Positions 1-52,310 of a stretch of 52,310 nt of DNA are shown piece by piece. Numbering within the stretch: position 1 is the stretch's first letter; the number at the start of each line of letters is the position of its first letter. The DNA is from an uncultured Hyphomicrobiales bacterium (GTDB lineage: Bacteria; Pseudomonadota; Alphaproteobacteria; Rhizobiales; Beijerinckiaceae), in NCBI GenBank assembly GCA_903930675.1, contig CAIYZJ010000097.1, positions 1-52,310 of the forward strand, in the 5' to 3' direction. The translations under genes and the position numbers were made by a program. Below the pieces are notes generated by a model. It was not told where the DNA came from. It made no database searches and saw only the letters and a program-made list of their open reading frames with translations.

Positions 1-740
<740 letters not shown>

Positions 741-806
741 TCAGGCTTCGGATCAGAGGCGGCAAATCGGGTGATTGGTTGCCGGTTGATCGATCTCCAA
801 CAGATG

Positions 807-832
807 CCGAAAGGACCAAAAGGTCCGTTCGG
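807..832 (-). other. Hairpin at the predicted 5' end of the dnaK transcript
   Basis: CCGAA-A-GGACC, loop AAAA, GGTCC-G-TTCGG: two 5-bp stems separated by one A/G mismatch. It begins only a few bases after the start site predicted from the promoter at 842-872, so the dnaK mRNA would start with a stem-loop, about 120 bases before the start codon. No U-tract follows it on either strand, so it does not look like a terminator. Confidence 0.5.
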
Positions 833-841
833 GTTCCCCCG

Positions 842-872
842 CTATATATGAAGGCAATTTTCTCTCTACAAG
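842..872 (-). promoter_or_regulatory. RpoH (sigma-32) type promoter of dnaK
   Basis: On the minus strand CTTG (872-869) is followed after 18 bases by CATATATAG (850-842). This fits the alphaproteobacterial RpoH pattern CTTG-N17/18-CYTATNT except for one position. The predicted start is near 835, giving a leader of about 145 bases to the dnaK ATG. Heat-shock control of dnaK is the norm in the group; the assignment here rests on the motif only. Confidence 0.65.
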
Positions 873-926
873 GACTCAAGGGGCAGAGAATCGGCAAAAG
901 GGTGAATTTATTTTGTCGCGGGCCCT

Positions 927-1814
927 TCAGGCGTCTGTCCCGACACAACCTGCTTCCCATCCCAGCATGGCCTGTTTGCGCGGGATGCCCCAATGATAAC
1001 CGGTCAATGCACCCGACCGGCCCAGCACCCGATGGCAGGGCACCACAAAGGATACCGGATTGCGTCCGACCGCCGCTCCCACCGCCCGTGCGGCTTTCGG
1101 TTTGCCGATATGCCCGGCAATGGTCGAATAGGTGGTGGCTTGGCCGAGCGGAATTTTGAGCAGGCTTTCCCAGACCCGCACCTCGAAATCCGATCCGATC
1201 AGCACCACCCTCAACGGCCTGTCGGCCTGCCATTCCTGCGGGCTGAAGGCGCGTTCGGCAAAAGGCAGGGTCAGAGCCGGATTTTCGGTCAATTGCGCCA
1301 ACGGCCAGCGTCGCTGCATATCGGCCAAAGCGGCCGGCCGGTCATGGTTGTCGACAAAACCCAAACCCGCCAGCCCGCGATGGGTGGTGACAATGATGGC
1401 TTCCCCGAACGGCGAAGGGTGGAACCCGTAATGCAGCTCGAGCCCCTGTCCTTTGGCTTTCCACTCGCCCGGTGACAGCGCTTCATGGGTGACAAACAGA
1501 TCATGCAAGCGGCCCGGACCCGACAGGCCGACTTCCAGCGCGGTATCGAGCACGCTGGCGGAATCGCGCAACAGACTGCGGGCATGCTCGAGCGTGATGG
1601 CTTGCAGGAAGCTTTTGGGAGAAATACCGGCCCATCGTTGAAACAACAGGCGCACATGATTGGCGGACAGACCGACATGCTCGGCAATTTCGTCCAGCTC
1701 GGGTTGTTGCCGCCAATGGTCGGTGATGAAGGCCAAAGCCCGTCGCACCACATCATAATCGGCCTGTGCGATTGCAAGAGGGTGGGTGTCCAAAGAAACC
1801 TTGTCGCCGGTCAT
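927..1814 (-). CDS. AraC-HTH / O6-methylguanine-DNA methyltransferase (Ada lacking the zinc domain)
   Basis: Suicide DNA repair methyltransferase that takes the methyl group from O6-methylguanine onto a cysteine, fused to an AraC-type DNA-binding domain. 295 aa. An AraC HTH spans about residues 20-110 (DEIAEHVGLSANHVRLLFQRW), and the methyltransferase domain is C-terminal with the active-site motif PCHRV at Cys260. The N-terminal Ada zinc-binding domain that senses methylphosphotriesters in E. coli Ada is absent, so classical methylation-triggered activation is not expected from this protein alone. The ATG at 1812-1814 was chosen because GGAGAA lies seven bases upstream; the frame could extend 23 codons further without a better ribosome site. 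It follows the DUF2244 gene by 69 bases on the same strand, probably co-transcribed. Confidence 0.9.
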   Translation of the reverse strand: MTGDKVSLDTHPLAIAQADYDVVRRALAFITDHWRQQPELDEIAEHVGLSANHVRLLFQRWAGISPKSFLQAITLEHARSLLRDSASVLDTALEVGLSGPGRLHDLFVTHEALSPGEWKAKGQGLELHYGFHPSPFGEAIIVTTHRGLAGLGFVDNHDRPAALADMQRRWPLAQLTENPALTLPFAERAFSPQEWQADRPLRVVLIGSDFEVRVWESLLKIPLGQATTYSTIAGHIGKPKAARAVGAAVGRNPVSFVVPCHRVLGRSGALTGYHWGIPRKQAMLGWEAGCVGTDA

Positions 1815-1883
1815 GGTGATTCTCCGATCATGGGACAGCGAGATTAGGCCAGCGCGGATTGATCCGACACCCGAAAACCACAC

Positions 1884-2429
1884 TCATTGATGATCGAACA
1901 GCGGTCCGCGTTTGGCGGTGGCCAGCGCGCTTTGCAGCGCTTTGCCGAAATCGGTTTTGTCATCGCTGTTCAGACAATCGGCAATGGTGACTGTTTCGCC
2001 TTTGGATACCAGCGCCAGTTGTTTCAGGGTCTGGTCGTCCGTCACATCCTTGTGAAGCGAGGTCCAGACCGGATTGAAGTGCCAGTGTTGCGGCAGGCCC
2101 CGATGCGGGACTTTTTCGATAGCGAGATGATATTGGCTGAGCGTGATGGTTTCATAGGATTCGGCATCCTTCATATTGATGCGGAATGCCCACCAGAGCA
2201 GCGCGATATCAAGCCCGTAAAAGCCTGCAACCGGCCAGAAGCCGAACACGATAAACGGAATGGCGGCAATCAATCCCGCAAGGGCGACAAGGCCGATCAC
2301 CAGCCGGATGCCTTTCGGTGTCAATGAGCGGTGCGGACGCAGCACAGCCGAAAACAACACCCGATCATCGTCGCGGGTGGCTGCAAGCATCGCTATATCT
2401 GTCGCTCGATCTGCGGCGGGCAGGGTCAT
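1884..2429 (-). CDS. DUF2244 integral membrane protein
   Basis: 181 aa. After a soluble N-terminus (VLFSAVLRPHRSLTPKG) there are two adjacent hydrophobic segments at about residues 43-75 (a helical hairpin rich in L, I, V, F and W), then a soluble C-terminal domain. This is the DUF2244 layout, a family frequent in Alphaproteobacteria beside nth. Function is unknown. The ATG at 2427-2429 is preferred because a perfect TATAAT (2463-2458, minus strand) would place the transcript start near 2451 and GGGA lies about ten bases upstream. An ATG at 2444 or a GTG at 2447 would give a near-leaderless start instead. It is divergent from nth and upstream of the Ada-like gene. Confidence 0.8.
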   Translation of the reverse strand: MTLPAADRATDIAMLAATRDDDRVLFSAVLRPHRSLTPKGIRLVIGLVALAGLIAAIPFIVFGFWPVAGFYGLDIALLWWAFRINMKDAESYETITLSQYHLAIEKVPHRGLPQHWHFNPVWTSLHKDVTDDQTLKQLALVSKGETVTIADCLNSDDKTDFGKALQSALATAKRGPLFDHQ

Positions 2430-2457
2430 GCCGGGTTTTCCCATCACAATGTTTTCG

Positions 2458-2465
2458 ATTATAGT
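2458..2465. promoter_or_regulatory. Overlapping divergent -10 elements for DUF2244 and nth
   Basis: ATTATAGT reads TATAAT on the minus strand (2463-2458, toward DUF2244) and TATAGT on the plus strand (2460-2465, seven bases before the nth ATG). The -35 regions are weak on both sides. If both are used, the nth transcript would be leaderless and the two promoters would be mutually exclusive. Confidence 0.4.
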
Positions 2466-2471
2466 GCAGCC

Positions 2472-3191
2472 ATGACCCAAACAAAGCCCAAAATCACAAA
2501 AGCCAAACCCCGCGCCAAAGCGACCAGGAAAAAGGGTCCGGCTGTGCTGCCTCCCGATACGGTGCGCGAGATTTTCAAGCGGTTCCACGCCATCGAGCCG
2601 GAGCCGAAGGGCGAGCTGGAACACGTCAATCCTTATACTTTGCTGGTGGCGGTGGCGCTTTCGGCGCAAGCCACCGATGCGGGCGTGAACAAGGCCACGC
2701 GGCCGCTGTTTGCCCGGGTCACCACTCCGCAACAGATGGTCGATCTGGGCGAGGACCGTCTGCGCGAGATCATCAAGACCATCGGCCTGTTTCGCACCAA
2801 GGCCAAAAATGTGATTGCCTTGTCGCAGCAATTGCTGCGCGACCACGGCGGCGAGGTTCCCGCCGACCGCGATGCGCTGGAAAAACTGCCCGGTGTCGGC
2901 CGCAAGACCGCCAATGTCGTGATGAATATGGCGTTCGGCCAGCCGACCATGGCGGTGGATACGCATGTGTTCCGTGTCGCCAACAGGCTTCATCTGGCCA
3001 TCGGCAAAACCCCGCTGGCGATCGAACAGGGGTTGGACAAGGTCATTCCCGCCGATTACGCGCTGCATGCCCATCACTGGCTGATTTTGCACGGACGCTA
3101 TCTGTGCAAGGCGCGCAGTCCCGAATGTTGGCGCTGTCCGTTAACAGATCTTTGTCCATTCGAGCCGAAAACGCAGCCCAAACGGACCTAA
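2472..3191 (+). CDS. nth: Endonuclease III (base-excision repair)
   Basis: Bifunctional DNA glycosylase/AP-lyase that removes oxidised pyrimidines. 239 aa. The helix-hairpin-helix motif LPGVGRKTANVV contains the catalytic Lys145. The catalytic aspartate is Asp163 in VDTHVFR. The C-terminal [4Fe-4S] cluster ligands are Cys212, Cys219, Cys222 and Cys228 with the family spacing C-x6-C-x2-C-x5-C. The first ~25 residues are a basic lysine-rich tail typical of alphaproteobacterial homologues. The ATG at 2472 was chosen over an in-frame upstream extension because upstream codons overlap the divergent DUF2244 gene and show no homology. No Shine-Dalgarno is visible, consistent with a very short or absent leader. 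Confidence 0.96.
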   Translation: MTQTKPKITKAKPRAKATRKKGPAVLPPDTVREIFKRFHAIEPEPKGELEHVNPYTLLVAVALSAQATDAGVNKATRPLFARVTTPQQMVDLGEDRLREIIKTIGLFRTKAKNVIALSQQLLRDHGGEVPADRDALEKLPGVGRKTANVVMNMAFGQPTMAVDTHVFRVANRLHLAIGKTPLAIEQGLDKVIPADYALHAHHWLILHGRYLCKARSPECWRCPLTDLCPFEPKTQPKRT

Positions 3192-3316
3192 GCGGTTGCC
3201 CGCAGGGCCTGTCCGTTCTATACGGCAACACTGTTTTTCGCGAGCGGGTCTCTTGTCGGGACCGGTTTCATGGCTCATCCATCCTTTAGTCCAGCAGAAC
3301 GAGAACCGTCGAAATC

Positions 3317-4009
3317 ATGGCGACGCTTCATCATCATCCCTTGTGTCCGCATTCCCGCTTCGTCCGGTTGGTTCTGGGCGAGCTTGGCCTTGAGACCGAT
3401 CTGATCGAGGAAAATATCTGGGAGCGTTCGGAACAGTTTTTGATGCTCGATCCGCAGGGCCGCACGCCGGTCTTTGTCGAAGACCAGATCGGCGCGGTAC
3501 CGGGGGCCGGTGTGATTGCCGAATATCTCGATGAAACCCGCGGGCTGGCTTTGGGCGACCGCCGTCTGTTGCCCGATGATCCGCGCGGCCGCGTCGAAGT
3601 GCGGCGGCTGATGGAATGGTTCAACGGCAAGATGTATGCGGAAGTGACCGATTATCTGGTCACCGAAAAAGTCTTCAAGCGCTTGATGTCGTCGCAGGCA
3701 GGCGGCGGCGCGCCCGATACTGCCGCCATCCGCGCCGGACGCAGCAATATCCGTTACCATCTGGCCTATGTCGGCTATCTGATGCGCGGACGCAACTGGC
3801 TGGCGGGGGACCGGTTGTCCTATGCCGATCTGGCGGCTGCCGCACAGTTTTCCTGTGCCGATTATCTCGGCGATGTGCCGTGGCAGGATAACGAGGCGGC
3901 CAAGCAATGGTATGCGCGCATCAAATCGCGTCCTTCGTTCCGGCCTTTGCTGAATGACCGGATCAGCGGCATGATTGCGGCTGACCATTACGCGGATCTC
4001 GATTTTTGA
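3317..4009 (+). CDS. fzlA: GST-fold protein of the FzlA type (FtsZ-binding division protein)
   Basis: 230 aa glutathione-S-transferase fold: N-terminal thioredoxin-like half (LHHHPLCPHSRFVRLVLGELGL; PGAGVIAEYLDE) and helical C-terminal half (GRNWLAGDRLSYADLAAAAQFSCADYLGDVPW). The length, the PGAGVIAEYLDE region and the acidic C-terminal tail (HYADLDF) agree with what I recall of Caulobacter FzlA, an essential GST homologue that binds and curves FtsZ filaments and is conserved across Alphaproteobacteria. The FzlA name rests on that recollection plus the queG neighbour; a generic GST is the alternative. Its stop codon overlaps the TTG start of queG. The ATG at 3317 has only a weak purine-rich stretch upstream. 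Confidence 0.75.
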   Translation: MATLHHHPLCPHSRFVRLVLGELGLETDLIEENIWERSEQFLMLDPQGRTPVFVEDQIGAVPGAGVIAEYLDETRGLALGDRRLLPDDPRGRVEVRRLMEWFNGKMYAEVTDYLVTEKVFKRLMSSQAGGGAPDTAAIRAGRSNIRYHLAYVGYLMRGRNWLAGDRLSYADLAAAAQFSCADYLGDVPWQDNEAAKQWYARIKSRPSFRPLLNDRISGMIAADHYADLDF

Positions 4010-5142
4010 CGCCGCAAGCCCTCAAACGGGCTTTGATCAGGCGCGCCGAGGCGCAGGGCTTCGTGTTGACGCGGGTCACATCGGCGACTTTGCCCGAGCG
4101 GATTGCCGAAGATCTCGCCGGTTTTATAGGCCACGGCTATCACGGCGAGATGGCATGGATGGCCGAAACGCAGGACCGGCGCGACAGTCCCGGTCATTTA
4201 TGGCCCGAGGCGCGGTGTGCGGTTGTGCTGGCAATGAGCTATGCGCCCGAAGAGCCGCCGCTGGAGGGATTGGCGCGGACCGATCGTGGTTATGTCTCGG
4301 TCTATGCCCGTTCGCGCGATTATCATGACGAGATCAAGGGCAAGCTGAAACAGGTGGCCGCGGTGCTGGCTGCCGCGCAGGCGCAGGTCAAAGTGTTTGT
4401 CGATACCGCGCCTTTGATGGAAAAACCGCTGGCGCAACAAGCGGGTCTGGGCTGGCAGGGCAAGCATACGGTGCTGGTCAACCGCCAGCAAGGCAACTGG
4501 CTGCTGCTGGGCGTGATCCTGACCGATGCCGATCTGCCGGTTGATCCGCCCGAGACCGATCATTGCGGTTCATGCCGCCGCTGTCTGGCGATTTGCCCGA
4601 CCAATGCCTTTCCCGCACCCTACCAACTCGATGCCCGCCGCTGCATTACCTATCTGACGGTCGAGCATAAGGGACCGATTCCGCACGAATTCCGCAAGCC
4701 GATCGGCAACCGGATTTTCGGTTGTGATGACTGTCTGGCGGTGTGCCCGTGGAACAAATTCGCGGTCGACGGGCAGGCCTATCGGCGGCAGGTGCGCGGG
4801 GATCTCGCCACATTGCCGCTTGGCGGGATGCTGGCGCTGGATGATGCGGCTTTCCGCCGGTTTTTTGCCTCGACCCCGATCAAACGCACCGGTTTTGCCC
4901 GCTTCATGCGTAATGTGCTGATTGCGGCAGGCAATTCGGGGGACCAGACGTTGGTGCCGCAGATCGAGGCCTGTCTTAACCATGCCGAACCGCTGGTCAG
5001 GGGAGCGGCGGTTTGGGCTTTGGCGCAATTGATTGATCCGGCACAATGGCAATATTGGCGCGACCGGCATCTGAGCCACGAGCTTGATCAGGATGTGCAG
5101 GCCGAATGGTTATCAATTTCGGTAACGGAACGAGGATTGTAA
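4006..5142 (+). CDS. queG: Epoxyqueuosine reductase QueG
   Basis: Cobalamin- and Fe-S-dependent enzyme for the last step of queuosine tRNA modification, reducing epoxyqueuosine to queuosine. 378 aa. Ferredoxin-type clusters are ligated by Cys187, Cys190, Cys193 and Cys197 (CGSCRRCLAICP) and by Cys213, Cys240, Cys243 and Cys247 (CDDCLAVCPWNKF). VDTAPLMEK holds the likely catalytic Asp133, and a HEAT-like repeat lies near the C-terminus (LVRGAAVWALAQL). The start is taken as TTG at 4006, overlapping the fzlA stop (TTGA); the first in-frame ATG is 48 codons in and would remove conserved sequence. Overlap implies translational coupling. The B12 requirement gives a functional link to the btu uptake locus downstream in the window. 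Confidence 0.95.
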   Translation: MTPQALKRALIRRAEAQGFVLTRVTSATLPERIAEDLAGFIGHGYHGEMAWMAETQDRRDSPGHLWPEARCAVVLAMSYAPEEPPLEGLARTDRGYVSVYARSRDYHDEIKGKLKQVAAVLAAAQAQVKVFVDTAPLMEKPLAQQAGLGWQGKHTVLVNRQQGNWLLLGVILTDADLPVDPPETDHCGSCRRCLAICPTNAFPAPYQLDARRCITYLTVEHKGPIPHEFRKPIGNRIFGCDDCLAVCPWNKFAVDGQAYRRQVRGDLATLPLGGMLALDDAAFRRFFASTPIKRTGFARFMRNVLIAAGNSGDQTLVPQIEACLNHAEPLVRGAAVWALAQLIDPAQWQYWRDRHLSHELDQDVQAEWLSISVTERGL

Positions 5143-5144
5143 TC

Positions 5145-6011
5145 ATGGGCTCTTTGGTGATTTTCGGTTTGGGTCAATCCGCCCGCGCCTTTGTAAAGCG
5201 GTTTGGTGCGGATTATTCCTCCATCATCGCCACCGTGCGCGACAGTGCTTCGGCGTCCCCGATGCAGGGTGTCGAGATTATGGATTTCAACGATACGGGG
5301 TTTGATCCGCGCCTGACGCAAGCGGTCGGCGGGGCCGATGTGATCTTGTGCTCTGTCCCGCCCGACGCCGAGGGTGATCCGGTGCTTGAATGGTTCGGAG
5401 ATACGATCCAGGCCGCGACGCAGTTGAAATGGCTCGGCTATCTGTCGACCATCGGCGTTTACGGTGACCATCAAGGCGGATGGGTTGACGAAACAACGCC
5501 CGTGCAAGGGGACAGCGAGCGTTCGCACAGGCGCGTGATGGCCGAACAATTATGGCAGGCTTTGGCGCAAGATGCCGGTCTGCCTTTGCATATTTTCAGA
5601 TTGGCGGGCATTTACGGGCCTGCCCAAAACGCGCTGGTGCAATTGCGGCGGGGCACGGCCAAACGGGTGATCAAACCGGGTCAGGTGTTCAACCGCATCC
5701 ATGTCGATGATATTGCGCAGGTTTTGGCGGCATCGATCCGGCAACCGCGCCCCATGGCAGTTTATAATGTAACCGATGATCACCCCTGCCCGCCGCAGGA
5801 TGTCGTGACCTATGCGGCCGAACTGCTGGGCGTAACGCCTCCCGCCGAAGTGGCGTTCGAGCAGGCGAATTTCACCGAGATGGCGCGCAGTTTCTATTCG
5901 CAGAACAAGCGCGTATCCAACCGCCTGATCCGCGAGGAACTGGGCGTGACACTGCTTTATCCGACCTATCGCGAGGGATTGCAGGCATTGATGGCGGTTC
6001 AGGCGGCGTAA
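5145..6011 (+). CDS. NAD(P)-dependent epimerase/dehydratase-family protein (YeeZ-like)
   Basis: 288 aa atypical short-chain dehydrogenase. A Rossmann nucleotide-binding loop lies at the very N-terminus (LVIFGLGQSARAF), with the strand motif YLSTIGVYGDHQGGWVDE and IFRLAGIYGP further on, and a C-terminal part resembling sugar-nucleotide epimerases (YNVTDDHPCPPQDV). It resembles the YeeZ group, whose substrate is unknown. It starts two bases after the queG stop with GAGG nine bases upstream of the ATG, so it closes a fzlA-queG-epimerase transcription unit. Its last 13 bases overlap the convergent olsB-like gene. Confidence 0.8.
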   Translation: MGSLVIFGLGQSARAFVKRFGADYSSIIATVRDSASASPMQGVEIMDFNDTGFDPRLTQAVGGADVILCSVPPDAEGDPVLEWFGDTIQAATQLKWLGYLSTIGVYGDHQGGWVDETTPVQGDSERSHRRVMAEQLWQALAQDAGLPLHIFRLAGIYGPAQNALVQLRRGTAKRVIKPGQVFNRIHVDDIAQVLAASIRQPRPMAVYNVTDDHPCPPQDVVTYAAELLGVTPPAEVAFEQANFTEMARSFYSQNKRVSNRLIREELGVTLLYPTYREGLQALMAVQAA

Positions 6012-6883
6012 CGGGTGCCTTCGGCGCCGAAATAGCCGACATATTTGGGATGGATATCGCTGACCGGCAGGATCACCAGTACATCGGTGGTGCCGAATTG
6101 ATGGTCGATCACCGCGTGGTCTCCGAAGCGTGCGCCGATCCGCAAATAGGCTTTGATCAGTGGCGGCATGGCATGGATGGCCTTTTTGGCGTCAATACCG
6201 GCCGGATCGAGCCGGTCCATCGACACCGCCAGTTTCGGCTGGGCCTGAATCTGCCACTGCGGCTCGGCCCGCATCTGATGGTGCAGGAAGCTCAGCGGCA
6301 AGGCCAGCCGGTCGGGGTCGGTGCCCTCGAAGCTGGCGCAACCGAACATCACATCAATCGAATGGCGGCGGACATAGGCCCAGATTCCGTGCCAGAGCAA
6401 TTCGACGGTGCGCTTGTCGCGGTAGGATTTCTCGACACAGGAGCGGCCGAGTTCCAGAAAATTCAAATGTGGCTGTGCTTTCAGCATCGGGGCAAGATTG
6501 AATTCCTGTGCGGAATAAAACCCGCCATGGCGCGCCGCCACCTCCTGCCGCAACAGCCGATAGGTGCCGACAACCTTGGGTTTTGCGGGGTTTTTGCCGG
6601 ATGCGGATGTGTCGATCACCAGCAAGTGGTCGCAAATGGCATCGAACGGGTCGATATCGCGCTGCTTCAGCCAGCTTTTGAGGTCGGGCATGGCCGACAT
6701 TTCGCCGTAGAATACGCGATAGCGCAGCTTTTGCGCGCGTTTGATGTCTTTGGGCGACGCTGCCAACCGCACTTCCAACGGGCCGGAACGGCCCAGCAAT
6801 TCGCCTTGCGGTTGCGATTGAAACGCTTTCGGCAATAGCGCGTTTTTGAATGCGGGGATGGGGTTGTGCACAAATTCGGACAT
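5999..6883 (-). CDS. olsB: OlsB-type L-ornithine N-acyltransferase (GNAT/hemolysin-like)
   Basis: 294 aa. OlsB transfers a 3-hydroxyacyl chain from ACP to the alpha-amino group of ornithine, the first step of ornithine-lipid synthesis at the inner membrane. Family motifs seen: VRLAASPKDIKRAQKLRYRV, FYGEMSA, CDHLLVID, VVGTYRLLR, FNLAPML, LELGRSCV and MFGCASFEGTDP, which are the acetyltransferase-like hemolysin/OlsB signatures. No olsA follows; the gene appears to stand alone between the epimerase and comM. The ATG at 6881-6883 has AGGAG nine bases upstream. The 3' end overlaps the convergent epimerase by 13 bp. A possible Pho-box half-repeat lies 78 bases upstream. Confidence 0.85.
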   Translation of the reverse strand: MSEFVHNPIPAFKNALLPKAFQSQPQGELLGRSGPLEVRLAASPKDIKRAQKLRYRVFYGEMSAMPDLKSWLKQRDIDPFDAICDHLLVIDTSASGKNPAKPKVVGTYRLLRQEVAARHGGFYSAQEFNLAPMLKAQPHLNFLELGRSCVEKSYRDKRTVELLWHGIWAYVRRHSIDVMFGCASFEGTDPDRLALPLSFLHHQMRAEPQWQIQAQPKLAVSMDRLDPAGIDAKKAIHAMPPLIKAYLRIGARFGDHAVIDHQFGTTDVLVILPVSDIHPKYVGYFGAEGTRYAA

Positions 6884-6946
6884 GCCACGATGCTCCTGCA
6901 GGTCACGGATTTACGAATCCCGATGGATCATGTTCCGTTGGTCCTA

Positions 6947-6977
6947 CACATCACATAGATGTGAAACTTCGATGACA
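6947..6977 (-). promoter_or_regulatory. Candidate Pho-box-like element upstream of olsB
   Basis: Reading toward olsB, GTGTCAT-CGAA-GTTTCAC resembles the 7-4-7 direct repeat of PhoB sites (CTGTCAT-N4-CTGTCAT), 6/7 and 4/7 matched. A palindrome CACATC-N5-GATGTG follows immediately (6963-6947). Ornithine-lipid synthesis is phosphate-regulated in Sinorhizobium, which makes the location sensible, but the match is partial. Confidence 0.3.
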
Positions 6978-6996
6978 CAATAAATCACGCAAGGAA

Positions 6997-8531
6997 TCAC
7001 GCAATTGCGCGGTCCTGTTTGTCATGCCGGTAGGACAGCGCTTCGGCCAGATGAAGCCGTTTGATGGTTTGCGATCCGTCGAGATCGGCAATGGTGCGGG
7101 CGACTTTCAGGCTGCGGTGATAGCTGCGGGCACTCAGCCGGAACTGGTCGGCAGCCTGTTGCATCAAGGCGGTGCTGGCCGCATCCAGCACGGCAATCTG
7201 TTCGAGCAAAGGCGGCGGACAGGCGGCATTGGTGGTGATGTCGGGCCATCCAAGCTGTTCGAACCGGTGTTTTTGCCGCTCCCGCGCTTTGATCACCCGT
7301 TGCGCCACCTGTTCCGAGCTTTCCGATTGCCCTGCCCCCATCAGATCATGCGCGCTGACGGCGGGTACTTCGATGTGCAGGTCGATCCGGTCGAGCAAGG
7401 GTCCCGACAGGCGGCTTTGATAAAACGCCATGCATTTGTCATTGGGCGCGCGTTTGCAGGCAAAGCCGGGTTCGTTGGCCAATCCGCAACGGCAGGGATT
7501 CATGGCGGCCACCAGCTGGAAACGCGCCGGATAGGCAATGCGGTGATTGGCGCGCGCGATGATGATTTCACCCGATTCCAGCGGTTGGCGCAGGCTGTCG
7601 AGCACTTGCGGCTGGAATTCCGGCAATTCGTCGAGAAACAGAATACCGTGATGGGCCAGCGAGGCTTCACCCGGTTTGGCCCGCAAGCCGCCGCCGACCA
7701 GAGCGGGCATCGAAGCGGAATGGTGGGGGGCGCGGAAGGGACGCCGGTCTGTCAGGCTGCCGCCCGCCAAAGTACCCGCGACCGAATGGATCATCGACAC
7801 ATCCAGCAATTCTTTGGGCAACAAGGGTGGCAAAATCGACGGCAAACGGGTGGCCAGCATGCTTTTACCGGCCCCGGGCGGGCCGTTCATCAAGAGATTA
7901 TGCCCGCAGCCGCGGTGATTTTGAGCACCCGTCTGGCGCTTTCCTGCCCGCGGATATCGGCCATATCCGGCAGATTGGCCCCCGCCTGCCGGATCGCCGG
8001 TTGTGGCCGCGCCATCAATTGCGTGCCTTTGAAATGATTGGCCAGCTGGATCAGCGTTTGCGGTGCCAGAATATCGAGATCGCTTGAGGCCCAGGCTGCT
8101 TCCGGCCCGCAGGCTTCGGGGCAAATCAGCCCCAGATTGCGCTGGTTGGCGGCAATGGCGGCGGGTAATACGCCTGCAACGGGGGTAATCGAGCCATCCA
8201 GCGCCAATTCGCCCAGCACGCAATAGCCCTCCAGCGCATCGGACGGGATCGCCCCGATCGCTGCCATCAAGGCCAGCGCAATCGGCAGATCGAAATGGCT
8301 GCCCTCTTTCGGCATATCGGCGGGAGCGAGATTGATGGTGATGCGCTTCAACGGCAAAGCCAGACCCGAAGCCGTCAGCGCGGCGCGCACCCGCTCGCGC
8401 GATTCCCCGACGGCTTTGTCGGGCAGACCGACGATCATGAACAGGATTTTGCCGGTAGAAATCTGCACCTGCACATCGACATTGCGGGCCTCGATCCCCT
8501 CAAAGGCAACAGTGGCGACCCGCACAGTCAT
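6997..8531 (-). pseudogene. comM: comM/yifB (Mg-chelatase-like AAA+ helicase) interrupted by a -1 frameshift
   Basis: ComM is a hexameric AAA+ branch-migration helicase acting in natural transformation. Two frames together give the full protein. Residues 1 to ~214 begin MTVRVATVAFEGIEARNVDV, contain the Lon-like N-terminal domain (GLPDKAVGESRERVRAAL) and end RRVLKITAAAG before a premature stop. The rest resumes in the next frame with HNLLMNGPPGAGKSM (Walker A), then ILFLDELPEF (Walker B), CRCG...C and SARSYHRSLKVARTIADL. One missing base near 7902 (minus-strand GGGCATAAT where GGGCCATAAT restores His) joins them into 511 aa, the usual family length. No slippery heptamer is visible, so programmed frameshifting is unlikely; a real mutation or a sequence error are the options. 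GGAGG precedes the ATG at 8529-8531. Confidence 0.9.
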
Positions 8532-8616
8532 CCGCACCCCTCCACCGCGCCCATGATAAATGGGCCACCCGCCAGACAATCAGGGCACAGTCTAGGGCGG
8601 GGGTCGGGCCGGTTGG

Positions 8617-8634
8617 CCTGTCGTTTTTGACAGG
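8617..8634 (-). terminator. Stem-loop just downstream of mutS
   Basis: CCTGTC, loop of six, GACAGG, ten bases after the mutS stop. No U-tract follows on the minus strand, so this may be a 3'-end stabilising or Rho-assisted structure rather than an intrinsic terminator; transcription could continue into comM. Confidence 0.3.
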
Positions 8635-8643
8635 TCCGGTGTT

Positions 8644-11388
8644 TTAATCCGCCGCTTTGCCGAGGCTGATCAGCTGGTAGAGTTGATCGAGTGCTTCGCG
8701 CGGGGTCAGGCTGTCGGGATCAATGGCTTGCAGGGCCTTCCGCAATGGGTCCGGCAGGGTTTGGTTCGGTGCTTGCGTTTGTGAAATATAGGATCGGACC
8801 GGAACCGAAAAGAGCGGGAGATCATCCACCATCCGGTCGATGGGAGCGCGCTGGTCCTGTGTTTCCAGCTCGGTCAGGATCACCTGTGCGCGGTTGATCA
8901 CCGCAGGCGGTAGGCCTGCCAGCTTGGCCACCTGAATGCCGTAGCTGCGGTCGGCGACACCGCTGATGACCTCGTGCAAAAACACCACATCGCCGCGATA
9001 TTCGGTGACGCGCAGGGTCAACAGATGCAGGCGGTCGAGCTTTTTGGCCAGCGCGGTCAATTCATGGAAATGGGTTGCAAACAGGCCGCGGCAGCGGTTT
9101 TGCTCGTGCAGATGTTCAATCGTCGCCCAGGCAATCGACAGACCGTCATAGGTGGCGGTGCCACGGCCGATTTCATCGAGAATCACCAGCGAGCGTTCGG
9201 TTGCCTGATTGAGAATGGCGGCGGTTTCGATCATTTCGACCATGAAGGTCGACCGGCCCCGCGCCAGATCGTCGGCAGCACCGACGCGTGAAAACAGCCG
9301 GTCGACCAAGCCGATATGGGCGCGGCTGGCGGGCACATAGCTGCCCGTTTGCGCCAGCACGGCCAACAGCGCGTTTTGCCGCAAGAAGGTCGATTTACCC
9401 GCCATGTTCGGGCCGGTCATCAGGGCAATGCAGCCGTGGCTTTGTCCCTGATCGCGGCTCAATTCGGTTTCATTGGCCACAAAACTGTGGCCGTCCCGCT
9501 TCAAAGCGGCTTCCACCACCGGATGGCGGCCGTTTTCGATATGGAAGGCCAGCGATTCATCGACAAGGGGCCGCGTCCAGCCGCCTTCTTCGGCGCGTTC
9601 GGCCAAAGCCGAAGCAACATCCAGCTGGGCCAGCGCATCGGCCACAGCTTTGATGGTCATATCCTCCCGCAGCACCGCATTGGCGAGCTCGTCGAAAATC
9701 GCCAGTTCCAGTGCCAAAGCCCGATCGGCAGCCGAGGCAATCTTGCTTTCCAGCTCGTTGAGTTCTGCGGTCGAAAAGCGCATCGCGCCCTGCATGGTCT
9801 GGCGATGCACGAACAGCGCCTGATGCGGAGGCTTCAACAGCTCTTCACCGACCGTTTGCGGTACTTCGACAAAATAGCCGAGAAAATTATTGTGCTTGAT
9901 CCGCAGCGTTTTGGCATGGGTGGTTTCGGCATATCGGGCCTGCAAACCGGCGATCACCTGTCGGCTGGCATCGCGCAAGGCGCGGGTTTGATCCAGTTCC
10001 CCGGAAAATCCGGCTTTGATGAAACCGCCATCGCGCGAACGCAGCGGCAAAGACTCGTCCAGCGCCTGTTGCATCAGCTCCGGCAAACCACGGTCCAACT
10101 GTCCCAAAGCCTGATGGGCTTTGAGCACTTCGGCGGGTTGGTTGCTGTGCTGGTCGAGCAATTCCGCCACCGTCAGGGCGGCCAGCATGCTGTCGCGCAA
10201 GGAGGCCAGATCGCGCGGCCCGCCACGTCCCATCGCCAGACGCGACAAAGCACGCGCCAGATCGGGAGCCCCGCGCAAAATGCGGCGCATATCGGCGCGC
10301 AAAGCGCGGCTTTCGTGGAAAAAATCAATGGCATCGAGCCGGTCGGCAATCAGACCCACATTGGTCAGCGGGCCGGACAAACGCTCGCCGAGCAAGCGCG
10401 CCCCGCCGGGGGTGACGGTGCGGTCAAGCGTTGCCAGCAGACTGCCCTGTTTTTCGCCCGACAAAGTGCGCGACAATTCCAGATTGGCGCGGGTGGCGGC
10501 ATCGAGACGCATGCCGCCCGCCAGCGAATCCGAGACCGGCACCGACAAAGGCGGGCGCGCGCCCAATTGGGTGCGCTCGATATAAACGATGATCGCGGCA
10601 GCGGCGATGATCTCGGCGCGGCTGAGCGTGCCGAAGCCCGATAATGTTCCGACTCCGAAATAATCAAGCAAACGCTTCTCGGACGAGGTGAAATCGAAGC
10701 CGTCACGCGCCAAAGGTGTGATGGAACTGCCGCTTTCGCGCCAGACATGCTGCAAGGCCGGTTCTTCATAGATGCTGTCGGGAATCAGCAATTCGCGCGG
10801 TTGGTAGCGGCTGAGCTCGGCACCCAGAGCGAGATCTTCGACCTCGCGCGTCACAAAGCGTCCGGTTGAAATATCGGTGGCGGCCAAACCATAGAGCCAG
10901 CCGCCGTCGGGCCGCCGCACCCGCCCGATGGCCGCCAGCCAATTGGCACTGGCCGGATCAAGCAGCGTATCTTCGGTCAAAGTGCCGGGGGTGACCAGCC
11001 GCACGACATCGCGGCGCACCACCGATTTGGCCCCGCGTTTTTTCGCCTCGGCCGGATCTTCGGTCTGTTCGCAGACGGCGACGCGATGGCCTGCGGCAAT
11101 CAGGCGTTGCAGATAATCATCGGCACGTTCGACCGGCACGCCGCACATCGGAATATCTTCGCCGTGATGCTTGCCGCGCTTGGTCAGCACAATGCCGAGC
11201 GTGCGCGAGGCGATTTCGGCGTCGCGGAAAAACAATTCGTAAAAATCGCCCATCCGGTAAAACAGCAGGGAATCCGGATTGGCCGATTTGATTTCGATGA
11301 ATTGCGCCATCATTGGTGTGGTCTGGCTATCGGCCACCATCAAGGCCGGAGATGTCGCTGAAGGGTTTTGGGCGGGCAAATCAGTCAT
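8644..11388 (-). CDS. mutS: DNA mismatch repair protein MutS
   Basis: Mismatch-recognition ATPase that recruits MutL. 914 aa. The mismatch-reading motif is FYE at Phe49/Glu51 (MGDFYELF), about 13 residues later than in E. coli because of an N-terminal extension. The C-terminal ATPase has Walker [10 protein letters not shown] from residue 659, Walker B with Asp738 ([16 protein letters not shown]) and the signature STFMVEM. The C-terminus carries the short helical dimerisation segment ([13 protein letters not shown]). The ATG at 11386-11388 has no clear Shine-Dalgarno; ATGs at residues 17, 26 and 27 are alternative starts that keep all motifs. Single gene, divergent from hrpB and followed by comM 112 bases downstream. 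Confidence 0.97.
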
Positions 11389-11399
11389 GCGCTTAAACT

Positions 11400-11413
11400 A
11401 GCAAAGCTTTGCT
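11400..11413. repeat. 14-bp perfect palindrome in the mutS/hrpB divergent region
   Basis: AGCAAAGCTTTGCT, fully self-complementary, 12 bases upstream of the mutS start codon. It could be a dimeric operator for the mutS side; nothing else supports a specific regulator. Confidence 0.3.
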
Positions 11414-11480
11414 CCGGTTTCACCGTTTCTGATGCGCTGAATTGGCTTTCTCCCAAACAAAATAAGGCTCACCGGTTTTA

Positions 11481-11509
11481 TTGAGATCGCACCGACAGCC
11501 CGCTATAAG
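11481..11509 (+). promoter_or_regulatory. Sigma-70-type promoter of hrpB, predicted leaderless
   Basis: TTGAGA (11481-11486), 17-base spacer, TATAAG (11504-11509). Transcription would start about seven bases later, at or next to the A of the hrpB ATG (11516). No Shine-Dalgarno is present before that ATG, which fits a leaderless mRNA. Confidence 0.6.
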
Positions 11510-11515
11510 GCAGGC

Positions 11516-13990
11516 ATGATCTTTCAAAACTCCCTGCCGATTGACGAGGTTCTGGACGAACTGACCGGTGCGTTGCGCAGCGGACGCAATGCCGTGCTGG
11601 TAGCACCTCCGGGCGCCGGTAAAACCACGCGGGTGCCGCTGGCTTTGCTCGACGGGGCGTGGCGCGGCGACAAGCGGATTCTGGTGCTGGAACCACGCCG
11701 TTTGGCGGCGCGTTCGGCAGCGATGCGCATGGCGTCCGAATTGGGAGAGGCTTTGGGTGACAGGGTCGGCTTGCGGGTGCGGCTTGGTTCGCAGATCGGG
11801 CCGAAAACCCGCATCGAGGTGATTACCGAGGGGATTTTTACCCGCATGATTCTGGATGATCCGGAACTGGCTTCGGTGGCGGCGGTGCTGTTTGACGAGT
11901 TTCACGAACGCTCGCTCGATGCCGATCTCGGTCTGGCTTTGGCACTGGATGCGCAACGCAATTTCAATCCGGATTTGCGGATTGTCGTGATGTCGGCGAC
12001 GCTGGACGGGGCGCGGGTGGCCGGTTTGCTCGATGATGCGCCGGTAATCCGCAGCGAGGGCCGCAGTTTTCCGGTCGAGACGCGTTATCGCGGCCGTGAT
12101 CCGTCCAAACGGATCGAGGACGAGGTGGTGGCTTGCGTCCAACAGGTGCTCGCCCATGACGAGGGCTCGATCCTGGTGTTCCTGCCCGGACAAGGGGAAA
12201 TCATCCGCACCGCCAACCGGTTGCAGGAGTTGATCAAAAATCCCGCCATTCTGGTTGCCCCGCTTTACGGCGCGATGGATGCGGCGGCGCAGGATCTGGC
12301 CGTGCGGCCCTGCCCGCACAACCGGCGCAAAATCGTGCTGGCGACCTCGATTGCCGAAACCTCGCTGACCATCGAGGATGTGCGGATTGTGATTGATTGC
12401 GGCCTGTCGCGCGTACCGCGTTACGAGCCCGATATCGGCATGACGCGGTTGGAAACGGTGCGCGTGTCCCGCGCGGCGGCGGATCAGCGGCGGGGACGTG
12501 CAGGCCGCACCGCGCCCGGCATTGCCTATCGCCTGTGGGAAGAAGCTGCCCAGGGCGCGCTCGAGCCGTTCCAGACCCCCGAAATCATGGCGGCCGATCT
12601 GTCATCGCTGGTGCTCGATTGCGCGGCATGGGGCGAGCATGATCCGCGCCGGCTGTCGATGCTCGACCCCCCGCCTTTACCGGCCCTGACCGAAGCCCGC
12701 TTATTGCTGACCGCGCTGGATGCGCTGACGGATGACGGACGGCTGACCGGCATCGGCGCAAAAATCAGGGCCCTGCCTTTGCCGCCACGGTTGGGCCGGA
12801 TGATCATTTCGGCTCAGAAACAAGACAATGTTTCTATGGCTATCGAGATCGCAGCCGTGTTAACCGAACGCGGTTTGGGCGGAGATGGTCTTGATGTGGC
12901 GCACCGGATCGAGCAGTTCCGGCGGGATCGCGGATCGCGGGCGCAGGATATGCGGCGACTGGGCGACCAGTGGATCAGGATGGTTGGCGGTCAGGTCTCG
13001 CGTGACAGGTTCCCCGTGGAGCGTTGCGAGGTCGGCGCGGTGCTGGCTTTGGCTTTTCCCGACCGGATTGCCAAAGCGCGCGGACCTCTCGGTACGTTTT
13101 TGATGGCCAACGGGCGGGCCGCTTCGGTCCCGCCGCATGATGGTTTGGCGCAATGCGATTATCTGGCAATTGCCGAAGTGACGGGCCGTGCCTCTGCCGC
13201 GCGGATACTGGCGGCGGCCCCGTTGGAGATGGCCGATATCGAGCGGGTGTTTGCCGCGTCGATCAAACGGCAGGAGCGGCTGGTGTTCGAGCGCGAGGCG
13301 CTGGCCTTGCGCTGTCGCGCGGTCCAGACTTTGGGGGCACTGACCCTGTCCGAGCGGATGTTGCCGGTGCCCGACAGCGAGGAGGCGGCGCTGTGTCTGG
13401 CGCGCGGCATTGCCGAAACCGGTATGGCCTGCCTGCCCTGGAGCAAACATCTCAAGCAATGGCGGGATCGGGTCGAATTTTTGCGCAGGGTTGATCCGGT
13501 CTGGCCCGATCTGTCGGACGAGGGTTTGCAGGCCGATGGCGCGGCATGGCTGGTCCCGCATCTGCGCGGTATCGGTTCGGTCGCCAGATTGCCCGCCGAC
13601 CGGCTTGATCAGGCGGTCAGGGACCTGCTGGACTGGAGCCTGCGCAAGCGGTTGGATCAGGACGCCCCGACCCATTTCATGGCCCCGACCGGGCAAGCGC
13701 ATCCGATTGATTACGAGGCCGAAGAAGGGCCGGTTCTGGCCATCCGCGTGCAGGAATTGTTCGGTTTGACAGCGCATCCAACCATTGCCGGCGGGCGTCT
13801 GGCACTTGTGCTGCACTTGCTGTCGCCCGCCCATCGGCCGATCCAGATCACCCGTGACCTGCCCGGTTTCTGGCGCGGATCATGGGCGGCAGTCAAAAGC
13901 GAGATGAAAGGGCGCTATCCCCGCCATGTCTGGCCGGATGATCCCGCCGCCGCCATGCCGACCATGCGCGCCAAACCGCGCGGCACCTGA
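11516..13990 (+). CDS. hrpB: ATP-dependent RNA helicase HrpB
   Basis: DEAH-family (DEFH-box) helicase, 824 aa, the usual length. Motif I is PPGAGKTT (residues 31-38) and motif II is DEFH (127-130). SAT motif III (VMSATLDG), ATSIAETSLTIEDV and the motif VI region QRRGRAGRTAPG follow, then the helicase-associated HA2 domain and the HrpB-specific C-terminal domain (TAHPTIAGGRLALVLHLLSPAHRPIQ...GSW). The cellular RNA target is unknown in most species. The start is supported by the promoter placed exactly upstream and by the lack of an alternative with a ribosome site. The stop lies two bases from the stop of the convergent DUF1194 gene. Confidence 0.95.
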   Translation: MIFQNSLPIDEVLDELTGALRSGRNAVLVAPPGAGKTTRVPLALLDGAWRGDKRILVLEPRRLAARSAAMRMASELGEALGDRVGLRVRLGSQIGPKTRIEVITEGIFTRMILDDPELASVAAVLFDEFHERSLDADLGLALALDAQRNFNPDLRIVVMSATLDGARVAGLLDDAPVIRSEGRSFPVETRYRGRDPSKRIEDEVVACVQQVLAHDEGSILVFLPGQGEIIRTANRLQELIKNPAILVAPLYGAMDAAAQDLAVRPCPHNRRKIVLATSIAETSLTIEDVRIVIDCGLSRVPRYEPDIGMTRLETVRVSRAAADQRRGRAGRTAPGIAYRLWEEAAQGALEPFQTPEIMAADLSSLVLDCAAWGEHDPRRLSMLDPPPLPALTEARLLLTALDALTDDGRLTGIGAKIRALPLPPRLGRMIISAQKQDNVSMAIEIAAVLTERGLGGDGLDVAHRIEQFRRDRGSRAQDMRRLGDQWIRMVGGQVSRDRFPVERCEVGAVLALAFPDRIAKARGPLGTFLMANGRAASVPPHDGLAQCDYLAIAEVTGRASAARILAAAPLEMADIERVFAASIKRQERLVFEREALALRCRAVQTLGALTLSERMLPVPDSEEAALCLARGIAETGMACLPWSKHLKQWRDRVEFLRRVDPVWPDLSDEGLQADGAAWLVPHLRGIGSVARLPADRLDQAVRDLLDWSLRKRLDQDAPTHFMAPTGQAHPIDYEAEEGPVLAIRVQELFGLTAHPTIAGGRLALVLHLLSPAHRPIQITRDLPGFWRGSWAAVKSEMKGRYPRHVWPDDPAAAMPTMRAKPRGT

Positions 13991-13992
13991 GC

Positions 13993-14823
13993 CTAAAAAT
14001 CGCGGCCCCACCGCTCCTGCCACAAGCGTTCGCCGGCAAAACACGAGATGCGCGGTTGTGCCGCACTGGCGGGTTGGATCAACTGCGCTTGCGGCCTCGG
14101 CACAAGGCCGGAAATCTCCAAAATCAGCTTGGTACGGGTCGCCTGAACAAATTGCGTGCGATCATTGATAGGAATAACAAAGGATGCGGGACCGCCAATC
14201 ACGCAATCCTCGTAATAGTGATCGAGCCGGTCAACGTCCCTGAAGCGCTCGTTGGGACGGTTCAGAATGATCGGCAGGCCGTTGATGACGATCCCTGCCG
14301 CCAGAGCGTCGTCCCGCGCTTTGTTGACCGGACGGCCGTGATTGTTGGAGCCGTCGCCCGAAATGTCGATCACCTGCCGGAAACTCGAAAAGCCGTTATT
14401 GATGAACTGCTTCGCCGAAAAATCAATGGCACCGGAAATGGAAGTGCGTTGCAGCCGTTGGGTGGGGACGGCCTCCAACCTGGCAATAAACTGTTCGGCA
14501 CTGGCCGCCGAATCGATCACTTGCCACGGTACAACGATGCGTTGAAACGGTTCGCCCGCCCATTCGATATAGGTGGCGGCAATCTTGCCGTGAATTCCCT
14601 TGTTGATTGCGTCGATCAACAAAGGCGAGCGCAGGGCCTCGATATAGCCCTGCCGCTGTAAATATTGCTCTTCGGGATCCATGGAAAAAGAGACATCTAC
14701 CGCAAAGACCAGTTCGACATCGGTCTGGATGGGGCCGTTGCGCGCTTGAGAGGGGTTTGGCAGCAGGATCGACATCCCGCATGCCAGCACCAGAAACCAT
14801 AATTGAAGCAAGCCTTTACGCAT
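13993..14823 (-). CDS. DUF1194 secreted protein with von Willebrand A-like fold
   Basis: 276 aa. An N-terminal signal peptide (MRKGLLQLWFLVLACGMSI..., cleavage probably after SQA near residue 27) predicts export. The mature protein begins with LVFAVDVSFSMD, a MIDAS-type D-x-S-x-S metal site (Asp43, Ser45, Ser47), followed by RTSISGAIDFSA and IDISGDGSNNHG, a second MIDAS-type segment. This is the DUF1194 family, common in Alphaproteobacteria and without known function. The ATG at 14821-14823 has GAGG eight bases upstream; a 21-codon upstream extension was rejected because it precedes the signal peptide. It ends with TAG, the only protein-coding gene in the window terminated by amber. Confidence 0.88.
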   Translation of the reverse strand: MRKGLLQLWFLVLACGMSILLPNPSQARNGPIQTDVELVFAVDVSFSMDPEEQYLQRQGYIEALRSPLLIDAINKGIHGKIAATYIEWAGEPFQRIVVPWQVIDSAASAEQFIARLEAVPTQRLQRTSISGAIDFSAKQFINNGFSSFRQVIDISGDGSNNHGRPVNKARDDALAAGIVINGLPIILNRPNERFRDVDRLDHYYEDCVIGGPASFVIPINDRTQFVQATRTKLILEISGLVPRPQAQLIQPASAAQPRISCFAGERLWQERWGRDF

Positions 14824-14883
14824 GATCGGCCTCAACCCGCACAGATTGACTTTGTCTATTGCACGCAGAATTTGGCGATTGGT

Positions 14884-14919
14884 CAAGGTTCAAATGCAAT
14901 ATTCAATTCCAAGGTTCAA
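14884..14919. repeat. Direct repeat CAAGGTTCAA x2 between DUF1194 and ghrA
   Basis: Two exact 10-bp copies at 14884-14893 and 14910-14919, 26 bp apart start to start, with a TTCAATT partial copy between them. It lies in the 155-base divergent intergenic region and could be an operator for either gene. Confidence 0.4.
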
Positions 14920-14978
14920 TTTACTGCGTGCTTGGGCTAAGACTCACAGCATCGCGGGTATCGGTGAAAGAGGGGCAC

Positions 14979-15923
14979 ATGTCTGTTCTGGTTGCGATTA
15001 CGGGTTGGGATGTCGCTCATTGGGTCGAACGGTTCCAGCGGTTGCTGCCCGGCCGCACAATTGTCGCGCTTGGTGGCGATTATGATCCCGAAAGCATCCA
15101 TTACGCGGTGAGCTGGAAGCATCCGGCGGGATCTTTGTCGCAACTGCCGAATTTGAGGGCGATTTTCTCGCTGGGGGCGGGCGTCGACCATTTGTTGAAT
15201 GATCCGCATTTGCCCGACGTGCCGGTGACGCGGGTGGTCGATGCCGATCTGACCGCGCGGATGAGCGAATATGTCGTGATGCACACCTTGATGGTGCTGC
15301 GCCAGCAACGCCGTTACCAGAAACAACAGGCAGAAACGCTTTGGCTGGATGACCGCGACCAGCCCGCCGCGCAGGATGTGCGGGTCGGGGTGATGGGCTT
15401 GGGCGTATTGGGCCGCGATGCCTTGCACAAGCTGCAAGTGATGGGATTTACGGTGTCGGGCTGGAGCCGTTCGGCGCACCGGATCGACGGGGTAACCTGT
15501 TTTTCGGGCGGGGAAGGGTTGAAACCCTTTCTGGCGCAAACCGATATTCTGGTGGTGCTGTTGCCGCTGACCCCCGACACCAGAGGCATGATCAATGCGG
15601 ATGTTTTGAGGGGACTGTCGCAAAACGGGGCGTTGCACAAGCCGGTTCTGATCAATGCCGGACGCGGCGGCTTGCAGAAAGAGACCGATATTCTGGCCTG
15701 TCTGGAAGACGGCAGTCTGGGCGAGGCCATTCTCGATGTGTTCGAGACGGAGCCGTTGCCTGTGGATTCTCCTCTCTGGAGCCACCCCCGTGTGGTCGTG
15801 TCACCGCACAATGCCGCCATGTCCGCGCCCGATGCGATCGGACAATTGGTGGCGCGCCAGATCGGACGGATTGAACAGGGCCAGCCCCTGCTGCATCTGG
15901 TCGAGATAAAGCGTGGCTATTAA
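14979..15923 (+). CDS. ghrA: Glyoxylate/hydroxypyruvate reductase A-type 2-hydroxyacid dehydrogenase
   Basis: NAD(P)H-dependent D-2-hydroxyacid dehydrogenase, 314 aa, the GhrA length. Nucleotide-binding loop GVMGLGVLGRDAL (residues 137-149). The catalytic Arg is in NAGRGG (Arg229), the catalytic Glu in DVFETEPLP (about Glu258) and the catalytic His in SPHNAAMS (His277). The GAGVDHLL and MSEYVVMHTL segments are typical of the GhrA branch. The likely reaction is reduction of glyoxylate or hydroxypyruvate; the exact substrate cannot be read from sequence. AGAGGGG precedes the ATG at 14979. Convergent with the NlpC/P60 gene, 22 bases apart. Confidence 0.88.
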   Translation: MSVLVAITGWDVAHWVERFQRLLPGRTIVALGGDYDPESIHYAVSWKHPAGSLSQLPNLRAIFSLGAGVDHLLNDPHLPDVPVTRVVDADLTARMSEYVVMHTLMVLRQQRRYQKQQAETLWLDDRDQPAAQDVRVGVMGLGVLGRDALHKLQVMGFTVSGWSRSAHRIDGVTCFSGGEGLKPFLAQTDILVVLLPLTPDTRGMINADVLRGLSQNGALHKPVLINAGRGGLQKETDILACLEDGSLGEAILDVFETEPLPVDSPLWSHPRVVVSPHNAAMSAPDAIGQLVARQIGRIEQGQPLLHLVEIKRGY

Positions 15924-15945
15924 CAAAAGCCGGATCGGGCATTGA

Positions 15946-16806
15946 TTATTCCGGAAGCGGATCAAGCCTTTTGACCGCTGAGATATCATGGCCGGTTTTG
16001 GCCAGAATCCGCGCACGCGCTTCGGCCAGCGGCTCCGTAATGCAGGCCATATGGTGGCCATTGGCATGCAGCAAAATGTCGGCATCCAGCATGATGCCGA
16101 CATGGCCTTTCCAGAACACCAGATCATTGCGCTGCAGGTCCGAATCCTGTCCGACGGGGCTGCCGAGGGCCCGTTCCTGCTGATCGCTGTCACGCGGGCA
16201 GGCGATGGCACAGGCCTGCAAGGCCAGTTGCACAAGGCCGGAACAATCCATGCCGAGCGACGAGCGGCCGCCCCACAGATAGGGCGCACCAAGCATCATC
16301 AAAGCTTGTGCTGCGGGATCATCGGCACAGTGATCGATGTCCACCAGATGGCGGGAGACCACAAACCCGCCTTGGGCAAGGCTCGAAAACCAGTCCTTTT
16401 CGGCTGTGATCACCAGTTGCGCCCCGAAGGACAGGGCCATGACGGGAGCCGATTTGATGCTCGGGCCGGGATAGACAAAGCTGCGCAACGAACCGATGCG
16501 GCGGGTTGGTTGTGACGCCACAGGGGCCAGCATGTCCGAGGGCACATAGCCGACATAGTCATCGCCCGTCATCTGGCCCCAGCACCAGCCGTCATCGCTG
16601 CGCTCGTAACAGGTCAAAGTTTCGCCAAACAGCAATTCGCTCTGCATCGGCCCATCCGATCGCGCGGCGCCGAACAGCGGGGCCGTGCCGGTCACGACCT
16701 GCATCAAGATGCCCCCGGCATAGCGGTCGGCAGGGATGATGCCGCGCCAGCGTTCGGCTGCGAGATCGGGACGGGCGGCGGTGATGCGGGGATCGAAAGC
16801 GGTCAT
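15946..16806 (-). CDS. NlpC/P60 cysteine peptidase with SH3-like domains
   Basis: 286 aa, predicted cell-wall peptide hydrolase of the gamma-D-glutamyl-diaminopimelate type. Two bacterial SH3-like segments fill residues ~30-155, and the papain-like catalytic domain is C-terminal: Cys188 in GMDCSGL, His235 in WKGHVGIM and a third polar residue at His251/252. No signal peptide is visible, so it may act on recycled peptides in the cytoplasm or be exported by an unrecognised route. The gene belongs to a minus-strand cluster NlpC/P60 - MarR - M17 aminopeptidase with small gaps; pairing of this hydrolase with the aminopeptidase is common in Alphaproteobacteria and suggests sequential breakdown of murein peptides. 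Confidence 0.88.
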   Translation of the reverse strand: MTAFDPRITAARPDLAAERWRGIIPADRYAGGILMQVVTGTAPLFGAARSDGPMQSELLFGETLTCYERSDDGWCWGQMTGDDYVGYVPSDMLAPVASQPTRRIGSLRSFVYPGPSIKSAPVMALSFGAQLVITAEKDWFSSLAQGGFVVSRHLVDIDHCADDPAAQALMMLGAPYLWGGRSSLGMDCSGLVQLALQACAIACPRDSDQQERALGSPVGQDSDLQRNDLVFWKGHVGIMLDADILLHANGHHMACITEPLAEARARILAKTGHDISAVKRLDPLPE

Positions 16807-16815
16807 GGGGTCCCC

Positions 16816-17166
16816 TCAGGACGGCAGCATCTGGGCGCGGTTGACCATGAAATCGCCGAGTTTTTCGACAAACAACGCGCCTTTGACGGTGCGCTGGATC
16901 AGCACATTGCGCTTGTCGGCGGGATCACGGCGGCGCGCCACCAGTTCGAGACGGCCGAGGCTGTCGAGCGCGCGGGTAATCACCGGTTTGGTGACCTTGA
17001 GCTTTTGCGCCACGCCCCGCACCGTATGCGGCGGCAATTCCAGATAGACCGTCAGCAAAATACTGAGCTGGCGTACGGTCAGGCCGGATTCATCGAGATG
17101 AACCAGATCGAGCACGCTGTCGTGCCACAATTTCAGGGCTTGGCCGGGTCTGAGATGGAGTGACAT
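16816..17166 (-). CDS. MarR-family winged-helix regulator
   Basis: 116 aa. A winged-helix fold is seen: LTVRQLSILLTVYLELPPHTVRGVAQKLKVTKPVITRALDSL covers helix 2 to the recognition helix, and RRRDPADKRNVLIQRT is the wing with the MarR-type D-x-R-x3-(V/L) signature. It is short for MarR proteins, with a reduced C-terminal dimerisation region. The ATG at 17164-17166 is used although an eight-codon extension is open. It sits nine bases before the NlpC/P60 gene and 51 bases after pepA, all on the minus strand, so it may control this small peptide-degradation operon. Confidence 0.82.
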   Translation of the reverse strand: MSLHLRPGQALKLWHDSVLDLVHLDESGLTVRQLSILLTVYLELPPHTVRGVAQKLKVTKPVITRALDSLGRLELVARRRDPADKRNVLIQRTVKGALFVEKLGDFMVNRAQMLPS

Positions 17167-17217
17167 GGGAGCTACTCGATTGTTACGCAACCGATATAGA
17201 GCACAGGCAATCGTTAA

Positions 17218-18633
17218 TCAATGGCCATATCGGGGGTCATATCGGGCTTGCAGCAAAGCCAGCGTCAGGCGCGCCGCCTGTGGCTCGCCGCCCTCGCTGC
17301 GGCCCGGACGCGCGGACGGGGTCCAGCCGAAGATGTCGAAATGCACATAGTCTTTGGCCTGCTCGCAGAAACGGTCGAGAAACAGCGCGGCGGTGATCGA
17401 ACCGGCAAAGCCGCCGCTCGACACATGGTTGATATCGGCGATTTTGGACTCCAGCATCCCGCGGTAACGGTTCCACAGCGGCAACCGCCAGACCGGATCA
17501 TGCACCGCACGTCCGGTTTGCATGATCTGTTCGGCCAAAGCATCGTTCTTGGTATAAAACGGCGGCAGATCGGGACCGAGTGCAACGCGGGCCGCGCCGG
17601 TCAGCGTGGCATATTGCAGGATCAGTTCCGGCTTGTCCTCATCGGCCAGTGCGAGTGCATCGGCCAGGATCAAGCGGCCTTCGGCATCGGTATTGCCGAT
17701 TTCGACACTCAAACCCTTGCGGCTTGCCAGCACGTCACCGGGACGGAAGGCCGAACCCGAAATGGCATTTTCCACCGCCGGAATCAGCACGCGCAACCGC
17801 ACGGGCAGATTGGCCGCCATGATCATCGACGCGGCAGCCAGCGCGGTGGCCGCACCGCCCATGTCCTTTTTCATCAGCAACATCGACGCATCGGGTTTGA
17901 TGTTGAGGCCACCGGTATCAAAGGCCACGCCCTTGCCGATCAAGGTGACTTTGGGATGGTTGGCCTGTCCCCAGACCAGATCGATCAGCCGCGGTGCGCG
18001 CGTCGAGGCGCGGCCGACGGCATGGATCATCGGATAATTGGCCTCCAGCAGATCATCGCCGCGGATCACGCAGATATTGGCGCAAAACTGGTCGGCCAGC
18101 GCGCAAGCGGCATCCTCGATCTCTTGCGGGCCCATGTCATTGGCGGGCGTATTGATCAGATCACGGCCCATGAAAACGGCTTTGGCCATGGCAGAGACGG
18201 CATGTCCATCCACACCTTCGGGCACGACAAGCTGGCGGGGCGATTGATCGGATTGTTTGTAACGGGTGAAGCGATAGGAGCCGAGCGCGAAGGCCAGCAC
18301 GGCCTGTTCGGGATCGGGCCAGCCGCTGTCGAGCCGGTATTGTCCGGCAGGCAAGAGCTGGGGCAGACGGCCTGCTGCAAACACTCCGTCTTCATTGGCT
18401 CCCTCGTTCAACCCAAACAGCACAGCGACGATTTTGCCTTCTGGATCGGGCAGGCAGAGGCAGCTGCCGTCTTTGCCGGTAAAGCCTTGCGCCTTGGCAT
18501 AATGTTCGGCGGCGGCCCCGAACCGCGCCGCAGCCACACTCCAGTTCTGGCTCTGGACAGCGATGACCGGAATGGCGGTGCTGTCTGATTCGAGCAAAGC
18601 AGGGTGCAAAACGGGTGTTTGAGGCGTGCGCAT
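17218..18633 (-). CDS. M17 leucyl aminopeptidase
   Basis: Dinuclear-zinc cytosolic exopeptidase that removes N-terminal residues from peptides. 471 aa. Metal and active-site residues are in place: Lys234 and Asp239 in GKGVAFDTGGLNIK, Asp257 in MKKDMGGAA, and Asp316, Glu318 and Arg320 in the signature NTDAEGRL. The C-terminal half matches PepA/PepB well; the N-terminal domain is shorter and diverged, as in the alphaproteobacterial branch. The ATG at 18631-18633 was chosen because GGATGG lies upstream; ATGs at 18651 and 18648 are alternatives without a ribosome site. First gene of the minus-strand aminopeptidase-MarR-NlpC cluster, divergent from the TPR lipoprotein gene. Confidence 0.92.
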   Translation of the reverse strand: MRTPQTPVLHPALLESDSTAIPVIAVQSQNWSVAAARFGAAAEHYAKAQGFTGKDGSCLCLPDPEGKIVAVLFGLNEGANEDGVFAAGRLPQLLPAGQYRLDSGWPDPEQAVLAFALGSYRFTRYKQSDQSPRQLVVPEGVDGHAVSAMAKAVFMGRDLINTPANDMGPQEIEDAACALADQFCANICVIRGDDLLEANYPMIHAVGRASTRAPRLIDLVWGQANHPKVTLIGKGVAFDTGGLNIKPDASMLLMKKDMGGAATALAAASMIMAANLPVRLRVLIPAVENAISGSAFRPGDVLASRKGLSVEIGNTDAEGRLILADALALADEDKPELILQYATLTGAARVALGPDLPPFYTKNDALAEQIMQTGRAVHDPVWRLPLWNRYRGMLESKIADINHVSSGGFAGSITAALFLDRFCEQAKDYVHFDIFGWTPSARPGRSEGGEPQAARLTLALLQARYDPRYGH

Positions 18634-18732
18634 GGTCCATCCAATCATCATCGGTGATTCAAAGCATATTTGATCCCAAGCCCTGCCCACATGCAAATCG
18701 GACAAGGTGATCCGATAGGCATTTTCGGAGCA

Positions 18733-18764
18733 TTAACCCTTCATTAACGATAAATCGTCATAAT
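18733..18764 (+). promoter_or_regulatory. CtrA box overlapping a promoter of the TPR lipoprotein gene
   Basis: TTAACCCTTCATTAAC (18733-18748) matches the CtrA consensus TTAA-N7-TTAAC exactly. CATAAT at 18759-18764 can serve as the -10 element, which places the CtrA box over the -35 position as in CtrA-activated promoters. The start would be near 18771, about 22 bases before the ATG. Confidence 0.6.
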
Positions 18765-18792
18765 TTGGCGCATGCAGGGATGGAATCGCGCC

Positions 18793-18828
18793 ATGAATCA
18801 CACTTTTAAAATGAATCACAATTTTAAA
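18793..18828 (+). repeat. 18-bp tandem duplication at the start of the TPR lipoprotein gene
   Basis: ATGAATCACACTTTTAAA is followed directly by ATGAATCACAATTTTAAA, one base different. Because the repeat is a multiple of three it keeps the frame and duplicates the start codon. It looks like a recent slippage event in the signal-peptide n-region. Confidence 0.7.
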
Positions 18829-19563
18829 AATCATTGTTTCAGAATGGGCAGTATAGTGGTGGTGGTCGGGCCATTGCTGGCGGGCTGCAATAGTATCGGT
18901 GACTCGATCAGCTTCAATTCCTCCAACACCCAGCCCCGGGTCAGCGCCTATAACTTCGAGGACCTGAGCGACAAGGAGCGTCGCGATTTGGCCAAAGCCT
19001 ATCAGGAGCGACCGCAAAACCGCCGTTTGGCACTCGCTTATGCCGCAAGCCTTCGCGTGACAGGCCAGAGCGCGCAGGCGGTGGCCGTGCTGGAAAAACT
19101 GACCATCCATTATCCCGAGGACAGGGAAGTGCTGTCGGCCTTCGGCAAATCGCTGATCGATGTCGGCCGCTCCAGTCAGGCCGAGGAGGTGTTGGGCAAT
19201 GCCCATGCCCCCGATCAGCCGGATTGGACGATCCTGTCGGCGCAGGGCGTGGCCGCAGACCAGCAGAATGATCATGTCCGTGCCCGCAGTTTTTACAAAG
19301 CCGCTCTGGCGATCATGCCGGATGAACCGAGTATTCTGACAAATCTGGGCCTGTCCTATGCGCTGTCGGGTGATCTCGCGGAGGCCGAACAGACGCTGCG
19401 CAAAGCGATGACCAGCCAGCAGGCCACCGTGATAACGCGCAAAAATCTGGCCATGGTGCTGGCCCTGCGCGCCAAGCCCGCCGAGGCCAAAACCGTTGTG
19501 GCGCAAGACATGACCGTCAGGGAAGCCGATCAATTCATCAGCCAGTTCAAACGCGGCAAATGA
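18793..19563 (+). CDS. TadD-like tetratricopeptide-repeat lipoprotein
   Basis: 256 aa. A lipoprotein signal (MGSIVVVVGPLLAGC) gives a lipobox Cys32 with the chosen start, followed by a Ser/Asn-rich linker and several TPR units from residue ~70 on (RRLALAYAASLRVTGQSAQAVAVLEKL..., ILTNLGLSYALSGDLAEAEQTLRKA). This resembles TadD, the outer-membrane pilotin-type lipoprotein of Tad/Flp pilus systems, but no other tad genes are here, so a general TPR lipoprotein is possible. ATG 18793 has GGGATGG upstream; the preceding ATG at 18772 and the later ones at 18811 and 18844 are alternatives. The N-terminus contains an in-frame 18-bp tandem duplication (MNHTFK-MNHNFK). Confidence 0.75.
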   Translation: MNHTFKMNHNFKNHCFRMGSIVVVVGPLLAGCNSIGDSISFNSSNTQPRVSAYNFEDLSDKERRDLAKAYQERPQNRRLALAYAASLRVTGQSAQAVAVLEKLTIHYPEDREVLSAFGKSLIDVGRSSQAEEVLGNAHAPDQPDWTILSAQGVAADQQNDHVRARSFYKAALAIMPDEPSILTNLGLSYALSGDLAEAEQTLRKAMTSQQATVITRKNLAMVLALRAKPAEAKTVVAQDMTVREADQFISQFKRGK

Positions 19564-19601
19564 GGATTTATCCTGAACGGGAGGTTTTTTTCAGCCGAGA
19601 C

Positions 19602-19629
19602 TTGCGTCGACGCGCATGATCCCTATAGT
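19602..19629 (+). promoter_or_regulatory. Promoter of argG
   Basis: TTGCGT (19602-19607), 16-base spacer, TATAGT (19624-19629), about 95 bases before the argG ATG. A small leader hairpin GCCGCT-N9-AGCGGC (19666-19686) lies between promoter and gene; no known leader class is recognised in it. Confidence 0.5.
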
Positions 19630-19723
19630 CCGCCTCACTTTTCGATTGGGGATGCACCCCGGGGGGCCGCTTGGACCAGCAGCGGCTCCTGTTGATAGAG
19701 AGCGATGAGTCAGGAACAAAACA

Positions 19724-20956
19724 ATGGCCGAAAAGCGCGTCAATAAAGTCGTGCTCGCTTATTCAGGCGGGCTTGATACCTCGATTATTCTGAAATGGCT
19801 GCAAACCACCTATGGTTGCGAAGTGGTGACTTTCACCGCCGATCTCGGTCAGGGTGAGGAATTGGGCCCGGCACGCGACAAGGCGTTGCTGATGGGCATC
19901 AAGCCGGAGAATATTTTCATCGAGGACGTCCGCGAGGAATTTGTCCGTGATTACGTGTTCCCGATGTTCCGCGCCAATGCGCATTATGAGGGGGTCTATC
20001 TGCTCGGCACCTCGATTGCCCGCCCGCTGATCGCCAAAAAGCAGATCGAGATTGCCGAAAAAGTCGGTGCCGATGCGGTGTCGCACGGCGCAACCGGCAA
20101 AGGCAATGACCAGGTGCGGTTCGAGCTGGGCTATTATGCCTTGAAGCCCGATATCACCATCATCGCGCCATGGCGCGAATGGGATCTGACCTCGCGCACC
20201 AAATTGCTGGAATTTGCCGAACAGAACCAGATTCCGATTGCCAAAGACAAGCGCGGCGAAGCCCCGTTCTCTGTCGATGCCAATCTGCTGCATGCCTCGT
20301 CCGAAGGAAAAGTGCTGGAAGATCCTGCGGTCGAAGTGCCCGATTATGTCTATTCGCGCACCATCGGCCCCGAAGACGCCCCCGACAAGGTCACCACCAT
20401 CAGCATCGACTTTGCCAAAGGCGACGCAGTGGCGATCAATGGCGAGGCGATGTCACCCGCCACAATTCTGGCCAAGCTCAATGCTCTGGGCAAGGACAAC
20501 GGCATCGGCCGTCTCGATCTGGTCGAAAACCGCTTCGTCGGCATGAAATCGCGCGGCATGTATGAAACGCCGGGCGGTACGATTCTGGCGGTGGCACATC
20601 GCGGCATTGAATCCATCACATTGGATCGCGGCGCGGGCCACCTCAAGGACGAGTTGATGCCGAAATATGCCGAGCTGATCTATAACGGCTTCTGGTTCTC
20701 GCCCGAGCGCGAAATGTTGCAGGCTCTGATCGACCATTCGCAGGCTGCGGTGACCGGTCGCGTCACCCTGAAGCTCTATAAGGGCAATTGCTGGGTGATC
20801 GGCCGCGAAAGCCCCTATTCGCTCTATGACCAGGATCTGGTGACCTTCGAAGAAGGCGCTGTGGCCTATGACCACCGCGACGCACAGGGCTTTATCCGCC
20901 TCAATGCGCTGCGCTTGCGCACACTGGGCATGCGCAAACGCAAAATGGGCGTGTGA
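19724..20956 (+). CDS. argG: Argininosuccinate synthase
   Basis: Joins citrulline and aspartate with ATP to form argininosuccinate, the penultimate step of arginine synthesis. 410 aa, the normal type-I length. The N-terminal ATP-pyrophosphatase P-loop is AYSGGLDTS (residues 12-20); the citrulline/aspartate-binding segments [26 protein letters not shown] and [12 protein letters not shown] are all present. It is a single transcription unit with its own promoter (19602-19629) and a strong hairpin after the stop. The ATG at 19724 follows AGGAACAAAAC, giving a usable Shine-Dalgarno. Confidence 0.98.
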
Positions 20957-20984
20957 CGCTTTTCCCGTTTGAATGAATTATGAT

Positions 20985-21014
20985 CGAAAGGCAGGGCTTT
21001 GGTCCTGCCTTTCG
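20985..21014 (+). terminator. Terminator hairpin of argG
   Basis: CGAAAGGCAGG, loop of eight, CCTGCCTTTCG: an 11-bp perfect stem 29 bases after the argG stop. The U-tract is poor (CGTTT), so termination may be partial. Confidence 0.65.
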
Positions 21015-21087
21015 CGTTTGGGAGCGGTTTTTGGCTGTCTCACCATTTTGGAGCAAAGGTTAAAAGCACAAACAGGCCAGAGATTGG

Positions 21088-21116
21088 TTGCCTTTTCCCT
21101 TAAAATCCTTTATGTG
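21088..21116 (+). promoter_or_regulatory. Promoter of typA
   Basis: TTGCCT (21088-21093), 17-base spacer, TATGTG (21111-21116). Predicted leader of about 65 bases containing the hairpin at 21139-21164. Confidence 0.45.
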
Positions 21117-21138
21117 CAGCGCAATATTGACTTGGTTG

Positions 21139-21164
21139 CACCCGGCTTCCCATGAAGTCGGGTG
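21139..21164 (+). other. 11-bp hairpin in the typA leader
   Basis: CACCCGGCTTC, loop CCAT, GAAGTCGGGTG: ten Watson-Crick pairs and one G-U. It ends 22 bases before the typA ATG, immediately upstream of the Shine-Dalgarno region GAGAGGAAG. The 3' side is TTGTCGTT rather than a U-run, so it is a leader structure more than a terminator. Confidence 0.55.
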
Positions 21165-21186
21165 TTGTCGTTCGAGAGGAAGTAAA

Positions 21187-23013
21187 ATGGCACTGCGGAA
21201 TATCGCGATCATCGCGCACGTTGACCACGGCAAGACCACGCTGGTGGATAAGCTTCTCGCCCAGTCCGGCACGTTTCGTGAAAACCAGAAAGTGGCCGAA
21301 CGCGCCATGGACTCCAACGATCTGGAGCGCGAGCGCGGCATTACCATTCTGGCCAAATGCACCTCGGTGCAGTGGAAAGATACGCGGATCAACATCGTCG
21401 ACACTCCGGGCCATGCCGATTTCGGCGGCGAGGTCGAGCGTATCCTGAACATGGTGGACGGCGTGATCGTGCTGGTCGATGCCGCCGAAGGCCCGATGCC
21501 CCAGACCAAATTCGTGGTCGGCAAGGCCTTGAAGCTCGGTTTGAAGCCGATTGTCGCGATCAACAAGATCGACAAGCCCGAACAGCGCGCTTCCGAAGTC
21601 GTCAACGAAGTGTTTGATCTGTTTGCAGCCCTTGATGCGACCGACGAGCAGCTCGATTTCCCGATTCTCTATGGTTCGGCCAAAAACGGCTGGATGTCGG
21701 AAAGCCCCGACGGACCCCAGACCGATCTCGGTCCGATGTTCGACTTGGTGCTGAAGCATGTCGCCCCGCCTGTGACCGAAGAAGGCGCGTTCCGCCTGTT
21801 GGGCGTGATTCTGGAAGCCAATCCCTATCTCGGCCGCATCATCACCGGCCGTATCACGTCGGGCACGGTCAAGCCAAATCAGTCGTTCAAGGTTTTGGGT
21901 GCCGATGGCATACAGATCGAACAGGGCCGCATTTCCAAAGTGCTCGGTTTCCGTGGTCTCGAGCGGGTTCCGGTCGAAGAAGCTGTCGCCGGGGACATCG
22001 TTGCCATTGCCGGCATGGTGAAAGGCACCGTGGCGGACACATTCTGCGACATGTCGGTCGAAGCACCGCTGCCGGCCCATCCGATTGATCCGCCAACCGT
22101 GAGCATGCAGTTCCGCGTCAATGATTCGCCGCTGGCAGGAACCGAAGGCGACAAGGTCACCAGCCGCATGATCCGCGACCGCTTGATGAAGGAAGCCGAA
22201 GGCAATATCGCGCTGAAAATCAGCGAATCCGCCGACAAGGATTCGTTCGAAGTGGCAGGCCGCGGTGAATTGCAGCTGGCCATTCTGATCGAACAGATGC
22301 GCCGCGAAGGTTTCGAACTGGCCGTGTCGCGTCCGAAAGTGGTGCTGTCACGCGACGAAGCGACCAACCAGATGCTGGAGCCGGTCGAAGAAGTCGTGAT
22401 CGACGTGGATGAAGAGCATTCCGGTGTTGTCGTGCAGAAAATGTCCGAACGTCGCGCCGAAATGATCGAAATGCGTCCTTCGGGCGGCAATCGCCTGCGT
22501 CTGGTGTTTTACGCCCCGACCCGTGGTCTGATCGGCTATCTCGGCGAATTGCTGACCGATACCCGTGGTACCGCGATCATGAACCGCTTGTTCCATGCCT
22601 ATTCGCCTTACAAGGGCGATATCCAGGGCCGCCGCAACGGTGTGTTGATTTCCAATGAATCGGGTGAAGCCGTGGCCTATGCGCTGTGGAACCTCGAAGA
22701 CCGCGGCCCGATGATGATCGAGCCCGGCTGGAAGGTCTATCAGGGTATGATCGTCGGCGAGCACAACCGCGAAAACGATCTGGAAATCAACGTGTTGAAG
22801 GGCAAGAAGCTGACCAACGTCCGCGCTGCCGGCAAGGACGAGGCCGTGCGCCTGACCCCGCCGATCCGCATGACTTTGGAAAAATCGCTGGCCTATATCC
22901 AGGACGACGAATTGGTGGAAGTGACACCGAAGTCGATCCGTCTGCGCAAGATCCATCTTGATCCGAACGACCGCAAGCGGGCCGAACGCTCATCCAAGGA
23001 TTCCGCTGCTTAA
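21187..23013 (+). CDS. typA: Ribosome-binding translational GTPase TypA/BipA
   Basis: 608 aa EF-G-like GTPase that associates with the ribosome and helps 50S assembly and growth under stress such as cold. G1 HVDHGKTT and G2 [10 protein letters not shown] are followed by G3 DTPGHADF and G4 NKIDKPEQR; later come domains II, III and V and the TypA-specific C-terminal domain ([22 protein letters not shown]). ATG 21187 was chosen over an upstream in-frame extension because GAGGAAG lies just before it and the extension contains the leader hairpin. Its stop overlaps the stop of the convergent btuF gene by four bases. Confidence 0.97.
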
Positions 23014-23879
23014 GGCGATTGTCGGGCAAGCCCGAGGGCTTGCGACAGATGATTGATCAAAGCGGGGGTTTGCGGACCACCACACAAAGCAAGGCGGGTC
23101 GGGATACCGATCCGCCTTTTTCCGTCAAAGGCCTTGTTCAGCGCCGGATGGCGCAACAAGGCGGTCCCCATATCCTCGGCTGTCGGCGAGGAATCGGTGA
23201 CAAGCAGTACGTCCGGCCTGTCGGCCAACACGCGTTCGAGCGTGACAAATCCGCCTTGTGCGAGCCCCAACCGATCGGCGTGGTTGCCCAAGCCCCATTG
23301 CCGGACCAGATCGGCCACCAGACCCTGCGTGCCCGGCGCATAGAGCCGCCGCTCGATCTCCAGCACGCTGAATGGGGTGTTGACGGGGGTAACGCGGGCC
23401 ATGGCCTCGTCAATCCGGTTGATCAGCTGCTCACCGCGTACGCTCTGGCCCAGACGGCCGGCGAGCTGGCGGATTTGCGCCTTGCCGGCCTCCAGACTGG
23501 TCCAGCCCCCCAATGTCATGACCTCGATCCGGTGACCGGCGAGAATTTGGCGGGTCAGCCGGTGCTCGTAAGGGGCGGCCAGCACCAGATCGGGGCGCAA
23601 TTGCAGCAGGATTTCGCTGCGCGGTGTGATGGTGCGGAAGGCCTGCGCCTCATGCGCCATATCCGACAACAAGGGATCACGCGCCAAAGGCGACAAAGCC
23701 ACAATCTGGTCGGGACCGGCTAGAGCCAGCAACAGCTGGTCGGTGCATAGATTCAGCGAGATCACCTGTTTTGCAGGGGCAGATTGGGCGGCAAGCGGGA
23801 CTGCTATGATCGAAACGGTCCAAGTTGCCAGCAAAATCAGGCTAAGCCGAAAGAGTCGGGTAAATCGGATGCGCATCAT
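23010..23879 (-). CDS. btuF: Periplasmic B12-binding protein, BtuF-like
   Basis: 289 aa class III substrate-binding protein of a cobalamin (possibly siderophore) ABC importer. A basic N-terminus and hydrophobic segment ending in VPLAAQSA form a signal peptide. The mature part has VISLNLCTDQLLLALAGPDQIVALS, the N-terminal lobe, then RPDLVLAAPYE, a long connecting helix and the C-terminal lobe (RPDVLLVTDSSP). The substrate is inferred from position: it is divergent from a cobalamin-riboswitch-controlled btuBCD operon. ATG 23877-23879 has AGGTG upstream; the next codon is also ATG. The gene itself has no riboswitch on its strand. The 3' end overlaps typA by four bases. Confidence 0.85.
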   Translation of the reverse strand: MMRIRFTRLFRLSLILLATWTVSIIAVPLAAQSAPAKQVISLNLCTDQLLLALAGPDQIVALSPLARDPLLSDMAHEAQAFRTITPRSEILLQLRPDLVLAAPYEHRLTRQILAGHRIEVMTLGGWTSLEAGKAQIRQLAGRLGQSVRGEQLINRIDEAMARVTPVNTPFSVLEIERRLYAPGTQGLVADLVRQWGLGNHADRLGLAQGGFVTLERVLADRPDVLLVTDSSPTAEDMGTALLRHPALNKAFDGKRRIGIPTRLALCGGPQTPALINHLSQALGLARQSP

Positions 23880-23880
23880 C

Positions 23881-23909
23881 TTGCACCTATAGACTGGTTC
23901 GCGTAGCGT
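23881..23909 (+). promoter_or_regulatory. Possible promoter of the riboswitch-btuBCD transcript
   Basis: TTGCAC (23881-23886), 17 bases, TAGCGT (23904-23909). The -10 element is weak (3/6), but the predicted start near 23916 falls just before the riboswitch fold begins. Confidence 0.35.
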
Positions 23910-23918
23910 CGAAACTGC

Positions 23919-24084
23919 GTTGGTGTCCCGATGAGGGATGAAACGGGAATGTGGTGCGAGGTGGTTCATTCACCTTTATGCCACAGCTGCCCCCGCAACT
24001 GTAAGCGGTTTGCTTCTTCCGAATGCCACTGGTTTTGACCGGGAAGGCGGAAAGAGGCTGATACCGCGAGCCAGGAGACCGGCC
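23919..24084 (+). ncRNA. Cobalamin riboswitch upstream of btuB
   Basis: Conserved blocks appear in order: an initial stem region, GCCACAGCTGCCCCCGCAAC followed by TGTAAGCGG (the B12 core), GCCACTG, a second arm closing with CCGGGAAGGCGG, and the final CGAGCCAGGAGACCGGCC. This order is diagnostic for the adenosylcobalamin riboswitch. It controls btuB and, by overlap, btuCD: high cofactor should reduce expression. It ends 50 bases before the btuB ATG. Confidence 0.95.
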
Positions 24085-24106
24085 AACGTTGAACGTAACC
24101 CCTAGC

Positions 24107-24123
24107 ACCGTCGGCGGGACGGT
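24107..24123 (+). promoter_or_regulatory. Hairpin next to the btuB ribosome site (likely expression platform)
   Basis: ACCGTC, loop GGCGG, GACGGT, ending two bases before the Shine-Dalgarno GGAGGA (24125-24130). No U-run follows, so regulation is probably at translation initiation, with this hairpin limiting access to the ribosome site in one conformation. Confidence 0.45.
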
Positions 24124-24134
24124 TGGAGGAAGCT

Positions 24135-26141
24135 ATGAACGTGCCCGAACGGCACCGAGCCCTTGTGGCCGGTGCGCTCTCTGTGCTGTGTTTGACAGCC
24201 ATTTGTTCCCGATCCTCGGATCTTCATGCCGAAACAGCGGTATTGACCGGCAAAGAGATTGTCGTGACGCCGTTTCGTACCGAAATGGAAATCAGCCGCT
24301 CGGGTTCGGCGATCACGATCATCCGTGCCGACGAAATCCAGAAATGGGGCGCGCAAACGCTGGCCGATGTCATGCGTTCGGTGCCTGGTGTCTCCATCAC
24401 CCAGAATGGCGGACCCGCAGGGCTTGCGACTTTGCGGTTGCGCGGGGCCGAAGCGCGCCATTCGATGGTGATGATCGACGGCATCCGCATCGGTGATCCG
24501 GCATCGACCGGCGGCGAGTTCGATTTCAGCGCGGTGGCGGCCAATGATATCGAACGGATCGAGATTTTGCGCGGCCCGCAATCGGCGCTTTACGGCTCCG
24601 AGGCGATGGGTGGCGTGGTCAATATCATCACCCGCAAGGGCAAGCGCGATCCCAAAGCCAGCCTGACGATGGAAGGCGGCTCTTACGGGGCGCGCAGTTT
24701 CACCGGTTCGGTCAGCGGCGGCACGCGCGATGTCGATTATGCCATTTCTGCGAGCGGTTTCGCCAATGACGGCTTTTCCGGTTATGGCCACAATATTCCG
24801 CGCATCACCCGCAATCTCGCGACACCGCTCGAACATGACCCCGCCCAGAAAGCCAGTTTTTCGGCGCGGGTCGGCTGGCAGCCGCAACAGGATCTGCGCT
24901 TCGATTTCGGCATGATCTCGATGCTGAACAACAATCATTATGATCTGTCGTCGGGCGATGATCCGTTCAACCGCACCCGCAACCACACCACGCAGGTCTG
25001 GAGCAAGGCGACGCTTGATCTGCTGGATGGCCGGCTGCGCTCCTCCGCCAAAGTCTTTGCCAACAGGACCGACAGACATGCGGGCACTGTCGGCTATTTT
25101 GACCCGAATTATCTGTCTTATGGCCCCAATTCGCTCGATTATCGCGGGGATCGTTACGGGATCGAACTGCAGAACGATCTCAAGCTCGGTTCCTATGGCC
25201 TGCTGATTTTCGGGGTGGCAAGCGAGGCCGAGACGGCGTTTTCGACCAATCAGGCTTTGCCGCGCGGCTCGTCCGTCCGCTATGTGACGGGGGATGCCAG
25301 CCAGAGCACGCAATCGGCCTATGTGATGCATCAATTGCCACTCGGCGAGCGGTTGAGCCTGTCGCTCGGCGGCCGCATCGATGATACCGATCCCAACCGG
25401 TTTGCGACATGGCGGGCGACAGCCGCCTATGCGATCAACGAGACCGGTACCAAATTGCGCAGCAGCATCGGGACCGGTGCCAAATCTCCCTCGCTCTATC
25501 AGCGTTTCAGCGAATATGGCTCGCTGGCCTTGCGGCCCGAGGACAATATCGGCTTCGATATCGGGATTGATCAGGATTTTTTCGACAAGCGCGTGCAATC
25601 GAGCACCACGGCTTTCGAGACGCGCTATCAAAATCTGATCAATTTCGGCAGCGACGGCAGTTGTACCGCGGCGCAAAACGCCAATTTCGGCGGCTGCTAT
25701 TTCAATGTCGACCAGGCCAAAACCCGTGGTGTCGAACAGACGCTGGTTTTTGCTTTGGTGCCCGATCTGTGGCGGGTGAAAACGTCTTATACATTCATGC
25801 TGGCCGAGGATCTTTCCACCCATTCCGCCTTGTTGCGGCGGCCCCAGCATCAGGCCATGGCCTCGCTGACCTATCTCGGTTTCGACAGGATCGAAATCGA
25901 GCCGCGGCTGAGTTTTGTCGGGCATCGGATCGATATCTATTATGATGATGCGACATTCACGAGCACGCGGGTGGCACTGGCACCCTATGCCAAGCTGGAT
26001 CTGCTGGCCTCTTATAAATTCGATGCCACCTATATGGCCTATATCCGCGCCGAAAACCTGACCAATGCCCATTACGAGGATAACCGGGGCTTCGGCACGG
26101 CGGGCCGCTCGGTCTATGTCGGTCTGCGCGCCACATGGTAA
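24135..26141 (+). CDS. btuB: TonB-dependent vitamin B12 receptor BtuB
   Basis: 668 aa outer-membrane transporter. Signal peptide at residues 1 to ~33 (…DLHAETA). A TonB-box-like segment EIVVTPFR follows near residue 42, then the plug domain (IRADEIQKWGAQTLADVMRSVPGV, LRLRGAEARHSMVMIDGIRI, IERIEILRGPQSALYGSEAMGGVVNIIT) and a 22-strand barrel ending in the aromatic terminus YVGLRATW. The ATG at 24135 is used because GGAGGA is five bases upstream; a TTG four codons earlier would put the ribosome site inside the coding region. Cobalamin as substrate is inferred from the riboswitch and the plug sequence. The stop overlaps the btuC start. Confidence 0.95.
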   Translation: MNVPERHRALVAGALSVLCLTAICSRSSDLHAETAVLTGKEIVVTPFRTEMEISRSGSAITIIRADEIQKWGAQTLADVMRSVPGVSITQNGGPAGLATLRLRGAEARHSMVMIDGIRIGDPASTGGEFDFSAVAANDIERIEILRGPQSALYGSEAMGGVVNIITRKGKRDPKASLTMEGGSYGARSFTGSVSGGTRDVDYAISASGFANDGFSGYGHNIPRITRNLATPLEHDPAQKASFSARVGWQPQQDLRFDFGMISMLNNNHYDLSSGDDPFNRTRNHTTQVWSKATLDLLDGRLRSSAKVFANRTDRHAGTVGYFDPNYLSYGPNSLDYRGDRYGIELQNDLKLGSYGLLIFGVASEAETAFSTNQALPRGSSVRYVTGDASQSTQSAYVMHQLPLGERLSLSLGGRIDDTDPNRFATWRATAAYAINETGTKLRSSIGTGAKSPSLYQRFSEYGSLALRPEDNIGFDIGIDQDFFDKRVQSSTTAFETRYQNLINFGSDGSCTAAQNANFGGCYFNVDQAKTRGVEQTLVFALVPDLWRVKTSYTFMLAEDLSTHSALLRRPQHQAMASLTYLGFDRIEIEPRLSFVGHRIDIYYDDATFTSTRVALAPYAKLDLLASYKFDATYMAYIRAENLTNAHYEDNRGFGTAGRSVYVGLRATW

Positions 26142-27169
26142 CAGACCAACCCCGCGCCGATCAGGCCCGTCTTTCGCCACACCGGCGACTGGCGGGTCTT
26201 TATGCGGTGCTGGTTGTGATGCTGTGCGCCTCGTTGCTGACAGGCGCGGTGCCGCTGTCTCTCGCGCAAAGCCTCAAGGGTTTGTGGGGCGGGGATGATC
26301 TGGCCGCCACCATCATGCGCGAGATCAGACTGCCGCGCACGCTGCTGGCATTGTTTGTCGGCGGGATTTTGGGAATCTCGGGCGCGGCCTTGCAAGGTTT
26401 GATGCGCAATCCGCTGGCTGATCCGACGGTGTTCGGCGCGCCGCAATCCGCTGCTTTCGGCGCGGTGCTGGTGCTGTATAGCGGCATGGCGGGGGCCTTG
26501 TCGGTTGTTTTGCCGCTGGCGGCGATTGGCACGGCCTTGCTGTCGTTTGTGGTTTTGATGCGGATTGTCGGCCGCGAGGCCTCGGTGGTGGCCTTGATTC
26601 TGGCCGGTCTGGCGATCGGCACGCTGGCGGGCGCGGCCACATCGATCGTCATTGCCCTGTCGCCCAATCCGTTTGCGGTGACGGAAATCGTGTTCTGGAT
26701 GATGGGCTCGTTCGAGGACCGCTCGCTGCTGCATGTCGGCCTGTCCGTGCCTTTTATCCTTGCGGCGATGGGCCTGTTGCTATCGCAGGGCAATGGCTAT
26801 CGCGCGCTGGTCTTGGGCGAGGACAGCGCAACCAGTCTGGGAATAGATGTCTCCCGTTTGCGGTGGATGACGCTTGCCTCGGTGGCGATGGGCGTGGGGG
26901 CCGCGGTGGCGGTGTCGGGGGCCATCGGCTTTGTCGGTCTGATCGCACCCCATTGCGCCCGCTTGCTGGTGGGGGCCGATCCCAGGCGGATTTTATGGCC
27001 GTCTTTGCTGTCGGGCAGTCTGTTGATGCTGATGGCCGATGTGCTGGTGCGGCTGGTTCCGGCGCAGACGGAATTGCGGGTGGGGGCCGTCACGGCCTTG
27101 CTGGGTGTGCCGCTGTTTGTTGCCGCCATCCGCCGTCATCGCGGCCTGTTTGCTGAGGGCGCGGCATGA
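26135..27169 (+). CDS. btuC: B12 ABC transporter permease BtuC (FecCD family)
   Basis: 344 aa inner-membrane permease with about ten hydrophobic segments. Family motifs seen: RLPRTLLALFVGGILGISGAALQG near the N-terminus, NPLADPTVFG, SLGIDVSRLRW and GAIGFVGLIAPHCARLLVGADPR (the BtuD-contacting loop), and LLGVPLFVAAI at the end. The ATG overlaps the btuB stop by seven bases and the stop overlaps the btuD ATG, so translation is coupled and the gene is under the same riboswitch. Confidence 0.94.
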   Translation: MVTDQPRADQARLSPHRRLAGLYAVLVVMLCASLLTGAVPLSLAQSLKGLWGGDDLAATIMREIRLPRTLLALFVGGILGISGAALQGLMRNPLADPTVFGAPQSAAFGAVLVLYSGMAGALSVVLPLAAIGTALLSFVVLMRIVGREASVVALILAGLAIGTLAGAATSIVIALSPNPFAVTEIVFWMMGSFEDRSLLHVGLSVPFILAAMGLLLSQGNGYRALVLGEDSATSLGIDVSRLRWMTLASVAMGVGAAVAVSGAIGFVGLIAPHCARLLVGADPRRILWPSLLSGSLLMLMADVLVRLVPAQTELRVGAVTALLGVPLFVAAIRRHRGLFAEGAA

Positions 27170-27948
27170 CAAGCACCACGCTTCACGCCGAACAAGTCTC
27201 ACTCGATCTCGGTGGCCGGACGGTGTTGCATGCGGTCGATCTGGCTTTTGCTCCTGCCTGCCTGCATGCGATGGTGGGACCGAACGGGGCCGGAAAGTCC
27301 AGTCTGATGCGGATTCTGGCACAGGTGCTGGCCCCGTCTTCGGGTCGCGTGCTGATGAATGGCCGGCCTTTGGCCGGTCTGTCTGCCAACCAGCGCGCCC
27401 GCATGGTGGCCTATCTGCCGCAAGACCGTCAGGCGGCTTGGCCGATGCCGGTGCGCGAACTGGTGATGCTGGGGCGCATGCCGCACGGGGCCACGGTCGA
27501 GCGGGCCACCCGACAGGATTGGCAGGCGGTGGATCAGGCACTGGAGCGCACCAAAGTGTCCGGTCTGGCGCATCGCTGCATCACACAACTCTCGGGCGGC
27601 GAGAAAGCGCGGGTGATGCTGGCCCGTGCTCTGGCCACACAAGCCCCGGTTTTACTGGTCGACGAGCCGATTGCCGCGCTTGATCCGCATCATCAGTGGC
27701 TGATGATGGAATTGCTGCAACAAGAGGCGCAAGCGGGTTGCCTCGTGATTGCGGTGCTGCATGATCTGTCTCTTGCCGCACGCTTTGCCGACAGGATCGT
27801 GATGCTCGATCAGGGCAGAGTGGTTGTCCAAGGTGATTCTGTGACCGTTTTGACGGCGCAACGTCTGGCCGATGTGTTTGATATTGCCGTCACTCTCGAA
27901 CAGGACAAGCATGGCTTGCGCCTTGTCCAGACCGGACTTGTACCCTGA
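27166..27948 (+). CDS. btuD: B12 ABC transporter ATPase BtuD
   Basis: 260 aa ABC ATPase. Walker A GPNGAGKSS, Q-loop VAYLPQD, signature LSGGEKARVMLARAL, Walker B LLVDEPIAALD and switch His in VLHDLSLAARFAD. Starts in an ATGA overlap with btuC and closes the operon. Together with BtuF it completes a full inner-membrane importer: BtuB (outer membrane), BtuF (periplasm), BtuC2D2. No clear terminator follows before the dpp promoter region. Confidence 0.93.
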   Translation: MTSTTLHAEQVSLDLGGRTVLHAVDLAFAPACLHAMVGPNGAGKSSLMRILAQVLAPSSGRVLMNGRPLAGLSANQRARMVAYLPQDRQAAWPMPVRELVMLGRMPHGATVERATRQDWQAVDQALERTKVSGLAHRCITQLSGGEKARVMLARALATQAPVLLVDEPIAALDPHHQWLMMELLQQEAQAGCLVIAVLHDLSLAARFADRIVMLDQGRVVVQGDSVTVLTAQRLADVFDIAVTLEQDKHGLRLVQTGLVP

Positions 27949-27950
27949 TT

Positions 27951-27988
27951 TTGCATAATTGTTGCAGACCCCGTTGCATAAAGTTGCA
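27951..27988 (+). repeat. Four TTGCA repeats spaced about one helical turn apart upstream of dppA
   Basis: TTGCA at 27951, 27962, 27974 and 27984, spaced 11, 12 and 10 bp. The last copy forms part of a -35-like TTGCAA (27984-27989) followed after 18 bases by TATGAG (28008-28013). The array could be an operator that overlaps the dppA promoter. Confidence 0.5.
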
Positions 27989-28033
27989 AAAAAGGGTTCG
28001 ATACGGGTATGAGCCAGAGTGCTTATGCTTGAC

Positions 28034-28049
28034 GATCATGCCTGTGATC
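28034..28049. promoter_or_regulatory. Inverted repeat GATCA-N6-TGATC before dppA
   Basis: GATCATGCCTGTGATC is a symmetric site 18 bases before the dppA ATG, downstream of the predicted promoter. It could be a repressor operator; no regulator is identified. Confidence 0.3.
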
Positions 28050-28066
28050 ACATGAGGGGATAATCC

Positions 28067-29662
28067 ATGTCACATTTTCGAAAAACCGGTTTGGCGGCTT
28101 TGAGCTTTGCTCTGCTGCTCGGTGCCAGTGCCGTTTCGGCCAAAACACTTGTTTACTGCTCGGAAGGGTCGCCGGAGAATTTTACGCCGGCTTTGAACAC
28201 CACCGGCACCAGTTTCGATGCTGCCCGCCCCGTTTACAACCAGCTGGTTGAATTCGAGCGTGGCTCGACCAAAGTTGTTCCTGCCCTCGCCGAAAGCTGG
28301 ACAACTTCGCCTGACGGCCTTGAAATCACTTTCAAGCTCCGCAAGGGCGTGAAGTGGCACTCTGTCACCAGCTTCAAGCCGACCCGCGACATGAATGCCG
28401 ATGACGTGCTGTTCTCGTTCGAGCGCTAGTCCAAGCCCGATCATCCCTATGCCAAGATCTCCGGCGGCAAATATGATTATTTTGCCGATATGGGCATGAC
28501 CAAGCTGATCAAAAGCCTTGTTAAAAAGGACGATTACACCATCGTCATGACCTTGAGCGAGCCAAACGCACCGATCCTTGCCAATCTGGCGATGGATTTT
28601 GCCTCGATCCATTCGGCAGAATATGCCGAAGCCCTGCTGAAATCCGGCAAGCCCGAGCAGTTCGATCAGGTTCCGGTCGGCACGGGTCCGTTCTCCTTCA
28701 TCACCTATCAGAAAGATGCGGTGATCCGCTTCAAGGCGAACAAGGAATTCTGGGGTGAAAAGGCGCTGATCGACGATCTGGTCTATGCGATTACACCGGA
28801 TCCGACCGCCCGCTATTCCAAGCTGAAGGCCAATGAGTGCCAGTTCGCGGCCTATCCGCGTCCGGCCGATCTGGCCGAAATGCAGAAGGATCCGAGCCTG
28901 AAAGTGATCAGCCAATCCGGCCTCAACATCGCTTACTGGGCGTTTAACGTCACCAAGAAGCCGTTTGACGACAAGCGCGTCCGTCAGGCCATGAATATGG
29001 CGATCGACAAGGCCGCCATCATGCGCGACGTCTATCTCGGTGCGGGCACGGCAGCGATCAACTTCATCCCGCCGACCCTGTGGTCCTACAACACGGCTGT
29101 GAAGGATTATCCCTACGATCCCGCCAAGGCGCAGGCTTTGCTGAAGGAAGCCGGTGTGACCGCGCCGCTCGAAATCGATCTGTGGTACATGCCCGTTCAG
29201 CGTCCCTATAACCCGAATGCCAAGCGGATTGCCGAAATGATGCAGGCCGATCTGGCCAAAGTCGGCGTCAATGCCAAACTGGTTACCTATGAATGGGGTG
29301 AATACCGCAAGCGCGCCCAGCAGGGCGAGCCAACCACGGTGCAGCTCGGCTGGACCGGTGACAATGGCGATCCCGACAACTTCTTCTTCCTGCGCGGTTG
29401 TGCGGCGGCCCGTCCGGGTGGCCAGAACATCTCCAAATGGTGCAATGAAGAATTCGATGTGCGTCTGAAGAAGGCCGCAACACTGACCGATTCGAAAGAG
29501 CGCACCAAGCTCTATGAGGAAATGCAGGTCATCATGAAGGAAGACGCTCCCGACATGACCATCGCACATTCCATCGTGTTCGAAGTGATGCGCAAGGAAG
29601 TCGAAGGCTATAAGCAGAGCCCGCTCGGCGGCCATAAGTTCATCGGTGTCGATATCAAATAA
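28067..29662 (+). pseudogene. dppA: dppA, dipeptide-binding protein interrupted by an in-frame amber codon
   Basis: Periplasmic solute-binding protein of the dipeptide ABC importer. The whole frame is 531 codons, as in E. coli DppA, and is open except for TAG at 28427-28429 (codon 121). The signal peptide (…[10 protein letters not shown]) and mature start [14 protein letters not shown] match DppA. The TAG stands in FSFER-stop-SKPDHPYAKISGG, where E. coli DppA, from memory, has FSFDRQKNAQNPYHKVSGG, so one C-to-T change in CAG (Gln) explains it. Everything downstream (MPVQRPYNPNA, VTYEWGEY, WTGDNGDPDNFF) is intact and in frame. Without suppression only a 120-residue fragment is made; no ribosome site precedes the internal ATG at 28490. 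Could be a real nonsense mutation, read-through or sequence error. GAGGGG precedes the ATG. Confidence 0.92.
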
Positions 29663-29683
29663 CACCGTTTGACCGTTGCATTG

Positions 29684-29719
29684 AAAACCGGAAGGCCCCG
29701 AATGGCTTTCCGGTTTTTT
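29684..29719 (+). terminator. Strong intrinsic terminator between dppA and dppB
   Basis: AAAACCGGAAGGCC, loop of six, GGCTTTCCGGTTTT followed by TT: a 14-bp stem with one G-U and a T-tract of six. It sits 22 bases after the dppA stop and 32 before dppB, and probably limits read-through so that the binding protein is made in excess over the permease. Confidence 0.85.
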
Positions 29720-29750
29720 CCTTTAAGATTTTCAAGGGTTTAGGATTTCC

Positions 29751-30764
29751 ATGCTGCGGTTTCTGCTGAAACGTCTGGCGCTGACAATTCCCACTTTTGT
29801 GGCCCTGATGTTTGTGACCTTTGTGGCGATCCGGATGGTGCCGGGTGATCCGGTCGAGGTGCGCACCGGCGAGCGCGGCATTTCGCCCGAGCGTCTGGCG
29901 CAGTTCCGTCATGAACTGGGTCTGGACCAGCCGGTGTGGAAACAGTTTGCCGATTATGCCTGGGGCTTGTTGCACGGCGATTTCGGCACCTCGGTGGTGA
30001 CCAACGAACGTGTATTGACCGAATTTATGCAACTCTTTCCCGCCACGCTGGAGCTGGCGTTTTTCGGGATGGTGTTTGCAATTCTGATCGGGATTCCGGC
30101 AGGGGTGATTGCCGCACTCAAGCGCGGGTCGATTTTCGACCAAACCCTGATGGGCCTGTCGCTGACCGGGTTTTCGATGCCGATTTTCTGGTGGGGTCTG
30201 TTGCTGATCATGCTGGTGTCCGAGCGGCTGGGCTGGACGCCGGTGTCGGGCCGCATTGATCTGATCAAATTCTATTTCGAACCCGTAACAGGCTTCATGC
30301 TGATCGACGCGCTGCTGTCGGATCAGGCCGGAGCCTTCAAATCGGCCTTTCACCATCTGATGCTGCCGATGATTGTGTTGGGCACCGTGCCTCTGGCGAC
30401 TTTGGCGCGGATGACCCGTTCCTCGATGCTGGAAGTGCTGAGCGAGGATTATGTCCGCACCGCCTATGCCAAGGGCCTGTCGCCGTTTCGGGTGATCGGG
30501 CTGCATGCGTTGCGCAATGCGCTGATTCCGGTGGTCACCATCATCGGTTTGCAGGTCGGCTCGCTGATGGCGGGGGCGGTGCTGACCGAAACGATTTTCT
30601 CCTGGCCCGGTGTCGGCAAATGGCTGATTGAATCGATCGGCCGCCGCGATTATCCGGCCTTGCAGGGCGGTATTCTGCTGATCTCGTCGATTGTGATCGT
30701 GGTCAATCTGACCGTCGACATGCTGTATGGTTTTATCAATCCGAGGATCCGTCATGGCCAGTGA
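29751..30764 (+). CDS. dppB: Dipeptide ABC transporter permease DppB
   Basis: 337 aa inner-membrane permease of the peptide/nickel class. An N-terminal helix (RFLLKRLALTIPTFVALMFVTFVAIRMVPGDPV) is followed by the cytoplasmic EAA loop (YVRTAYAKGLSPFRVIGLHALRNALIPV) and the motif GAVLTETIFSWPGVGKW. About six transmembrane segments. The ATG at 29751 follows TTTAGGATTTCC. It overlaps dppC by 11 bases. Expression depends on read-through of the terminator at 29684-29719. Confidence 0.94.
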   Translation: MLRFLLKRLALTIPTFVALMFVTFVAIRMVPGDPVEVRTGERGISPERLAQFRHELGLDQPVWKQFADYAWGLLHGDFGTSVVTNERVLTEFMQLFPATLELAFFGMVFAILIGIPAGVIAALKRGSIFDQTLMGLSLTGFSMPIFWWGLLLIMLVSERLGWTPVSGRIDLIKFYFEPVTGFMLIDALLSDQAGAFKSAFHHLMLPMIVLGTVPLATLARMTRSSMLEVLSEDYVRTAYAKGLSPFRVIGLHALRNALIPVVTIIGLQVGSLMAGAVLTETIFSWPGVGKWLIESIGRRDYPALQGGILLISSIVIVVNLTVDMLYGFINPRIRHGQ

Positions 30765-31683
30765 TCCGCACGTTCAATCGGGAGCCGTCGGGGCAGGTGC
30801 CGTCGAGGCGGTTCAGGCACCGCCGTCTCCTTTGGCGGCCTTCTGGGCATCGTTTTGCGAAAACCGCGGCGCGGTGATGGGCTTGGCCCTGCTGAGCCTG
30901 ATCGTGTTTGTCGCGGTGTTTGCCGAATTTGTGTCGCCTTATTCGCCGGTTGAACAGTTCCGCGATTTCACCAAATTGCCGCCGGTCTGGGTCGAAGGCG
31001 GTAACTGGCATTATCTGCTGGGCACCGATGCCTTGGGCCGCGATACGCTGACGCGGCTGATTTTCGGGGCGCGGGTCTCGCTGTTTATCGGCCTGACGGT
31101 GATGGTCGTGTCGGTGATCATCGGGGTCGCACTCGGTCTGGCGGCGGCCGCTATGGGCGGGATTGTCGATGTCATGATCATGCGGGTGATGGATTTGATC
31201 CTGTCCGTGCCGGGTCTGGTGCTGGCAATTTTGATTGTGGCGGTGATGGGCCCGAGCCTGACCAATACGATTGTGGCGGTGACCGCGGTGTTTCTGCCCC
31301 GCTATGTGCGGCTGGTGCGCGCTTCCGCCCTCAGCGAGCTGGGCCGCGATTATGTCACTTCGGCGCGGGTGGCGGGTGCCGGTCCCTTTCGCTTGATGGT
31401 GTTTACGGTGCTGCCGAATTGTCTGGCCCCGCTGATCGTACAGGCAGCTCTTGGCGTGTCCGAGGCGATTTTGGAGGCGGCGGCTCTGGGCTTTCTCGGC
31501 CTTGGCGCGCAACCGCCTGTCGCCGAATGGGGTGCGATGCTGGCCGATAGCCGTGAATTCATCCGCTCCAATCCTTGGATTGTCACACTGCCCGGTCTGG
31601 CGATTCTGGTGACGGTGATTTCGATCAATCTGTTCGGTGACGGGTTGCGCGATGCGCTTGATCCGAAATTGAAGAGGAGCTGA
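30754..31683 (+). CDS. dppC: Dipeptide ABC transporter permease DppC
   Basis: 309 aa partner permease. Typical DppC/OppC features: an N-terminal cytoplasmic segment, one helix, then LLGTDALGRDTLTRLIFGARVSL, the EAA loop YVTSARVAGAGPFRLMVFTVLPN and LEAAALGFLGLGAQPPVAEWG. The ATG at 30754 inside the dppB end is preferred (preceded by CCGAGGATCC) over an in-frame ATG nine codons earlier. Four bases separate it from dppD. Confidence 0.94.
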   Translation: MASDPHVQSGAVGAGAVEAVQAPPSPLAAFWASFCENRGAVMGLALLSLIVFVAVFAEFVSPYSPVEQFRDFTKLPPVWVEGGNWHYLLGTDALGRDTLTRLIFGARVSLFIGLTVMVVSVIIGVALGLAAAAMGGIVDVMIMRVMDLILSVPGLVLAILIVAVMGPSLTNTIVAVTAVFLPRYVRLVRASALSELGRDYVTSARVAGAGPFRLMVFTVLPNCLAPLIVQAALGVSEAILEAAALGFLGLGAQPPVAEWGAMLADSREFIRSNPWIVTLPGLAILVTVISINLFGDGLRDALDPKLKRS

Positions 31684-31687
31684 GCCG

Positions 31688-32698
31688 ATGAGCATGCTCC
31701 AGAAAAGCCTGTTGGAAATCCGCAATCTGACGGTGTCGTTCAACACCCGTTCGGGTCCGTTTCTGGCGGTTGACGGGGTCAATCTGACGGTTGACCGCAA
31801 CGAGGTGGTGTCGATTGTCGGGGAATCGGGTTCTGGCAAATCGGTGGCGATGCTGGCCGTGATGGGCCTGTTGCCATGGACCGCGACCATTACCGCCGAT
31901 GTCATGCGGTTCGAGGGGCTGGATTTGCTGACCCTGTCGGACAGCGAGCGTCGCCGCACCGTGCGCCGCGATATTGCGATGATCTTCCAGGAACCGATGA
32001 CCAGCCTGAACCCCTGCTTCACCGTGGGGTTCCAGATCGGCGAAAGTCTGAAAACCCATTTGGGTCTGGACCGTGCCGCCTGCCGCCGCCGCTCCATCGA
32101 ATTGCTGGAAGCGGTCGGCATCACCGATCCCGAGCGGCGCTTGAGTGCTTTTCCGCATCAGCTGTCGGGCGGCATGAGCCAGCGTGTGATGATTGCGATG
32201 GCTTTGGCCTCCAAGCCCAAATTGCTGATTGCCGACGAGCCGACCACGGCACTCGATGTGACCATTCAGGCGCAGATTCTGGATCTTTTGATGTCGATCC
32301 AGCGCGACAACGGCATGGGTCTGGTGCTGATCACCCATGATATGGGCGTGGTGGCAGAAACCGCCCAGCGGGTGGTGGTGCAATATGCCGGACAGCAGGT
32401 CGAAATGCAGGAGACGGTCGGCCTGTTCCGGCAACCGCGCCATCCCTATACCGCCGCTTTGCTGGCGGCCTTGCCCGAACGGGCGGCGGTCAAAGGCGTG
32501 TTGCCGTCGATTCCGGGTGTGGTGCCGGGTCAATTCGACAAGCCGGTCGGCTGCCTGTTTTCGCCCCGCTGTGCCTTTGCCACCGCCTTGTGCAAGACAA
32601 CACCGCCCAAAGCGTGCGATGCCGCTCACGGCCACGCTTTGTGCCATACACCGCTCAATGACGGGCAACCGGTCACCATTACGGGAGGTGCGGCATGA
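31688..32698 (+). CDS. dppD: Dipeptide ABC transporter ATPase DppD
   Basis: 336 aa. Walker [11 protein letters not shown]-loop [11 protein letters not shown], signature [15 protein letters not shown], Walker [14 protein letters not shown] and switch His in LITHDMGVV. The C-terminal oligopeptide/dipeptide transporter extension is present with Cys residues that may ligate an Fe-S cluster ([14 protein letters not shown]...C). Overlaps dppF by the ATGA motif. Forms the ATPase heterodimer with DppF. Confidence 0.94.
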
Positions 32699-33657
32699 GC
32701 GTGGTGTTGCAGGCGCGGAATCTGACCCGTCATTATGACGTGTCGCGCGGCTTTTTCGCCCAACCGGCCGTGGTGCAGGCTCTGGTCGATGTGAGTTTTG
32801 ATCTGAATGCCGGTGAAACGCTGGCGGTGGTGGGTGAATCGGGTTCGGGCAAGTCCACGCTGGCCCGTTTGCTGACCATGATCGAGGAGCCGACCAGCGG
32901 ATCATTGATCATCGGCGGTATTGATCTGGCCTATGCGACCGTGCAGGAGCGCAAAAAACTGCGCTCCGAAGTGCAGATCGTGTTTCAAAATCCCTATGGC
33001 TCGCTCAATCCCCGCCAGACGGTCGGTGGCGCGCTGGAAGAGCCGTTGAAGATCAATACCGATATGTCGGCAGCCGATCGCGCTGCGGCTGTTGTGTCGA
33101 TGATGAAACGGGTCGGCTTGCGCCCCGAACATGCGACCCGCTATCCGCATATGTTTTCGGGCGGCCAGCGCCAGCGCATCGCCATTGCGCGCGCTTTGAT
33201 GCTGCGGCCCAAAATTCTGGTGCTCGACGAGCCTGTTTCGGCGCTGGATGTGTCGATCCGTGCGCAGGTGTTGAACCTGCTGGCCGATATCCAGCAGGAA
33301 TTCGGGCTGGCCTATGTCTTCATCAGCCATGATCTGTCGGTGGTCAAACACATTGCCGATCAGGTGATGGTGGTCTATCTCGGCCATGCGGTGGAGGCCG
33401 GTTCGGCGGCCACTCTGTTTGCCCATCCGCAACACCCCTATACGCAGGCGTTGCTGTCGGCCACTCCTGTAGCCAATCCCGGTGCCAAGAAAGAGCGGAT
33501 CGTTTTGCAAGGCGAAATGCCGTCGCCGTTCAACCCGCCAAGCGGTTGCGCCTTCCATCCGCGTTGCCGTGCCGTGCTGGGCCGTTGCTCGGTCGATGTG
33601 CCGGTGTTGCAGGACAAGGACCAGCGGCAGGTGGCCTGCTGGGCCGTTCACACCTGA
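32695..33657 (+). CDS. dppF: Dipeptide ABC transporter ATPase DppF
   Basis: 320 aa. Walker [11 protein letters not shown]-loop VFQNPYGSLNPRQ, signature FSGGQRQRIAIARAL, Walker B LVLDEPVSALDVS and switch His in FISHDLSVVKHIAD. C-terminal extension GCAFHPRCRAVLGRC. Last gene of the operon, followed by the bidirectional terminator at 33681-33706. Confidence 0.94.
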   Translation: MSVVLQARNLTRHYDVSRGFFAQPAVVQALVDVSFDLNAGETLAVVGESGSGKSTLARLLTMIEEPTSGSLIIGGIDLAYATVQERKKLRSEVQIVFQNPYGSLNPRQTVGGALEEPLKINTDMSAADRAAAVVSMMKRVGLRPEHATRYPHMFSGGQRQRIAIARALMLRPKILVLDEPVSALDVSIRAQVLNLLADIQQEFGLAYVFISHDLSVVKHIADQVMVVYLGHAVEAGSAATLFAHPQHPYTQALLSATPVANPGAKKERIVLQGEMPSPFNPPSGCAFHPRCRAVLGRCSVDVPVLQDKDQRQVACWAVHT

Positions 33658-33680
33658 TTTTTTCATCAGTCACGGCATAA

Positions 33681-33706
33681 AAAAAGCGGCCCGAAGGCCG
33701 CTTTTT
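33681..33706. terminator. Bidirectional terminator between dppF and pnp
   Basis: AAAAAGCGGCC, loop CGAA, GGCCGCTTTTT: 11-bp perfect stem flanked by A and T runs on both sides, placed between two convergent genes. It serves dppF on the plus strand and pnp on the minus strand. Confidence 0.9.
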
Positions 33707-33723
33707 CTGTTTCTTGGATCCGG

Positions 33724-35877
33724 TCAGGGCTGTTCGCCGGTGCCGGGCGCCGCTTCGGGCGCTTCTTTGCCTTCGAGGTCTTCGCCGGTGGTCTGGTCGA
33801 CCAGCTTCATCGACAGGCGGACCTTGCCGCGATCATCGAAGCCGAGCAGTTTCACCTTCACCTTGTCGCCTTCTTTGACGACATCGGTGACCTTGTTGAC
33901 GCGCTGCGAAGCGAGTTGCGAAATGTGCACGAGGCCGTCTTTGGCGCCGAAGAAGTTCACAAACGCTCCGAAATCGGCGGTTTTGACGACAGTGCCGTCG
34001 TAAATCATGCCGAGTTCGGGGTCGGATGCGATCGACTTGATCCAGTTGATGGCTGCGGTGATGGACGCGGCATCGGAAGACGCGATTTTGACGGTGCCGT
34101 CATCCTCGATATTGATCTTCGCGCCGGTCTTTTCGACGATTTCACGAATGACCTTGCCGCCGGTGCCGATCACTTCACGGATCTTGTCGGTCGGGATCTT
34201 CATGGTTTCGATGCGCGGTGCATATTGGCCGAGTTCCTGACGGGCTGCCGACAGGCCGTTGGCCATTTCACCCAGAATATGCAGACGACCGCCTTTGGCC
34301 TGTTCCAAAGCGACCTTCATGATCTCTTCGGTGATGCCGGCAATCTTGATGTCCATCTGCAAGGAGGTGATCCCGTGTTCGGAACCGGCCACCTTGAAAT
34401 CCATATCGCCGAGATGATCTTCGTCGCCCAGAATGTCGGACAGCACGGCAAAGCGCTTGTCTTCCAGAATGAGCCCCATCGCGATACCCGCCACAGGCGC
34501 CTTCAACGGTACACCGGCATCCATCAGAGCCAGCGAGGTGCCGCAGACGGTTGCCATCGAGGACGAGCCGTTCGACTCGGTGATCTCGGACACCGCACGG
34601 ATGGTGTAGGGGAATTCGTGCTGGGCAGGCAGCATCGGATGAATGGCGCGCCATGCGAGCTTGCCATGGCCGATTTCACGACGGCCGGGCGAACCCATAC
34701 GGCCGGTTTCGCCGACGCTGTAGGGAGGGAAGTTGTAATGCAGCAGGAAGTTTTCCTTGTAGGTGCCTTCCAGCGAGTCGATGAACTGTTCGTCATCGGC
34801 GGTGCCGAGCGTGGCCACAACCAGCGCCTGTGTTTCACCGCGGGTGAACAGGGCCGAACCATGGGTACGGGGCAGAATGCCGACTTCGGCGACAATCGGA
34901 CGCACGGTTTTGACATCGCGGCCATCGATACGGATACCGGTGTCCAGAATGTTCCAGCGCACGATCTTGGCTTCGACGTCCTTGAACACGCCACCGACTG
35001 TGAGCGCATCGACAGGCTCGGAAGCGCCTTCGCCACAGAACGCGGTCATCACTTTGGCTTTTGCCGCGGCAACCTTGTCCTGACGCAGGGCCTTGGCAGG
35101 GGTGGTGAAGGCATCGCGCAGATCGGCTTCGACCAGCTTCAACACCTTGGCTTCCAGCGCGGAATGGTCCGGCGTGGTGAAATCGCGGGGTTCCTTGGCA
35201 GCCACTTCGGCCAGCTTGATGATCGCATCAATGACCGGCTGGAAACCACGATGACCAACCATCACGGCTTCGAGCATGATTTCTTCGGACAGTTCTTTGG
35301 CTTCCGATTCCACCATCAACACGGCGTCGGTGGTCCCGGCCACGATCAGTTCGAGGGTTGAATCCGCCATTTCCTGAATGGTCGGGTTCAGCTTCAACTG
35401 GCCGTTGATATAGCCGACGCGCGCGCCGCCGACCGGACCCATGAAGGGAACGCCGGACAGGGTGAGCGCAGCGGAAGCGGCGACCATCGAGACGATATCG
35501 GGATCGTTTTCAAGATCATGCGACAAAACGGTCCCGACAACCTGCGTGTCATGCTTGTAACCGGGCACGAACAACGGGCGGATCGGACGGTCGATCAGGC
35601 GCGAAATCAGCGTTTCACGCTCGGAGGGACGACCTTCGCGCTTGAAATAGCCACCGGGAATACGACCGGCCGCAAAGGCCTTTTCCTGATAGTTCACGGT
35701 CAGCGGGAAAAAATCCACGCCGGGTTTTGGCTGCTTGGCCGACACGACAGTGGCCAGCACGGTGGTTTCGCCATAGGTGGCCAGCACGGAGCCGTCAGCC
35801 TGACGCGCAACGCGGCCGGTTTCCAGCACAAGCTTGCGGCCGGCCCAGTTCATTTCTACTTTTTGGATATCGAACAT
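33724..35877 (-). CDS. pnp: Polynucleotide phosphorylase
   Basis: Phosphate-dependent 3'-to-5' exoribonuclease and degradosome component. 717 aa. Two RNase PH core domains (residues ~1-240 and ~310-550; [28 protein letters not shown] and [16 protein letters not shown] in the active core), a KH domain ([20 protein letters not shown]) and an S1 domain ([30 protein letters not shown]). The short acidic tail [10 protein letters not shown] ends the protein. The ATG at 35875-35877 has only a weak AGAG upstream. It follows rpsO by 235 bases filled with hairpins. Confidence 0.98.
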
Positions 35878-35935
35878 GGTTTATCTTTTTCTCTTCGGAC
35901 AAAACCGGACAGAGGCCATGTGCAAGACGACGAGG

Positions 35936-35974
35936 GGCTTACCATGCGAACAGCTTGAATTCTGTTCGTAAGCC
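35936..35974 (-). other. Bulged stem-loop in the pnp leader
   Basis: GGCTTA (35936-35941) pairs with TAAGCC (35969-35974), and CGAACAG (35947-35953) with CTGTTCG (35962-35968), leaving a five-base bulge on one side. It lies 59 bases upstream of the pnp start. Leader stem-loops at this position are RNase III targets in E. coli pnp autoregulation; equivalence here is inferred from position. Confidence 0.45.
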
Positions 35975-36018
35975 ACTGGCAATCCTGCCATGATCACGCT
36001 GACCAGCGGGTTGACAGG

Positions 36019-36101
36019 CTCCGATCATTCGGAGGCTGGAGGCATGACCCGATGCGGAGAATCCGCGGGGGGCCGGACTGGTGCGTGCGGGCACGCACCA
36101 G
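36019..36101 (-). other. Three consecutive hairpins after rpsO
   Basis: In transcript order: CTGGTGCGTG/CACGCACCAG with a 4-base loop (36101-36078, ten perfect pairs, 11 bases after the rpsO stop), GCGGA/TCCGC with a 3-base loop (36066-36054), and CTCCGA/TCGGAG with a 4-base loop (36034-36019). None has a U-tract. They look like 3'-end or processing structures of the rpsO-pnp transcript rather than intrinsic terminators. Confidence 0.5.
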
Positions 36102-36112
36102 AAAGATATCGC

Positions 36113-36382
36113 TTAGCGGCGGATGCCGAGCTTTGCGATAATGGTCTTGTAGCGCGCCATTTCGATTTTCTTGAGATAATCGAGCAGCGAGCGACGCTGG
36201 GACACCATTTTCAAAAGGCCGCGACGCGAATGGTTGTCTTTCGCATGGGTTTTGAAATGGCCTGTCAGGTTTGCAATCCGTTCGGTGAGGATGGCAATCT
36301 GCACTTCCGGCGAACCGGTATCACCAGGCTTTGTGGCATATTCTTTGACAAGCGCGGTTTTGCGCTCTGCAGTAATCGACAT
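36113..36382 (-). CDS. rpsO: 30S ribosomal protein S15
   Basis: 89 aa, the standard length. The family signature is complete: [53 protein letters not shown], covering the 16S rRNA three-way-junction contacts. An early-binding protein of the 30S platform. ATG 36380-36382 with AGGA seven bases upstream; that ribosome site can pair with an upstream TTCCT (see 36389-36427). Normally follows truB directly; here an AAA+ gene lies between. Confidence 0.99.
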
Positions 36383-36388
36383 CGGATG

Positions 36389-36427
36389 TTCCTTTTGATT
36401 GGAGGAAGCGCAGGCTTTCGCCTGTGC
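36389..36427 (-). ncRNA. Candidate S15 autoregulatory leader of rpsO
   Basis: In transcript order: GCACAGGC, loop GAAA (GNRA), GCCTGCGC (36427-36408), then TTCCT-N9-AGGAA, which buries the Shine-Dalgarno AGGA. A structured hairpin followed by a hairpin occluding the ribosome site is the arrangement of several unrelated S15 leaders in bacteria. The class has not been checked against known alphaproteobacterial S15 leaders. Confidence 0.5.
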
Positions 36428-36532
36428 CGATTGGCCGTTCCGGGATGTCGTCCAGGGCGGTCAGGGTGTCCAGACAGGGAAAACCCCATCCAGCGCGCCA
36501 ACCCTATACACAGATTTGCACAAAAGGCCAAA

Positions 36533-37726
36533 TTATTGTTTGGCGGGTGGCGGGGAATCCATGATGCGTTTGAGATATTGGTCAAACATTGGCACCGTAA
36601 ATTCGGTGTCGCCGTGTTGGGGAGAATAGATCATACCCTTTTTGATCAGCTTCGAGCGCGTCGGTGCGACCGTTGACACCTTGTCGTTCATTTGATCTGC
36701 CACATCCCCCGACCGATGCGCTCCACTCCCGAGATCGGCAAGTGCTTTCAAGTAGCGTTTTTCGGATGGTGTACAGCGGTCGAAACGGACCTTGAAGAAG
36801 CTCTCGTCCAGAGACTGGATCGCAGCTTGGGTGGCTTTGTGGATTGTTTCGATGCCAATCGGGCTGGATTGTGCCAGATTCCATGCCTCATAACCCCATT
36901 GCTGGAGAAAATAGGGATAGCCTTGGGTCTGATTGAAGATCTCCTGCAATGCCTCTTGTGTAAATGCGATGCCTTCCAGCCGGGCAGGACCTTGAATGGC
37001 CTCGATCGCTTCGTTGAGCGGAAGCGCACCGACAGAGGGGTAATCAAACAGGCGTTCGGCATAGGACTTCGCATTACCAGCCAAACCGAGAATTTGCGGC
37101 AATCCTGCCCCGATAAGGATGAGAGGCAAGCCAAGCTGGTTGATCCGGTGAATTGACATGATCAATGCGCTGAAATCGGCAGGGCTGAGATATTGCAGTT
37201 CGTCGATGCAGATCAGCAGGGCCGTCTGCGCTTCTTTAGCCGCTTCACCCACGCAAACCAGCAAAGCAGATAAATCTGCTTCCAGATCGCCACTATCAGC
37301 AATTCCCTTTTCGGCACTGATGCTGATCCCCAAATCAACATCGCCGATGCTGAGCTTAAGTCCGTTTGCAAAACTGCGGAGGACATTGAGTGCACGTTTG
37401 GCTTTATGGCCGATATGGGCCATTGCATCGAGAGAAAACAAGACTTGTCGCAGGTGAGAAATCAGCAGTTGCGCAAGCGATTTCCCTTCCGGGGCTTCAA
37501 TCATGATGGTTTTGAAGCCAAGTGTTTTGGCAAGATCTTCGATGGACACCAACAACACGGTTTTACCAACGCCCCGTAAACCGACAATGATCAGGCTTTT
37601 TGCCGGATTGCCACGCTGAATGCGGGAAAGCGCAATTCTGGACTTTTCAAGCAACTGTTCGCGCCCGACCAATTCGGGTGGCGGAGTACCCGCACCGGGA
37701 ACAAATGGATTGGTCACAGGGTCCAT
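36533..37726 (-). CDS. Lone AAA+ ATPase with C-terminal winged helix (NPFxPGAG family, Orc1/Cdc6-like)
   Basis: 397 aa. It opens with NPFVPGAGTPPPELVGRE, a conserved entry motif of a widespread family of uncharacterised ATP-binding proteins. Walker A is GLRGVGKTV (residues 49-57), Walker B LLICIDELQYL (Asp175, Glu176), a sensor-1-like strand PLILIGAGLPQ (201-211), a candidate sensor/arginine region SYAERLFDYP, a lid region (residues ~235-300), and a C-terminal winged-helix-like domain (CTPSEKRYLKALADL … STVAPTRSKLIKKGMIYSP). Biochemical role unknown; the layout resembles Orc1/Cdc6-like and STAND-type ATPases. GC content is visibly lower than in the neighbours, and it sits where truB and rpsO are usually adjacent, so horizontal acquisition is likely. 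ATG 37726 with AAGG nine bases upstream is preferred over a TTG at 37735. Confidence 0.8.
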   Translation of the reverse strand: MDPVTNPFVPGAGTPPPELVGREQLLEKSRIALSRIQRGNPAKSLIIVGLRGVGKTVLLVSIEDLAKTLGFKTIMIEAPEGKSLAQLLISHLRQVLFSLDAMAHIGHKAKRALNVLRSFANGLKLSIGDVDLGISISAEKGIADSGDLEADLSALLVCVGEAAKEAQTALLICIDELQYLSPADFSALIMSIHRINQLGLPLILIGAGLPQILGLAGNAKSYAERLFDYPSVGALPLNEAIEAIQGPARLEGIAFTQEALQEIFNQTQGYPYFLQQWGYEAWNLAQSSPIGIETIHKATQAAIQSLDESFFKVRFDRCTPSEKRYLKALADLGSGAHRSGDVADQMNDKVSTVAPTRSKLIKKGMIYSPQHGDTEFTVPMFDQYLKRIMDSPPPAKQ

Positions 37727-37737
37727 ATCAATCAACC

Positions 37738-37772
37738 TTATCTAAAGTTACCTGATCTTACCCCAAGTTACC
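37738..37772. repeat. Four TTAYC repeats with exact 10-bp period at the AAA+ gene start
   Basis: TTATC at 37738 and TTACC at 37748, 37758 and 37768 on the plus strand (GGTAA on the coding strand). Two of the units extend to AAGTTACC (37745-37752 and 37765-37772). The array covers the AAA+ leader, including its Shine-Dalgarno. Inverted copies (GTAAC at 37830) occur further upstream. Confidence 0.7.
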
Positions 37773-37843
37773 AAAAATTCAATAAATATGGATAACTTTG
37801 CTAAACATACAAATAATCATTGTTTTTCAGTAACTTACATCAA
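37773..37843. promoter_or_regulatory. AT-rich promoter region of the AAA+ gene with a near-consensus DnaA box
   Basis: A ~70-base stretch of roughly three-quarters A+T, unlike the rest of the window. On the minus strand TTATCCATA (37795-37787) differs from the DnaA box TTATCCACA at one position. No promoter can be picked confidently in such AT-rich sequence. Confidence 0.4.
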
Positions 37844-38746
37844 TCACAAATTAAACACCCGATGCGGAACGAATTCGCCGCGTTCGACCATGCCGATGGC
37901 CAGCACGGTGCCGTCGCAGGTGGTGTAATAGGGGCCGCCCTCGGCGGGGGCGTCGCGGCCGCGCAGGATGACCGATTGGCCACGGCGGATGCGCAAAGCC
38001 TGATCGCGGCTCATCACGATGCAGTCGAGTTCGGTCAGGCCGGATTCGACGCTGCGCAAGGCATCGCTGGCCGCGCCGTCGGTTTCGAGCGCGTGAAACG
38101 GGGTCGAATCCATTTCGATAAAGGGGCCGACGCGGGTGCGGCGCAAAGCGGTGATATGGCCGTAACAGCCCAGAATCCGGCCCATATCGCGGGCAATCGC
38201 GCGGATATAGGTGCCTTTACCGCATTCGGCCTCGAATACGCTTTCATCCGCGGTCATTGAGAGCAGGCGCAAAGCGTGGATTTCGACATTGCGGGCGACC
38301 AGATCGACGGTTTCGCCGTCGCGGGCCAGATCATAGGCGCGTTCGCCCTGAATTTTGATGGCCGAGAATTGCGGCGGCACCTGTGCAATCACCCCGATAA
38401 ATTGCGGCAGAATGGCCTCGATCTCGGTCTGGACAGGTCTGTTGTCGCTGGTGGCAACCGCTTCGCCTTCGGTGTCGTCGGTATTGGTTTCAATGCCCCA
38501 GCGGACGGTGAAACGATAGGCTTTTTCGCCGTCCACCACATAGGGCACGGTTTTGGTGGCTTCGCCGAAAGCCAATGGTAAAATGCCCGAGGCCAAGGGA
38601 TCGAGTGTGCCCGCATGGCCGGCCTTTTTGGCATTGAGCAAGCGGCGCAAGGCGGCGACCGCCAGCGTGGAGGTCATGCCGACCGGCTTGTCGAGTATGA
38701 TCCAGCCATGAATATCAAGGCGATGTTTGCGCGGTGCGCTCATCAT
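37844..38746 (-). CDS. truB: tRNA pseudouridine-55 synthase TruB
   Basis: Isomerises U55 in the T-loop of tRNAs. 300 aa. The catalytic Asp49 is in GHAGTLDPLASG; KAYRFTVRWG, PPQFSAIKIQGERAYDLAR and CGKGTYIRAIARDMG are family motifs, and a PUA-like C-terminal region follows. ATG 38744-38746 (a second ATG follows directly), with GGAA upstream. Twelve bases after rbfA. The gene downstream on this strand is the AAA+ ATPase rather than rpsO. Confidence 0.96.
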   Translation of the reverse strand: MMSAPRKHRLDIHGWIILDKPVGMTSTLAVAALRRLLNAKKAGHAGTLDPLASGILPLAFGEATKTVPYVVDGEKAYRFTVRWGIETNTDDTEGEAVATSDNRPVQTEIEAILPQFIGVIAQVPPQFSAIKIQGERAYDLARDGETVDLVARNVEIHALRLLSMTADESVFEAECGKGTYIRAIARDMGRILGCYGHITALRRTRVGPFIEMDSTPFHALETDGAASDALRSVESGLTELDCIVMSRDQALRIRRGQSVILRGRDAPAEGGPYYTTCDGTVLAIGMVERGEFVPHRVFNL

Positions 38747-38758
38747 GCAATTCCGCTG

Positions 38759-39211
38759 TTAGTGCCTGTGATCCGGAAGATCGTCATGCCCGTGATCTTG
38801 ATCCTGGTCGGGTTCGTCGACCATCAGATCGCGCTGCACTTCGGGGCGGCGCAGCAATTGGTCGATTTTCGAGGCACTGTCGAGCCGGTAATCGAGCCGG
38901 AAGCGCAGATCGGGCGCGAATTTCAGATTGACCCGCTTCGCGACATTCGAGCGCAGATATTTGTGATGGCGCTTCAAAGCCTCCATCACGCCTTTTTCAA
39001 GGCTCTTGTCGTGCAGCACCAGATAGGCGGTTGCGAGTTTGAGATCGGGGCTCATCCGCACTTCGGGAATGGTGATAAAGGCGCGGGTCAGCACATCTTC
39101 GGGAATATCGCCGCGCGAAATCAGGCTGGTCAGCGCATGACGCACCAATTCTGCGACGCGCAATTGTCTTTGGGAGGGGCCAGCTTGCCCCGTGTCTTTA
39201 CGAACTGCCAT
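38759..39211 (-). CDS. rbfA: Ribosome-binding factor A
   Basis: KH-fold 30S maturation factor, 150 aa. [24 protein letters not shown] at the N-terminus, the KH-like core ([22 protein letters not shown]) and [12 protein letters not shown]. The C-terminus is an Asp/His-rich tail ([16 protein letters not shown]) that could bind metal or simply be disordered. ATG 39209-39211 chosen with AGAGG ten bases upstream. Between infB and truB as expected. Confidence 0.95.
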
Positions 39212-39295
39212 GGTCTCGACCTCTGCCGGGATCGGACCGGCTGATGGAGGGAAAAACCCGCCCCACAGCAATGGGACGGGGTGGGCAACGGCCGC

Positions 39296-42022
39296 TTACA
39301 GCGACCGCCGGATTTCTTCGACGCGATAACATTCGATGATGTCGCCTTCGCGCATGTCCTGATAATTCTCGAAGGCCATACCGCATTCCTGACCCGAACC
39401 GACTTCTTTGACTTCGTCTTTGAAGCGTTTCAGGGTCGACAGCTTGCCTTCGTGGATCACCACATTGTCGCGGATCAGGCGCACGCTGGCACCGCGTTCC
39501 ACACGGCCGTCCTGAATGAGACAGCCGGCAACCTTGCCGATTTTCGACACGCCGAACACCTGCAGGATACGGGCTTCGCCCAGACGCTCTTCGCGCAGGG
39601 TCGGGGCCAGCAGGCCGGACATGGCCTTTTTGATGTCATCGACCAGATCATAGATGATGTTGTAATAGCGGATTTCGATACCGGCGCGTTCGGCCGCCTC
39701 GCGTGCTTCCTTGTTGGCGCGCACGTTGAAGCCGATCACGACAGCATGCGAGGCTTCCGCCAGCGTGATATCGCTCTCGTTGATGCCGCCGACACCGGCA
39801 TGCATCACCCGCGCCATCACTTCCTCGTTGCCCGCTTTGTCCAGCGCGCCGATGATGGCTTCGACCGAACCCTGCACGTCACCCTTGACCAGCAAGGTGA
39901 ATTCCTTGCGGCCTGCGGTTTTGAGCTGGCTCATCATATCGGCCAGAGTGCCACGCGCCGTGCCCTGACGGGCGGCGGAGCGTTCGCGCTTCTGGCGCTG
40001 GCGATAGGCGGTAATTTCACGTGCCCGCGCCTCGTTTTCGACCACCGCAACGCGGTCACCGGCTTCGGGAGCGCCGTTGAAGCCCAGAATTTCAACCGGA
40101 ACCGAAGGACCTGCTTCCGTGACCGGCGAGCCGTTTTCCGACAGAAGCGCGCGGACGCGGCCCCATTCGGACCCCGCGACAACGATATCTCCGGGATGCA
40201 GCGTACCGCGCTGGACCAGGACAGTGGCCACAGGACCGCGACCGCGATCCAGCTTGGCTTCGATCACCGTGCCTTCACCCGGACGATCCGGATTGGCCTT
40301 CAAATCCAGCACTTCGGCTTGCAGGGTGATCATTTCCAGCAATTTATCGAGATTGGTGCGTTCCTTGGCCGAAACCTCGACTTCGATGGTTTCGCCACCC
40401 ATGGATTCGACCTGCACTTCATATTGAAGCAATTCGGTACGGACCCGTTCGGGCTTGGCAGCCGGCTTGTCGATTTTGTTGATGGCCACAATCATCGGCA
40501 CGCCTGCAGCCTTGGCATGGTTGATTGCTTCGATCGTCTGCGGCATCACGCCGTCATCGGCAGCCACCACCAGAATGACGATATCGGTGACTTTCGCACC
40601 GCGTGCACGCATGGCGGTAAAGGCGGCATGGCCGGGTGTATCGATGAAGGTGATCTTGCCGCCGAGCGGCGAGACAACCTGATAGGCGCCGATATGCTGG
40701 GTAATGCCACCGGCCTCACCCGACACCACATTGGTTTTGCGCAAGGCATCGAGCAGCGAGGTTTTACCGTGATCGACGTGGCCCATGATGGTCACAACCG
40801 GCGAGCGGGTTTCCATCGTGGTGTCGGCATCGGCTTCGTCGAACAGGCCATCTTCCACATCCGATTCAGCCACGCGCTTCACGGTATGGCCGAGTTCTTC
40901 GGCCACCAGCTGGGCGGTATCGGCATCAATCACATCGGTGATTTTGACCATCTGACCCTGTTTCATCAGGAAACGGATCACATCCACGGCGCGTTCGGCC
41001 ATACGGTTGGCCAGTTCCTGAATGGTAATGGTTTCGGGAACAATGACTTCGCGGGAAATCTTTTCTTTCGGCTCGTCGGCCTGATGGCCTTTGAGTCGCT
41101 GCACGCGGCGGCGGAAGGCGGCGAGCGAACGGGTGCGTTCCTCGTCACCGCCACCGGTAGCGGCAGTCACGGTCAGACGGCCACGACGGCGGTCATCGGT
41201 GCCACGGGTGCGCTCGGGCTTGGGGGCCACAGCCGGACGGACCACACCACCGGGGCGACGCACCGGACGGGCTTCCTCTTCCTCTTCGTTGCGCAGACGG
41301 CCGGGCACGCCGGCGGCAGGCAGCGGACGACGTATCGTGGTCAGGCCGGTATCGGCCAAAGGCTTGGTGGATTGCAGACCGGCAAGCGCTGCTTTGCCTG
41401 CTGATGCATCAGAAACCGGTGCGGCATCGCCGAGCAGACGCTGGGCGGCTTCTTCCGATTTGCGGCGCAGTTCTTCTTCGCGCTTGAGACGGTCGTCTTC
41501 TTCTTTCTGTCGTGCGGCGGCGGCTTCGCGTTCGACCATTTCAACCGCTTCGCGCTCGGTACGGACCTTGGCCTCGATTTCAGCCGTGGCACGTTCCTCG
41601 ATCTCGCGCTTGCGGGCTTCGACCAGTGCATGTGTTCTGGCGTCGCGCTCGTCTTCGGTCAGGGTGCGCAGCACCACGCCGGAGCCGGAAGTCGGACGGT
41701 TGCCCTGAGACGGACGCTGCGGTGCGCCCCGCCCCGCAGGAGCTCTGGCAGCAGGCGCAGGCGCCGCCGCTTTGGCCACAGGGGCCGTTACAGGCGCTGC
41801 TACAACAGGCGCCGGAGCTTCGACCTTGGGTTCGATCTTGACCTCGGCACGTTGTTCACCGGGACCGAGAGTGCGGCGTTTCACCTTCTCGACCACAACG
41901 GCTTTCGACCGTCCGTGCGAGAAACTTTGACGCACGACCCCCGCTTCGACGGGTCGCTTGAGCGACAACGTCTTGGAAGGAGCATGTAGCGTCTTGTCGC
42001 CAGTATTTTTATCGTCGGTCAT
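39296..42022 (-). CDS. infB: Translation initiation factor IF-2
   Basis: GTPase that places fMet-tRNA on the 30S subunit. 908 aa. The long N-terminal half is charged and low-complexity: Pro/Ala-rich (residues ~65-105), then a Glu/Arg-rich coiled coil ([20 protein letters not shown]…), then the IF2 N-terminal motif ([22 protein letters not shown]). The G domain has [17 protein letters not shown] and NKIDKP; the C-terminal domains II-IV end with [19 protein letters not shown]. Belongs to the rimP-nusA-ylxR-infB operon. The ATG at 42020-42022 is 38 bases after ylxR. Confidence 0.97.
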
Positions 42023-42060
42023 TCCGCGCGCGTCCTTGCGGTTCGTTCAGTCATGAATGG

Positions 42061-42729
42061 TCAGTTTAGTATCGAATTTTTCAGGTCTGATATGGGTTCT
42101 TCAGCCCTGTAATGGTCCAAAAGGCCTAGCCGTGCAAGCGAAGCACGGGCTGCCGGCCCTTCTGTCAGTGCAGCATGTATCACATGTGACCGGCCTAATG
42201 CCAAACCCAAATCGGATGAATCGAGTCCGAATAGCCGTTGAATGGGTTTTTTAAGGTCGGCAGAGGCATAATCGAGCTGGCTTTCCAGTTTACGACGGCC
42301 CGATTCAGATCCGTCCTGCGCTTCGACCAGCCCGATCACGATCCCTTCGCGGATCGCTGCTTCGACACGGGTATAGCCGTAAACGACCAGACCCGCTTTG
42401 TTGGCGAGGCTGAGTGATTCGCGTGCCCGTTGCCGCAACAGATCCTCGACCTCGGCATCCAGCGAGCTGGACACCTTGACCTCGGCCTTCAACGCTTTGG
42501 CGAACAGACCCTTTTTGACTGCCTGCACCAGCATGGCACGGCGTGGCGTAACCCACGCCCCGCGTCCGGGCAGATTGCCTTTCAGGTCGGGCACCACGGA
42601 ACCGTCCGGTGCCCGCACAAACCGCATCAGGTCCGCAGGCGGGTGTGACACACGCGTGACGATGCAGCGGCGTTCCGAACCGCTTTCCTCATCGTCGATA
42701 TGCTTGGTGGCCGCAAAAGCCCCTGGCAT
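42061..42729 (-). CDS. ylxR: YlxR-family RNA-binding protein (DUF448)
   Basis: 222 aa. The N-terminal YlxR domain has the motif ERRCIVTRVSHPPADLMRFVRAPDGSVVPD and LPGRGAWVTPRR (residues ~20-75), a small nucleic-acid-binding fold. The C-terminal half (LSLANKAGLVVYGYTRVEAAI) resembles the L7Ae/YlxQ fold, so the protein combines YlxR and YlxQ, as commonly seen in Alphaproteobacteria. Role in RNA metabolism or transcription, not precisely known. Start ATG 42727-42729 with GAGGG upstream. Located between nusA and infB. Confidence 0.9.
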   Translation of the reverse strand: MPGAFAATKHIDDEESGSERRCIVTRVSHPPADLMRFVRAPDGSVVPDLKGNLPGRGAWVTPRRAMLVQAVKKGLFAKALKAEVKVSSSLDAEVEDLLRQRARESLSLANKAGLVVYGYTRVEAAIREGIVIGLVEAQDGSESGRRKLESQLDYASADLKKPIQRLFGLDSSDLGLALGRSHVIHAALTEGPAARASLARLGLLDHYRAEEPISDLKNSILN

Positions 42730-42771
42730 GGCGTATGGTTCCCTCAGTGCAAACAAGGACGGTCCCGATTG

Positions 42772-44355
42772 TTAGTGTTCTGCAACCGCTTCCGCTTCGG
42801 CAGCCACGGGGGCTTCGATCCATCCGGCTTTGATGCGGGCATCCATGATGATGGATTCGGCATCTTCGCGGGACAGTTCGAAACCATCCAGGAAACCGGA
42901 ATGGCGGACTGTTTCATTGTTCTGGCGTTCGCTCCAGCCGACCAGATCGTCGGTGGCGCAACCGGCCAGATCCTCGACGCTTTTTACATCGTTCTCGCCC
43001 AGTGCAACCAGCATCGCGGTGGTGACACCGGCAACCGATTTCAGCGCGTCCTCGACGCCCAAAGCACTACGCTTGGCGTCGAATTCGGCTTCGATCGCGC
43101 CCAGATGGTCATTGGCACGACGCTGGATTTCCTGCGCGGTGTCCTCGTCGAAACCTTCGATCGAAGCGAGTTCTTCAATCGCCACGAAAGCCAGTTCTTC
43201 GACCGAACGGAAGCCTTCGGAGGCCAGCAACTGGCCCACGGTTTCGTCCACATCCAGCGCATTCATGAACACGGTGGTGCGTTCGAGGAATTCCTTCTGG
43301 CGACGCTCGGATTCTTCGGCTTCGGTCAGAATGTCGATATCCCAGCCGGTCAGCTGCGAGGCGAGACGGACGTTCTGGCCGCGGCGGCCGATAGCGAGCG
43401 ACAATTGTTCGTCCGGTACCACGACCTCGATGCGCTCGGCATCTTCGTCGAGAACCACCTTGGCCACTTCGGCAGGCTGCAAGGCATTGACGATGAAGGT
43501 GGCGACATCGGGCGACCATGGAATGATATCGATTTTTTCGCCCTGCAATTCGCCGACGACCGCCTGAACGCGCGAACCGCGCATCCCGACGCAGGCGCCG
43601 ACCGGATCAATCGAGCCATCGCGCGAAATCACGGCGATCTTGGCGCGCGAACCCGGATCACGGGCCACGGCCTTCACCTCGATGATGCCGTCATAGATTT
43701 CGGGCACTTCCTGCGTGAACAGTTTGGCCATGAATTGCGGATGCGTGCGCGACAGGAAAATCTGCGGGCCGCGCTGTTCGCGCCGGACATCGAACAGATA
43801 GGCGCGGATGCGGTCGCCGGGGCGGAACATTTCGCGCGGGATCAGATCGTCACGGCGCAACACGGCTTCGCCGCGGCCCAGATCGACAATGACATTGCCA
43901 TATTCGACGCGCTTGACCAGACCGTTGACGATGGTGCCGATGCGGTCCTTGAATTCGTCGAACTGGCGGTCACGCTCGGCTTCGCGCACTTTCTGCACGA
44001 TCACCTGCTTGGCGGACTGTGCGGCAATACGGCCGAAATCGAACGGAGGCAGCGTATCGGCAATGGTGTCGCCGGGCTGTGCGGCCGGATTTTTGCGGCG
44101 TGCGTCTTCCAGCAGTATTTCGGTGGCCGGATTCTCGATCTGCTCGACGATCAGCAAATGCCGCGAAATGTTCAATTCGCCGGTGCGCGGGTCGATGCGG
44201 GCATGCACGTCGGTTTCGGTGCCGTAGCGCGAGCGTGCGGCCTTGGCGATGGCATCTTCCATCGCAGCCAGCACGATCTGGCGGTCGATGACCTTTTCGC
44301 GGGCCACAGCATCGGCAATCTGCAACAGTTCAAGCCGGTTGGCGGACACAGCCAT
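42772..44355 (-). CDS. nusA: Transcription factor NusA
   Basis: RNA-polymerase-associated factor for pausing, termination and antitermination. 527 aa. N-terminal RNAP-binding domain, S1 domain (IGTIVNGLVKRVEYGNVIVDLGRGEAVL), KH1/KH2 (VGACVGMRGSRVQAVVGELQGEKIDIIPW; LSLAIGRRGQNVRLASQLTGWDIDI) and C-terminal acidic helix-hairpin repeats (VGQLLASEGFRSVEELAF; LVALGENDVKSVEDLAGCA). ATG 44353-44355 with AGGAG eight bases upstream; that ribosome site overlaps the end of rimP. It may act on the terminator in its own operon leader (45087-45120). Confidence 0.97.
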   Translation of the reverse strand: MAVSANRLELLQIADAVAREKVIDRQIVLAAMEDAIAKAARSRYGTETDVHARIDPRTGELNISRHLLIVEQIENPATEILLEDARRKNPAAQPGDTIADTLPPFDFGRIAAQSAKQVIVQKVREAERDRQFDEFKDRIGTIVNGLVKRVEYGNVIVDLGRGEAVLRRDDLIPREMFRPGDRIRAYLFDVRREQRGPQIFLSRTHPQFMAKLFTQEVPEIYDGIIEVKAVARDPGSRAKIAVISRDGSIDPVGACVGMRGSRVQAVVGELQGEKIDIIPWSPDVATFIVNALQPAEVAKVVLDEDAERIEVVVPDEQLSLAIGRRGQNVRLASQLTGWDIDILTEAEESERRQKEFLERTTVFMNALDVDETVGQLLASEGFRSVEELAFVAIEELASIEGFDEDTAQEIQRRANDHLGAIEAEFDAKRSALGVEDALKSVAGVTTAMLVALGENDVKSVEDLAGCATDDLVGWSERQNNETVRHSGFLDGFELSREDAESIIMDARIKAGWIEAPVAAEAEAVAEH

Positions 44356-44360
44356 AGGCG

Positions 44361-45086
44361 TCACTCCTTCGGTTTGGCAAAGCGTCCCGGACCCTTCTTG
44401 CGGGGGACGGGCTTTTTTGGGTGTGAGGGTTTGAAACGGGGGGCGACAGCCTCGACGGGGGTCTCGTCATCGGGGATGTCATCAGAAAATTCGAACTCGT
44501 CATCCCCGTCCACATACCCACCGGCTTCGCGGATGGCCTTTTCACGGCGCAGGGATTCACGGATCAGCTCGTCGGTCAGCACCAGCCAGGCGGCTTCGAT
44601 GCTGCGGATCGGGAAACGCAATTCGGGATCGTCTTCCGGCTTCAGATCGGTGCGGCGGATGATGACATCATCGCCCTCGGTGCCGGTCAGAATCCCGCGT
44701 CCGCGCTTGCGGCCCGCCATCATCTGGCGCAATTCGATCTTGGCTTCGTGGCCTGACCAGCGGTCAAAGTCGGATTTGCGGACCAGCGGACGGTCAATGC
44801 CGGGCGAGGAGATTTCAAGGTGGTAGGCGACGCCGACGGGATCATCGACATCGAGCACGGGCGACAAAGCGCGGCTGATCTTCTCGCAATCATCCACATT
44901 CATGCTGCCATCGGGCCGTTCGGCCATGATTTGCACTGTGCAGCCGTTTTGCGCCGAGACTTTGACGCGCACCAGCCGGAAGCCGATGCCTTCAATGGTC
45001 GGTTCCACCACGCGCGCCACACGGGCGGCGACGCCGGCTTCTTCAATCAGACGGGGTTCGATCGTTTGTGTCACTGCTTCAGCCAA
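44361..45086 (-). CDS. rimP: Ribosome maturation factor RimP
   Basis: 30S assembly factor. 241 aa, longer than E. coli RimP because of a Lys/Pro/Asp-rich C-terminal tail as in Hyphomicrobiales. Core motifs [30 protein letters not shown] and [20 protein letters not shown]. The start is uncertain: TTG at 45086 (used, keeps the expected N-terminal length) or GTG at 45074; neither has a Shine-Dalgarno, and the first ATG is far inside the domain. The U-run of the leader terminator ends right at the TTG. First gene of rimP-nusA-ylxR-infB. Confidence 0.9.
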
Positions 45087-45120
45087 TAAAAAAGAGCGGG
45101 ACCCGGTGGGGACCCACTCT
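45087..45120 (-). terminator. Intrinsic terminator/attenuator in the rimP-nusA-infB leader
   Basis: In transcript order: AGAGTGGGTCCC, loop CACC, GGGTCCCGCTCT, then TTTTTTA. Twelve paired positions with one U-U mismatch and one G-U, followed at once by a U-run that touches the rimP start codon. It faces into the operon, so it can only act as an attenuator for rimP-nusA-ylxR-infB. Confidence 0.75.
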
Positions 45121-45127
45121 CAAAAAT

Positions 45128-45143
45128 GTGATCAGAAGATCAC
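45128..45143 (-). other. Second hairpin upstream of the rimP leader terminator
   Basis: GTGATC, four-base loop, GATCAC; six perfect pairs, seven bases before the terminator stem. Could be part of an antiterminator switch or a protein-binding site. Confidence 0.4.
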
Positions 45144-45299
45144 CCTGAGATATTTACTGCCGTCACTCTAAGCAAATTACCGAAAATTGCAAGCATTATC
45201 GCTGCAAGGCTTTTTTAACCCTAATGGCAGTTAAATGGCTCCATAAACCTTTTGGTCATCGCTTTGCAGGATGATCCGGCCTGATCAAAAGGCCGAGAC

Positions 45300-46238
45300 A
45301 TGTCCCAAGCACGACACCTTCTGCGCGATATCGACACCATGGTGACCGCCCGCAATCCGGCGGAATGCGGGCGCTTGTTCCAGCGTCTGGCCAATCTCTA
45401 TCAGGATTTCTCGTTGAAAGCGGACCAGGATCAACTGGCTGTTTTCGATGATGTGTTTGTCCGGCTTCTGCCCGGTTGCGATCATGACACCCTGTTGAGC
45501 CAGACCCTGAGCTGGGCCCGGTCGGGTTTTGCCCCCAAACAGACCTTGATGCGGCTGGCACTGCATTCCTCGCTGGAATTCTCCATCCCCGTATTGGTGC
45601 ATGCTCAATCATTTGACGAGCAGGATTTGTTGCTGATCGCCAGACAGGCCAATGAGGCGCAGCAATTGGTGCTGGCCACCCGCGCGCGGCTGCCCGCCTT
45701 GGCCTGTGATTATCTGATTGCCTTCGGCAGCGACGCGGTGCGCGCTGTTCTGTCTGCCAATCCGACGGCACGGATGTCCAGAACAGGCTCGAAACTGCTT
45801 GAAGACGCGTGCGGTCATGAGGCGGGACAGTCTGTCCCCTCTGTTGCCTCGCTTGTTCTGCAGACCCGCCTTGCGATGGTTGCCGTGGTTGCGCCCGATC
45901 AACCCTTCGAGAGCACGGTTACAGACCTGATCCGCCACCAAAATTGGCCGGAACTGCTGGCCGTTCTGGCGTCCAAAACCGGATTGTCGGCCGGTGCCAT
46001 GGTCCGCGCACTGCTGGGGCCGGATATTCAACCGCTGTTGCAACTGGCGCGGGCGATGGATTGGGTGTGGCCTGTTGTCGAAACCCTGCTGGGCGTGCGG
46101 ATGACGTTGCTGAAGGCGGAGCGCGGGGCGGCCGGTGATCGGGCCGGTGTAGAACAGGCCTATCATGCTATTGAGCGGCAACAGGCCTGCATGACCCATG
46201 ATTTTCTGGTCAGGCGCTCGCGCCAGACGGGCGATTGA
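45300..46238 (+). CDS. DUF2336 protein with HEAT-like helices
   Basis: 312 aa, all-alpha. The DUF2336 core is visible: LFQRLANLYQDFS near the N-terminus, then repeated helix pairs (FAPKQTLMRLALHSSLEFSIPVLVHAQSFDEQDLLLIAR; LIAFGSDAVRAVLSANPTARMS). Such repeats usually form a binding scaffold; the family is mainly alphaproteobacterial and its function is unknown. It is the only plus-strand gene in the 33.7-52.3 kb cluster, divergent from rimP and back to back with trmB (their stop codons abut as TGATCA). ATG 45300 follows AAAGGCCGAGAC. Confidence 0.82.
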   Translation: MSQARHLLRDIDTMVTARNPAECGRLFQRLANLYQDFSLKADQDQLAVFDDVFVRLLPGCDHDTLLSQTLSWARSGFAPKQTLMRLALHSSLEFSIPVLVHAQSFDEQDLLLIARQANEAQQLVLATRARLPALACDYLIAFGSDAVRAVLSANPTARMSRTGSKLLEDACGHEAGQSVPSVASLVLQTRLAMVAVVAPDQPFESTVTDLIRHQNWPELLAVLASKTGLSAGAMVRALLGPDIQPLLQLARAMDWVWPVVETLLGVRMTLLKAERGAAGDRAGVEQAYHAIERQQACMTHDFLVRRSRQTGD

Positions 46239-46922
46239 TCAGCGCCGTTTGGCGATAAGATAGCTGGATTTGCGCCCTTCGCGGATCGCTTTGGCCTCAT
46301 AGCGGGTGCTGGGCCAGTTCTCCCACGGCAAACGCCAGTCATCGGGCTGTTCGGCGGTCCAGACAAAATCGGGCGAGCGCAGGATGCGCGCCAGAGTCCA
46401 GCCGACATAATGGTCGATATCGCTGGCAAAGCGGAATTCGCCGCCCGGTTTCAGCACGCGGGCCATGCGCGACAGGTTTTCGTCGGAGACAAAGCGCCGC
46501 TTGTTATGCCGCCGCTTCGGCCACGGGTCGGGATAGAGCAGATAGATGCGATCCAGCGAGGCATCGGGCAATTGATCGAGCAATTGCACGGCATCGTCAT
46601 TGTGCAGCCGGATGGCGTCGATACCCTCTTTTTCGATCAGCAAAACCAGCTTGGCCATGCCGTTGATGAAGGGTTCGCAGCCGAGATGGCCGATATCGGG
46701 ATGCAGGCTCGCATTGTTGATCAGATGCTCGCCGCCGCCAAAGCCGATTTCAAGCCAATAGGCGGTTTTATCCGACGCAAACAACGCGTCCGGCCGGACC
46801 GGTCCGGAACAATCGATCTGCAGGTTGGGCAAAGTACCGGAAATCCCCGCAGCCTGTTTGGGCCGCAGGCGTTTTCCTTGCCTGCGACCATAAAAAGCAC
46901 CGCGCTGCGCGGCTTCGCTCAC
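46239..46922 (-). CDS. trmB: tRNA (guanine-N7)-methyltransferase TrmB
   Basis: Makes m7G46 in tRNA variable loops using S-adenosylmethionine. 227 aa. N-terminal [17 protein letters not shown]-binding [30 protein letters not shown] (catalytic Asp) and the C-terminal [12 protein letters not shown]. The start is GTG at 46920-46922, overlapping the metK stop (GTGA), which couples it to the gene that produces its cofactor. A much longer open frame continues upstream antisense-like through metK and was rejected. Confidence 0.95.
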
Positions 46923-48115
46923 TTCAACTTGGCGGTGAGTTTGTCGACCAGATCGAGCTTCTCCCACGAGAAGCCGCCATCGGCATCCGGTGTCCGGCCA
47001 AAGTGACCATAGGCCGCGGTGCGGGCATAGATCGGCTGGTTGAGATGAAGATGGGTGCGGATGCCGTGAGGGGTCAAATCGATCACTTCTTTGTCGGCCA
47101 GCACGCGTTCGAGCTTGGCGGCATCGACATGGCCCTTGCCGTGCAGATCGGCATAGATCGACAGCGGTTCCGCCACGCCGATGGCGTAGGACAGCTGGAT
47201 GGTGCAACGGTCGGCAAAACCGGCTGCGACCACGTTTTTGGCCAGATAGCGGGCGGCATAGGCAGCCGAACGGTCTACCTTTGTCGGATCTTTGCCCGAA
47301 AACGCACCGCCGCCATGAGGCGCAGCGCCGCCGTAAGTGTCGACGATTATCTTGCGGCCGGTGAGGCCGGAATCGCCGTCCGGACCACCGATCAGGAACT
47401 GGCCGGTCGGGTTGACGTGCCAGACAGTGGCGGGGGTGATCCAGCCATCGGGCAGGGCTTCGCGGATATAGGGTTCGACGATCTTGCGGATGTCTGCCGA
47501 GCTGAGATCCACCAGATGCTGGGTCGACAGCACGATCTGGGTGGCTTCGACAGGCTTGCCGTCGACATAACGCAGGGTCACCTGGCTCTTGGCATCGGGG
47601 CCGAGAATACCGGCCTGCTTGCCGCGGCGGGCATCGGCCAGAATTTGCAGGATGCGATGCGAATAATGCAGCGGGGCTGGCATGAATTCCGGCGTTTCGC
47701 GGCAGGCATAACCGAACATGATGCCCTGGTCGCCCGCGCCTTCGTCCTTGTTGCCGGCGGCATCGACGCCCTGGGCAATATCGGCGGACTGGGCATGCAG
47801 CAGCACTTCGATGTCCGCATCTTCCCAATGGAAACCGTCTTGCTCATAGCCGATATCCTTGATTGCCATACGGGCCGTATGGGCCAGGAAATCATGGGTC
47901 AGGCTTTTGGGACCACGGGTTTCGCCCGCAATCACCACGCGGTTGGTGGTGGCCAGCGTTTCGCAGGCGACACGGATGTCTTTGGGATTCCAGCCTTCCG
48001 CAATACCGGCGCGGAAGAACGCATCGACGATTTCGTCGGAAATGCGGTCGCAGACCTTGTCCGGATGGCCTTCGGAAACGGATTCACTGGTGAAAAGATA
48101 TTCTTTTCTCGACAT
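46919..48115 (-). CDS. metK: S-adenosylmethionine synthetase
   Basis: Makes SAM from methionine and ATP. 398 aa. Signature blocks: [37 protein letters not shown] (GAGDQG hexapeptide) and [21 protein letters not shown] (GGGAFSGKD nonapeptide). ATG 48113-48115 with AGG upstream. A TTGACA -35 (48195-48190) lies 80 bases upstream. I looked for a SAM riboswitch in 48116-48220 and could not recognise one. Followed by trmB with a 4-base overlap. Confidence 0.98.
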
Positions 48116-48189
48116 GGGTGCCTGCCTTTTGCTGACTGTAAAACCACAAACTGCGTATCGAGCGGGTTCGTGCCAGCAGTCGTTCTTTT

Positions 48190-48195
48190 TGTCAA
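48190..48195 (-). promoter_or_regulatory. -35 element of a metK promoter
   Basis: Perfect TTGACA on the minus strand, 75 bases before the metK ATG and just after the xre terminator. The matching -10 is poor (ACGAAC or CACGAA at 17 bases), so the exact promoter is uncertain. Confidence 0.4.
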
Positions 48196-48210
48196 GCAAA
48201 AGGAGGCATA

Positions 48211-48246
48211 TTGTTTTATAAACCGAACGGCCTTCTTGTCGTTCGG
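48211..48246 (-). terminator. Terminator of the xre gene
   Basis: CCGAACG, ten-base loop, CGTTCGG (48246-48223) followed by TTTATAAAACAA, ten bases after the xre stop. Separates xre from metK transcription. Confidence 0.6.
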
Positions 48247-48255
48247 GATCAGAGA

Positions 48256-48711
48256 TCAGACCGTCAGTTCATTGCCGGCCAGCGCATCGACCAGTTCGAC
48301 GATCCGGCGGCGGATTTTCGGATCCTGTATTTTGATGAAGGAGCGGTTGAGATGCACGCCCTCGCTGGTGGCCAGAAAATCGGTGACATATTGCGGATCG
48401 GCACTGTCACGGAAACCGCCTGCGGGGTTTGTGCCTTGCGTACCGTCTCCGCTGGGGGCACCGTCAAAGAAGAACTCGACAGGCACGCCCAAAATCGCGC
48501 CGATCTGTTGCAGGCGGCTCGCCCCGATGCGGTTGGTGCCTTTTTCGTATTTTTGCACTTGCTGGAAGGTCAGGTTCAGGGCATCGCCGAGTTTTTCCTG
48601 ACTCATGCCGATCAGAATCCGGCGCATCCGCACCCGTGCCCCGACATGTTTATCAATCGGATTGGGAGCTTTTTTGAGAGACTGGGCAGAAACGGGCAAT
48701 GTGTTGATCAT
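48256..48711 (-). CDS. XRE/Cro-family transcriptional regulator
   Basis: 151 aa. Helix-turn-helix at residues ~22-80 ([54 protein letters not shown]), then a C-terminal region with [27 protein letters not shown]. This regulator between lnt and metK is a fixed member of the cluster in Hyphomicrobiales. Targets unknown here. ATG 48709-48711 with GGA nine bases upstream; a longer open frame through an AT-rich leader was rejected. A TTGACA (48879-48874) with CTTTAT or TTTATA at 17-18 bases may be its promoter. Confidence 0.88.
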
Positions 48712-48855
48712 CGTATTTTTCCAATAAATTGTTGAAATAACAGATATTTTTACAATACAAGTCACAAAGAAACATGCGTCGGCCAAGGGCAGGACGCCAA
48801 AACGCTCTCAAAACGGGAACGCATTACACACAACTGACATGAAGGGTTGTATAAA

Positions 48856-48879
48856 GCGACACTTGCCCAGCTTTGTCAA
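48856..48879 (-). promoter_or_regulatory. Possible promoter of xre
   Basis: TTGACA (48879-48874) followed after 17 bases by CTTTAT (or after 18 by TTTATA) on the minus strand. It leaves a leader of about 135 bases to the xre ATG. The -35 overlaps a small hairpin CAATTC-N7-GAATTG (48877-48895) right after the lnt stop. Confidence 0.4.
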
Positions 48880-48897
48880 TTCAAAACCAGAATTGGG

Positions 48898-50529
48898 TCA
48901 GGCCGATCGATGTCGTTTAAACAACAGTCTGTGTCTGATCCACAGGCTCGACAGCAATCCCAGCACGATCAATATCATGGCGGGGGCAAAGCCTGTTTTG
49001 GCAAAGAGAGTGGGTGGCAGGGGCCGGGGCAGCGGCGAGGTCAGGGCATTTTCCTGACCCAGCGGTAGGGCTTTGAGGATGCGGCCGAACGGATCAATCA
49101 CCGCCGAAATACCGGCATTGGCCGAGCGCACCAAGGGCAGGCCTTCCTCGATGGTGCGCAAGCGGGCTTGGGCGAAATGCTGGTGAGGGCCGGGGCTGAA
49201 ACCGAACCATGCATCGCTGGTGAGATTGACCAGCACCGTGGGCCGCTGGTTTTGCGGGGTGACAGCCGCCGGAAAAATCGCCTCGTAGCAGATCAGGAAG
49301 GTCACGCCCGCCAGTCCCGGCAGATCGATGCGCAGCAGCGCTTCACCGGTGGAAAAGGAGCCGGGCGCGGTCACAAACCGCCGCAAGCCCCATTGGCTCA
49401 ACAGGTCCGAGAACGGCAGATATTCGCCGAACGGCACCAGATGCACCTTGTCGGCACTCGCCAGAATGGAGCCATCGGCTCCCACCACCTGAGCGGAATT
49501 ATAAAAATGCCGCTCTCCTTTTGTCCCCTGCGGGCTGTCGCTGATGCGGCGTTCTTCGCGCACGGCACCGGTGATCAGAATGGCCTTGTGTTTGAGCATG
49601 TCGGCGATCATTTGCAAGGCGACAGGTTCGCGGCCCAGAATGAAGGGGAAGGATGATTCCGGCCAGACCACATGCGTGACCCCGTCCATCGGGTCGGATG
49701 CGGCATGTTTGTCGCCCAAGGTCAGATCGATATAGGTCTTCATGATGGCTTCGGCATTGGCCATACTGAATTTGTCATCTTGCGGAATGATCGGCTGGAT
49801 CACCCGCAACAGAACATGCTCGCGCATCTCGGCGGGCTGTTCCAAACGGATAAGACCGCCCATCGCCATGCAGGCCAGCAGCCCGAGCGCGGTGAAAGGG
49901 GCGATCAGGCGTTGCCGTATCGGTGTGTCATCGAGCAGCGTGGCAGGGGCGGCGGCAATGCCAACCATGATCAGCGTCAGGCCGGGCAGGCCGACCAGCG
50001 CAGCCGTCTGGGCCAGAGGCAGGATGGAGGCGAGCGCCATGCCATAGGCATTCCACGGAAAGCCCGTCATCATCACGCCGCGCAACAATTCCGACAGGGC
50101 CAAAGCGGCTGCCAGCGTGACAATCCGCACCGGATGCGGGGTCCATAGCCTGCGGGCCAAGGCAAAACCGCAGGCGTTGAACAGGGCCAACAGGGCAGGC
50201 AGTCCGAACACGCCAAACGGCAAGGCCCAGGCGAATTGATCGGCATCGACCAGAAAGGCATTGCCGAGCCACCACAGGCCGGCTGTGAAATAGCCGAAAC
50301 CCTGCCACCAGCCGATCATCCAAGCCGCGCGGATCGTTTTCCATCCGCCTTGATCGGTTTCGGAGGCACAGGCATCGAGCAACCGGACCGCGACAGTCAT
50401 CGTGATGATCAAAGCAGGCAGGACATCAAACGGGGCGAGTGCCAAAGCACCGATTGCCCCGCTCACTGCCGCAAGGCCGTATTGCGGCCATCCTTTACTT
50501 CTGGTGAAAGACAATGCCATCACCCGCAT
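48898..50529 (-). CDS. lnt: Apolipoprotein N-acyltransferase
   Basis: Adds the third acyl chain to lipoproteins in the inner membrane. 543 aa. Six or more transmembrane segments in residues ~15-225, then the nitrilase-like periplasmic domain with catalytic triad Glu291 (WPESSFPF), Lys361 (ADKVHLVPFGEYLPF) and Cys414 (LICYEAIFP), and a C-terminal membrane anchor. ATG 50527-50529, three bases after the corC stop, with no strong ribosome site, which suggests translational coupling. It would modify lipoproteins such as the TPR lipoprotein encoded at 18.8 kb. Confidence 0.96.
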   Translation of the reverse strand: MRVMALSFTRSKGWPQYGLAAVSGAIGALALAPFDVLPALIITMTVAVRLLDACASETDQGGWKTIRAAWMIGWWQGFGYFTAGLWWLGNAFLVDADQFAWALPFGVFGLPALLALFNACGFALARRLWTPHPVRIVTLAAALALSELLRGVMMTGFPWNAYGMALASILPLAQTAALVGLPGLTLIMVGIAAAPATLLDDTPIRQRLIAPFTALGLLACMAMGGLIRLEQPAEMREHVLLRVIQPIIPQDDKFSMANAEAIMKTYIDLTLGDKHAASDPMDGVTHVVWPESSFPFILGREPVALQMIADMLKHKAILITGAVREERRISDSPQGTKGERHFYNSAQVVGADGSILASADKVHLVPFGEYLPFSDLLSQWGLRRFVTAPGSFSTGEALLRIDLPGLAGVTFLICYEAIFPAAVTPQNQRPTVLVNLTSDAWFGFSPGPHQHFAQARLRTIEEGLPLVRSANAGISAVIDPFGRILKALPLGQENALTSPLPRPLPPTLFAKTGFAPAMILIVLGLLSSLWIRHRLLFKRHRSA

Positions 50530-50532
50530 CGT

Positions 50533-51594
50533 TCAGGTCTTGTCGGGCGGCGGAGTGGTTGGTACGGGAGCGGGTTCAGCCTCGACAACCGGCTTTGTTT
50601 CACCGTTGCGCAGGTGCAATTTCAACCGCTTGATCCGGCGCGGATCGGCATCCAGCACTTCATATTCCAGTCCGCCGGAACTGACGATGATTTCGCCTCG
50701 TACGGGCACACGGCCGATCAGCGTGACAAGCAACCCGCCCAGAGTATCGATGTCATCGGCAAGCTCGGAATCGGTCAAAGCAATGCCGATGGCGGCAGAG
50801 ACTTCTTCGAGTGTGGCACGGGCATCGGCGGAGAAAGTGCCGTCTTCGTTGCGGGTGATCATCGGCGCATCGGCCAGATCATGTTCGTCCTCGATATCGC
50901 CGACAACAATTTCAACCAGATCCTCGATCGAGACAAGACCGTGGGTGCCGCCATATTCGTCGATAATCAGTGCCATATGGGTGCGGGTGGTCTGCATTTT
51001 GACCAGCAATTCCATCGCAGGCATCGAGGGCGGGGCATAGAGGACAGGCCGCAGGATCTTGGCCGAGGACAGGGATGCGGTCAGATCGACACGGCCCAAA
51101 TCGGGCGTATCGGTCGGTGTGGCGCGGCGTTTGGAGCGTGGCGCGGTTTCGGCGCGCGCGGCCAGATAATCGAGAAAATCGCGGATATGCACCATGCCGC
51201 GCGGATCATCGAGCGTATCGACATGCACGGGCAGGCGCGAATGACCGGCGGTGCGGAAAATCCGCAACAATTCGCCCAGGGTCGTGTCCATCGAAATCGA
51301 GACAATATCGGCGCGCGGCACCATCACATCATCGACGCGGCGGCCACGCAGGGCCAGCACGTTTTTGAGCATTTCCTTTTCGCGCGGAGAAAAATCGTCA
51401 TTGGCACCGCCTTCGGCCAGGGCGTCTTCGAGATCGTCACGGATCGTCGGGGCCTGTTTGAGGCCGATCCATGTTTTCAATCGTTCGAGCGGACTGTCGC
51501 CGGAGCCGGCAGAGGAGTCTTTGGAACCGGACTCGTTCTGGCCAGCATCGTTCTGGCCCTGGGGTGGTGTCACCGATGGTGTGTTCGTCGTCAT
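50533..51594 (-). CDS. corC: CorC/HlyC-family CBS-domain protein
   Basis: 353 aa cytosolic protein. Disordered Ser/Asn/Gly-rich N-terminus, then FSPREKEMLKNVLALRGRRVDDVMVPRADIVSIS, two CBS domains (residues ~85-225; SRLPVHVDTLDDPRGMVHIRDFL; HMALIIDEYGGTHGLVSIEDLVEIVVGDIEDE) and the C-terminal transporter-associated CorC/HlyC domain (SGGLEYEVLDADPRRIKRLKLH). Unlike full CNNM/CorB proteins it lacks a membrane domain. Linked to Mg/Co efflux and, through its neighbours, to envelope upkeep. ATG 51592-51594 chosen; an upstream start would overlap ybeY by 44 bases. Confidence 0.92.
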   Translation of the reverse strand: MTTNTPSVTPPQGQNDAGQNESGSKDSSAGSGDSPLERLKTWIGLKQAPTIRDDLEDALAEGGANDDFSPREKEMLKNVLALRGRRVDDVMVPRADIVSISMDTTLGELLRIFRTAGHSRLPVHVDTLDDPRGMVHIRDFLDYLAARAETAPRSKRRATPTDTPDLGRVDLTASLSSAKILRPVLYAPPSMPAMELLVKMQTTRTHMALIIDEYGGTHGLVSIEDLVEIVVGDIEDEHDLADAPMITRNEDGTFSADARATLEEVSAAIGIALTDSELADDIDTLGGLLVTLIGRVPVRGEIIVSSGGLEYEVLDADPRRIKRLKLHLRNGETKPVVEAEPAPVPTTPPPDKT

Positions 51595-51604
51595 GATGGG
51601 GTGA

Positions 51605-52138
51605 TTATGCGTCGACAGGGGGGTGCGGCACAAGCTCAAATTCGGCATAGGGATCGGGAATGTCGAGCGTGGCGAGAATCCCGACCTCCAGCGCCTCCAT
51701 CTCTTCGGCCTCGTCCGGCGTCAGATGGTCATACCCGATCAGATGCAGCAAGCCGTGAACCAGCAAATGCACGAGATGGTTTTGCATGGTTTTGCCGTCG
51801 CGTGCGGCTTCCGTCCTCACGGTTTCAAAGCCGATGGCGATATCGCCGAGCAACAGGGGCCCGCGTTCCTCCTCGGGCTGTCCCGAGGTAAAGGACAGCA
51901 CATTGGTGGCTTTGTCCTTGTTGCGGAATTGCGCGTTGAGACGGCGCATTTCGGCATCATCGGCCAGCATCACGCTGGCCTGATAGCGCGGACGGGTCAT
52001 ATCGGGATGGGCCGCCAAAACGGCATCCCCCGCCTGTCGCAACAGGCCCGTGGTCGTACGCCGGTCTGTCCAGAGCGGGCTGGCATAGACCAGATCCAGC
52101 GTGAGACGGCGTTTGGTTTTGGCAGGGCTGGCGGTCAT
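51605..52138 (-). CDS. ybeY: Endoribonuclease YbeY
   Basis: Single-strand RNA endonuclease for 16S rRNA 3'-end maturation and ribosome quality control. 177 aa. Zinc site H-x3-H-x5-H is intact in [26 protein letters not shown] and [11 protein letters not shown] are family motifs. The ATG overlaps the phoH stop (ATGA). Confidence 0.95.
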
Positions 52139-52310
52139 GATCTGATCTGCGAACGCCTGTCTTCGGCATCATAGGCCCCGACAATCCGGCGCACCAATTC
52201 GTGGCGCACCACGTCCTGTTCGGCAAAGCGGATACGGGCAATGCCTTCGACGCCTTCCAGAATACGGGCAGCTTCGACCAGCCCCGATTTCTGGCCGGGC
52301 AACAGATCGA
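52135..52310 (-). CDS. phoH: PhoH-like ATPase, C-terminal part (runs off the right edge)
   Basis: The last 57 residues of a PhoH-family P-loop protein are visible: [48 protein letters not shown] and a short tail QIRS. The family's ATPase motifs are outside the window. PhoH-YbeY pairing is very conserved and suggests a common role in RNA metabolism. Overlaps ybeY by four bases. Confidence 0.93.

Follow-up and report, generated by a model that had tools for sequence, protein, structure and literature searches.

A phased dyadic repeat upstream of a solitary AAA+/winged-helix ATPase gene is a probable autoregulatory operator

The stretch of DNA analysed here, 52,310 nucleotides from an uncultured Hyphomicrobiales bacterium (GenBank assembly GCA_903930675.1, contig CAIYZJ010000097.1; hereafter the window), contains a short array of regularly spaced TTAYC units beside a gene for an AAA+ ATPase, which raises the question of what this array does and which protein reads it. 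A preliminary description had likened the array, together with a nearby DnaA-box-like site, to a minimal plasmid or phage origin, and had offered as the simpler reading an autoregulatory operator bound by the winged helix of the ATPase. Comparison with homologous loci favours the latter: on balance, the element is probably an operator through which the gene of an AAA+/winged-helix ATPase, solitary and horizontally mobile, regulates itself.

The array comprises four TTAYC units starting at positions 37738, 37748, 37758 and 37768, and their spacing of one helical turn, as originally described, proved exact at 10 bp per step. The units form three overlapping matches to TTAYC-N5-TTAYC (37738, 37748 and 37758), of which a mean of 0.03 is expected in the window, and at least three such matches were obtained in none of 100 shuffles of the window. 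Likewise, when the 130 bp preceding the gene were subjected to 3000 dinucleotide shuffles, none contained a run of three or four GRTAA/TTAYC units in 10-bp steps; the unshuffled region also matches itself at lag 10 (p = 0.003). The array lies 11 bp upstream of the ATPase gene, which is encoded on the minus strand, and the pattern GGTAA-N5-GGTAA is met in this array only throughout the 3.0-Mb genome to which the window belongs.

The TTAYC array constitutes one half, the reverse arm, of a larger dyad (Table 1), in which, in coding orientation, it is faced by three forward half-sites that the preliminary description had not included. This dyad was found by a half-site model, gAGTTTATc, whose training set comprised 84 homologous upstream regions but not that of the window, and no shuffle in sets of 100 and 500 attained the score of its 3+4 arrangement under that model. 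The forward-to-reverse step of 15 bp falls within the peak of 14-16 bp seen among homologues, and the half-sites of the window are variants of the family word, namely AGTTACC, AGTTATCC and CTTAYC. A motif-free inverted-repeat test confined to the window's own upstream region was not significant (p = 0.22).

Table 1. Location of the ATPase gene and of the components of the putative operator; negative numbers give half-site positions in coding orientation.
Feature	Position	Strand	Basis
AAA+ ATPase gene, 397 aa, C-terminal winged helix; ATG at 37726 (MDPVTNPFVPGAG...)	36533..37726	-	ORF, Pfam, family N-terminus, predicted structure
Putative dyadic operator: three forward then four reverse half-sites, 9-10 bp steps; inner forward start to inner reverse start, 15 bp	37734..37808	-	motif model with the window held out, or out of its own fold in cross-validation
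Forward half-site 1 (ATGTTTAGCAA), -82	37798..37808	-	score 6.2
Forward half-site 2 (AAAGTTATCCA), -73	37789..37799	-	score 10.0 of 15.1 possible, best forward site
Forward half-site 3 (ATATTTATTGA), -63, weak	37779..37789	-	score 4.2
Reverse half-site 1 (CAAGTTACCAA), -48	37764..37774	+	TTAYC pattern and motif score 5.1
Reverse half-site 2 (GATCTTACCCC), -38	37754..37764	+	TTAYC pattern and motif score 4.3
Reverse half-site 3 (AAAGTTACCTG), -28	37744..37754	+	TTAYC pattern and motif score 5.6
Reverse half-site 4 (AACCTTATCTA), -18	37734..37744	+	TTAYC pattern and motif score 6.5
Predicted winged-helix coding part (residues 320-376; recognition helix 350-362)	36599..36769	-	predicted structure, mean pLDDT 89.8

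The start of the gene was taken as the ATG at which the conserved N-terminus of the family, MDPVTNPFxPGAG, begins. Judged by its Pfam matches, the encoded protein is a P-loop AAA ATPase, with scores above the gathering thresholds of AAA_16 (48.6 bits vs 32.6) and AAA_22 (38.4 vs 27). The threshold of ATPase_2, which describes archaeal ATPases, is not reached (19.4 vs 33.2), the match to MarR is weak (13.4 bits vs a cut-off of 24.6) and the orc1/cdc6 model NCBIfam TIGR02928 scores 30.3 against a cut-off of 181.3. The predicted structure combines an AAA+ core with a C-terminal winged helix, comprising helices 320-331 and 339-345, the recognition helix and a wing strand at 373-376; the gene product is thus predicted to carry a DNA-binding domain. 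In structural alignments, the closest folds are two archaeal Walker-type ATPases, PABY2304 (2qen; Z 24.3, 320 residues, rmsd 4.7) and SSO1545 (2fna; Z 22.9, 317 residues, rmsd 4.1), from which the protein differs by a sequence identity of only 16-17% and by its failure to reach the ATPase_2 cut-off. Orc proteins and NLR/apoptosome ATPases come next; TnsC and MuB, among others, are resembled as well. On the plasmid records inspected, homologues are labelled just 'ATP-binding protein' or 'ATPase', and a search of the open-access literature, with most subscription papers outside its scope, retrieved no paper on this ATPase family or its operator.

Conservation of the element was assessed in a homologue set for which 100 loci were entered and 87 kept, 85 of them with a clean upstream region. 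The 13 dropped loci were fragments, matches below 35% identity and one duplicate; 18 further fragmentary or remote loci (L139-L148, L156-L163) lie outside the set, and L046 (upstream region too short) and L138 (ambiguous bases) were left out of the upstream analyses. L012 and L037 denote one locus, and its two entries were both counted in the motif-free, control, motif-learning and motif-scoring tests; L037 was removed for cross-validation, and L037 and L049 for the covariation, geometry and promoter tests. The covariation and geometry tests were based on those 52 of the 85 upstream regions that have a scoring dyad and enough sites.

In motif-free comparisons, the 85 upstream regions, which stem from several phyla, match themselves directly with a mean z of 1.64 at lag 9 and 2.22 at lag 10, followed by 0.81-1.16 at lags 18-20 and at most 0.37 at all other lags from 5 to 30, and 47 of them display significant dyad symmetry. 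Two controls remained near background, yet not perfectly flat: dyad symmetry was significant in 8 of 84 segments of 130 bp downstream of the genes (lag-10 mean z 0.06) and in 13 of 85 of the most AT-rich 130-bp segments of each locus (0.09), and the highest control lags, both downstream, had a mean z of 0.61 (lag 9) and 0.68 (lag 12). A repeated, symmetric site therefore lies immediately upstream of the gene and is conserved in homologues. The absence of repeat conservation that would speak against an operator was not encountered, the phased array being kept in several phyla; of the operator originally proposed, the assignment to the ATPase gene is supported by this conservation, and autoregulation of that gene is likely from the comparative sequence evidence.

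The half-site motif was obtained by EM with a fixed number of sites, an unconstrained EM having converged on AT-rich sequence. From five seed words, of which three bear no likeness to the motif, and with the window excluded, the search ended in gAGTTTATc or a shifted form of it; for the seed TTGACA, at 150 sites, the result was a shifted form. Steps between half-sites of the same orientation are mainly 9 bp (35), followed by 10 (13) and 11 (4); forward half-sites are mostly located at -70 to -50 and reverse ones at -40 to -15, and within 60 bp the forward-then-reverse order prevails over the opposite one (108 vs 16 pairs). Since all sequences except that of the window trained the model, its p-values without cross-validation are optimistic. 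Upon cross-validation, dyads were recovered in 65 of 84 upstream regions at p<=0.05 and in 57 at p<=0.01, as opposed to 36 of 84 for a divergent orientation and 17 of 84 for a wrong spacing at p<=0.05; the former figure implies that part of the dyad score reflects half-site density. Among copies that had not been used for training, the model fits 2 of 8 fresh plasmid copies (0 of 3 actinobacterial ones) and all three of the others (L176, L058 and L062). In motif-free tests of these 11 upstream regions, repeats at lag 9 or 10 were significant at p<=0.05 in 8, and the control lags 7, 11 and 13 yielded 0 of 33 tests at that level; dyad symmetry was seen in 6 of the 11. Hence, phasing is broader than the exact half-site word, which fades in remote actinobacterial relatives. 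One genome, G734, harbours two ATPase copies (L120 and L176) with different half-site types, TTTATC/TTTACC as opposed to TTTAGG/TTTATG, and thereby constitutes a natural test of specificity.

As far as promoter predictions go, the putative operator may overlap the promoter of the gene. Sigma-70-like promoters matching at least 10 of 12 positions are present in 11 of 83 homologue upstream regions, where 0.92 are expected, and of 18 promoters predicted at 9 of 12 or better, with the -10 box required to lie between -60 and -6, 17 overlap the dyad. In L051, for instance, TTGATA is part of the inner reverse half-site, and TATAAT is located in the outer one. The window's own upstream region contains no sigma-70-like promoter of at least 9 of 12 positions directed towards the gene. 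This overlap also bears on the notion that the inverted repeats work at the RNA level, as a hairpin or attenuator of the 5' leader, to which the 47 upstream regions with dyad symmetry (of 85) would conform; it is nevertheless very improbable, because 17 of 18 predicted promoters lie over the dyad, the direct repeats of 9-10 bp are left unexplained and the window's own upstream region is devoid of a significant inverted repeat.

Under the operator model, copies of the ATPase would bind half-sites of the gAGTTTATc type (AGTTACC and AGTTATCC in the window) via the C-terminal winged helix. With half-sites placed once per helical turn and facing each other across the dyad, an ATP-dependent oligomer might assemble on one face of the DNA; the 10-bp phasing suggests that neighbouring protomers share one helix face, as would be natural for an AAA+ oligomer. 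Such an oligomer would cover the promoter and block RNA polymerase, so that the gene is turned off once sufficient protein is present. The model builds on a conserved phased dyad just upstream of the start codon, which in the DNA searched is near-exclusive to this gene, on the lack of a conserved partner gene and on the predicted winged helix; we infer from these that the ATPase itself is the reader, that it represses and that its ATP state exerts control.

The reader of the site is most likely the ATPase's own winged helix, to judge from the distribution of the dyad and of the gene. Of 397 genomes, two contain matches to a strict dyad pattern, four in number (three distinct dyads) and each next to the ATPase gene, and the reversed control pattern has one match; the strict pattern misses most of the gene's own dyads, including that of the window. 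In 690 kb from 86 loci, 38 strong dyads were counted, 34 of them directly upstream of the gene and four elsewhere beside it, in a scan that is biased towards upstream regions because its model was trained on upstream sequences. No partner travels with the gene, which makes its own winged helix the simplest reader. Moreover, dyad geometry follows protein relatedness, in that nearest relatives agree in gap class at 0.60 vs 0.23 by permutation, though linked inheritance alone could give the same result. Covariation of half-site and winged helix was absent after removal of ATPase-domain distance (partial r 0.076, p 0.17, n 52, without L010, an incomplete row), and half-site variation agrees a little more closely with that of the ATPase domain (partial r 0.11, p 0.036). 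Since the core of the recognition helix and the TTA core are both conserved and leave little variation to correlate, this null result is weak evidence against the winged helix as reader.

The missing covariation would suit an operator that is read by a host regulator, for example a response regulator of the OmpR/PhoB type, with the ATPase gene as one of its targets. These regulators favour tandem 5-bp half-sites about one turn apart, which the phased half-sites here resemble. We regard this reading as unlikely, given that the double array occurs nowhere else in the window's own genome, that the strict pattern, for all the dyads it overlooks, is confined to the ATPase gene across the 397 genomes and that the two copies of G734 are preceded by different half-sites. 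In addition, half-sites of this type are met again in hosts that belong to several phyla; as family members from these phyla are intermixed in the tree, a host regulator would need to be common to all of them.

The gene itself is distributed patchily, being present in 6 of 41 relatives and in 0 of 4 other members of the genus, as well as in 30 of 397 genomes of the order, 31 of 385 of the class and 17 of 398 of the phylum, counts that take in the window's own genome, fragments and remote matches. Of 72,556 plasmid records, 117 carry a homologue, and others lie on contigs assigned to several phyla. Many of these contigs come from MAGs; single phylum labels, archaeal ones above all, may therefore reflect contamination. 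Hosts from several phyla are intermixed in a tree of 41 proteins. A phage collection yielded one candidate match, on a metagenomic scaffold; none of three candidates on viral contigs is a relative, and E. coli genomes gave no DNA-level match to one plasmid copy. Among 52 loci, the large ORF families overlap the ATPase gene itself, as readings in other frames, and outside it the largest family occupies 6 loci (ABC-transporter-like, by eye) and the next 4, so neither a conserved partner gene nor, with no neighbour family in more than 6 of 52 loci, a type II toxin-antitoxin arrangement was detected.

In the window, which is a chromosomal contig, the gene is situated between truB and rpsO, an interval that in a member of the same genus (G004) is a gap of 173 bp. 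A homologue occupies the truB-rpsO site in a member of the same family, too (G008), with 59% identity to the window copy; since the tree does not resolve the two proteins as sisters, the gene may have entered this site independently in the two genomes. Of eight distinct loci with truB and rpsO both in view, two carry toxin-antitoxin pairs in the gap, which hence seems to take up accessory genes repeatedly and is a plausible site for self-regulated ones. In these two relatives of the window genome, L094 and L096, the pairs are PIN with a MazE-like antitoxin and YefM-YoeB, which hints at a role of the ATPase in addiction or defence.

In one locus (L074), a second, near-identical dyad in the same orientation directly follows the stop codon of the ATPase gene (5906-5959; G294:C3:81011-81064), so that this copy is bracketed by two dyads and lies between two long ORFs. 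Such bracketing, the patchy occurrence across phyla and a fold that resembles TnsC and MuB, among others, would be in keeping with the dyad being mainly the working site of a single-gene mobile element, where a TnsC/MuB-like ATPase would bind an end or a site of recombination, and not mainly an operator. A strong dyad after the stop codon is restricted to 1 of 86 loci, downstream regions show little repeat signal and neither a transposase nor any other conserved partner accompanies the gene, which renders this reading quite unlikely. A similarly small chance is given to a combination of both functions, in which the dyad and the one AAA+ gene would together make up a mobile unit of about 1.3 kb that is complete and needs nothing else. 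The phased half-sites would nucleate a filament or ring of the ATPase that depends on ATP, and would be at once operator and DNA target of an activity such as spread, rival exclusion or recombination. A unit of this kind would explain how the gene reached many phyla with no partner, as well as the copy of G294 that lies between two dyads.

Least probable of all is the minimal replication origin, composed of iterons and a DnaA box beside an initiator-like ATPase, as the preliminary description had considered; direct repeats, AT-rich DNA, the plasmid-borne homologues and a fold and layout (AAA+ plus winged helix) like those of archaeal Orc1/Cdc6 initiators speak for it, and it was rejected for want of DnaA-box, skew or partner-gene support. 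The DnaA-like 9-mer TTATCCATA does exist (minus strand, 37787-37795), one mismatch from TTATCCACA, but four such sites in the window against 4.9 expected are at chance level, 7 of its 9 bases are overlapped by forward half-site 2 of the operator, and the consensus DnaA box TTWTNCACA is absent from the window. Furthermore, the truB-rpsO site is chromosomal, conserved partner genes are missing, GC skew in 2-kb steps (a weak test) displays no clear switch at the array, and the protein departs from Orc1/Cdc6 in scoring far below the cut-off of the sequence model (30 vs 181).

The autoregulatory operator preferred here can be placed among known systems. MalT is a STAND regulator, and 8bob, an entry of the fold list that by its title concerns the maltose system, is probably MalT. 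Mycobacterial IniR (PMC5760070) resembles the ATPase in joining an AAA+ domain, predicted to be SSO1545-like, to a C-terminal DNA-binding domain; it differs in its length (818 residues vs 397), in an extra sensor domain that the ATPase does not have and in an SdiA-like domain in place of the winged helix. In contrast to such STAND regulators, the only target found for the ATPase is its own gene. Autoregulatory promoters of plasmid-partition and toxin-antitoxin genes, as reported for ParA (PMC8465637) and AbiEi (PMC7319586), share with the present case repeated or inverted sites over a gene's own promoter, a gene product as regulator and the accessory nature of the genes. Relative to those systems, the ATPase gene is distinguished by having no conserved antitoxin or ParB partner, by an initiator-like AAA+ ATPase as the candidate DNA-binding protein and by half-sites in phased multi-unit arms. 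For a widespread ATPase family, the operator model names a specific candidate target on DNA and a regulatory circuit that is amenable to experiment; if it holds, the reading of phased multi-unit dyads by an initiator-like AAA+ protein would connect the oligomerisation of initiators and STAND proteins with simple self-control in a mobile gene.

Two minor observations concern the surroundings and the integrity of the gene. On a plasmid of Vibrio sp. HDW18 (L169), a homologue is located among small genes (DUF3709, DUF3024), which we take to be of the kind found in Vibrio integron cassettes; Rfam gave no match at this locus. Split or partial matches to the gene were observed in G017, G410, G399, G689, G505 and G587, as expected for an accessory gene that is often lost or, in some of them, for contig breaks.
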